From Candidatus Woesearchaeota archaeon (lineage in GTDB: Archaea > Nanobdellota > Nanobdellia > Woesearchaeales > GW2011-AR9), in NCBI GenBank assembly GCA_018302605.1, contig JAGVZN010000031.1, positions 1 to 34,952 on the forward strand: 34,952 nt of DNA. The letters are read 5' to 3'. Positions 1-34,952 of the stretch are shown piece after piece; the stretch's first letter is position 1, and each line of letters starts with the position of its first letter. The notes beneath the pieces were generated by a model, which saw only the letters and a list, made by a program, of their open reading frames with translations, was not told the DNA's origin and did no database searches. A program made the position numbers and the translations under genes.

Positions 1-129
1 CCGTGGCGAAAACAAGTTGCGTTTAAGGTCGCAGAACCGGCCATTTGATCTGATCGTTTTCGCACCTGTTCCAGCATATCGCTTCTCACGGTCAATCTTA
101 GGCCAGGCGGACGACTTTTTCTACAGAGC
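1..129. repeat. Family A palindromic element, diverged right-hand part, cut by window edge
   Basis: Bases 102-129 (from GGCCAGGCGG through CTTTTTCTACAGAGC) match the right terminus of the two full 151-bp family A elements at 13681-13831 and 14544-14694. The match extends leftward, more weakly, to about base 80. If this copy were full length it would begin about 20 bases before the window. No gene is convincing in bases 1-248; the short reading frame at 17-205 lies mostly over this repeat. Confidence 0.6.
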
Positions 130-219
130 CTTTCCGTTCAGCCATCAAGCTATGCTAAAAGTCGGCTGCTTTATAAATCTTAGGAGGATAACCACTCATA
201 AGTAACAAAGAGGATAACA

Positions 220-228
220 TTTATAAAG
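220..228 (+). promoter_or_regulatory. TATA box of LysM/M15 gene
   Basis: TTTATAAAG is centred about 25 nt before the ATG at 249, the same spacing seen at most other genes here. This favours 249 rather than the upstream in-frame ATG at 231, which lies only a few bases after the TATA box. Confidence 0.6.
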
Positions 229-248
229 TAATGGGGATTTGTGGGGCT

Positions 249-1349
249 ATGACTTTACATTTACCAATGAATCGCCCTGCCCAATTGCTCGTTTTAGGTG
301 TTGCCGCGTATATAGCACTCGCTCCCACTGCGCTTCAAGCGGAAGACCTTTCCCATGACCGCGGAGTGTATACAGTTCAATATGCCGGACCGCGTCGCCA
401 AAAACTAGAAGAGATCAGTGATCTCGTCAGGATCCCGGCACAAGAAATCTATGCTTGCAATCCCTCGCTGCGCGGGAAAAAAAGACTTACCGCGGGAGAA
501 AAAGTCCACGTCGCCGCGGTCTATCGAGTGGAAAAAAGCGATTCTTTAGGGAAGATTGCGGAAAAATCCGGCGCAAGCCTGTCGGAAGTTCTGCTGTATA
601 ATCCCCATGTTCCAAATCACGACCGAATCTATCCAGGTCAAGTATTATACGTTCCCTGTGGCCGCCGGTCATCCTCCGTGCATAAAGAAAGAGAGCATCG
701 TGAGGAAGATCTTCCTCGCCGGAGTACACGCAGACGAGAGCCGCGAAAGACCATTCGTTTCCCCAGTGGGTTAGAGCTGAAGATTATCACTGATCCTGAT
801 TTGGTCGGCGGATCTTTTTGTGATCACTACAATGGGCAAAGTGTGCAAGGAAGGCGATTAATCCATCAGCGCTGTGAATTTTACGATCCAAATAACGGAG
901 GTGTGGCGCTGTTAGAAGTACCGCGAGCCGATCTGGGAAAAAGAATTTCAGAACATTTCACCCTCGCTGAATTTGCGATCATCCGTGATACGCGTTGGGC
1001 AAATCCGCGCCACGTCCAGACGTGGAATGGTGATCAATATACACAATATCTCCGGCTGGATCCAGAAATTATCACAAAACTGGAAGAATTAAGAAGAAAG
1101 ATAAAACAACCGCTCGCCATCAATTCCGGGTACCGTTCTTTTGGCTATAACAACGATCTTTATCGGCTCGGTTATCGGAAACGACCGACAAAAAGCCGGC
1201 ATACGAGCGGCGATGCTGTTGATGTTGCTCTCCCTTATCGTATAATTGCCCGTGATGCCGAGCGTGTTTTTAAAAATGGCGGCATCGGCAAAGGACGAAG
1301 CTTTACTCATGTCGATACGCGCGGCAGGAAAGCGCGCTGGAGATATTAG
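249..1349 (+). CDS. Secreted LysM-domain, M15-type (YcbK/DUF882-like) peptidase
   Basis: Predicted exported cell-wall or glycan-active metallopeptidase. After a signal peptide (hydrophobic stretch LLVLGVAAYIALAPTALQA, residues about 13-31) come two LysM-like repeats at about residues 40-85 and 88-131, then a basic Arg-rich linker and a C-terminal domain of about 130 residues. That domain has the M15/YcbK pattern INSGYRS, SRHTSGDAVD (His318 and Asp325 as metal ligands) and FTHVDTRG (His354, third ligand). Known M15 relatives cleave D-Ala-containing or L-Ala-D-Glu peptide bonds in peptidoglycan; archaea lack standard murein, so the substrate is open (a bacterial partner's wall or an own glycan). 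The start at 249 is chosen from the TATA spacing; 231 and 267 are alternatives. One base separates its stop from the next ATG, so the pair is probably co-transcribed. Confidence 0.8.
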   Translation: MTLHLPMNRPAQLLVLGVAAYIALAPTALQAEDLSHDRGVYTVQYAGPRRQKLEEISDLVRIPAQEIYACNPSLRGKKRLTAGEKVHVAAVYRVEKSDSLGKIAEKSGASLSEVLLYNPHVPNHDRIYPGQVLYVPCGRRSSSVHKEREHREEDLPRRSTRRREPRKTIRFPSGLELKIITDPDLVGGSFCDHYNGQSVQGRRLIHQRCEFYDPNNGGVALLEVPRADLGKRISEHFTLAEFAIIRDTRWANPRHVQTWNGDQYTQYLRLDPEIITKLEELRRKIKQPLAINSGYRSFGYNNDLYRLGYRKRPTKSRHTSGDAVDVALPYRIIARDAERVFKNGGIGKGRSFTHVDTRGRKARWRY

Positions 1350-1350
1350 C

Positions 1351-2112
1351 ATGGCACTGCATACATTTGAAACAGATACTGCCCGATATTATTTAGGATT
1401 GGGCAATCACGGGGAATCAAGCGCCCCTCTTTTTGCAGACGTGGATATCAGTAGTTTGGATTTTATGGTGTTGGAACGGATGGGAATGGTAGTTCCTGAG
1501 CAATTGTTTGATGATCCACAATATAGCGAGATCACTCGCCAACTCCGTGCCGAAGCTGTTCCGTTGTATAGTGTTGATTACGATACGGGAGAGGGAACTT
1601 CTGATCTGCTCTTTCTATCAACGATGGCAGTAGGCCTTGGCACTATGGCTGTAGGAATCTCAGAGATCATTGCGGGAGAGTACGGGGAGGGCAGCGCTCT
1701 CGTTGGCGGTGGCAGCCTTCCCGCATCGGTGCTCTATCATCTTTCCCGAGGTTCTGCTCTTGCAGAGATGCCGCGACGCTGTCATTCTCTGGTTCTCAAT
1801 TCTCTGTGGACATCACTTATGCCCATTCCCCTCGTCGGCTTCCGTGATGCTGTTGCCGCCAAAAAAATTGGTGAATATCTTGTCCCAAAACACCGTCATG
1901 AGGATGGCTCCAAGGTGCAGGTCGGCATTCTGTATGGCCTCTTTCATTCTGGCATTGAAACGAAATTACAATCTCCCTGGCTGGCAGATGCCACACTCTG
2001 GCTCTATCATGATCTTTTTGGCTATGGCGATACCGCAGAATTAAACCAGATCCAAGAACTCGTGCCGGGAAAAGAGCAATTTACGATTCATGATTGCGGA
2101 TTATTCAAATAA
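1351..2112 (+). CDS. Putative membrane protein, weakly TraB/PrgY-like
   Basis: 253 residues starting one base after the upstream stop, so translation is likely coupled to the LysM/M15 gene. An earlier in-frame ATG at 1246 would overlap that gene by 100 bases and is not preferred. The N-terminus (YYLGLGNHGESS, then FMVLERMG) and the later GILYGLFHSGIE recall the spaced Gly/His/Glu blocks of TraB/PrgY/GumN proteins, but similarity is weak and I would not name a function. Two moderately hydrophobic segments at about residues 90-112 and 148-168 suggest membrane association. It converges with the helicase gene, with 7 bases between the stop codons. Confidence 0.55.
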   Translation: MALHTFETDTARYYLGLGNHGESSAPLFADVDISSLDFMVLERMGMVVPEQLFDDPQYSEITRQLRAEAVPLYSVDYDTGEGTSDLLFLSTMAVGLGTMAVGISEIIAGEYGEGSALVGGGSLPASVLYHLSRGSALAEMPRRCHSLVLNSLWTSLMPIPLVGFRDAVAAKKIGEYLVPKHRHEDGSKVQVGILYGLFHSGIETKLQSPWLADATLWLYHDLFGYGDTAELNQIQELVPGKEQFTIHDCGLFK

Positions 2113-2119
2113 AAACATC

Positions 2120-4993
2120 TCACTTCTCAATCAAGCCTAACACCAATTCTTTCAGCTCTGCCGGCCACTCCGCTTCAATTTCTGCTTTACGCTTCCGGCA
2201 TTCCTGCACAACATCATGGCGCATACTGCCATCATCCACCAATTTTACCAATTCTTCTTTGGCATAGACCGGAACATGCTGGAGGTTCCAGACCTGCATC
2301 TTCAATTTCTCTTTATACAGATCTTTCTCTTCGACCTGCTTGCGCTGTGCGTCTTCCCAAAACGTCTGGTATGAAAATTCTTTCTGTTTCTCTTTCACTT
2401 TTTTCTTGCCGTCTTTTAAGGCAATCGTTGCCAGGACCTGCTGGTGCATCCGCCGCAGGAATTCATGCTTGTCCTCGATGCGGATAACATCGCTGTAGCC
2501 GGCGGCGATCAGGTCAAAAGCAAATGGGCTGGGTGTCGCTGTGCGCACTTCTTTCAGTGCGATTTTCCCGGACTTTACCAGATCGATGATCTCTTGCGTA
2601 TGTTCATAATCCATGACGTCTTCTAGTACTTCTCGGCGTGCTTCCTTCAGGATGGGAAAAGTATTGCTGATCCTCTTGACGGCATTGAATAAAATCATAC
2701 TGCCGATCTGCATCCGGCCGGCCTGTTTTGTGCGCCCCATGTAATTGCGCAGGATCATCAGTGAACGCGCCGCGCAATGCCTGAACCGTCGTTTCAATGC
2801 CTCACTGCGTTCGATCGCCTGTTCCAAGATGTCGTGCAAATTTTCTTTTTTGAGCAATTCCATCGCCCGCAACGGATTGAACGGCTTCTCCGCCGCCAGA
2901 TAGAAAGCATTATCGGTAATACCTACTTCCACATCTCGATGCTGTGATTTGCCGATGACAAAGGCTAAAGCCCGGGAAAGACAATCATTTACCCGCCGTC
3001 CGAACAAAGTATGGAAGATAATATATGTCCGTCCTTTTTCGGTATATTGTTCGACAACGATTTGCTTATCGGAAGGGATTAAACTAAACTGATATTGCTC
3101 GGCAAAATAACCGTGGATGCTTTCCGCCGCTTTTTCATCGACGTAGAGGAAATCATGGATGAACTGGATGATCTCTTCCTTGCTCTTCTTGCTGGTAAAG
3201 CGTTCATTCATCAATCTCCGAAACCGGCTGATCTCCAGCGCCAGGTCAAATGATAACGGGAGCATCTCCGAAAACCAGCTGGGGACAGTCGGCGGCCGGT
3301 TGACTGATGCGGTTACTTGGGCCGTCATCCCCCGGGAAAATTTGAACATATAAACATTCCCCCCGAGAACAAACGCATCGCCCGGCTGTAATTTTTCCAG
3401 AAATCCCTCATCGATCATGCCGATAATCTGGTCGCCGATCTTTACCGTGACATAACTCTCTTCGGGGATCGTGCCGATATTGGTCATGTAGATGATCCGC
3501 GCCATTTTTCCTCTTTTTCCGATATTGCCCGTTTTCTCGTCGTACCAAATGCGGGCGTAGACATGGCGCTCTTCCAGACTGGCATACTGGCCGGAAAGAT
3601 ATTTGATCAGCTCAAAGAAATCTTCCCAGGCAAGATCGCGGTAGCAATAACTCCTCTTGATCAAATGGAATAGTTCGTAGACATTGATCACTTCATCAAT
3701 GGCGATCCCATAAATGTGCTGGGCCAAGACATCAAGTGCATTTTGCGGGATATGCACCCGATCGATTTTTTTTTCGATTGCCGATTTGAGCAGCAGTGAA
3801 CATTCCACTAAATCATCGCGATCCATGACGATAACTCTTGCTTTCACGGTCGAGTGAAGCTGGTGCCCGGCTCTTCCTGCCCGCTGCAGAAAACGGGCGA
3901 CAGATTTTGGGGAACCCAAACAGATGACCAGATCAACATATCCAATATCGATCCCCAATTCCAATGATGTAGAAGAAACGACGACTTTCAATTTACCATC
4001 GCGCAGGTCTTGTTCCGTCGTTAAGCGATTACCCTTGCTCAGACTGCCGTGATGCGCAGAAATATTATCTGCTTTGTAGGATTGAGGGAAAATATTCTTC
4101 AGATTGTGGACGACACGTTCTGTCGCGCTGCGCGTGTTGGTAAAAATAAGTGTTGTCTTATGTTCTTGGATTAACTCATGCATCAGGTCGTACATCTTGC
4201 GGTGCATGAGCATGTATTCCACGTCGACCAGGCTGGAGGCCGGGCTTAAAACCTGGAGATCCATGGACTTGAGAAATCGGACATCGACAATGCCGCAATC
4301 CCGATCGCTATTGCCGTTATTTCCTACCAGATAGCGGGCGATCTCTTCCAGCGGCGCGATCGTCGCGCTTAATCCTATTCTCATCATCCCCGGAGAAAGG
4401 CGCTGCAGCCGTTCCATGGTCAGATTGAGATGCACTCCCCGTTTGTTCTCTGCCAAAGCATGAATTTCATCGACGATCAGCCATTGAACATTCTTCAGGT
4501 GCTCGCGGAACTTCAGCGAAGAGAGCATGATCGCCAACGATTCGGGGGTGGTAATCAAGATGTGCGGCGGATTCTTCAGCATCCTGGCTTTTTCTGTTGC
4601 CGTCGTGTCGCCCGTCCGGACTCCGAGACGGATACCCAAAGGGACGCCAATTTGCTGTTCCATCTCTTGCAGCGGTTTCAGCAGATTATGCTGGATATCA
4701 TAATTTAAGGCTTTCAGCGGCGAAACATAAACGCAATAAATCTTATCTTCCAGCGCTTTCTGCTGTGATGAATCGACAAGTTCGTTAAGGATCGACAGAA
4801 AAGCAGTCAATGTCTTTCCACTGCCTGTCGGCGCGGAGATAAGTACATTCTTACGCATATGGATTTCCATCACGCCATAAAGCTGCGGCTGGGAGAATTC
4901 TTTAAACTTGGAGAAAAACCATTTAAGTACAAAAGGATGAAGCACGGCTTTTAAGTGCAAAGGATCGTGCGGTTCAGTAATCGTCTGGATCAT
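2120..4993 (-). CDS. lhr: Lhr-family ATP-dependent DEAD/DEAH-box helicase
   Basis: 957 residues, normal length for archaeal Lhr core helicases, which unwind DNA or RNA-DNA hybrids during repair. Seen in order: Q-like region near QPQLYG, Walker A APTGSGKT (54-61), TPES (about 149-152), DEIH Walker B (175-178), SAT motif III (209-211), motif V region SSTSLELGIDIG (about 345-356) and motif VI RAGRAGH (about 380). The long C-terminal part matches the Lhr winged-helix and accessory region. The frame is intact. A TATA box sits 25 nt before the ATG, so a leaderless message is expected. Its promoter segment is repeated about 210 bp upstream, on the other side of a palindromic element. Confidence 0.93.
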   Translation of the reverse strand: MIQTITEPHDPLHLKAVLHPFVLKWFFSKFKEFSQPQLYGVMEIHMRKNVLISAPTGSGKTLTAFLSILNELVDSSQQKALEDKIYCVYVSPLKALNYDIQHNLLKPLQEMEQQIGVPLGIRLGVRTGDTTATEKARMLKNPPHILITTPESLAIMLSSLKFREHLKNVQWLIVDEIHALAENKRGVHLNLTMERLQRLSPGMMRIGLSATIAPLEEIARYLVGNNGNSDRDCGIVDVRFLKSMDLQVLSPASSLVDVEYMLMHRKMYDLMHELIQEHKTTLIFTNTRSATERVVHNLKNIFPQSYKADNISAHHGSLSKGNRLTTEQDLRDGKLKVVVSSTSLELGIDIGYVDLVICLGSPKSVARFLQRAGRAGHQLHSTVKARVIVMDRDDLVECSLLLKSAIEKKIDRVHIPQNALDVLAQHIYGIAIDEVINVYELFHLIKRSYCYRDLAWEDFFELIKYLSGQYASLEERHVYARIWYDEKTGNIGKRGKMARIIYMTNIGTIPEESYVTVKIGDQIIGMIDEGFLEKLQPGDAFVLGGNVYMFKFSRGMTAQVTASVNRPPTVPSWFSEMLPLSFDLALEISRFRRLMNERFTSKKSKEEIIQFIHDFLYVDEKAAESIHGYFAEQYQFSLIPSDKQIVVEQYTEKGRTYIIFHTLFGRRVNDCLSRALAFVIGKSQHRDVEVGITDNAFYLAAEKPFNPLRAMELLKKENLHDILEQAIERSEALKRRFRHCAARSLMILRNYMGRTKQAGRMQIGSMILFNAVKRISNTFPILKEARREVLEDVMDYEHTQEIIDLVKSGKIALKEVRTATPSPFAFDLIAAGYSDVIRIEDKHEFLRRMHQQVLATIALKDGKKKVKEKQKEFSYQTFWEDAQRKQVEEKDLYKEKLKMQVWNLQHVPVYAKEELVKLVDDGSMRHDVVQECRKRKAEIEAEWPAELKELVLGLIEK

Positions 4994-5000
4994 ATCTCTC

Positions 5001-5036
5001 TATTTTAATAGTTATTTTATAATGATTATGTTTTTA
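5001..5036. repeat. 36-bp direct repeat, left copy (lhr promoter)
   Basis: Nearly identical to 5213-5248 (a few mismatches; both contain ATTTTATAATGATTATG). The two copies flank palindromic element B. This copy supplies the lhr TATA box. Confidence 0.75.
5013..5022 (-). promoter_or_regulatory. TATA box of lhr
   Basis: On the minus strand this reads TTATAAAATA, centred 25 nt before the helicase ATG at 4993. It lies inside the left copy of a 36-bp direct repeat (5001-5036); the right copy (5213-5248) carries an equivalent TATA sequence. Confidence 0.65.
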
Positions 5037-5041
5037 GGAAT

Positions 5042-5207
5042 GTATTAAGTTAAGTCTGTGTGGGCTTGGTCAAGATGGCCTGCCGAGCGTTGCTATTGAA
5101 CTAAAAGTTAGATTCTCGCTTATCTTCGAGAATAATTCTTCTGTTCAACTGATCTCCGCTTCTGGGCGAGACGAGGCAGGCCGACCGCCCAAGCACAGAC
5201 TTAATAC
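5042..5207. mobile_element. Palindromic element B (MITE-like)
   Basis: The ends form a long imperfect inverted repeat. The left end is GTATTAAG...TCTGTGTGGGCTTGGTC...GGCCTGCC and the right end is GGCAGGCCGACCGCCCAAGC..ACAGACTTAATAC. The left arm holds an extra TTAAG and a small insertion. The 166-bp interior shows no coding potential. It is flanked by a 36-bp direct repeat that duplicates the lhr promoter. No other copy is seen in the window. Size and structure fit a non-autonomous miniature element; mobility is inferred. Confidence 0.6.
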
Positions 5208-5212
5208 CTACA

Positions 5213-5248
5213 TCTTTTAATAGCTATTTTATAATGATTATGTTTTTT
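5213..5248. repeat. 36-bp direct repeat, right copy
   Basis: Second copy of the lhr promoter segment, directly followed by half element A at 5256. It has no start codon of its own on the minus strand, so it would be a promoter firing into element B, or an inert remnant. Confidence 0.7.
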
Positions 5249-5255
5249 AATGTGT

Positions 5256-5306
5256 TCTAGAGAAAAAGTCAGCCGCCTGGCCAAGGGGTTGCCTGAGAAC
5301 TGCGAT
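5256..5306. repeat. Family A half element (one terminus only)
   Basis: GTTCTAGAGAAAAAGTCAGC and the following bases through GCCTGAGAACTGCGAT match the reverse complement of the right half of the 151-bp family A elements, including GCCGCCTGGCCAAG. The opposite half is absent, so this is a truncated or solo end. It abuts the 3' end of the 73-aa gene. Confidence 0.7.
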
Positions 5307-5312
5307 ATGTCC

Positions 5313-5534
5313 CTAAATCTGTTTATGTCCTCTTTCGAGTAGATAAGGATGGATTATTGTATAACACAGAGATACTTGGCGTGCATCCGCTAGGTCAGGA
5401 AGCTGCTGGAGTTCGGCAAAAGCACTTTCATACCAATTCCAAAAATCAGCTTCGTTCGTATAGTATTCCCGATTCCGGTGGCACATTCCCCAAGTAAGTA
5501 AAGTCACTTGGAGAATTCCGTCTTCGATGGGCAT
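5313..5534 (-). CDS. Small hypothetical protein (73 aa)
   Basis: No family recognised. The product is soluble, rich in aromatic residues (WGMCHRNREYYTNEADFWNW) and contains two cysteines. Support for a real gene is a clear TATA box (TATTTAAAT on the plus strand, 5557-5565) centred 27 nt before the ATG, matching the leaderless spacing used throughout the window. It sits alone between half element A (downstream) and element C (upstream), so it could be cargo or a remnant in a repeat-rich island. Confidence 0.5.
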   Translation of the reverse strand: MPIEDGILQVTLLTWGMCHRNREYYTNEADFWNWYESAFAELQQLPDLADARQVSLCYTIIHPYLLERGHKQI

Positions 5535-5556
5535 ATTGCTCTAAAAAATGCTTTCT

Positions 5557-5565
5557 ATTTAAATT
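5557..5565 (-). promoter_or_regulatory. TATA box of 73-aa gene
   Basis: ATTTAAATA on the minus strand, centred 27 nt upstream of the ATG at 5534. Confidence 0.55.
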
Positions 5566-5587
5566 CTTAGGTCGTAATTGATTGATT

Positions 5588-5751
5588 GTATTTGTTTAGC
5601 TGGCGGCAAGGCCAAATGGTGAGTGAGATTGATGGTTTATGCCGAAGATTAATGTGCGGAAAATGTTTTAGGCGACGGCTTATTTTGAAGCGAAAAACAC
5701 AACCAGTTTTCCGCTCTCACTCACGGCCAGCCGGAAAAGCTAAACAAATAC
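5588..5751. mobile_element. Palindromic element C (MITE-like) with 8-bp target duplication
   Basis: 164 bp bounded by perfect 14-bp terminal inverted repeats GTATTTGTTTAGCT / AGCTAAACAAATAC, with imperfect pairing continuing inward (GTGAGTGAGA against TCTCACTCAC). GATTGATT occurs directly on both sides (5580-5587 and 5752-5759), as expected of an 8-bp target site duplication. No credible protein is encoded. A solo end of the same family lies at 19987-20016. Confidence 0.75.
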
Positions 5752-5821
5752 GATTGATTTACCGTAATTGTAAACTCTTTCCGTACTCTTTTACAAAGAG
5801 ATTCTCTCTCCCTCTCTTTAC

Positions 5822-6254
5822 TTATCTTTCTGGATCCAGCGTCGGCCTTGTTCCCCACAGCTTTCGCCATTTGTCTTGGAAGTAGCCAAATGGCCGGCCG
5901 GCAACGGCTCCGATAGTCAATCCGGCGATCAATGCGGTAATCCCTTCGCGGAGTGACGTTCCTGAAACATATAATATTACAGAATAGAATGGCAGCTGAA
6001 AGCAGAAGTGGGCAGTTGTATCAACGATCAATTTCTTTGTTGCAGAACTTGTGGGATCAGTTTTCCAAGAGTCAGCCCAATATTGGCGAAAGAGGCCGTA
6101 GGGCCGGGCAACAAATAAAGCTATATTCTGTCGTTGCCATAAGAGGAGTCCAATATAACCAGGAAGACGTGGTATCAACCACATATTCTTTAAAACGGAC
6201 AGAAGGCTTTTTCTCGTTAGCTATAATCTTTTCCAGATTATCGTCGTTATTCAT
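5822..6254 (-). pseudogene. alaE: AlaE-like L-alanine exporter, frameshifted and internally deleted
   Basis: Two overlapping minus-strand frames together resemble the four-helix inner-membrane alanine exporter AlaE. The N-terminal frame (ATG at 6254) gives FKEYVVDTTSSWLYWTP, like the AlaE start ADTFAMVVY. The second frame, reaching the stop at 5822, gives ARPYGLFRQYWAD, then VDTTAHFCFQLPFYSVILYV and GRPFGYFQDKWRKLW, matching the C-terminal half including the PYG and GYFLDxxRRLF blocks. About 20 residues between helix 1 and PYG are missing in addition to the frame change, so a real deletion is more likely than a single base error. It lies 36 bp downstream of the 86-aa membrane gene and probably shares its transcript. 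Confidence 0.65.
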
Positions 6255-6290
6255 TCCTCCTCGTTTTCCCCGACGCCCGGCCGCAAATCG

Positions 6291-6551
6291 TCACCTCCTC
6301 TTTCCCCAATTCCACCGGACTTTTCCTTCTGTCCGGCGAAGAGAGAAATAAATAAATGCAACAATTAAGAGTATGAAGTCCAGAAGATAATTGACAAAAT
6401 CATTTCGTGACATCAATTCTGGTTGAAAAAGATGATTTAAGTTGCCTGAGACTAAGATCAGTGAGATAAAAATGAGCGTGACCAGCCAGCCTTCCCAGCT
6501 GATTGGAACAAGACCCCAGCCATGGGATTTAGGAACGAACCATTTCTTCAT
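6291..6551 (-). CDS. Small two-helix membrane protein (86 aa)
   Basis: The N-terminus WFVPKSHGWGLVPISWEGW, followed by a hydrophobic helix, a loop, a second helix (LLDFILLIVAFIYFSL) and a basic tail ending RWNWGKRR, resembles a small uncharacterised membrane family common in CPR bacteria and DPANN archaea (pattern W-F-x-x-K-x-x-G-W-G near the N-terminus). The function is unknown. A TATA box centred 27 nt before the ATG gives a leaderless message, and the AlaE-like remnant follows on the same strand. Confidence 0.7.
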   Translation of the reverse strand: MKKWFVPKSHGWGLVPISWEGWLVTLIFISLILVSGNLNHLFQPELMSRNDFVNYLLDFILLIVAFIYFSLRRTEGKVRWNWGKRR

Positions 6552-6573
6552 CTGACACCGATGGTCTTGTTAT

Positions 6574-6582
6574 TATTTAAAT
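6574..6582 (-). promoter_or_regulatory. TATA box of 86-aa membrane gene
   Basis: ATTTAAATA on the minus strand, centred 27 nt before the ATG at 6551. It lies just past the deoxyhypusine synthase stop, in a gap of about 30 bp. Confidence 0.6.
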
Positions 6583-6583
6583 C

Positions 6584-7618
6584 CTACTCCTCAATTTGAC
6601 TACCGTTGTCTTCCACAAATGCTCCCGCCACCAGCAGCGGAAAGGCAATCGTCGCATCACAATGAACTTTGACCTGCGGTGCATTGGCCTTCACTTTTCC
6701 CCAGCTGATCGCTTCTTCCACGCGCGCACCGGAATCGGAGCCGTCAAACTCTTGAGCCGTATTAATATACACGACGTAATCAAAGCCTTCTTTAAAGATA
6801 TTTGCATTGAGCGCAAAATGCTTGCTGATCCCTCCACCTAACAATATTCCCCCCGTTTTCTCGCTGTTCAACACGAGATCAACGATCAGCTTCATCTCTT
6901 TGCTCACGTCAAGCAGGAAGTCTGGATGGCTTTGCTTGAAAAAGTAGATCAAATCTCCTAACGAGCCATCAATCAATCCCGGACAGAAAACCGGAATATT
7001 ATTCTTCGCCGCCCAATAGAGGATGGAACTCTGATCATTAACGGCTAATCCCAATTCTCGGATGAATTCGCTGGGGCAGAAGACTTTCCCCATTTCTTTT
7101 TGCAGGGCATAGATTTTCCCAAAAAATCCCTGCATGAACTGCTCAAAGTAGGCAAAGCGGTCGTTCGGCACGAAGATATTTCCCGTCCGATTAATTCCGC
7201 TGTCAAAAAGCATCTTCCCGGGAACGTCAAATTGACCAAGGACAAATGGCTTGAGGCATTTGATAATGTCCTCTTCAATCCCGCCGGCGGAAGTTACCAG
7301 GACCTGGACTTTTTTGTGCTTGACGAGATACTTGATAATTTCACGGTTGCCGGAGCTGACTTGATTGGACGTATAGCTTAAGAAAATTGTCACTTTTTCC
7401 CGCTGCATGGCTTTGGCAATCTCTATGCCCTGCGCGAGATTCGTCGCTTGGAATCCGCTTCCGGCAAAAGCTTTGATCAGACCGGGGAGATGCAGCCCTT
7501 GCTCAAAATCGTAGCCGGTGATCGGTGGATATCCTTCTAACGTAAGGCATTTCTGCGGGGCATACTGATGGTGCTGTTCTTTTGTTTTCTGTGAATGTTT
7601 TGAATTTTTGGTGGTCAT
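6584..7618 (-). CDS. dys: Deoxyhypusine synthase
   Basis: 344 residues. Transfers the aminobutyl group of spermidine to a lysine of archaeal IF5A, the first step of hypusine formation; NAD-dependent, cytosolic homotetramer in known members. Diagnostic blocks near the C-terminus are LLGGGISKHFALNANIFKEG, NTAQEFDGSDSGARVEEAIS and SWGKVK, where Lys308 corresponds to the lysine that carries the enzyme-imine intermediate. FPLLVAGAF follows as in the family. A Shine-Dalgarno-like GAGG lies 8 nt before the ATG and a weaker AT-rich box (7643-7651) about 29 nt upstream. Monocistronic. Its substrate aIF5A is not in the window. Confidence 0.93.
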   Translation of the reverse strand: MTTKNSKHSQKTKEQHHQYAPQKCLTLEGYPPITGYDFEQGLHLPGLIKAFAGSGFQATNLAQGIEIAKAMQREKVTIFLSYTSNQVSSGNREIIKYLVKHKKVQVLVTSAGGIEEDIIKCLKPFVLGQFDVPGKMLFDSGINRTGNIFVPNDRFAYFEQFMQGFFGKIYALQKEMGKVFCPSEFIRELGLAVNDQSSILYWAAKNNIPVFCPGLIDGSLGDLIYFFKQSHPDFLLDVSKEMKLIVDLVLNSEKTGGILLGGGISKHFALNANIFKEGFDYVVYINTAQEFDGSDSGARVEEAISWGKVKANAPQVKVHCDATIAFPLLVAGAFVEDNGSQIEE

Positions 7619-7781
7619 GGTTATTCCTCGTTATTGTTTGTTGATTAAAAATGAAAGTGTTGAATATACTGCTGATAAATCTAGGTCTGAGAAGTCTTTA
7701 ACTGCCGGCTTTACGCACTGAATCCATATTTACCCTAATATTGAACGCCATTTTTAAAATTATCTGCATATTTTGTGATTT

Positions 7782-7836
7782 CTTGCTGGGTCACATACCC
7801 CGCAGCTTGCTGCGATTAATCTTGTGATCCAGCAAG
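7782..7836. repeat. Nested palindrome P1 (REP-like)
   Basis: Outer stem CTTGCTGGGTCAC / GTGATCCAGCAAG (7782-7794 with 7824-7836) encloses an inner perfect hairpin CGCAGC-TT-GCTGCG (7801-7814). The core CATACCCCGCAGCTTGCTGCG recurs, with one compensated base-pair change, in P2 45 bp away. Confidence 0.7.
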
Positions 7837-7840
7837 GACC

Positions 7841-7887
7841 AAAAACCCACTAACTCATACCCCACAGCTTGCTGTGGTTGGGTTTTT
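7841..7887. repeat. Nested palindrome P2 (REP-like)
   Basis: Outer stem AAAAACCCA / TGGGTTTTT (7841-7849 with 7879-7887) encloses CCACAGC-TT-GCTGTGG (7862-7877). The core CATACCCCACAGCTTGCTGTG parallels P1 with a compensatory G-C to A-T pair, which argues for selection on, or copying of, the hairpin. A T-run follows the stem, so it could also act as a terminator. The rest of the 7619-8003 gap holds a short palindrome TAGTCAATGACTA (7917-7929) and GGCTGACTTTTTC, a scrap resembling a family A end. Confidence 0.65.
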
Positions 7888-7972
7888 GATTCTTCACGCG
7901 ACTAGTTTTGGCCATAGTCAATGACTAGGCTGACTTTTTCCGAATTTTCTCCAGGTCCAGCTGTTTCATAAC

Positions 7973-7981
7973 TTATTTAAA
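7973..7981 (+). promoter_or_regulatory. TATA box of 124-aa gene
   Basis: TTATTTAAA centred 27 nt before the ATG at 8004; leaderless spacing. Confidence 0.6.
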
Positions 7982-8003
7982 AGCACCTGAAGAAAGTGAT
8001 TTG

Positions 8004-8378
8004 ATGATTGATACACATGATGAATACCGCCACGAACGGGGAGTATTGCTCCGGGATGTTATCGACCGCCGCCTTGTCGGTCAGAGCTTGACTGATGCGG
8101 GGGTTGTAGATGAACTTCCGGAAAGAATTTATGGAATTGACGGGCTGGCAACGGTGTTTGGCTTTTATGAACGAGCAAGACTTGCTCCTCCTGCTTTTCG
8201 TGAAAGATTACCAACTCTCTTTGGAACCGATCAAGCCGGTCTTGACGGGATGGTTTCAAAAGTGGAAAGCATTCTTGGTGAACAGTTTGTTTCAAAATAT
8301 GAAGAATTAAGAGCGTATCAGCATTGTCCGGAAAATGATGCTGATGCTGCTGATTTTGATGAATGGGAAATGGACTAG
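8004..8378 (+). CDS. Hypothetical acidic protein (124 aa)
   Basis: No family recognised. Soluble, charged, strongly acidic at the C-terminus (PENDADAADFDEWEMD). The ATG at 8004 is chosen because the TATA box is 27 nt upstream; a TTG one codon earlier is less likely. It stands alone between palindromes P1/P2 and the convergent triosephosphate isomerase gene. Its composition (acidic, Asp/Glu tail, short) resembles the 163-aa gene at 13990, but I see no clear sequence similarity between them. Confidence 0.55.
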   Translation: MIDTHDEYRHERGVLLRDVIDRRLVGQSLTDAGVVDELPERIYGIDGLATVFGFYERARLAPPAFRERLPTLFGTDQAGLDGMVSKVESILGEQFVSKYEELRAYQHCPENDADAADFDEWEMD

Positions 8379-8431
8379 AACCTACAGAAAAAACTAGAAG
8401 ACACCCCCCTCCTCTTCAATAAGAAAATCGG

Positions 8432-9088
8432 TCAAGAAATGAGTTGTTTCACTTTCAGTAGCGGATCTTTTGCTTTGGGAACGGCGTGCCCGATCAAGAC
8501 ACCATGCATCCCCAGTTGGAGTGCCTTCTGCAGATCTTCTGAGGAATGGATCCCGGCACCGCAAAGAAGTTTTGTCTTGGGGCTTGTTTTCTGGATGAGC
8601 GCAACGACTTTTGTGATTATTCCCGGCTTTGCCTTAGTCACGGAGACATTTCCTCCGATCAGTGCCGGTGGTTCATAGGCAATATAATCTGGTGAGAACA
8701 TTGCCAGCTTTTTGGCTTCGTTAAGCGACGCTGCGCAGACGATCGTGATCAGCTTGTTTTTCTTGCAGAGTAAGATTGTCTTTTTCACCTGTGCTGGGGA
8801 GAATTTTCTCTCAGAATGATTAAGCAGCGTTCCCTGAATACCCAGACGGCGCAATTCTTCCGGAGAAAGATGACCGGTATACGCACCTAACGGGACGGGG
8901 TCAGCATGTTGGGCAAATAATGGGAGAGTTGTCTTCGTTCTTATTTCGCTGAGTGTTGAGAGCGGGGGGGCAAACGCCAGCTGGACGTGAGAAAATCTCT
9001 GTTTAGAGAGCCGAACGGCAAGCGCGACCGCTTTTCTCCCCACTGCTTCTGGGTACAGCTTGAAATTGATGATGACCAGCGGCTTCAT
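8432..9088 (-). CDS. tpiA: Triosephosphate isomerase, archaeal short type
   Basis: 218 residues, the short archaeal form (bacterial and eukaryotic enzymes have about 250). Interconverts dihydroxyacetone phosphate and glyceraldehyde 3-phosphate. Catalytic residues are visible: Asn8 and Lys10 in INFKLYP, His91 in LLNHSER, and Glu139 in AYEPPALIG. The phosphate-binding LLCGAGIHSSED and GVLIGHAVPKA follow. A Shine-Dalgarno-like GAGGTG lies 11 nt before the ATG, so unlike many neighbours it is probably translated from an internal position of a polycistronic message after the small membrane protein gene. Confidence 0.93.
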   Translation of the reverse strand: MKPLVIINFKLYPEAVGRKAVALAVRLSKQRFSHVQLAFAPPLSTLSEIRTKTTLPLFAQHADPVPLGAYTGHLSPEELRRLGIQGTLLNHSERKFSPAQVKKTILLCKKNKLITIVCAASLNEAKKLAMFSPDYIAYEPPALIGGNVSVTKAKPGIITKVVALIQKTSPKTKLLCGAGIHSSEDLQKALQLGMHGVLIGHAVPKAKDPLLKVKQLIS

Positions 9089-9103
9089 GGTATGTTCTGC
9101 ACC

Positions 9104-9331
9104 TCAATGTTTTCCTTTTTTAATTGTATATTCGACATCAATGGTTTTATCGTGACCTTTTTTCTTGAGCTTATTCATCCTTATGAAAAGATACCAGAAG
9201 ATGATGACGATCAGGATGGCCGGAAGTAGAAAGATAAAGAGCTTGATGATCAGAAAGAGGATCAGGAGCAAGAGCAGCAGCCCGATGAGGAGATTCAGCC
9301 GAAACTTAAACGTGCTTTTTGCTATCCGCAT
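9104..9331 (-). CDS. Small hydrophobic membrane protein (75 aa)
   Basis: One long or two short transmembrane segments (LLIGLLLLLLILFLII and IFLLPAILIVIIFWYLFI) followed by a basic cytoplasmic-type tail (MNKLKKKGHDK). No family named. Its start overlaps the end of the DUF1461 gene by 26 bp, and the tpiA start lies 15 bp after its stop, so it is part of a minus-strand operon. It may assist the DUF1461 protein, but nothing in the sequence proves this. Confidence 0.6.
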   Translation of the reverse strand: MRIAKSTFKFRLNLLIGLLLLLLILFLIIKLFIFLLPAILIVIIFWYLFIRMNKLKKKGHDKTIDVEYTIKKGKH

Positions 9332-9926
9332 GAGATACGTAAAGTGCCAGAAGTATAAAAAGGATTCCCCAGGAGAACGCCTGAAGAAAGATAAAAAAAC
9401 TCATTCTGGTAAAGAAAGACAAAGGGAAAGTTTGGATCAACAGCGAATCTACGGGAAACTGCCAATTACCCTGCGGGAAAAAGATGGCATGGAAGAGATT
9501 GAACACGGATGTGAAAGAAACCAGGCCGATTATTGACAGGAGAAGTACGCTTCCGGCAAGAACAACACCTGACCAAAGTATCATTTTTTGCATCTCTGCT
9601 TTTTTTTCATGGTAAACCGAAAGAAAAAATGTCATCACTCCAATGAGCATTAAAAATAAAGCATTTCCTCTCTTAAACAACCGTTGGACATCGTTCATGT
9701 GCGCATGTTCTGCCAAAGTATATTCTCCACCCAGTTCTATGGGACGGTCATTCGGTTGTTTCTTTTCAAGAAGGAAATCAACCGCATTCTGCTGCTGGGG
9801 CGTATATTTTGCGAAGGACACTGTTGTCTTGAATGAAAAGAGCACGATAAAGAAGGAAAAGAGGATGATCAAGAGAATGCTTTTTGCTTGTTTCAAGATG
9901 GCTCGCTTTCCGCGCATGTACTCCAT
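9306..9926 (-). CDS. DUF1461 integral membrane protein
   Basis: 206 residues from the ATG at 9926, chosen because a TATA box (9949-9957) is centred 27 nt upstream; a TTG at 9974 would overlap the preceding gene. The layout matches DUF1461/TIGR01906: N-terminal helix, an extracellular loop with EHAHMNDVQRLF, two central helices, then HAIFFPQGNWQFPVDSLL and a final helix. FFPQGNW is the family hallmark. Function unknown; members are found in bacteria and archaea. It ends inside the start of the 75-aa membrane gene. Confidence 0.8.
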   Translation of the reverse strand: MEYMRGKRAILKQAKSILLIILFSFFIVLFSFKTTVSFAKYTPQQQNAVDFLLEKKQPNDRPIELGGEYTLAEHAHMNDVQRLFKRGNALFLMLIGVMTFFLSVYHEKKAEMQKMILWSGVVLAGSVLLLSIIGLVSFTSVFNLFHAIFFPQGNWQFPVDSLLIQTFPLSFFTRMSFFIFLQAFSWGILFILLALYVSHADSKKHV

Positions 9927-9948
9927 GAAAGAGATCAAAGAATAGAGA

Positions 9949-9957
9949 GATAAATAG
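9949..9957 (-). promoter_or_regulatory. TATA box of DUF1461 gene
   Basis: CTATTTATC on the minus strand, lying at the 3' end of the transglutaminase-like gene and centred 27 nt before the ATG at 9926. It suggests an internal promoter in the cluster. Confidence 0.5.
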
Positions 9958-10875
9958 TTATCTGTCTTTGCCAATATAATCGATTATTTTCATGTTTGGA
10001 TATTTCAGCGATTGAAACAGCAGATCTGCGGATTTCTCCTGTTGTTGTGCTCTTTCTTCTTCCACAAACTGTGCACAAAGAACATTTTGAGCAAAAGCAC
10101 TGAACAGCCCCGCTTCTTCCTCCAGTAGAAATTCAAACTCTGCTAATTGCGGCCGGGGATCCAACTGTAGAGATCTTCCTGTTGCCTTTATTAGATAGCT
10201 TCCTGTCGAGCTTTCTGTTTTCACCAAACCAAACCGTTCAGTGGCAGAAAGGAAATCATCTGCTGGAAACGACGCGCAGGGGTTCAAAAATGTTTTAACA
10301 TTGGTTCTTGGATATGATAGAATTTTTTGCGTGACAGAGAAACGCCCCGATGTGTTGCTTACCTTTTTAATTTGGTGAGAGATACCGATGGTTATCCAAC
10401 CAACTTCCCGCAGAATTTCAAATCCAAATTCAGAGAGATAGGTCTCTCCATTCAAAGTAGTTCTATAAGAACAAATGGCACTCAACCCAGAAGGAATAAA
10501 GAAATACGTTGGTTTTTGAGTAGTATCAACCACCCCTCTTTTAATGTGTCTCGTGTTTGTGAAAGGGTACAGTGGCGTCGGGTCTAGCTGACGGCCGTCG
10601 CTCAGCTCTACCCACAGATGATTAGCAAAAATTGAATCCCGATCTACCCCATAAACGACCCTGCTTTCAATACCCAACGCGGCAAGTTTTTGATGTACTT
10701 TTGTTGCACCGTAACCGCAGTCCCAGCGATCCTCGGGATTAGGTTGGAAAGGGATTAGTACTCGGTCTCTTTCATACGCTGCCGTATTTCGAAAAACAGT
10801 TCCCCAGCCATATGCTGCTGGATTGTTAATTACCATCAGCTCGTCCAATGGTAAATCGTCATAGCGCTCAATCAT
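9958..10875 (-). CDS. Transglutaminase-like cysteine protein
   Basis: 305 residues, no signal peptide. Residues 51-100 carry a transglutaminase-type catalytic pattern: Cys53 in WDCGYGATKVHQKL, His86 in ANHLWVEL and Asp98 in LDPTPLY, with the usual SRVVYGVD strand between. The remaining two thirds matches nothing I recognise. Proteins of this fold are peptidases, amidases or amide-forming enzymes; the substrate is unknown. A TATA box centred 27 nt before the ATG starts the cluster that continues with DUF1461, the 75-aa membrane protein and tpiA. Confidence 0.7.
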   Translation of the reverse strand: MIERYDDLPLDELMVINNPAAYGWGTVFRNTAAYERDRVLIPFQPNPEDRWDCGYGATKVHQKLAALGIESRVVYGVDRDSIFANHLWVELSDGRQLDPTPLYPFTNTRHIKRGVVDTTQKPTYFFIPSGLSAICSYRTTLNGETYLSEFGFEILREVGWITIGISHQIKKVSNTSGRFSVTQKILSYPRTNVKTFLNPCASFPADDFLSATERFGLVKTESSTGSYLIKATGRSLQLDPRPQLAEFEFLLEEEAGLFSAFAQNVLCAQFVEEERAQQQEKSADLLFQSLKYPNMKIIDYIGKDR

Positions 10876-10897
10876 TTTAACTTTTTGAAGCGGATTC

Positions 10898-10906
10898 TAT
10901 ATAAAT
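10898..10906 (-). promoter_or_regulatory. TATA box of transglutaminase-like gene
   Basis: ATTTATATA on the minus strand, centred 27 nt before the ATG at 10875. Confidence 0.6.
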
Positions 10907-10938
10907 GTTTCTAAAGGAATCACTCTTTAGTGGCTACA

Positions 10939-12792
10939 TTAACCATGCCCTTCTTCCAATATCTTCTTCAAATGTTCAGAAATGAATTGCCCTGAGGCCT
11001 TGCCCGCCAGCTGTTTCATGCAAAGACCCATTAACGCAGAAAACGGAGCACTTTTATTCTTCTCAACAACCTCTTTGATCACTTTATGGATGTCTTCCGT
11101 GCCCATCGCGGCGTAGCGTTTCAGATCATACGTTCCTTTGATCATGTCGATCAAGACATCGAGAGCAATATCCTTATGGATCTGGTTCTGATCTAGTGCG
11201 CGGAAGAACTCCCGGAGTTGGTTGTCCGTCAAGAGGTCTGGGTCAAGGCCATACCGGCGCCGGATTTCCACGGGAAGAGAAACGAGAACGTCCGCGACGA
11301 AAGCCGGCTTGATCTGCGGATGGTCGTTGACCATTTCTTCAAATAACAGGACTTTATCTGATCTTGCCACAAATTCAGCGAGATCGGCGCCGAGCCCTGA
11401 TTTTTCTTGATAGCGCTTGATTTTTTCCGTCAATAATTCCGGGATCTTGATATTCTGGAGAGAAAGGTAGATTAACGGAACATCTGTTTCGGGATACATC
11501 CGAGCTGCGCTGGGCATTGGGCGAAGATAACTGGTCGTTGCATCCTCATGAGCTTTGCGTACTTCTTTTGGGACGCCGTGGAGAAGTTCGCCGGCTCGTT
11601 GATTGACCGCCTGGAGCGCTTTCCGCGCTTTGCTTTCTTCATCAGCAACAAGAATATAGGCATCATCTTTGGTGATACCCAGCGCTTTTTCTATTTTAAG
11701 AATAGTTTCAGCTGTCAACCCATACTTTGTGGGATTGTTTCGATCATACTCATCGGAATGGATAATGCCACCGATACCCGCGCTGATTTTTGCTCTTCCG
11801 GCGAATTCTGTCCCTAACCGATAGTTCGGTGCTAATTCTCGCCCGAGCAATCCGGCAAAAGCGCTCAGTTTCAGACCCAGCACTACTCCTTTTTCCTGTT
11901 GGAGAGCATGCGCAATTATTTTGGAAGTCGTTTTCTGAAAAAAGGGGGTGACATCAATAATGTTCAATGGGTTTAATTTTACTTTCTTTGAAATTAATTC
12001 TTTTTGTAGCTTAACTAATTCTTCCTGCCGTTTGACTTCATATTCAACGAGCAGTGGAAGCTGTCGTAAATCCTGGGCACCCTTGATTTCTACTCTATTT
12101 CCCCCGAGGATAGAAATATTGACATCCTGACGGATTGTTCCGAGCCCTCGTTTAACTCCGGGCAGAGAACGTAAAAGCATTCCCAGATGTTTAGCCACTT
12201 CTTGGCATTGTTCCGGAGAGGTGATGTCCGGTGCGGTACCAATTTCAATCAGTGGCACGCCGAGGCGATCGAGGCGATAGGTCTTTCTTTCCGGCGTGTC
12301 GCTGATAATCTTACAGGAATCTTCTTCTAACGAGATATTAGTAATGCCAACCTGTCCAAGTTTCGTCGTGATCAGGCCGTTTCTTCCGATTAAGCTCGTC
12401 CGCTGAAACCCAGACGTGTTTGATCCGTCAATAACTGTCTTGCGCATGAATTGGACCACTTCGGGAATAGTAGCTTTTGTCATCGTACAGAATTGCAATA
12501 CCGTCACAAGTGCATCGGGATTGACTTCATGCGGCGGTTCGGAATCAGTTTCGACAAGACAGTTTGTGTCGTGGTAGCCTTCGTAGACAAAAGATTTGCT
12601 TTTTTGTTGTTCTTCAAGAGCGGCGATATCGATCAGGCCGCTTTCACCGGCAGCAGCTCGCAGCAGGCGTTGGATAGTAAACTGCGGCTGGTCATCTCGC
12701 AGGAGCGTCGGGCAGTTGCAGAAGAGTTTTTTGCCTTCTAACTGTTGATGAATTTCAATTCCGCATTTCAATCCCAGTTTCGTGTAAGTCAT
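10939..12792 (-). CDS. gatE: Glutamyl-tRNA(Gln) amidotransferase subunit E
   Basis: 617 residues, full length for archaeal GatE, the tRNA-binding kinase/transamidase subunit that with GatD converts Glu-tRNA(Gln) to Gln-tRNA(Gln). Seen: KCGIEIHQQLEGKKLFCNCP at the N-terminus, HDTNCLVETDSEPPHEVN, the GatB/GatE core GTIRQDVNISI and RVEIKGAQDL, an AspRS-like insertion in the middle (GAD domain region, around RLGTEFAGRA), and a C-terminal YqeY-like tail (MGLCMKQLAGKASGQ). No glnS or gatD is present here. Its first 11 codons are repeated 299 bp upstream with the better TATA box, so the mature transcript probably carries a long structured leader; see the repeat entries. Confidence 0.95.
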   Translation of the reverse strand: MTYTKLGLKCGIEIHQQLEGKKLFCNCPTLLRDDQPQFTIQRLLRAAAGESGLIDIAALEEQQKSKSFVYEGYHDTNCLVETDSEPPHEVNPDALVTVLQFCTMTKATIPEVVQFMRKTVIDGSNTSGFQRTSLIGRNGLITTKLGQVGITNISLEEDSCKIISDTPERKTYRLDRLGVPLIEIGTAPDITSPEQCQEVAKHLGMLLRSLPGVKRGLGTIRQDVNISILGGNRVEIKGAQDLRQLPLLVEYEVKRQEELVKLQKELISKKVKLNPLNIIDVTPFFQKTTSKIIAHALQQEKGVVLGLKLSAFAGLLGRELAPNYRLGTEFAGRAKISAGIGGIIHSDEYDRNNPTKYGLTAETILKIEKALGITKDDAYILVADEESKARKALQAVNQRAGELLHGVPKEVRKAHEDATTSYLRPMPSAARMYPETDVPLIYLSLQNIKIPELLTEKIKRYQEKSGLGADLAEFVARSDKVLLFEEMVNDHPQIKPAFVADVLVSLPVEIRRRYGLDPDLLTDNQLREFFRALDQNQIHKDIALDVLIDMIKGTYDLKRYAAMGTEDIHKVIKEVVEKNKSAPFSALMGLCMKQLAGKASGQFISEHLKKILEEGHG

Positions 12793-12794
12793 TT
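12761..12794. repeat. 34-bp direct repeat, copy at the gatE start
   Basis: Identical over 34 bases to 13060-13093. It includes the gatE ATG and the codons for MTYTKLGLKCG. The homology continues a little at 12750-12765, where the following gatE codons reappear at 12900-12913, beyond the insertion in the other copy. Confidence 0.9.
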
Positions 12795-12840
12795 GATGTT
12801 GGTATTCCTTTGATTATGTTTTCCCTTCTTCGTTTTTGTG

Positions 12841-12890
12841 AGCCGAAGCTTGTCTGAGGCGAACTCCCTTACCAGATTTGGGAAATCTGT
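12841..12890. repeat. Palindromes in the gatE leader (third and fourth hairpins)
   Basis: CAGATTTGGGAAATCTG (about 12873-12889) is a perfect 7-bp hairpin. Just before it, GCCGAAGCTTGTCTGAGGC (about 12843-12861) is a weaker REP-like palindrome. Both lie between the gatE start and its duplicated 5' fragment, so they would be transcribed as leader if the distal promoter is used. Confidence 0.5.
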
Positions 12891-12915
12891 GTAGGTGCGA
12901 TTTCAATTCCACATG

Positions 12916-12989
12916 TCAAAATAGGCAGGGGACCACCAGTCAAATAGACTGGTGGCATGTTCGCTTCGCTCACCCCTGCCTAATTTTGA
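12916..12989. repeat. Nested palindrome Q1 within split gatE 5' copy
   Basis: Outer stem TCAAAATAGGCAGGGG / CCCCTGCCTAATTTTGA (12916-12931 with 12973-12989) encloses CCACCAGTC-AAATA-GACTGGTGG (12933-12955) and a small loop with TTCGCTTCGC. It is part of the insertion that splits the duplicated gatE start. Confidence 0.75.
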
Positions 12990-12997
12990 GCACGCAA

Positions 12998-13058
12998 GTA
13001 TTCCACAAATCAATAGGTGGTTTGTTTGCAAACCACCACTCGAAGAGTGGTGGAATAC
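12998..13058. repeat. Three-way-junction palindrome Q2 within split gatE 5' copy
   Basis: Closing stem GTATTCCAC / GTGGAATAC (12998-13006 with 13050-13058) encloses two perfect hairpins: GGTGGTTTG-TTTG-CAAACCACC (13016-13037) and CCACTC-GAA-GAGTGG (13036-13050, sharing terminal bases). It would fold as a cruciform or three-way junction in DNA or RNA. It abuts the 34-bp gatE repeat. Confidence 0.75.
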
Positions 13059-13059
13059 T

Positions 13060-13093
13060 CCGCATTTCAATCCCAGTTTCGTGTAAGTCATTT
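13060..13093. repeat. 34-bp direct repeat, upstream copy
   Basis: Exact copy of 12761-12794 (gatE start). It lies 299 bp upstream of the functional start and next to the stronger promoter. Confidence 0.9.
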
Positions 13094-13125
13094 TAGATGA
13101 ACTAGACCAGTAGAAAGAAAGGTTG

Positions 13126-13134
13126 TTTAAAAAG
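13126..13134 (-). promoter_or_regulatory. TATA box upstream of duplicated gatE start
   Basis: CTTTTTAAA on the minus strand, centred about 39 nt before the duplicate ATG at 13091. No comparable TATA box is visible before the functional gatE ATG at 12792 (only a weak AT-rich segment), so this is probably the original gatE promoter. Confidence 0.5.
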
Positions 13135-13164
13135 GATACGTTTTTGGATATATTCCAGAAAAGA

Positions 13165-13635
13165 CTACCAATCATCATCAAACAATCCACGCACACAATT
13201 CCTCTTGGGCTCTCCGGTAACACAGCCCGGACTTCTGTGCAGACTGCGAGATTTCTCTTCATCCAGCCGTCGATAGAAATTCTCTTCCTGGTTTAAAACA
13301 TGGGTTTCAATACTCCGATCTGTCTCTGGACTAATCTCTCCCTGACGTGCCAAATGGCCGTTGAAAACAGGACTTCCACATTCCGGCAAGACGGCATGGA
13401 TATCTATCTTTCCGCCATCGTAAGAGATGGCCGCACACTCATTTTCTCCGTCTGGGTCCAAAGAGTATACTTCTTTTCTGTCAGAATAACGACCTTGGCG
13501 GTGATATCTCTTGTACGAGACGCTCATCACGGTCGACAATCTCGTTGCAACGTCATCCCAATCAGCACCGACAAAAGACAACCTAAATTCATCTCCTCCC
13601 TGAACCGGTGAGGAAGAATAGTATACTCGTTTCAT
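13165..13635 (-). CDS. Hypothetical protein (156 aa)
   Basis: No family recognised. Soluble, mixed charge, starting MKRVYYSSSPVQGGDEFRLS, with an acidic patch (EVYSLDPDGENEC) and an Arg/Ser-rich C-terminal third ending GLFDDDW. Five cysteines without an obvious metal pattern. A clear TATA box is centred 27 nt before the ATG, which supports a genuine leaderless gene. It ends about 30 bp before the presumed distal gatE promoter. Confidence 0.55.
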   Translation of the reverse strand: MKRVYYSSSPVQGGDEFRLSFVGADWDDVATRLSTVMSVSYKRYHRQGRYSDRKEVYSLDPDGENECAAISYDGGKIDIHAVLPECGSPVFNGHLARQGEISPETDRSIETHVLNQEENFYRRLDEEKSRSLHRSPGCVTGEPKRNCVRGLFDDDW

Positions 13636-13657
13636 CTTCCAGGCTCATTCTTGGTTC

Positions 13658-13666
13658 TATTTATAG
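13658..13666 (-). promoter_or_regulatory. TATA box of 156-aa gene
   Basis: CTATAAATA on the minus strand, centred 27 nt before the ATG at 13635. Confidence 0.65.
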
Positions 13667-13680
13667 ATTATGGTGCTTGG

Positions 13681-13831
13681 GGCTCTATGGAAGATCTCGA
13701 AAAAGTCAGCCTGGCCGTTGCCTTCGTGCTTCTCCAGCGGCTGAGATTACGGCTAAGAAGCACCAATAACTTTTGGAGATTGTAGTTCTCAGGCAACTTC
13801 TTGGCCAGGCGGCTGACTTTTTCTACAGGGC
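13681..13831. mobile_element. Family A palindromic element, full copy 1
   Basis: 151 bp with inverted-repeat ends (GGCTCTATGGAAG...AAAGTCAGCCTGGCC against GGCCAGGCGGCTGACTTTTTCTACAG). GGTGCTTG occurs on both sides (13672-13679 and 13833-13840), consistent with an 8-bp target duplication. No coding content. It is highly similar at both termini and in part of the interior (TTCTCAGGCAAC) to copy 2 at 14544-14694. The rest of the 13636-13989 gap holds AT-rich sequence with possible promoter elements for the 163-aa gene. Confidence 0.75.
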
Positions 13832-13989
13832 GGGTGCTTGATCATCAGTGTTCTCCGCTCGGAAAAAGAATAGTTCTCATCTGGTTTTGAGAAATTCACT
13901 ACTCAAAAAAAAATGAAAAAATTTAAATAGAACAGTGTATTCACAAACTATAAGGGGTGAACAGACACTTATTTTAATCTCACAGAACG

Positions 13990-14481
13990 ATGGTTCAATT
14001 TTTAACTGATTTAATAGATTCTCTTTCTAGCGAAGATGATGAGCCTCCGCCATCAGAAATGGTAGAAGAACATGGCACTGCCATCTATGGTCTGCAGGAT
14101 GTTCTCTACGGATCTGTTTCAGGATATGGGCAATTAGCGGAAACAGTTCCCTCTGTCCAGGAAGATACCGATCTTGGCGAATCTCTCTATCGGGGAGAAA
14201 TGCCTGACGACTTTGTTTCAGACAATGTGGAATGGCAGGATATTGGCCCCCTCAGGGAAGTGTTGGAAAAGCCCAACCTTAGTTTTGAACGGGCGATGGT
14301 TGATTACATCTTTGACCCACCATCGCTTGAAAATGATGAGATGGCTGATGACCGTGTGTTGATGAATGATCTGGGAAGGGCACTTCTCCCTTACGAGCGT
14401 CGTCTGATGCTCAGCCGTGCTGCAGAAGAAGATCGGATAGTCCTGAGGGCATTAGGTTATCAATCAATCAGGCAGAATTGA
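13990..14481 (+). CDS. Hypothetical acidic protein (163 aa)
   Basis: No family recognised. Soluble and acidic (SSEDDEPPPSEMVEEHG near the N-terminus), with an alpha-helical, more basic C-terminus (YERRLMLSRAAEED). It is the only gene between two full copies of palindromic element A in the same orientation. Several AT-rich boxes precede it (TTTAAATAG at 13922, ACTATAAGG at about 13957, TTATTTTAA at 13969), none at the standard 27-nt spacing, so promoter choice is unclear. GGGGTGA about 20 nt upstream could be a ribosome site. Confidence 0.55.
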   Translation: MVQFLTDLIDSLSSEDDEPPPSEMVEEHGTAIYGLQDVLYGSVSGYGQLAETVPSVQEDTDLGESLYRGEMPDDFVSDNVEWQDIGPLREVLEKPNLSFERAMVDYIFDPPSLENDEMADDRVLMNDLGRALLPYERRLMLSRAAEEDRIVLRALGYQSIRQN

Positions 14482-14543
14482 GTCTTTCCTCACTTTTTGG
14501 ATTGTGCCCCTGCACAGACCGAACTAAATACCTACTACCTTTC

Positions 14544-14694
14544 GGCTCTGTAGAAAATCTTGAAAAAGTCAGCCTGGCCGTTGCCTTCGTGCTGCTCTTG
14601 CTACTCAATATATGGCGGTGCAGCATCAATAATTTTCGGAAATTGCAGTTCTCAGGCAACCTCTTGGCCAGGCGGCTGACTTTTTCTACAGAGC
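14544..14694. mobile_element. Family A palindromic element, full copy 2
   Basis: 151 bp with ends GGCTCTGTAGAAA / TTTCTACAGAGC; the longer inverted repeat includes AAAGTCAGCC, TGGCC and GTTGCCT. Same orientation and length as copy 1, with a different centre (for example CTCAATATATGGCGGTG). A clean target duplication is not obvious here. It lies between the 163-aa gene and the antiporter promoter. Confidence 0.75.
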
Positions 14695-14709
14695 ACACTT
14701 TTCCCAATA

Positions 14710-14718
14710 TTTTTAAAG
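14710..14718 (+). promoter_or_regulatory. TATA box of Kef-type antiporter
   Basis: TTTTTAAAG centred 27 nt before the ATG at 14741; 15 bp downstream of element A copy 2. Confidence 0.65.
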
Positions 14719-14740
14719 TCCACTCTCTCTCGCGGAGCGG

Positions 14741-16534
14741 ATGGTGGATTTTATTCAGTCATTCGGCCTCTTGTTTCTGCTCGTTGTTGCCGTATCATTC
14801 CTCATCAAGCTGTTCCGGCAGCCGATCATCATCGGATATGTTCTTGCCGGGCTGATCTTTAATCTTTATCTTGTCCATGGAAATTTTGACAGCGAGCAGA
14901 TTATTCTACTCTCCGAACTGGGGATCACCTTTCTCCTGTTTCTGATGGGTCTGGAGTTCGACCTAAAAAGTCTCAAATATCTTGGGAAAGACATTTTGAT
15001 CTCTACCTCTTTGCAAACGCTGGCTTTCTTTGGGATCGGCTATCTGTTCGGTATCCTCTTCGGTTTTTCTCCAATAATGAGCACCTACTTGGCGATCATC
15101 TTCATGTTCAGCAGTACCCTGCTCGTCGCCAAATGGCTGGAGGACAAGAAAGAGACGATAACCCTTCATGGCAAGATTGCGCTGGGAACATTGATCATCC
15201 AGGACTTATTCGCGATCATTGCGCTGACTGTCCTCAATGTTGTTAAAGAAAAATCAATAATCAATATTCTTCTCGTCCCCGTGAAAGGAGCCGTACTCAT
15301 CCTTTTTGGAGTTCTCTTGGCACGCTACATCCTAAACCGGCCGCTGCGCTTCTCCAGCAGGTACCCTGAACTTTTGTTTGTCTTTAGTCTGGGTATCTGT
15401 TTCCTATTTGTGGTAATTTCTCCCCTGCTGGGCTATTCCGGCACGATCGGGGCGTTTATTGCCGGAGTGACTCTTGCCAACACGATCTATAAAAGTGATA
15501 TTCTCCATCGCCTCAAGCCGCTGATCATCTTTTTTAATCTGCTCTTTTTTGTCGGGCTTGGCTTCCAGATTGATGTTACTTTAGACCGCTCTTTTTTCTT
15601 TCTGATGTTTTTATTGGTGGCCGTCGGCCTGGTAGTCAAGCCGCTGATCATCTATCTCACGCTGAAACAGCGCGGTTACGACTTGAAATCGGCATATCTC
15701 AGCAGTATCCATCTTGCTCAGTTTAGTGAATTTGGGATTATCATTGTGGCGCAAGGCGTCTTTAGCGGAACCGTTGGGGGCGAGATGACTTCCCTGGCCA
15801 TCCTCGCAGTCGTCTTCAGCATGATCTTTTCCTCTTATCTGATCAAATATGACACTTTCTTCTTTTCTCGTTGTGAACATACCCTGCAGATCATCGATCA
15901 CCTTTTTTCGCGTACCCGAAAGACCTATAATACGGCAATAGAACGCGGGGCAAATATCCTCTTCTTTGGCTACTATGATCTGAGCAAAGAATTGTATGCC
16001 AAGTTTGAAACGATGGGCAAGAAAGTGGTCGTCGTCGAGAACGATCCAGAAAATATCGAACTGCTGCGAAAAGAAAACATCCCTTATCTTTATAATTCTG
16101 TAAGCAATCCGGAATTCTTTGCCCACTTTCACTGCGAGGAAGCGGAATTGGTCGTCTCCAGTATCCTCGACCTCGAGGAAAACAAGAACATCATCACGCA
16201 TGTAAAAAAGTTAAATCCAAAAGCAGTGCTGATCGTGACCGCCAAAAATGTGCGGGATTCCCTGGCTTTATATGACGCTGCTGCGGACTATGTGATTTAT
16301 CCGCTTTCGGTCAATGAACAGCACGTCTCGGTGTTATTGGAGGATTATGCTACGGATGTAAATAAAGTGATCGAAAAGAAAATCATCGAGATTACCCGTT
16401 TGAAAGAGCGGGAGAAAAAGCAAAAAGAGGTTCTGGAGAAAACTGCTTTCTTGGATATTGACCGCTTTGTTGAGCAGACCTTACTGCGTGATCCAATCAA
16501 GATGATCAAAGAATCGTTACGAAGAAAGAAGTGA
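14741..16534 (+). CDS. Kef-type K+/H+ antiporter (CPA2) with RCK-like C-terminal domain
   Basis: 597 residues. The N-terminal ~380 residues form a multi-helix CPA2 exchanger domain: LFRQPIIIGYVLAGLI, GITFLLFLMGLEFDL, IIQDLFAIIALT, and GYSGTIGAFIAGVTLA. A cytoplasmic Rossmann-like TrkA-N region follows at about residue 400 (ANILFFGYYDLSKEL, VVVVENDPENIELL), then a charged C-terminal tail. CPA2 proteins exchange K+ or Na+ for protons. The usual GxGxxG nucleotide-binding signature is degraded to GYYDLS, so regulation by NAD(H) may be lost or altered. Its 3' end overlaps the convergent isochorismatase-like pseudogene by 29 bp. Leaderless promoter. Confidence 0.88.
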   Translation: MVDFIQSFGLLFLLVVAVSFLIKLFRQPIIIGYVLAGLIFNLYLVHGNFDSEQIILLSELGITFLLFLMGLEFDLKSLKYLGKDILISTSLQTLAFFGIGYLFGILFGFSPIMSTYLAIIFMFSSTLLVAKWLEDKKETITLHGKIALGTLIIQDLFAIIALTVLNVVKEKSIINILLVPVKGAVLILFGVLLARYILNRPLRFSSRYPELLFVFSLGICFLFVVISPLLGYSGTIGAFIAGVTLANTIYKSDILHRLKPLIIFFNLLFFVGLGFQIDVTLDRSFFFLMFLLVAVGLVVKPLIIYLTLKQRGYDLKSAYLSSIHLAQFSEFGIIIVAQGVFSGTVGGEMTSLAILAVVFSMIFSSYLIKYDTFFFSRCEHTLQIIDHLFSRTRKTYNTAIERGANILFFGYYDLSKELYAKFETMGKKVVVVENDPENIELLRKENIPYLYNSVSNPEFFAHFHCEEAELVVSSILDLEENKNIITHVKKLNPKAVLIVTAKNVRDSLALYDAAADYVIYPLSVNEQHVSVLLEDYATDVNKVIEKKIIEITRLKEREKKQKEVLEKTAFLDIDRFVEQTLLRDPIKMIKESLRRKK

Positions 16535-17278
16535 GTTGGTGGGTTAAGGGGCATGTTTCATCATTCAGAGCCGCGAGCAGCTCCGTATAATTATCATAAT
16601 ATCTTCCGTTCTCCCGAAACCAGGTGACGTTTTGTCCATACCCCCAAGAAGGAGGGTCTGCGATCAATTGTCCAGAAGTCATGATTTCAAAACTGTGTTC
16701 TAACGCCCCTTCTGCTGTTGCGCGTACACAGGCTGATGCGTTTATTCCCATTAACAAAACTCTTTCAATACCAGAATGGCGCAGCTGTTCGGCAAGGTTT
16801 GTTTCATGAAACCATCGTCGTGCGATTTGATGAGTTTACGGGTGGAACCTAATTGCTGATACTTTGTTCTTAATGTCGAGGTTGTGTTTCCTTGACCAGC
16901 ATATTCCAATACATATACAGGGATATTATTCTTATCGCAAAAATCGAGAACATCCTCCTGATATGAGATCTCCACTTGTTTTTCTTTGGGAGAAATATTC
17001 TCTAGAAATCCGTCCTGCATGTCAATAAGCAATACTGCCAGATTAGACGACGTTTTTCGTGGAGATTGATCAAAACAGAGCGGGGAGGTAAAATTTTCGG
17101 CTTTCTGTTCTTCCAATAACTGAAGTTTCTTCTCATTGTATTCTCTGATCGCAACTCGAGCATCAGACCAACCAAGGTACGTCTCTAAATTCAGATCAAA
17201 AGAAATAGCACTGATTTTCTGGCTTGCCAGAATAAATCCTGCCGCAGCAACTCCCGTAAGGAGTAATCTCTTGAACAT
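16506..17278 (-). pseudogene. Secreted isochorismatase-family cysteine hydrolase, frameshifted
   Basis: The first frame (ATG at 17278) encodes a signal peptide (LLLTGVAAAGFILASQ), then AVLLIDMQDGFL (Asp86, catalytic Asp of the family) and NIPVYVLEYAGQGNT, and continues to KSHDDGFM before running out of frame near 16805. The +1 frame continues naturally with ETNLAEQLRHSGIERVLLMG, INASACVRATAEGALEHS (nucleophile Cys) and TSGQLIADPP to the stop at 16506. A single-base change at about 16800-16810 restores one gene of about 255 residues, so this is a recent pseudogene or a sequencing/assembly error. GGAGG lies 4 nt before the ATG and a TATA box at 17300. Export is unusual for this family. Confidence 0.75.
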
Positions 17279-17299
17279 ATCCCTCCAAAACTGCTTTTT

Positions 17300-17308
17300 C
17301 TTTAAAAA
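17300..17308 (-). promoter_or_regulatory. TATA box of isochorismatase-like gene
   Basis: TTTTTAAAG on the minus strand, centred 26 nt before the ATG at 17278. A Shine-Dalgarno-like GGAGG also lies 4 nt before the same ATG, so both signals coexist. Confidence 0.55.
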
Positions 17309-17340
17309 TGTTTAGAGAAGATTGAACAGAGCATTCCATT

Positions 17341-18858
17341 TTATTCATTTTCTTTTCCTAGCTCCTCTTCATAGATCGGCTTGATTTTCTTCCACAACGA
17401 AGCGGGAATGTTTTTGGGCTCGTGAACTCCAAAATATGTTTCTTTTAGCTCGGCTTCCCGTTCCTTGGCTTCGGCATAGAATTTTTCTTTGAATAGCTCC
17501 ATCAATTCCCCTTTGACTCCTCTTTCCGTGGCAAGGAAGAAAGCGAGCAGCTGCTCGTCTTCATGTGGTTCGTCTGCTTTTCGTTCTGCCTGCGGCACAT
17601 AGTTGCTGAACAGCGGATATAATTTTTTAGATTTCAATGAAAGCAATTCTTTTAATCCGACCGCTGCCGGATCAAATCCCAGCGCTTTCATGAAGATGAA
17701 GCAGAGGGCGCACTTGGAGCAGTTATTGCACCAACGGTTTTTTTCCGCGCCATCGTTGTCCAGATGGCAGGACATCTGGTACTTTGCTAACTGAGGATAG
17801 CGTTGATAGAGAATCCGGGAGACGGCAATTTCATGGAGCGGCTGGACCAGCGACAGCGCCTGGGTTGAGCCATTGGTGATCGTGTGCAGCATCGCACTCA
17901 TGTGGCGGATCCATTCTGATGACTGGTCGTAGAATGGATTATACCGAAACCCATCCTTATTAACATAGACGTCGTTGCAGGATTGTTCGTGGCCAAAAAT
18001 CATGTAGCGGGAATTATAAAATGAATTGAACGGGGTAAGCAGCAGCAAAAATTCCGTGAGCTGGCTGTTCCAGCCCATTTCCGTCTCATCGATATCCCAA
18101 TGGCCGTAGAAACGAAGATCACCCAATCCGTTGTGCACGTTATGGATCTTAACATCGAATTCTGCTTCAAATTCACGGATGAGGTGTTCTTTGTGCTTGC
18201 ATTCAAACGTGCGAAAATGCTGGTTGCGATAGATAACATTCCAGTCTGGTTCGCTGATTGTAACGAGCTGCGGCCGCAGTCCCAGTTCTTCAGCCAAACC
18301 GAAACTGACAAGGCTTTCCTTGCCAAACGTCATCGTGTTGATACTGCGTTCTTTCGTATTCCAGGATTCTGCTTTGGGCGGGGCTGTTTCCGAAAAAGTG
18401 TAGGTTGTATTGGCAAACCGCCGGAGGTACTCGTCGGTCTTTTTCTGGTCGGCATGCGCATCAAACAGGAGCAGGTTGAAGAGCAGTTCCCGAAATGCCG
18501 ATTTCAGTTCGGGAAAAGGCGTATCATAATTGATCTGCGGGAGGCTGAACGTGACTCCCAATTCCATTGACGAAAGAAAAGCAATGTTGTTGCGGATCGC
18601 GGTCTTTAATTGTTCCGGACAGGCTTTCCAGATCTCCGGCGGAAAGAGAATTTTAAATCGGCGGTAAAATGGGCCTTGTCTTAAAGCGAGAGTAATCCCT
18701 TCTTCCCTTGTTTTGGTGCTGACCTGCAGCGGCTCTGCGCTAAGCGGACCAAAGCCGCGATGTGTTTCCGGTTCGGTGAATTGCTGCTGCAGCCAGAGTT
18801 CAGTGACGGGGTCTTCTTGAGCCGAAGAACTAAATAAGATGTTTCCTTTCTTGTCCAT
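17341..18858 (-). CDS. MurL-like protein (UDP-MurNAc-L-Ala-L-Glu epimerase family)
   Basis: About 505 residues from the ATG at 18858; TTG codons at 18882/18885 fit the TATA spacing and are alternatives. The central region has the features I associate with MurL: TMTFGKESLVSFGLAEELG (a PP-loop-like nucleotide site), HNVHNGLGDL, MIFGHEQSCND, NPFYDQSSEW, PLHEIAVSRIL, and a Cys cluster CHLDNDGAEKNRWCNNCSKC that could bind metal. MurL inverts the Glu in UDP-MurNAc-L-Ala-L-Glu in bacteria lacking the usual Glu racemase route. In an archaeon the substrate is uncertain; it may act on another L-Glu-terminated or sugar-nucleotide substrate. Family assignment is from memory of motifs, so moderate. Confidence 0.6.
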   Translation of the reverse strand: MDKKGNILFSSSAQEDPVTELWLQQQFTEPETHRGFGPLSAEPLQVSTKTREEGITLALRQGPFYRRFKILFPPEIWKACPEQLKTAIRNNIAFLSSMELGVTFSLPQINYDTPFPELKSAFRELLFNLLLFDAHADQKKTDEYLRRFANTTYTFSETAPPKAESWNTKERSINTMTFGKESLVSFGLAEELGLRPQLVTISEPDWNVIYRNQHFRTFECKHKEHLIREFEAEFDVKIHNVHNGLGDLRFYGHWDIDETEMGWNSQLTEFLLLLTPFNSFYNSRYMIFGHEQSCNDVYVNKDGFRYNPFYDQSSEWIRHMSAMLHTITNGSTQALSLVQPLHEIAVSRILYQRYPQLAKYQMSCHLDNDGAEKNRWCNNCSKCALCFIFMKALGFDPAAVGLKELLSLKSKKLYPLFSNYVPQAERKADEPHEDEQLLAFFLATERGVKGELMELFKEKFYAEAKEREAELKETYFGVHEPKNIPASLWKKIKPIYEEELGKENE

Positions 18859-18902
18859 CACCCTTTTTTTTGTCGTCAGCAACAAATGAGGAATATTTTT
18901 CT

Positions 18903-18912
18903 AATATAAAAA
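18903..18912 (-). promoter_or_regulatory. TATA box of MurL-like gene
   Basis: TTTTTATATT on the minus strand. It predicts transcription start near 18881, giving either a leaderless TTG start or a 23-nt leader before the ATG at 18858. Confidence 0.55.
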
Positions 18913-18991
18913 GGCTTTGGTTTTTGGGATTATTTTTTTTATTTTTTTTCTGATGTTTGTGTTTCTATGACGAGAAAAATAAAAACACAAT

Positions 18992-19000
18992 TATTTTAAA
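18992..19000 (+). promoter_or_regulatory. TATA box of dus gene
   Basis: TATTTTAAA centred 27 nt before the ATG at 19023; this spacing decides between several close in-frame starts. Confidence 0.55.
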
Positions 19001-19022
19001 CTGATTGCGAATCATGATGAGA

Positions 19023-19961
19023 ATGCAACGTCATTTTTCATTTTCTTCCGGTAAACTGTGGCTTTCACCAATGGAAAGCGTGTCTGATCTTGGTTTCAGA
19101 ACGCTCTGTTCTCGTCGTAGAGCATCGTTAACATTCACTGAAATGATCCGTGCCGATGGGTTAGTGCGAAAAAATAAAGCAACGTTTTCGCTAATAGATA
19201 CTTTTGACCGTTCTGTTCCAACAGGAATTCAACTTTTTGTAACGAAGCCGGAGATTTTAAAAAAATCGTTGGAGATTATCCGCCCAAAGATTGATGAGCA
19301 AGATGGACGATTCTCTAATTTGTCTGTTATTGATTTGAATTTTGGTTGTCCGTCGCCGGAAATTATTAAATTGGGCGGCGGACCGGCAATGTTGAAGCGC
19401 ACGGAGAGGATGAAAGAGTTGTTGATGATCCTTCAGCGAGAAGCGCCGCTTCCCTGCGGGATTAAGATCCGTTTGGGGATGAATGAGCGTGAACGGCAGC
19501 AGAAGGTTTATTTACGTATTGTTGAGATGGCGAATGAGGTCGGTTTAGATTATCTGACGGTTCATCCGAAAGTTGCCAGTGATGATTCGGGTGCACCAAT
19601 TGATTTTGCGGCGTTGCAAGAGATTATTGATCATGCCACCATTCCGATTGTGGGAAATGGGTTTGTCGTTGATGGTCAAAGTGCTAGAAGAATGTTGGAT
19701 ATGGGATGTTCGGCGGTGATGATTGCGCGGACTGCGGTGGGTAATCCCTGGATTTTTGAAGAGATTGATCATTACTTGAAAACGGGAAAAGAAATGGTTG
19801 TTGTTAAAGATTATGTTAATGCGTGGAAAGAATATAAAGCGATTGCTGAGAAATATGGCGCGAAGGAGAAGTATTATGAGTATCATCGGCGCGTCTTTGA
19901 GTTGCGGGCGAAAGGAGATCTGGGGTTTCATTCGCCGTCAAGGATCTTGAAATGGGTTTGA
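19023..19961 (+). CDS. dus: tRNA-dihydrouridine synthase
   Basis: 312 residues from the ATG at 19023 (19014 and 19017 also possible). FMN-dependent TIM-barrel enzyme that reduces uridines in tRNA D-loops. Motifs: LWLSPMESVSDLGFRTLC (FMN-site start), FTEMIRADGL, IDLNFGCPSPEIIKLGGG with the catalytic Cys in GCPSP, GIKIRLGMN, LTVHPK, and PIVGNGFVVDG then SAVMIARTAVGNPWIF. All are in family order. Base composition is slightly more AT-rich and codon use looser than the neighbours, but no transfer signal is clear. Monocistronic. Confidence 0.92.
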   Translation: MQRHFSFSSGKLWLSPMESVSDLGFRTLCSRRRASLTFTEMIRADGLVRKNKATFSLIDTFDRSVPTGIQLFVTKPEILKKSLEIIRPKIDEQDGRFSNLSVIDLNFGCPSPEIIKLGGGPAMLKRTERMKELLMILQREAPLPCGIKIRLGMNERERQQKVYLRIVEMANEVGLDYLTVHPKVASDDSGAPIDFAALQEIIDHATIPIVGNGFVVDGQSARRMLDMGCSAVMIARTAVGNPWIFEEIDHYLKTGKEMVVVKDYVNAWKEYKAIAEKYGAKEKYYEYHRRVFELRAKGDLGFHSPSRILKWV

Positions 19962-19986
19962 TGATACACCTTTAACTGCTTATCAG

Positions 19987-20016
19987 GTATTTGTTTAGCT
20001 TTTCTGGCAGGTCGTA
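19987..20016. repeat. Solo terminus of element C
   Basis: GTATTTGTTTAGCTTTTCTG continuing GCAGGTCGTA matches the reverse complement of the right end of element C (5588-5751) with about three mismatches in 30. No partner end is seen nearby, so it is a truncated relic between dus and the convergent 243-aa gene. Confidence 0.6.
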
Positions 20017-20049
20017 CCCAAATTGGTTATCTCTGGCTGGGGCGGGATG

Positions 20050-20781
20050 TCAATTTCTTCTCATTAAAGCCTGAGTTTTATCCTCCTCCCAAGAAAAAGA
20101 ATATTCTTTAGCCAATCGTTGAAGTAAGGGAAAATGCCGGGTATTCTGCCATGGATCGCAGTTTATTTCTTTCCATCTGTTATCTCCAGCCATCTCGAAC
20201 AGCGTTCGACAAAGACGTTCTTTCCAGCCACCATACTTTCGCAGTTCATTAGCGGTCAGTATTTGAGCCTCGCCGATCCTGCAACTGCCTTGAATATAGG
20301 TAAGGCTCACCTCTCTCTCCATTTTTTTTCGATGACCGCTCAAAACTCCCAGCGATCCGGGAAAAAATGTTCCGGGCGCATACGCGGTGGTTTCATACCC
20401 GCTTCTGGCAAAAGGCAATAGATCATCTGGCGAGGGATAATATACCAGAGAGAATGATTCACTGAATAACTTTGATATTCCCCGGTGCTCTTCCAAGTTG
20501 TGAAATCTGGCAATAGATTTATTCAATCTTTTGGGGACTGCTTTGAAAACTATCCCCTTGCCTCTTTTGCCGATGACTTGGCAATGAAATTCATTACTTT
20601 TTTGAGGGGAGCCAAAAACGTAGTCATGTCCTGCGTAATAGCCTTGTTTTGTGTGATATTTTTCACCTTCCCGTGCCTGCCAAAGATCTTCCACCAATTC
20701 CACTAATGGGCGGAGAGTGAGGGCCTGTTCTGGGGGAGCATCACGCAAAGGATAGGGAGGAATGGTATACATTTGATCCAT
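20050..20781 (-). CDS. Hypothetical protein (243 aa)
   Basis: No family recognised. Soluble, with many aromatic residues; conserved-looking blocks are KQGYYAGHDYVFGSP, SIARFHNLEEHRGISKLF, GYETTAYAPGTFFPGSLGVL, and GWKERLCRTLFEMAGDN. The alternating hydrophobic pattern YETTAYAPGTFF / REVSLTYIQG could be an acyltransferase-like sheet, but that is speculation. No TATA box or Shine-Dalgarno is evident; the region before the ATG is the large inverted repeat at 20787-20864. A second Met three codons in (20772) is an alternative start. Confidence 0.65.
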   Translation of the reverse strand: MDQMYTIPPYPLRDAPPEQALTLRPLVELVEDLWQAREGEKYHTKQGYYAGHDYVFGSPQKSNEFHCQVIGKRGKGIVFKAVPKRLNKSIARFHNLEEHRGISKLFSESFSLVYYPSPDDLLPFARSGYETTAYAPGTFFPGSLGVLSGHRKKMEREVSLTYIQGSCRIGEAQILTANELRKYGGWKERLCRTLFEMAGDNRWKEINCDPWQNTRHFPLLQRLAKEYSFSWEEDKTQALMRRN

Positions 20782-20786
20782 TCTTT

Positions 20787-20864
20787 AGAGGAGTTTGAAA
20801 AAGAGTAATTTTGGCAAATAAGTCGTTTGGTTCAAGCCAAAATTACGACTATTTCACCTCCTCT
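20787..20864. repeat. Inverted repeat upstream of 243-aa gene
   Basis: Arms AGAGGAGTTTG...GTAATTTTGGC and GCCAAAATTAC...CACCTCCTCT pair over about 28 positions with a few mismatches, around a loop with AAATAAGTCGTTTGG. It lies between the ligase stop and the 243-aa start on the same strand and could act as transcript end, operator or a miniature element. Confidence 0.55.
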
Positions 20865-20907
20865 GGAGAAGTTTGTAAATCAATAATTGAATTATTCAAA
20901 CTTCTCT
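20865..20907. repeat. Hairpin containing repeat D, copy 1
   Basis: AGAAGTTTG ... CAAACTTCT form a 9-bp stem around AATAATTGAATTATT. The first 29 bases (GGAGAAGTTTGTAAATCAAT then AATTGAATT) recur at 33841-33869 with one difference. Position just after the ligase gene suggests a transcript end structure. Confidence 0.55.
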
Positions 20908-20959
20908 TTACAAAACAAAGACTTTTTTTATAAAGATTCTGTTTTTTTTGATTCCGCTC

Positions 20960-22672
20960 TTACTTCTTATTCTTCATTTCCTTAATCTCTTTCGTCGTTG
21001 TTGCTTGCTCCGCTGTCTTATCATCCCGAAAGTGTAAGAATCGCGGAAAGCGCAACGCCAATCCCAATGTATGATGCGGACTCTTGGTAATCTCTGCGGC
21101 AAGAACTTCCACAACAATCTTCGGTTCAAACCAGACATCCGGCTCCATCTCCCGGCTGACGTGAACGCGCGCCGGTTTCTGCCCAACTTTATATTTCGCC
21201 AGCTTCTTCGGCAGCTCTTCCAGCAGTTCATCAGTCAATCCCGTTCCCAGTTTGCAGACCGTTTCAAAAGAATCATTCTCGCGGTTATATGCTGCACAGA
21301 GTAATGCTCCGTACATCCCACTGCGTTTTCCCCGGCCATGATATGCGCCGACAACGACCAGATCAAATGTGTCGCCGAGGTCTTTGGCGTATTCTTTCTT
21401 CCATTTGATCCAATTCCAGCCGCGTGTGCCAGCCTGATACTCGCCGGACAAAGACTTGAGCATGATTCCTTCATAGCCCTGGTCTAACATTTCATGGAAA
21501 AAACGGTCTATTTTCTCCAGATCATCGGTAATCAGGCGATCCGCAGGCATGACTCCCTCTCCTTCTCGGAGAATCTTCTGGAGTTGGGCAAGACGTTTTT
21601 CGTACGGTTCCTGAAATTGTGCTTTCCCATCAAGATAGAGCAGTTCGAATATTTTTAATTGGATGGGAATGTCTTTGGCGTACTGCTCGACATCGTATTT
21701 TCTCCGGCGCTGCATCAAAGTCTGGAAAGGGAGAGGTCGTCCTTTTTTGTCAATCGCCAGGATCTCTCCTTCAATAACATATTCTTTCGCTTTGACGTGT
21801 TTCTCCAGATGCTTGACTAAATCCGGAAATTGAGCGGTAATCGTATCCAGGCGGCGGGAGAAAAGTGTAATTTTTCCGGTCGTATCTTTATGCGCCTGCA
21901 CCCGTTCGCCATCATACTTGCCTTCCACCGCAACCTTCCCCGGCATCTTCTTGGTGAGTTCATCCAAGGATTCAATGCGCTGGGCAAGCATCATCTTGAT
22001 CGGCCGGCCGACATGGATCTCGATCTTTTCCAAGCCTTTCAGGCCTTTGTGGGCGAGTGTTTTGGCAATCTCTCCAACATCAGGACAGATATTATAGGCT
22101 GTTTCGAGAATTTCTTTGTTCTTTTTTTCTCCCGTATAAGCCAAGGCCAGCGCATCAAGGACGGTCATCTCGCCAACACCCATACGCAGCGTACCTAGAA
22201 CAATGCGGGTGAGATATTTGGCTTCCAATGGTGAAGCTTTTTGCAGCAGGGAAGCAAGAAGCGACGTCTTTTTTTCCTGCGCGCCGCTGCCGGAGGTTTG
22301 GGCAATCTTATGCAGCGTTTCGTAGAGGAGGTGAATGGTAAGTGTTCCGACCGGGACAAGCGTCCTTGGCTTTTTGTGAAGCACTTCCTCCGCGGCGAGT
22401 CCGGCATCGCCTTTCTTCTGGACAAGCTCTTTCACTTTTGTTTCTGATTGTCCGGAGGCTAGGGCAATTGCCTTGATGATCGATTTTTCCGCCAGGCCAA
22501 GAACAATCCCCTCGTATTGCGAATCGATCTGTCCCAGCGTGAGATGGGCAACAATAGAAATGTCTTCTTTTGGTACAGTCTTGAAGAAATTGGCGAGAAT
22601 TTCTCTCATCGTGTTGCCGGAAGAAATCTTTTCCAGTTGTTCATAGACATCGACAAGGAGTTTAAATTGCAT
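20960..22672 (-). CDS. lig: ATP-dependent DNA ligase
   Basis: 570 residues, standard for archaeal replicative ligases. Joins nicks in DNA, including Okazaki fragments, through an AMP-lysine intermediate. Domain order: N-terminal DNA-binding domain (1-220), nucleotidyltransferase domain with motif I EGKYDGERVQ (Lys252 is adenylated), motif III ITLFSRRLD, motif IV VIEGEILA, GYEGIMLKS, motif V WIKWKKEY, and a C-terminal OB-fold with DVWFEPKIVVEV. A TATA box is centred 25 nt before the ATG. The gene is divergent from the pilin-like gene at 22796. Confidence 0.95.
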   Translation of the reverse strand: MQFKLLVDVYEQLEKISSGNTMREILANFFKTVPKEDISIVAHLTLGQIDSQYEGIVLGLAEKSIIKAIALASGQSETKVKELVQKKGDAGLAAEEVLHKKPRTLVPVGTLTIHLLYETLHKIAQTSGSGAQEKKTSLLASLLQKASPLEAKYLTRIVLGTLRMGVGEMTVLDALALAYTGEKKNKEILETAYNICPDVGEIAKTLAHKGLKGLEKIEIHVGRPIKMMLAQRIESLDELTKKMPGKVAVEGKYDGERVQAHKDTTGKITLFSRRLDTITAQFPDLVKHLEKHVKAKEYVIEGEILAIDKKGRPLPFQTLMQRRRKYDVEQYAKDIPIQLKIFELLYLDGKAQFQEPYEKRLAQLQKILREGEGVMPADRLITDDLEKIDRFFHEMLDQGYEGIMLKSLSGEYQAGTRGWNWIKWKKEYAKDLGDTFDLVVVGAYHGRGKRSGMYGALLCAAYNRENDSFETVCKLGTGLTDELLEELPKKLAKYKVGQKPARVHVSREMEPDVWFEPKIVVEVLAAEITKSPHHTLGLALRFPRFLHFRDDKTAEQATTTKEIKEMKNKK

Positions 22673-22689
22673 AAGAGAAGGAGAGGAAC

Positions 22690-22701
22690 TATTTATATAA
22701 A
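22690..22701 (-). promoter_or_regulatory. TATA box of DNA ligase gene
   Basis: TTTATATAAATA on the minus strand, centred about 25 nt before the ATG at 22672; leaderless spacing. Confidence 0.65.
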
Positions 22702-22761
22702 GTTTATTGTGATAATGATGCTATCACTCATTTTTTGGATTGTGTCATTCGATTCGTTCAA

Positions 22762-22770
22762 TTTATAAAA
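22762..22770 (+). promoter_or_regulatory. TATA box of pilin-like Ig protein gene
   Basis: TTTATAAAA centred 30 nt before the ATG at 22796; probably drives the two overlapping genes to 27338. Confidence 0.6.
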
Positions 22771-22795
22771 TAAGACCACTTCATTAGTTGTTAGG

Positions 22796-24112
22796 ATGTT
22801 CAAAAGAGGACAGGTAACGGTTTTGATAATTATAGGTATACTGATGTTATTTCTCACTGCCGGCCTCCTGTTTGTTGTTAAAAGTGTAACCACTGAGAAA
22901 GCTGAAACCGAGCGGGAAGTAATCGTTGAATCTTCTGAATTTAATTCAATAAACCTGTTTATTAATCATTGTTTGGAAAAGACTTCAAATGAGGGCCTGC
23001 AGTTTGTTAGTTTTAGGGGGGGGTATTATCATGTTCCTGAACCCGCCGAAGATCAGATTTTTGTTAAGATCCCCTATTATTTTGATCTCGGCCAGAAACA
23101 TTTCCCCACAAAAGAAGATATTGCCGACCAAATCGGACTCTATATTGAAGACAACATGAAAACATGCCTCAATGATTTTGTTGTTTTCAAGGATCAAGGC
23201 TTCCATTTTGTGGAAGAAGAGATGAACGCAGATGTTCAATTAGGAAAAACTGTTCGTGTTGAACTAGATTATCCACTTCAAACACAAAAAGCAGAGTCGA
23301 TAAAAGAATTCCGCGAGTTTTCTTATCTGCTTCCGGTTAATTTTGAACATATCTATTCAATTATTGATCAAACCGTTTTTGAGCAGGAAAAAAATGTCAA
23401 TTTTGTCCCTTTGGGCCATCTTTCTGCCGCTTCCCAAGAAAATGATTTCACCTTTGAAGTAAGCTATCTTGATGATGATGTTGTGGTATATTCCTATCTT
23501 TTTGAGCAGTACCGAATCGACAGAAAAGAATATGTTTTTGTTTTTGCTAATCGTTACGATTGGCCGGAATTGGCAGCCACGGAAGAGCTAGATTATGCTC
23601 AAGAAGTACATGATCAGCGTTGTTTAGTGGGAGATATTTGTTCTTACAATCTGAACATCTATCAGGACCCATTTAGATTCGAAGATTATACCGTGATATT
23701 TAACATCTCTGCTCAGGGGAAGATTGAGTTTACCCCCCAGCAGAAAGATGTCGGAACGCATAATATTTTAGTAAGGGTAAGCGATTCTCCGGGAAAAGAG
23801 AAATTCTTGTCTTTTGCTCTCAACATTGAATCTTTAGCAGAAAAGCCGGAACTAAAAATAATTCCCAGTCAAGAAGCCGCAGTTAATCAGGAATTTACCT
23901 ATCAAGTACAATTAGAGAAAGTAATGGGTGGGGTTGTCTTTTCAGATGACACTGATTTATTTGACATCGATGAAACCGGTTTAATAACCTTCACGCCAAC
24001 GGCAGAAGCAGTTGGCTTTCATATTGTTGAAATAACCGTACAGAAAGGAGAACTTACTGACACAAAATGGATGTATTTAACAGTACTGAACACGGTGCAA
24101 AATGAAGAATAG
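22796..24112 (+). CDS. Surface protein with pilin-like N-terminus and Ig/cadherin-like domains
   Basis: 438 residues. MFKRGQVTVLIIIGILMLFL is a short basic leader plus hydrophobic helix of the kind found on archaeal pilin-like or N-anchored surface proteins in DPANN genomes (K-R-G-Q-[VI]-T). The middle (40-280) is unrecognised. The C-terminal ~170 residues look like two consecutive cadherin/Ig-like repeats, each ending GKIEFTPQQKDVGTHNILVR or GLITFTPTAEAVGFHIVEIT, with the typical 'x-F-T-P-x-x-x-x-V-G-x-H' ending. It probably projects from the cell envelope. The next gene starts inside its last codons (11-bp overlap), so the two are translationally coupled and likely act together. Confidence 0.7.
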   Translation: MFKRGQVTVLIIIGILMLFLTAGLLFVVKSVTTEKAETEREVIVESSEFNSINLFINHCLEKTSNEGLQFVSFRGGYYHVPEPAEDQIFVKIPYYFDLGQKHFPTKEDIADQIGLYIEDNMKTCLNDFVVFKDQGFHFVEEEMNADVQLGKTVRVELDYPLQTQKAESIKEFREFSYLLPVNFEHIYSIIDQTVFEQEKNVNFVPLGHLSAASQENDFTFEVSYLDDDVVVYSYLFEQYRIDRKEYVFVFANRYDWPELAATEELDYAQEVHDQRCLVGDICSYNLNIYQDPFRFEDYTVIFNISAQGKIEFTPQQKDVGTHNILVRVSDSPGKEKFLSFALNIESLAEKPELKIIPSQEAAVNQEFTYQVQLEKVMGGVVFSDDTDLFDIDETGLITFTPTAEAVGFHIVEITVQKGELTDTKWMYLTVLNTVQNEE

Positions 24113-27100
24113 ATGGTGTAGCGTGAAAGACAGACTCTTATTATTACTATTGATATCTGTTGTAATCATCGTGATTTTTGCTCCTGTTGTCTCTGCCCAA
24201 TGCCCGGAAGGACAGGTCTGTCCACCAGAACCGCAGCAAGCATACTCTTATAACCAATTTCAACAAGATTATGCCAAAGATCCCGCCTTAGCTGCTCAAA
24301 AATATCCCGCTTATTATCTGAAGCACATCGGCGAAAAACCAGAAGAAGTGGCTAAAAATCCGCAGGCCTATGAAAACGCAGTTAAGCAAGATGTTAAATA
24401 TATCAATCAAAATAAAGATGCGTTTAAGAGTTATGCGCAGACTAAATCCATCCATTTTAGTGCCATCGTAGGAGATTTGAAGAGTTTTGACGTTGAAACA
24501 GGAACGATAGAAACCAAAGGGACCGCCGGACAGACAGTAACTACTTTTTCTTTTGCTCATGTCAAAGTATTAGCCGTGTTTTTTGGGGGAGAAAATTTTA
24601 AAATAAATCAAGAAGGGGAATTAGTCTACGACCACCGCGATCTCTCACGTTGGCGGGAAGTCGCAATCAGCGGCAAGATTGTAACGGAAGAAAGTGCGAT
24701 CTACGTCACAAATGGTAAATACCGGGTGGCAAAAGAGTTGATAGCAGTAGAACTCTCTGGAAACAATCGCGGGCGATTGGTCAGTGGTTGTAAATCTTTC
24801 GATAGTAAAAATTGCGGCCTCATTGAAGTGGAAGCAGTAAGTTCTCCGGTGAAATTGCCGCAAGGAGTTCTCCTCAGTGGAAAAGCGCTTCTCGTTTCTT
24901 CACTTGACGTGGATCTGCAGAAAGATTCTCGGTATCTCAACGAGCAGGGAACTCAATTTAGCGGGACAAAAAAAACCAGAATAACTACTGTAGTAAATGG
25001 TTGCCTGGTTATAATCCATAGCTGTATCGAAGAAAGTAAGCCCTGGTTCGATGGCGTAGATGAACTCGGACGTGTTAAAGACCCTGAAAAATTAGTCTCA
25101 TCGGGAATGATCATCCATGCGCGCGATAGCAATGAAGTAACAGTTGAGGCAAAAGACGGGCTTTACAAGAAGATAATCGTAAAACAGATCAGCGAGAATC
25201 TGCCCAGAGTTCTTGTTGGAGAAATAGACGGAAAAAAATTGTATATCACCAAATCTGGTGGATTTGAATATGAAGATGGAGGCTCGGTGAGGACCCGTGA
25301 TGTTGCTGAAAAAGTACAAAAACATCCTAACTATGCAGCTGCTCAAACAGAAGCCAGTGCATTGCCTGTCGAAGCCACAAAAGTTGATTTGAGAATAGTA
25401 AAGCCTGACGGTTCAAAATCAAAGATTGTTTTTAGCAAGGATCTGCCGGTGGCGCAAGGCGAGTTAGCTGGCTTGCAAACCAATATTGGTCATGTCTTTG
25501 AGGATATCGGTAGAATACCCTGGACTATCTATAATGGCAAAGGTTCTCCCGCTACAAAAGGAAAATTAACCAAAGAATGGCTTCCCCTCCGCGTGGCGGG
25601 ATTGGCTTATGAACCGGGAAGAGAAGAAATGTCTTTAATATTGGACTCCATTGATTATTTAACATCTCCTGAGACAAAAGTAATTCTACGACGTTCACAG
25701 TCAGCAGATCTCGAAACATTAGAACAAGTGCTGGATAAATATAGGCCAGAAAGATTCGAGATTGAGAGGTATTACAAGCTCGATGAGGCTGGTCTTTTAT
25801 ACACTGATTCTGGTCTTTTATATGACGATAACCTCGCGGCAAAAATAAACATTTTGGCAAAAATAAACCTTTTAGATGCAACTGATTCCCCCGCAATGAT
25901 AGAACTTCAACAAAAAATGATTGAGAGGATCAGTGTCTCCGGCAAAAACTTGGGCATGCTTCTCGAAGCTACGCGTGGTCGAGAAAAATTACAAGAAGAA
26001 GTACTTCGTAAACTGGATTATATCTCCGACCCTGGTTCTGCTTTGAATCGGGTGGATTCCAACGATTTAAGAAAGGTTATTATCGAGAAAACAAAAACGA
26101 TTGAGATTCGATACGACGAAAATCCATATCCACTAACGCATTACTTCGAGGAATTACGGAAACTGGATCCAGAATTGCAGGAATTGGCAGTCGGTAATTT
26201 AGATTTCAATACGGGTATTTTTGTGCATCACTATCACGCTGGCGAGGCATTGAGAAGAACAATAGAATTCTATAAAGATGAGCCGGAGAAGATGAATGCC
26301 CTTTTAAAACGAATGCCAGCGAGAGAAGATATGGGCTTTAACCCGGAAGGGTTCAGGATTATTTTCTTCGACAAAGAGTTTCAGGAAAAAACAAAGGATC
26401 TTGATTTCGCCAATAAATATTCAGTTGCTTATACAGCTCAACGATATTTAGATCAACGGGGAACGTGGATGCCTGACGATAGAACGGCAGCACTTAATGT
26501 AATCATGGAGCATCGTGAACGTTTTTCTAAGCAAGTGATCTTGGATGAAAACACGTATTATATCCCGATCACGCACGACGAAGAGAGATTTGAAAACGCA
26601 CGAATGGTACAACTGGCTCGTGATTCTGGAGTCAAAGACATCCCCAGCCAAAATCTGAAAGGAGTTGAGTCTAAGAACTTATTTTTGGCTTATGTTGAAG
26701 AAAGCAGAGAGAAAGGAAAAACAACGATCCACTTTAACGGCCATGGCGGTCCTAATCACCAATGGCTTTCCGTAGGTCAAGCTGGAGTTGAAACATCTGA
26801 TGCTTTGAGAATACCGGAAGCCGTCAGTTATGTGGAGTTCGGAGATGCTCTTGCCGGGAGGGGAAATTTAGGAGAAGTTACGGTGATGATCGATTCCTGC
26901 TATAGTAAAGACTTTACGGATAAATTATATCATTATCTTCATATGGTCAAAGGAGTGAAAGATATGCCAACGGTCATTACGGAGACGAATCGAGGCCAAG
27001 TTGGTTGGGTAAATAGATTCGAATCTGTTTTGGAGAAAGTTCATCAGCCAGGCCAGCCTCTGACCGGGGCAAATATTTTCAAAGCCGAATCAGAAACGTT

Positions 27101-27338
27101 TTTCCGGCAGGATCTTACCGTTACGATGCCGGTCGTGAGCGAGGAAGAAGCCGCGTTCTCTCAGCCGGAAACGCCCGGAGTTCTCGATCTAGGCTCTCCC
27201 TTTGACGACGGAGCGGCAGAACTGCCGCAAAAACCCCCAAAAGAACCGTCTGAATTAAAACCCGGCGATTTACCGCTGACCGTCATCGAGATTTCAGAGA
27301 CTGAACAAGAGATGGAAGATACGTTGGCAGGAAGTTAG
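24102..27338 (+). CDS. Large secreted protein with C-terminal clan CD cysteine-protease-like domain
   Basis: 1078 residues. Signal peptide: basic start, LLLLLLISVVIIVIFAPVV, then SAQCPEGQVCPP. Residues 30-800 show no known family; long charged and beta-rich stretches and several helix-rich repeats suggest a multi-domain extracellular protein. At the C-terminus, KTTIHFNGHGGPNHQWLS (His881) and, 52 residues on, EVTVMIDSCYSKDF (Cys933) form the His/Cys pair of clan CD peptidases (caspase, legumain, gingipain, clostripain type: 'h-h-x-x-x-G-H-G' and 'h-h-D-[SA]-C-[YFH]-S'). A Pro/acid-rich tail follows. It overlaps the pilin-like gene by 11 bp. Enzymatic activity is inferred. Confidence 0.7.
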   Translation: MKNRWCSVKDRLLLLLLISVVIIVIFAPVVSAQCPEGQVCPPEPQQAYSYNQFQQDYAKDPALAAQKYPAYYLKHIGEKPEEVAKNPQAYENAVKQDVKYINQNKDAFKSYAQTKSIHFSAIVGDLKSFDVETGTIETKGTAGQTVTTFSFAHVKVLAVFFGGENFKINQEGELVYDHRDLSRWREVAISGKIVTEESAIYVTNGKYRVAKELIAVELSGNNRGRLVSGCKSFDSKNCGLIEVEAVSSPVKLPQGVLLSGKALLVSSLDVDLQKDSRYLNEQGTQFSGTKKTRITTVVNGCLVIIHSCIEESKPWFDGVDELGRVKDPEKLVSSGMIIHARDSNEVTVEAKDGLYKKIIVKQISENLPRVLVGEIDGKKLYITKSGGFEYEDGGSVRTRDVAEKVQKHPNYAAAQTEASALPVEATKVDLRIVKPDGSKSKIVFSKDLPVAQGELAGLQTNIGHVFEDIGRIPWTIYNGKGSPATKGKLTKEWLPLRVAGLAYEPGREEMSLILDSIDYLTSPETKVILRRSQSADLETLEQVLDKYRPERFEIERYYKLDEAGLLYTDSGLLYDDNLAAKINILAKINLLDATDSPAMIELQQKMIERISVSGKNLGMLLEATRGREKLQEEVLRKLDYISDPGSALNRVDSNDLRKVIIEKTKTIEIRYDENPYPLTHYFEELRKLDPELQELAVGNLDFNTGIFVHHYHAGEALRRTIEFYKDEPEKMNALLKRMPAREDMGFNPEGFRIIFFDKEFQEKTKDLDFANKYSVAYTAQRYLDQRGTWMPDDRTAALNVIMEHRERFSKQVILDENTYYIPITHDEERFENARMVQLARDSGVKDIPSQNLKGVESKNLFLAYVEESREKGKTTIHFNGHGGPNHQWLSVGQAGVETSDALRIPEAVSYVEFGDALAGRGNLGEVTVMIDSCYSKDFTDKLYHYLHMVKGVKDMPTVITETNRGQVGWVNRFESVLEKVHQPGQPLTGANIFKAESETFFRQDLTVTMPVVSEEEAAFSQPETPGVLDLGSPFDDGAAELPQKPPKEPSELKPGDLPLTVIEISETEQEMEDTLAGS

Positions 27339-27378
27339 ACCAAACTCACCCTTTACCAACTATCCAGTTAAACATAAA

Positions 27379-27387
27379 ATTTAAATA
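27379..27387 (+). promoter_or_regulatory. TATA box of DoxX-lipoprotein operon
   Basis: ATTTAAATA centred 27 nt before the ATG at 27410. Confidence 0.65.
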
Positions 27388-27409
27388 ACCATTTTTCTTT
27401 CTGCAAAAG

Positions 27410-27826
27410 ATGGTCGTCATCTCTGCGGATTGGGCACCTGTGGCATTGCGCATTGTTTTAGCTGTCGTATTCATCGTCCATGGTTATCCGAAGTTGTTTA
27501 AAGATTTTAAAGGCACCAGCAGTTTTCTGGCCGGTCTTGGGTTTAACCCCGGCGCGTTTTGGGCGCTGATTTTAGGTGTTTCTGAATTTTTTGGCGGGAT
27601 TGCCCTGCTTCTCGGCGCTGCATCTCGTGTTGTGGCAAGCCTGCTGATCATTAGCATGACCGTGGCGACGCTGATAAAAATCTTCAAGTGGAAAACACCT
27701 TTCACCAAGAATGATGCTTCAGGCTGGGAATTTGATCTCTTGTTGGTAGCCGGGTTAGTAACCATCTTCCTGCTCGGATCAGGAAATTGGTCCATCGACC
27801 GAGTAGTCGGTTGGATTCTGGGATAA
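27410..27826 (+). CDS. DoxX family membrane protein
   Basis: 138 residues, four transmembrane helices. Features of DoxX: ALRIVLAVVFIVHGYPKLF near the N-terminus, GVSEFFGGIALLLG in helix 2, then MTVATLIKIFKWKTPF and a final helix with WEFDLLLVAGLV. DoxX proteins are quinone-related membrane subunits or redox partners in various systems; the role here is unknown. It is followed after one base by the Cys-rich lipoprotein gene, so the two are co-expressed; a redox link to that protein's many cysteines is a guess. Confidence 0.88.
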   Translation: MVVISADWAPVALRIVLAVVFIVHGYPKLFKDFKGTSSFLAGLGFNPGAFWALILGVSEFFGGIALLLGAASRVVASLLIISMTVATLIKIFKWKTPFTKNDASGWEFDLLLVAGLVTIFLLGSGNWSIDRVVGWILG

Positions 27827-27827
27827 G

Positions 27828-28565
27828 ATGAGAATTCAACCTGTTCTGATGAGTGTCATTCTCTTCTTAGTTTTGATCGTCTTCGGCTGTGCTTCTGAGA
27901 TAAACAATCCAGAAGCTATCGTTGATGATGGTGATAACGAAAGTAATGCGACGGAGGCTGTTCTCGTCCAATCCCCAGAAGGATCCTGTGTTCCGCAGTG
28001 GAAATGCGCCAGCTCAACAACCCGCCGTTTCCAAGAAAGTAATTGCTCATTTAAGGCCCAAGAGAAGTGTTCGGTTGGCTGTGACTTTGAAACGAATAAT
28101 TGTACTACTGTCCAATGTGATGAGGGGTATTTCTGTGAAAGTCCTGACACCCGTGCGTTTCGCGATAAATATTGCGCATGGATGCTGCAGGAGCCCTGCG
28201 CTTTCGGATGTAAAAATGGCGCCTGCCTGAACGAGACAGAAGCGGCAATTCTTGTTGATTCAGATAAAACAAATACCACTGCCGCCGCGGAAACGCCGTC
28301 CGATCCTTATGCCGGAGTGGAATGGCTGAATGCTCAGGAGCAAGTTGAAGTGCCTGTGGGCAATATGACCTACCTGTTTTCTGTAAGAATATTGGAAGCC
28401 GATCGGACAAAGATCAAATTTGGAGATGCGACAAGCGACTGGCTTAAAGAAGGAGATACGGTGCTGTTTGTCGGCGGGCAAGTCACGATCACGCTGGTGG
28501 AAATCAATTTCCAGCCGTATGAAGGCGGGCTGAAAAGGATTGGATACAAGATTAGCGTGAATTAA
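27828..28565 (+). CDS. Cys-rich surface lipoprotein
   Basis: 245 residues. The N-terminal helix VILFLVLIVFGCAS ends in a lipobox-like FGC, so lipid anchoring is likely. Residues about 53-133 hold two copies of a Cys repeat: CVPQWKCASSTTRRFQESNC...CSVGCDFETNNC and CDEGYFCESPDTRAFRDKYC...CAFGCKNGAC. Such repeats recur in DPANN surface proteins. The C-terminal ~75 residues look like a beta-rich domain. Several N-x-[ST] sites suggest glycosylation. One base after doxX. Confidence 0.7.
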   Translation: MRIQPVLMSVILFLVLIVFGCASEINNPEAIVDDGDNESNATEAVLVQSPEGSCVPQWKCASSTTRRFQESNCSFKAQEKCSVGCDFETNNCTTVQCDEGYFCESPDTRAFRDKYCAWMLQEPCAFGCKNGACLNETEAAILVDSDKTNTTAAAETPSDPYAGVEWLNAQEQVEVPVGNMTYLFSVRILEADRTKIKFGDATSDWLKEGDTVLFVGGQVTITLVEINFQPYEGGLKRIGYKISVN

Positions 28566-28600
28566 TCTGGTTATGATCTTTTCTTCAACTTTGGTTAAGA

Positions 28601-28613
28601 GAAGAAAAAAGAG
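28601..28613 (-). terminator. T-rich transcript end of tRNA gene
   Basis: The minus strand reads CTCTTTTTTCTTC right after the tRNA discriminator base; short T runs of this kind end archaeal transcripts. Confidence 0.45.
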
Positions 28614-28754
28614 TAGCGGAGGGTGGACATTCAGAGAAACTGCGTTTTTTAGAAAAGATAACGCAGTTTCACATTTGAACCACCGATCTACGGGTTTCTA
28701 AGGATACTAAGGCCGTATGAGCCCGTCGGGTACTCCTAGCTTCCCTACTCCGCT
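28614..28754 (-). tRNA. Initiator tRNA-Met (CAT) with two introns
   Basis: On the minus strand: acceptor AGCGGAG with CTCCGCT, including the A1-U72 pair of initiators; spacer TA; D-arm GGGAAGCTAGGAGTACCC; anticodon stem ACGGG/CCCGT with the three G-C pairs of initiators; anticodon CAT (in CTCATA, 28721-28716); variable loop AGATC; T-arm GGTGG TTCAAAT CCACC. Between CTCATA and the last loop base are about 20 extra nt (28696-28715), the canonical 37/38 intron position. The T loop is followed by about 46 extra nt (28627-28672) that form a GAAACTGCGTT / AACGCAGTTTC hairpin before CCACC resumes: a second, non-canonical intron. Without them the tRNA is 75 nt. CCA is not encoded. The TATA box lies 26 nt upstream. 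Exact splice points are ambiguous by a few bases. Confidence 0.88.
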
Positions 28755-28774
28755 ATGGTGTTAAGAAAGGCGGT

Positions 28775-28785
28775 TTATTTAAAAA
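28775..28785 (-). promoter_or_regulatory. TATA box of initiator tRNA
   Basis: TTTTTAAATAA on the minus strand, preceded by an A/C-rich AAACC (BRE-like) and centred 26 nt before the tRNA 5' end at 28754. Confidence 0.65.
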
Positions 28786-28823
28786 GGTTTGGAAAAATAT
28801 TTTTGATAAAAAACATCTGAAGA

Positions 28824-28832
28824 TTTTTAAAG
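28824..28832 (+). promoter_or_regulatory. TATA box of 137-aa gene
   Basis: TTTTTAAAG centred 27 nt before the ATG at 28855. Confidence 0.6.
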
Positions 28833-28854
28833 TATTGCTGATCTCGATGGTTTT

Positions 28855-29268
28855 ATGGAATTGGGAGATCTCTTAACTCGAGCGTACATTCGTTTGATTG
28901 GTAATCGAGTAACTCTGTTGGGGGTCATATTATCCTCAGCTGGAACTGTTCTTTATGATTTCAATGAGAGAATCACGGCGGCCAATACTGGTGCCTTTCT
29001 TTTGCTGAATTTCGGGGCGCAATTGATGTGCGGCACGCTCATCGCCGGAGAGACCGCACGTCAATACGAGAGATCATTAGAACATCTCGCAGAGAACGGT
29101 GGAAGATTCGAAGAATCATATCTCCGCAGAAAATTAGAAAAACCCCACAGAGTCTGTAATTATTGCCCCACACAAGGGGTTTTTCTTGCGGCCAAAAAGA
29201 CGGGCAATGTCAAACAATTTAGAGAAGCCGAGAAGAGGTATTCCCCAAATATCATCCCTCATTTTTAG
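28855..29268 (+). CDS. Hypothetical two-helix membrane protein (137 aa)
   Basis: No family recognised. Two hydrophobic segments (LIGNRVTLLGVILSSAGTVL and NTGAFLLLNFGAQLMCGTL) are followed by a charged soluble tail containing CNYCPTQG, a C-x-x-C pair that could bind metal or be redox active, and a basic region ending SPNIIPHF. A TATA box at standard spacing supports a leaderless gene. It is divergent from the initiator tRNA and followed by the 203-aa gene with its own promoter. Confidence 0.6.
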   Translation: MELGDLLTRAYIRLIGNRVTLLGVILSSAGTVLYDFNERITAANTGAFLLLNFGAQLMCGTLIAGETARQYERSLEHLAENGGRFEESYLRRKLEKPHRVCNYCPTQGVFLAAKKTGNVKQFREAEKRYSPNIIPHF

Positions 29269-29285
29269 CATTAATCTTACCAATC

Positions 29286-29294
29286 TTTTAAATA
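29286..29294 (+). promoter_or_regulatory. TATA box of 203-aa gene
   Basis: TTTTAAATA centred 26 nt before the ATG at 29316. An ATG in another frame at 29298 is too close to this box and is rejected. Confidence 0.6.
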
Positions 29295-29315
29295 CTATGA
29301 CCAAAAAAGAACACC

Positions 29316-29927
29316 ATGCAACTCCATATCGTCCATCCTTATGTATTCAAGCTGTTAGAAGATACTTTGATCATGGGGCCGATCAAACAATTTCAGAAAA
29401 GGGACACCAAATTGAATCGGCTGGTCACGACGGCATTGGATTCTAAAGTATCGGTTCTTCATCATAAGTATTCTACAGGTGATCACATCGAATCTACTCT
29501 TCATTATGTTGGGTTAAGCTTCGATCCTCTCTTTGATTTTTTGGAAGATCCACGTCTGGAAACAATCACCACGCTGCCTTACGGCACGCCTTTGCCTCCA
29601 GAACGGCCGGAGACCATCCCTCCGGAGACGTGGACAGGAATGGGGGATCACTGGTCCAGTCATGCCCACGTGAAAGAAAAAATCGGTGCGCATAGCCCAT
29701 TATTATTTGTTGGTGGAACACTGGATGCCTGTCTGGGGGGATTTCTTCAATATGCACACGATTTTTACCCACAAGAAGATCGAAAGCTGGCGTATATTCC
29801 TGAGTTATGTGTTATCCACGATCACGAATTCTGGCTAACTAAAATGAAGCCGGAGCTGGACCAGCGAGGCATCAGCGCCATGGGCTATCGGGAAGCGCTT
29901 GCTTTAGTCGAAAGACAGAAGAAGTAA
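29316..29927 (+). CDS. Hypothetical protein (203 aa), faintly isochorismatase-like
   Basis: No secure family. Soluble, no signal peptide. The stretch SPLLFVGGTLDACLGGFLQY followed by KLAYIPELC resembles the strand-loop-helix with the nucleophilic Cys of isochorismatase-type hydrolases ('h-h-G-x-x-T-D-x-C-V'), but the N-terminal catalytic Asp motif is absent, so this is weak. An early block of His residues (HHKYSTGDHIESTLHYVG) and HWSSHAHVKEKIGAHS could bind metal. It lies before sppA with its own promoter. Confidence 0.6.
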   Translation: MQLHIVHPYVFKLLEDTLIMGPIKQFQKRDTKLNRLVTTALDSKVSVLHHKYSTGDHIESTLHYVGLSFDPLFDFLEDPRLETITTLPYGTPLPPERPETIPPETWTGMGDHWSSHAHVKEKIGAHSPLLFVGGTLDACLGGFLQYAHDFYPQEDRKLAYIPELCVIHDHEFWLTKMKPELDQRGISAMGYREALALVERQKK

Positions 29928-29963
29928 ATTTTAGCCAGAATTCTGAATTGGACCTCACAAACA

Positions 29964-29971
29964 TTTATATA
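29964..29971 (+). promoter_or_regulatory. TATA box of sppA-subtilase operon
   Basis: TTTATATA centred 26 nt before the ATG at 29993. It excludes the in-frame TTG at 29948, which lies upstream of the box. Confidence 0.65.
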
Positions 29972-29992
29972 TCTCTTTTCATTCTTTTGTAC

Positions 29993-30928
29993 ATGGTAAA
30001 AGTGGTGGTGGAACGCAGGAGCAGAACAAAAGCGATCCTGTTGACTTTTGCCGCAGTTCTGTTCGTCATCTTTGTGATCATTCCTTTAAGCTTGGTCGTT
30101 TTTGACGGAAAGAAACTAGGAAATGTTGCGCTGATCCCCGTCGTCGGAGTAATTACTGGTGACGGCAGTCCGGCTCCATTCGGCTCCTCTTCGGTGTCTT
30201 CTCGGGATATCGTTGCTTTTATTGAAGAGGCTGATGCCAACCCGGGATTAACCGCGATCGTCCTGGAAATTAATTCTCCCGGCGGCTCGGCGGTGGCATC
30301 AGATGAAATCGCCGCTGCAGTCAAAAAAGCAGAAAAACCGGTCGTCGCTTTAATCAGGGAAGCCGGTGCTTCCGGTGCCTATTGGATCGCTTCAGCGGCA
30401 GATCATGTTGTCGCCAACAAGATGTCGATCACGGGAAGTATCGGCGTGATCTCTTCCTATCTGGAATTCAGCGGCTTGATGGAGAAATACGGCATACGCT
30501 ATGAACCATTGACTTCCGGCCAGTATAAAGACGTCGGTAATCCTTATCAGCCTTTAGACAGCAAAAAGAAAGCGCTCTTACAGGGAAAACTAGACAAGAT
30601 CCACGCTTATTTTATTGAAGAAGTTGCCCGCAATCGTCAGCTCTCGGAAGATCATGTCCGGAAATTGGCAACTGGTGAATTCTTTTTAGGCGTGGAAGCC
30701 AAAGAACTTGGGCTGGTTGATGAGCTTGGGGACCAACAGACGGTCCAAACATATCTTCGGGAGAAGCATGGCCTGCTGGACATCGTCTATGTCCCATTTG
30801 AAAAAGAGAGGGGCTTTTTTGAGATGCTTGCTGGCATCTCCTCTTCGTTTTCGTTTGAAATTGGAAAAGGAATTGGGGCGGCGTTCATGGATACTCAAAG
30901 TCCAGAGACATTGATGCTGTTATCATGA
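29993..30928 (+). CDS. sppA: Signal peptide peptidase SppA (S49 family)
   Basis: 311 residues from the ATG at 29993, decided by the TATA spacing. One N-terminal transmembrane helix (AILLTFAAVLFVIFVIIPLS) anchors an extracytoplasmic serine protease domain. Motifs: VVGVITGDG, TAIVLEINSPGGSA, AGASGAYWIASAAD with nucleophile Ser127, ITGSIGVISSY, and SGQYKDVGNPY with the general base Lys179. This is the short single-domain archaeal/Bacillus type, which degrades cleaved signal peptides in the membrane. The subtilase gene starts one base after its stop, so the two form an operon of membrane or exported proteases. Confidence 0.93.
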   Translation: MVKVVVERRSRTKAILLTFAAVLFVIFVIIPLSLVVFDGKKLGNVALIPVVGVITGDGSPAPFGSSSVSSRDIVAFIEEADANPGLTAIVLEINSPGGSAVASDEIAAAVKKAEKPVVALIREAGASGAYWIASAADHVVANKMSITGSIGVISSYLEFSGLMEKYGIRYEPLTSGQYKDVGNPYQPLDSKKKALLQGKLDKIHAYFIEEVARNRQLSEDHVRKLATGEFFLGVEAKELGLVDELGDQQTVQTYLREKHGLLDIVYVPFEKERGFFEMLAGISSSFSFEIGKGIGAAFMDTQSPETLMLLS

Positions 30929-30929
30929 G

Positions 30930-33797
30930 ATGAAACGTGAACGGTTTATCTGGTGGACACTTGTTGTGGGTTTTTTGCTCGTGCCACTTGTTTCCGCCGC
31001 CGTTATTGATCCAGACATTGTTGCGGCGTTGGAAGAAAGGGAGTCGGTCTCCGTGATTGTGACATTGTATGATGATACTAAGGCCAGCGGCACGACCGCA
31101 AGTGGTAAATCTGAGGACACTGAGGACATTTTAAATAAATTAGATGCCGCCAAAGATATTTCTGCGGGCAGTTTTGAATTGGCTTATCAATTTGAATCGA
31201 TCAAGGGCTTTTCCGGAACGGCAACAAAAGAAGGCGTCCATGCGCTCGCCGAGGATAGCAACGTCAAATCTATCGAATACGATCGTCCGTTGCGCTTGTT
31301 ATTAAGCAATTCCCGTCCAAAAATCAATGCCGACGAAGTCCAGGTCGTCTCTCTTGCGGGGGAATTTATCAACGGTACTGGGGAAACAGTCTGCATCATT
31401 GATACGGGTATTGATTATACCCATCCGGCGTTTGGCAGTTGTACGCTAGAAATGGTCCAAGATGGTTTGTGTCCGGGAGTGATTAGCGGAGTTGATATTG
31501 CTGATGATGATGACGATCCACAGGATACGGATGGCCATGGAACGCATGTTGCTGGCATCGTCGCTTCAAGGGATGGAACGTACAGGGGGATTGCGCCGGG
31601 AGCGCAGATCGCTGCGGTGAAAGTGTTTGCGGACAATTCTGTCGTCGCTTCCACCTCTGATGTTATCCTGGGTGTCGAATGGTGTCAAAATCAATCGTCT
31701 GCATTGAATATCTCCGTGATTTCGCTAAGCTTGGGGGATGATGAAGTATCCAGCGCCAGTAATTGTGACAGCGACCCCCTGGCGGCAGTCCTTAACGCGG
31801 CAGTTGGTTCCGGTTTCTTTGTCGATGCCGCTTCGGGAAATGATGGTAATTCTGCAGGAATCGCCGCTCCATCCTGTGCTTCCAATGTTACCAGCGTCGG
31901 CTCGGTAAACAACGGCGATGCCGTTTCCAGCTTCTCCAACAGTGCAGCCAATCTTGATCTGCTGGCGCCGGGCCACGCGATCAAGTCGGTGAAATTAGGC
32001 GGAGGTTTTGTGACCTATGCTGGAACATCCATGGCGGCGCCGCACGTGGCCGGAGCAGCAGCTCTGTTTTTACAGTATTGGCAGAAAGCATATGATCTCG
32101 TACCGACAGCTCAGCAGATTGAAGATAAACTGAAAGCAACCGGAAAGCAGATTACGGATTCCCGAAATGGCTTGGTCTTTTCGCGTATTGACATCCGGGA
32201 AGCGCTGCGTCCAATTCTTTCTTTCACAGAAGAGAGCATCTCCAATGGCACTATTCTCGGAGAGGAAACTGTCTCGATCGAAATCAGTTCGGATGTTCCG
32301 TTGGATACGGCCGTTCTGCAGTGGGATTACGGCAACGGCAGTCGTGAAAACCTGACGATGAATGCGTTGAATACGACCTCATTCCAATCTAATCTGACGG
32401 ATATGCCTGCGGGAAATTATACCTATTCTATTTTTGGCAACGATTCCGGGAATTTTCTCGGTGTAAGCACCGAAAGAATATTGTTTGTTGATCTGACTGC
32501 TCCGGAAATGACGCTGGTTATACCAGGCGTTAATCTGACCTATTCTGCGGCTTTTACCATAAATGTCTCTTTTGTCGATCAATTTGAACTCGCTCAGGCC
32601 AGATATTCTGTACTGAATGCTTCTTCCGGGGCGATCGAAGATGACCTCATTCTCTTCAATGATACTTCTTTCTTTACGTGGTCTAAAATAATCAATGTCT
32701 TTAATTCCACCTATCCTAATGGTAATTATACTCTTCTTGTCTTTGCTCAAGATGGCGTCGGCAATGAAGCGAATGTCTCACGTCTTTTTACCGTCTCCAA
32801 CACTCCGCCCGTTAATATTACGATCACTCCTGCCAATGGTTCGGTAATTGAAGTTGGTGGGCTACAAAGTTTCACGGCAACAGCTGTTGACGCTGAAGAC
32901 GATACTTTAACATACACCTGGGATTTCGGCGATGGCGGGACAGCAGAAATACAGAATACTACCTATCTCTTTAATGCAACGGGAACATTCCCGGTCGTCC
33001 TGACAATCAATGACGGTCGGAATATTGTCGCCACTAATCAATCAATTTCTATCAATGACACGGTCGGTCCGACATCATCATTGACCTATGATCTCGAACA
33101 TCATCTGCAACGCGACGGACAGACGCAGACGATCACGTCTACTTCTTTTGATTATTCTGGTGTCTCCAATGCCACACTGCTCTTCAACAATCTTAAACAG
33201 AATGCCAGCTGTTCGGCAGCAAAGACTACTTTGGATTGTTCTTGGGGATTGGCTAGTCTTTCCGTGGGATCATTTGCTTTTACGTTGAACGTCACGGATA
33301 ATTTCACATCTTCCCATACTGTTTCACAAGAATATTCGTTTACGGTCACTTCTTGTTCCGATAGTTTGGAGAATGGTAATGAAGACGGCGTAGATTGCGG
33401 CGGTTCATGCAGTGCATCCTGCAGTAGTTCTTCCGGGGGAGAGAGCGGAAGTAGTTCTGGCGGCGGAGGCGGCGGTGGCGGAAGTAGCGAGAGTGCAGTA
33501 AGTAGTGCGGCGAGTACCTCGGCCTCATCAGAAGAAAGAAATGCCCCTGCAGAAGAATCGGCAACAACCCCCGAACTATCCATTGCATCCGCCGTCGCGC
33601 AAGAACAAGCTGCTGGCGAAAGTGCATCACCAGGTTCGGCCCTGACAGGGGGTGCTATCGCCACGACGGACACACTGCGAACGTCTTACAAGAAGCTGGC
33701 CTTTGGGCTGCTCGGTGGTGTTGCCGGAGTTCTGCTGCTGGTTTTTGCTGTCGGCACATGGGTGCGGAGAAGAAGAGAACGATTTGATTGGGAGTGA
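30930..33797 (+). CDS. Membrane-anchored subtilisin-like protease (S8) with PKD domain
   Basis: 955 residues. Signal peptide (WWTLVVGFLLVPLVSAA), an I9-like propeptide (about 35-118), and the S8 catalytic domain with Asp158 (CIIDTGIDYTHP), His203 (DTDGHGTHVAGIV), Asn304 (ASGNDGNS) and Ser367 (GTSMAAPHVAG). Beta-sandwich repeats follow, including a PKD domain (TYTWDFGDGGTAEI, FPVVLTINDG). A Cys motif NGNEDGVDCGGSCSASC, a Gly/Ser-rich linker and a C-terminal helix with a basic RRRRERFDWE stop complete it. Many N-x-[ST] sites. The protein is predicted to be exported and held in the membrane by its C-terminus with the protease outside. Coupled to sppA. Confidence 0.93.
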   Translation: MKRERFIWWTLVVGFLLVPLVSAAVIDPDIVAALEERESVSVIVTLYDDTKASGTTASGKSEDTEDILNKLDAAKDISAGSFELAYQFESIKGFSGTATKEGVHALAEDSNVKSIEYDRPLRLLLSNSRPKINADEVQVVSLAGEFINGTGETVCIIDTGIDYTHPAFGSCTLEMVQDGLCPGVISGVDIADDDDDPQDTDGHGTHVAGIVASRDGTYRGIAPGAQIAAVKVFADNSVVASTSDVILGVEWCQNQSSALNISVISLSLGDDEVSSASNCDSDPLAAVLNAAVGSGFFVDAASGNDGNSAGIAAPSCASNVTSVGSVNNGDAVSSFSNSAANLDLLAPGHAIKSVKLGGGFVTYAGTSMAAPHVAGAAALFLQYWQKAYDLVPTAQQIEDKLKATGKQITDSRNGLVFSRIDIREALRPILSFTEESISNGTILGEETVSIEISSDVPLDTAVLQWDYGNGSRENLTMNALNTTSFQSNLTDMPAGNYTYSIFGNDSGNFLGVSTERILFVDLTAPEMTLVIPGVNLTYSAAFTINVSFVDQFELAQARYSVLNASSGAIEDDLILFNDTSFFTWSKIINVFNSTYPNGNYTLLVFAQDGVGNEANVSRLFTVSNTPPVNITITPANGSVIEVGGLQSFTATAVDAEDDTLTYTWDFGDGGTAEIQNTTYLFNATGTFPVVLTINDGRNIVATNQSISINDTVGPTSSLTYDLEHHLQRDGQTQTITSTSFDYSGVSNATLLFNNLKQNASCSAAKTTLDCSWGLASLSVGSFAFTLNVTDNFTSSHTVSQEYSFTVTSCSDSLENGNEDGVDCGGSCSASCSSSSGGESGSSSGGGGGGGGSSESAVSSAASTSASSEERNAPAEESATTPELSIASAVAQEQAAGESASPGSALTGGAIATTDTLRTSYKKLAFGLLGGVAGVLLLVFAVGTWVRRRRERFDWE

Positions 33798-33840
33798 GCG
33801 TTGTCGTGATAGTCAAATAATTATTTTCTGGTATTTGTTT

Positions 33841-33869
33841 GGAGAAGTTTGTAGATCAATAATTGAATT
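33841..33869. repeat. Repeat D, copy 2
   Basis: GGAGAAGTTTGTAGATCAAT continuing AATTGAATT differs by one base from 20865-20893. It is preceded by GTATTTGTTT (33831-33840), equal to the first ten bases of element C. It lies about 45 bp past the subtilase stop. Confidence 0.5.
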
Positions 33870-33977
33870 TTCTCTTTAGATTCTTTTTGGCGGTTCGGGA
33901 GTCATCGATTTAAGATTTCAGGCCCGTTTTCTTTAAGACCCCCTCTCTACCTAAAAAATGATCAATCAACTCTTCTC

Positions 33978-34544
33978 TTATCTAAAACTCTTTCCGCAGC
34001 CGCAGACAGAAGTAGCATTGGGATTGACGACGATAAAACCTGCCCCGGTCAATGCTTCTTTATAATCGATTGTCGCCCCATTGATCTTCTCCAAAGATTT
34101 CCGGCCGATGAACACGGAGGCATCCTGCTCTTGGATGACGACATCGTCCTGTTCTTGGGAGTCGGCTAGGTCAAAGACATATTCGTTTCCGGAACAGCCC
34201 CCCACTTTGACGTTGATACGCAGGGCCTGCTTCTGATTATTCTTGCAGAATTCTTTGATTTTAGTGGCAGCCAGCGGGGCGAGGTGAAGCGCCAGTTCTT
34301 GGCTTTCTGTCATCGTCTCTTCTGACCGTCTTTCCGTTAAGACTTTGTTGAGCTTTTCGACAGCAGTATTAATTTCCACATCGGACATTCCATGGCCGCC
34401 AAAGCCTTCTTCCAATGACTCATAAGAGCTGACCTGGCAGCCGACGCAGTGAACACCCATATCCAAGAGCGTTTCTACTACTTCCGGATATTCCTCCACT
34501 ATATTGCTGATCATCATCTCGCGCTGGATTGGTGTGGTTGTCAT
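33978..34544 (-). CDS. DUF1858 - HesB/IscA fusion, probable Fe-S carrier
   Basis: 188 residues, two domains. Residues 1-70 are a DUF1858-type domain (ISNIVEEYPEVVETLLDMGV then HCVGCQ; Cys33 and Cys36). Residues 82-188 are an A-type Fe-S carrier (HesB/IscA/ErpA): LAATKIKEF, RINVKVGGCSGNEYVF (Cys117), IDYKEALTGAGFIVVNPNA, and CGCGKSF (Cys181, Cys183), i.e. the three conserved cysteines. A-type carriers transfer iron-sulphur clusters to client proteins; DUF1858 proteins often bind clusters or metals. Joining both in one protein suggests cluster delivery plus storage or redox sensing. Leaderless promoter at 34570. Confidence 0.85.
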   Translation of the reverse strand: MTTTPIQREMMISNIVEEYPEVVETLLDMGVHCVGCQVSSYESLEEGFGGHGMSDVEINTAVEKLNKVLTERRSEETMTESQELALHLAPLAATKIKEFCKNNQKQALRINVKVGGCSGNEYVFDLADSQEQDDVVIQEQDASVFIGRKSLEKINGATIDYKEALTGAGFIVVNPNATSVCGCGKSFR

Positions 34545-34565
34545 AAGAGTGGAAAAGGGGTTTTT

Positions 34566-34574
34566 CTTTATAAG
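34566..34574 (-). promoter_or_regulatory. TATA box of DUF1858-IscA gene
   Basis: CTTATAAAG on the minus strand, centred 26 nt before the ATG at 34544. Confidence 0.6.
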
Positions 34575-34854
34575 ATTTATGGTGGGAGATTTTTCTGGGA
34601 TTGTTTAGTACTTGTTCTATTTGATAATTTCGGGGGCTAACGGATGGGCAATTTTCAGTTAGTCGTTTCGTAGGGGAGAATTCCGTCCTATCATTTGAGC
34701 GTTAGCGTTGCTTCAAGAAAAAATTGAAATGGGATAATTAAGTCATGTTTCATAATGCAGGTAATAAGAAAGAATAAGATTTAAGCGGAAAATAAGCGCT
34801 AAAATATAACTGCACTTCTGAAACTTAGCTTAGTATAATTTAAACAGAAGTTCT
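34575..34854. other. Non-coding gap with inverted-repeat traces
   Basis: I find no gene here. GGCTAACG (34635-34642) and CGTTAGCG (34702-34709) can pair, and ACTTCTGAAAC / TTTAAACAGAAGT (34814-34824 with 34840-34852) form another loose inverted repeat just past the stop of the edge gene. These could be insertion-sequence ends or transcript-end structures. Confidence 0.35.
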
Positions 34855-34952
34855 TCACACCAGATTTTTATTGATGGTCTTCAAGTTGTAGAGAATGATC
34901 TGCTGCAAAACTTGGCCCAGTCGGGAATCATCTCTTCTCTTTGCCCCTTTGG
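34855..34952 (-). CDS. C-terminal fragment of a gene cut by the window edge
   Basis: The minus strand is open from the window edge to the TGA at 34855-34857, giving 31 residues: KGAKRRDDSRLGQVLQQIIL and YNLKTINKNLV. The pattern 'R-R-x-D-S-R-L-G-x-V-L-Q-Q-I-I-L-Y-N-L' resembles the last helix of DDE-type transposases, and inverted-repeat traces follow the stop. With so few residues this is only a suggestion. Confidence 0.4.
   Translation of the reverse strand, partial: KGAKRRDDSRLGQVLQQIILYNLKTINKNLV

Follow-up and report, generated by a model that had tools for sequence, protein, structure and literature searches.

The window, by which we mean the whole 34,952-nt stretch of DNA analysed here, carries on its minus strand what looks like an archaeal initiator tRNA interrupted twice, in the anticodon loop and in the T loop. 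We wondered whether such a locus is a working gene, how unusual it is, and which splicing endonuclease could process it. The initial annotation had proposed an initiator tRNA-Met with inserts of about 20 and 46 nt at 28614-28754; these coordinates are exact, and the gene reads on the minus strand, with A1 at 28754. The features are as follows.

28778..28792, minus: BRE/TATA-like promoter CCAAACCTTTTTAAA, 24-38 nt upstream of the tRNA
28614..28754, minus: initiator tRNA-Met(CAT) gene, 141 nt with its two introns, running from A1 at 28754 to A73 at 28614 (from the spliced cloverleaf and orthologues in relatives)
28716..28754, minus: exon 1, positions 1-37
28696..28715, minus: intron 1 at 37/38, 20 nt, CGGCCTTAGTATCCTTAGAA, with a weak bulge-helix-bulge (BHB) motif
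28674..28695, minus: exon 2, positions 38-59
28628..28673, minus: intron 2, 46 nt, TGTGAAACTGCGTTATCTTTTCTAAAAAACGCAGTTTCTCTGAATG, in the T loop at 59/60, with a strict BHB and an 11-bp hairpin
28614..28627, minus: exon 3, positions 60-73
28599..28613, minus: T-rich run CTCTTTTTTCTTCTC directly 3' of the gene, judged from its sequence a probable terminator

Read from 28754 to 28614, the minus strand gives AGCGGAG TA GGG...CCC G ACGGG CT CAT A (20 nt) A CCCGT AGATC GGTGG TTCAAA (46 nt) T CCACC CTCCGCT A, and the CCA end is not encoded. Removal of both inserts leaves 75 nt that fold into a perfect cloverleaf, named tRNA-Met(CAT) by ARAGORN, with predicted junctions CATAACCC and TTCAAATCCACC, the latter being the junction without the 46-nt segment. 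The pair A1-U72 and the GGG/CCC at the base of the anticodon stem (three G-C pairs), together with the CAT anticodon, identify this tRNA as an initiator, as had been proposed. From sequence alone the ends of each intron can be shifted by 1 nt, with an identical product either way; the register given here is the one selected by BHB geometry. In its unspliced form the gene escapes detection: ARAGORN reports no tRNA in it or anywhere else in the window, and the Rfam tRNA model gives no match to the locus. Since both tools miss what is probably the sole initiator, genomes of this kind can look initiator-less.

The two-intron arrangement is not a product of chance: the same gene with both intron sites occurs in several relatives, and the BHB pairing lies above all controls. 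Each of the 16 initiator genes inspected, ours among them, has about 20-40 nt upstream a BRE/TATA-like element that reads CAAA..TTTTTAAA or nearly so. Records from the same genus and the same family carry the label Candidatus Woesearchaeota, in agreement with the DPANN origin suspected at the outset. Searches of the genome, which is about 90% complete, for a second initiator-like sequence returned none, either with a tight pattern or with a loose one that allowed three mismatches; an intact second copy could sit in the missing part.

The T-loop intron forms a strict BHB, with two 3-nt bulges around a 4-bp helix and both flanking helices present. The 5-bp T stem (GGTGG/CCACC) is the outer helix, positions 54-57 (UUCA) pair with UGAA near the 3' end of the intron to make the central helix, and the bulges on either side of it are AA/U and UG/U. 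Further in, a G-C pair and one mismatch lead to an 11-bp stem, the hairpin already noticed in the initial annotation. The further suggestion that a T-loop intron implies relaxed BHB recognition does not hold, since the T-loop motif is of textbook form; the imperfect motif is the one at 37/38.

This geometry is conserved. Among 38 initiator 59/60 introns from this order and other archaea, drawn from several lineages and not all independent by descent, at least three of the four central pairs form in 37 and all four in 30; a control with the register slid never reached four pairs, and the total of 143 pairs observed compares with a maximum of 82 in 2000 letter shuffles. With the T arm and intron as the query, relatives of intron 2 were found in initiators of two other genera (86% identity in G019, 80% in G014) and in non-initiator tRNAs (79% in G009, 75% in G055). 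In G009 and G055, the T loop is TGCAAAT and the pairing strand of the intron is TGCA, which turns UUCA/UGAA into UGCA/UGCA. Both sides of one central-helix pair have thus changed together, which is good evidence that the helix is under selection. We take the G055 tRNA for Thr(TGT); the ARAGORN call, made with the anticodon intron misplaced, is Ser. At the same 59/60 site, a genome of the same genus (G001) carries a 32-nt intron of unrelated sequence. A match of intron 2 to mir-1954 (E 0.079; 22.9 bits, where the cut-off is 99) was set aside as a chance match of the hairpin. At two of the related loci (L285 in G055 and L283 in G009) the T loops (TGCAAAT or TGCAACT) have G in place of the nearly universal U55; an uninterrupted neighbouring tRNA of G009 has G at this position too.

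The splice sites at 37/38 are the less certain of the two, the motif there being poor. Its bulges are UA/C and AA/A, central pairs form at 32, 33 and 35 around a C34·U mismatch, and the inner helix has 2 bp; this falls outside the strict BHB definition and fits a relaxed one. Across the 23 initiators of the order that have a 37/38 intron, this gene included, pairing is found at position 32 in all 23, at 33 in 20, at 34 in 7 and at 35 in 13. In this gene, then, it is the canonical site that has the relaxed motif, contrary to what the initial annotation inferred.

Two other accounts of the locus have to be set against these data. The 46 nt do form a stable hairpin, and could be imagined as an extended T loop kept in the mature tRNA; yet the ends of the segment make a conserved BHB far above controls, its length among relatives ranges from 23 to 83 nt with many relatives lacking it altogether, and its excision restores the standard initiator T loop UUCAAAU. 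We regard retention as extremely improbable. Hardly more plausible is a decaying or silent copy, with the intact initiator in the missing tenth of the genome. The 90% completeness leaves room for it, but every stem is intact, the promoter is conserved, and relatives have the same interrupted gene, with nearly always one initiator match per genome. It is very probable that the locus is a working initiator gene, and probably the only one, whose two-intron precursor is cut by the splicing endonuclease EndA and joined by RtcB.

In this proposed pathway, the precursor with both introns would be transcribed from its own TATA promoter. EndA would cut at 59/60 on the canonical BHB, with the T stem as outer helix and U54-A57 paired with UGAA, and would cut at 37/38 on the weaker motif as well. 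RtcB, for which the genome has one gene, would ligate the exons, giving a standard initiator of 75 nt that would next receive its CCA. Because positions 54-57 are tied up in the intron helix, the elbow between the D loop and T loop would be blocked until intron 2 is out, and would form only then.

The initial annotation had considered an initiator T-loop intron to be unusual in such a genome, a view that the wider survey overturns. Ten initiators parsed in this order have a 59/60 intron, our gene and those of nine other genomes, four of which have a 37/38 intron as well. At least five initiators of the order have a T-arm intron at 53/54 instead (L027, L038, L060, L061 and L074). A wider scan covered genome contigs of 84,980 species and looked for initiators in which a base other than C comes after the T loop. 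It returned 101 stretches, about 60 of which are initiator tRNAs with a 59/60 intron (two or so doubtful) and about 36 of these carry a 37/38 intron too, all of them lower bounds because the pattern leaves out longer anticodon introns and T-loop introns with C as second base. Matches without a paired initiator, among them all bacterial ones, were discarded. The initiators belong to at least six archaeal lineages, in records labelled Lokiarchaeota, Thermoplasmata-like Euryarchaeota, Bathyarchaeota, Thermoproteota, Aenigmatarchaeota, Sigynarchaeota and Woesearchaeota. The two-intron initiator is thus a real gene of a kind common in archaea, and initiators with 59/60 introns are spread over much of the archaeal tree. 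Near-identical initiator genes with the same T-loop intron occur in two records labelled Sigynarchaeota and Thermococci (L103 and L142); one of these labels is probably wrong.

The intron positions themselves are familiar: a 2014 review (PMC4090602) lists tRNA introns at both 59/60 and 53/54, and Asgard archaea have intron-rich tRNA sets with non-canonical positions (PMC11291895). The 59/60 BHB introns described for archaea (PMC4090602) share position and geometry with ours and often accompany a 37/38 intron; nothing essential differs, except that here the host is an initiator tRNA of a Woesearchaeota-type genome. The initiators of Lokiarchaeota and of Thermoplasmata-like metagenome-assembled genomes are the same tRNA with the same two intron positions, whereas their intron sequences are unrelated by eye and their lineages differ.

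Introns at 59/60 also occur in other tRNAs of the genome under study. At least 13 of its tRNA genes, the initiator included, have a 59/60 intron; as most were found by a pattern demanding GAA on the 3' side, pairing in those genes is not an independent test of the motif. The loci of the at least 12 further genes include L003, L005, L250, L253, L256, L266, L268, L269, L270 and L276. With the 59/60 intron removed, ARAGORN names 10 of the 13 tRNAs, and some of the names are unreliable because further introns are left in: the half-spliced initiator is called Ser. A 245-nt 'tRNA' (L265) joins two neighbouring genes and was left out of the count. Several 59/60 introns in different tRNAs start with CAGATGTCA or nearly so, and such related introns appear to be one family spread among different tRNAs of the genome. 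Intron transposition between tRNAs has been described in Thermoproteales (Fujishima et al. 2010, as cited in PMC4090602), where similar introns likewise occupy different tRNAs; our hosts differ in being Woesearchaeota-type genomes.

The endonuclease survey that the initial annotation called for had an unexpected outcome: the residues of the broad type are there, in a single gene with no detectable β subunit and no CSL. The EndA gene (L010, 1474-2169, minus strand) encodes 231 aa, laid out as a variable charged N-terminus, PF02778 and PF01974, with a Tyr/His/Lys catalytic triad. Among proteins of solved structure, the nearest to it is the catalytic subunit of the Nanoarchaeum equitans (αβ)2 enzyme (PDB code 3IEY, E 9.5e-35), followed by the α4 enzyme of Methanocaldococcus jannaschii (1A79). 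At the recognition motif, VRWMRP corresponds to VSWKKP in N. equitans and TYVKP in M. jannaschii, and Arg and Trp occupy the recognition positions in all 30 aligned Woesearchaeota-type EndAs, as in N. equitans and as expected of the broad-specificity type. Sequence comparison with Thermofilum and Nitrosotenuis revealed no CSL insertion with its Lys, nor any CSL/ASL loop, in the Woesearchaeota-type proteins. With one N-terminal and one catalytic domain, the protein is also unlike the ε2 type, a three-unit fused protomer of about 390 aa; a single catalytic subunit gene is what the α4 type has. Woesearchaeota-type EndAs (this one and L202-L231) carry ahead of the N-terminal domain a variable, charged, Lys-rich extension that is extra relative to M. 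jannaschii EndA and could act as a stand-in for the CSL/ASL loop.

Non-canonical and relaxed introns have been paired with (αβ)2 or ε2 EndA, the broad ones with CSL or ASL, and α4 and α'2 enzymes with few, canonical introns (PMC4090602, PMC6379350). The EndA of this genome looks simpler than these rules predict. It resembles that of M. jannaschii in being a single gene with an N-terminal and a catalytic domain and no CSL/ASL; the latter, however, has no C-terminal Trp and is classed as narrow (PMC6379350), whereas the genome here has many non-canonical sites. In open-access literature, the scope of our search, we found no paper on Woesearchaeota EndA.

The rules would be kept if the enzyme were an ordinary (αβ)2 heteromer with a β subunit too divergent to see. 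In favour of this, the nearest solved relative is the catalytic half of just such an enzyme, with Trp at the same place, and PF01974 matches the compact Thermoproteus-type β only weakly (E 0.01), so that a very divergent or compact β could be missed. On the other hand, PF01974 does detect β in its positive controls (Thermofilum and Nitrosotenuis each give two EndA genes, and a Micrarchaeota genome gives the fused form), yet it finds a single EndA gene in every relative searched with three exceptions: one genome with none, one with a weak partial match, and one with the gene in two overlapping pieces. A β-profile search returned the α gene only in 40 of 40 genomes of at least 90% completeness, bar a weak match over 38 positions in G031 (E 0.14). 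Four regions with weak extra PF01974 matches were read as β candidates and rejected, none holding an EndA-like protein and one being TruD-like. A hidden β subunit is therefore possible and rather unlikely. From gene content, the likeliest reading is a homomeric, single-gene EndA with Arg and Trp, no β and no CSL/ASL, that would splice the non-canonical and relaxed introns of this heavily interrupted tRNA set; we hold it with about even confidence.

The finding is of value for the breadth of initiator T-loop introns that it brings out and for this endonuclease puzzle, which puts an old rule within reach of a test: do non-canonical tRNA introns need a heteromeric or loop-bearing endonuclease? 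If the reading is true, the published co-evolution rule would have an exception, and a homomeric Arg/Trp EndA would offer another way to broad substrate specificity. Within the window, the neighbours of the tRNA are a 1078-aa protein without a Pfam match (24102-27338), an S49 peptidase (29948-30928) and a subtilase with PKD domains (30930-33797).
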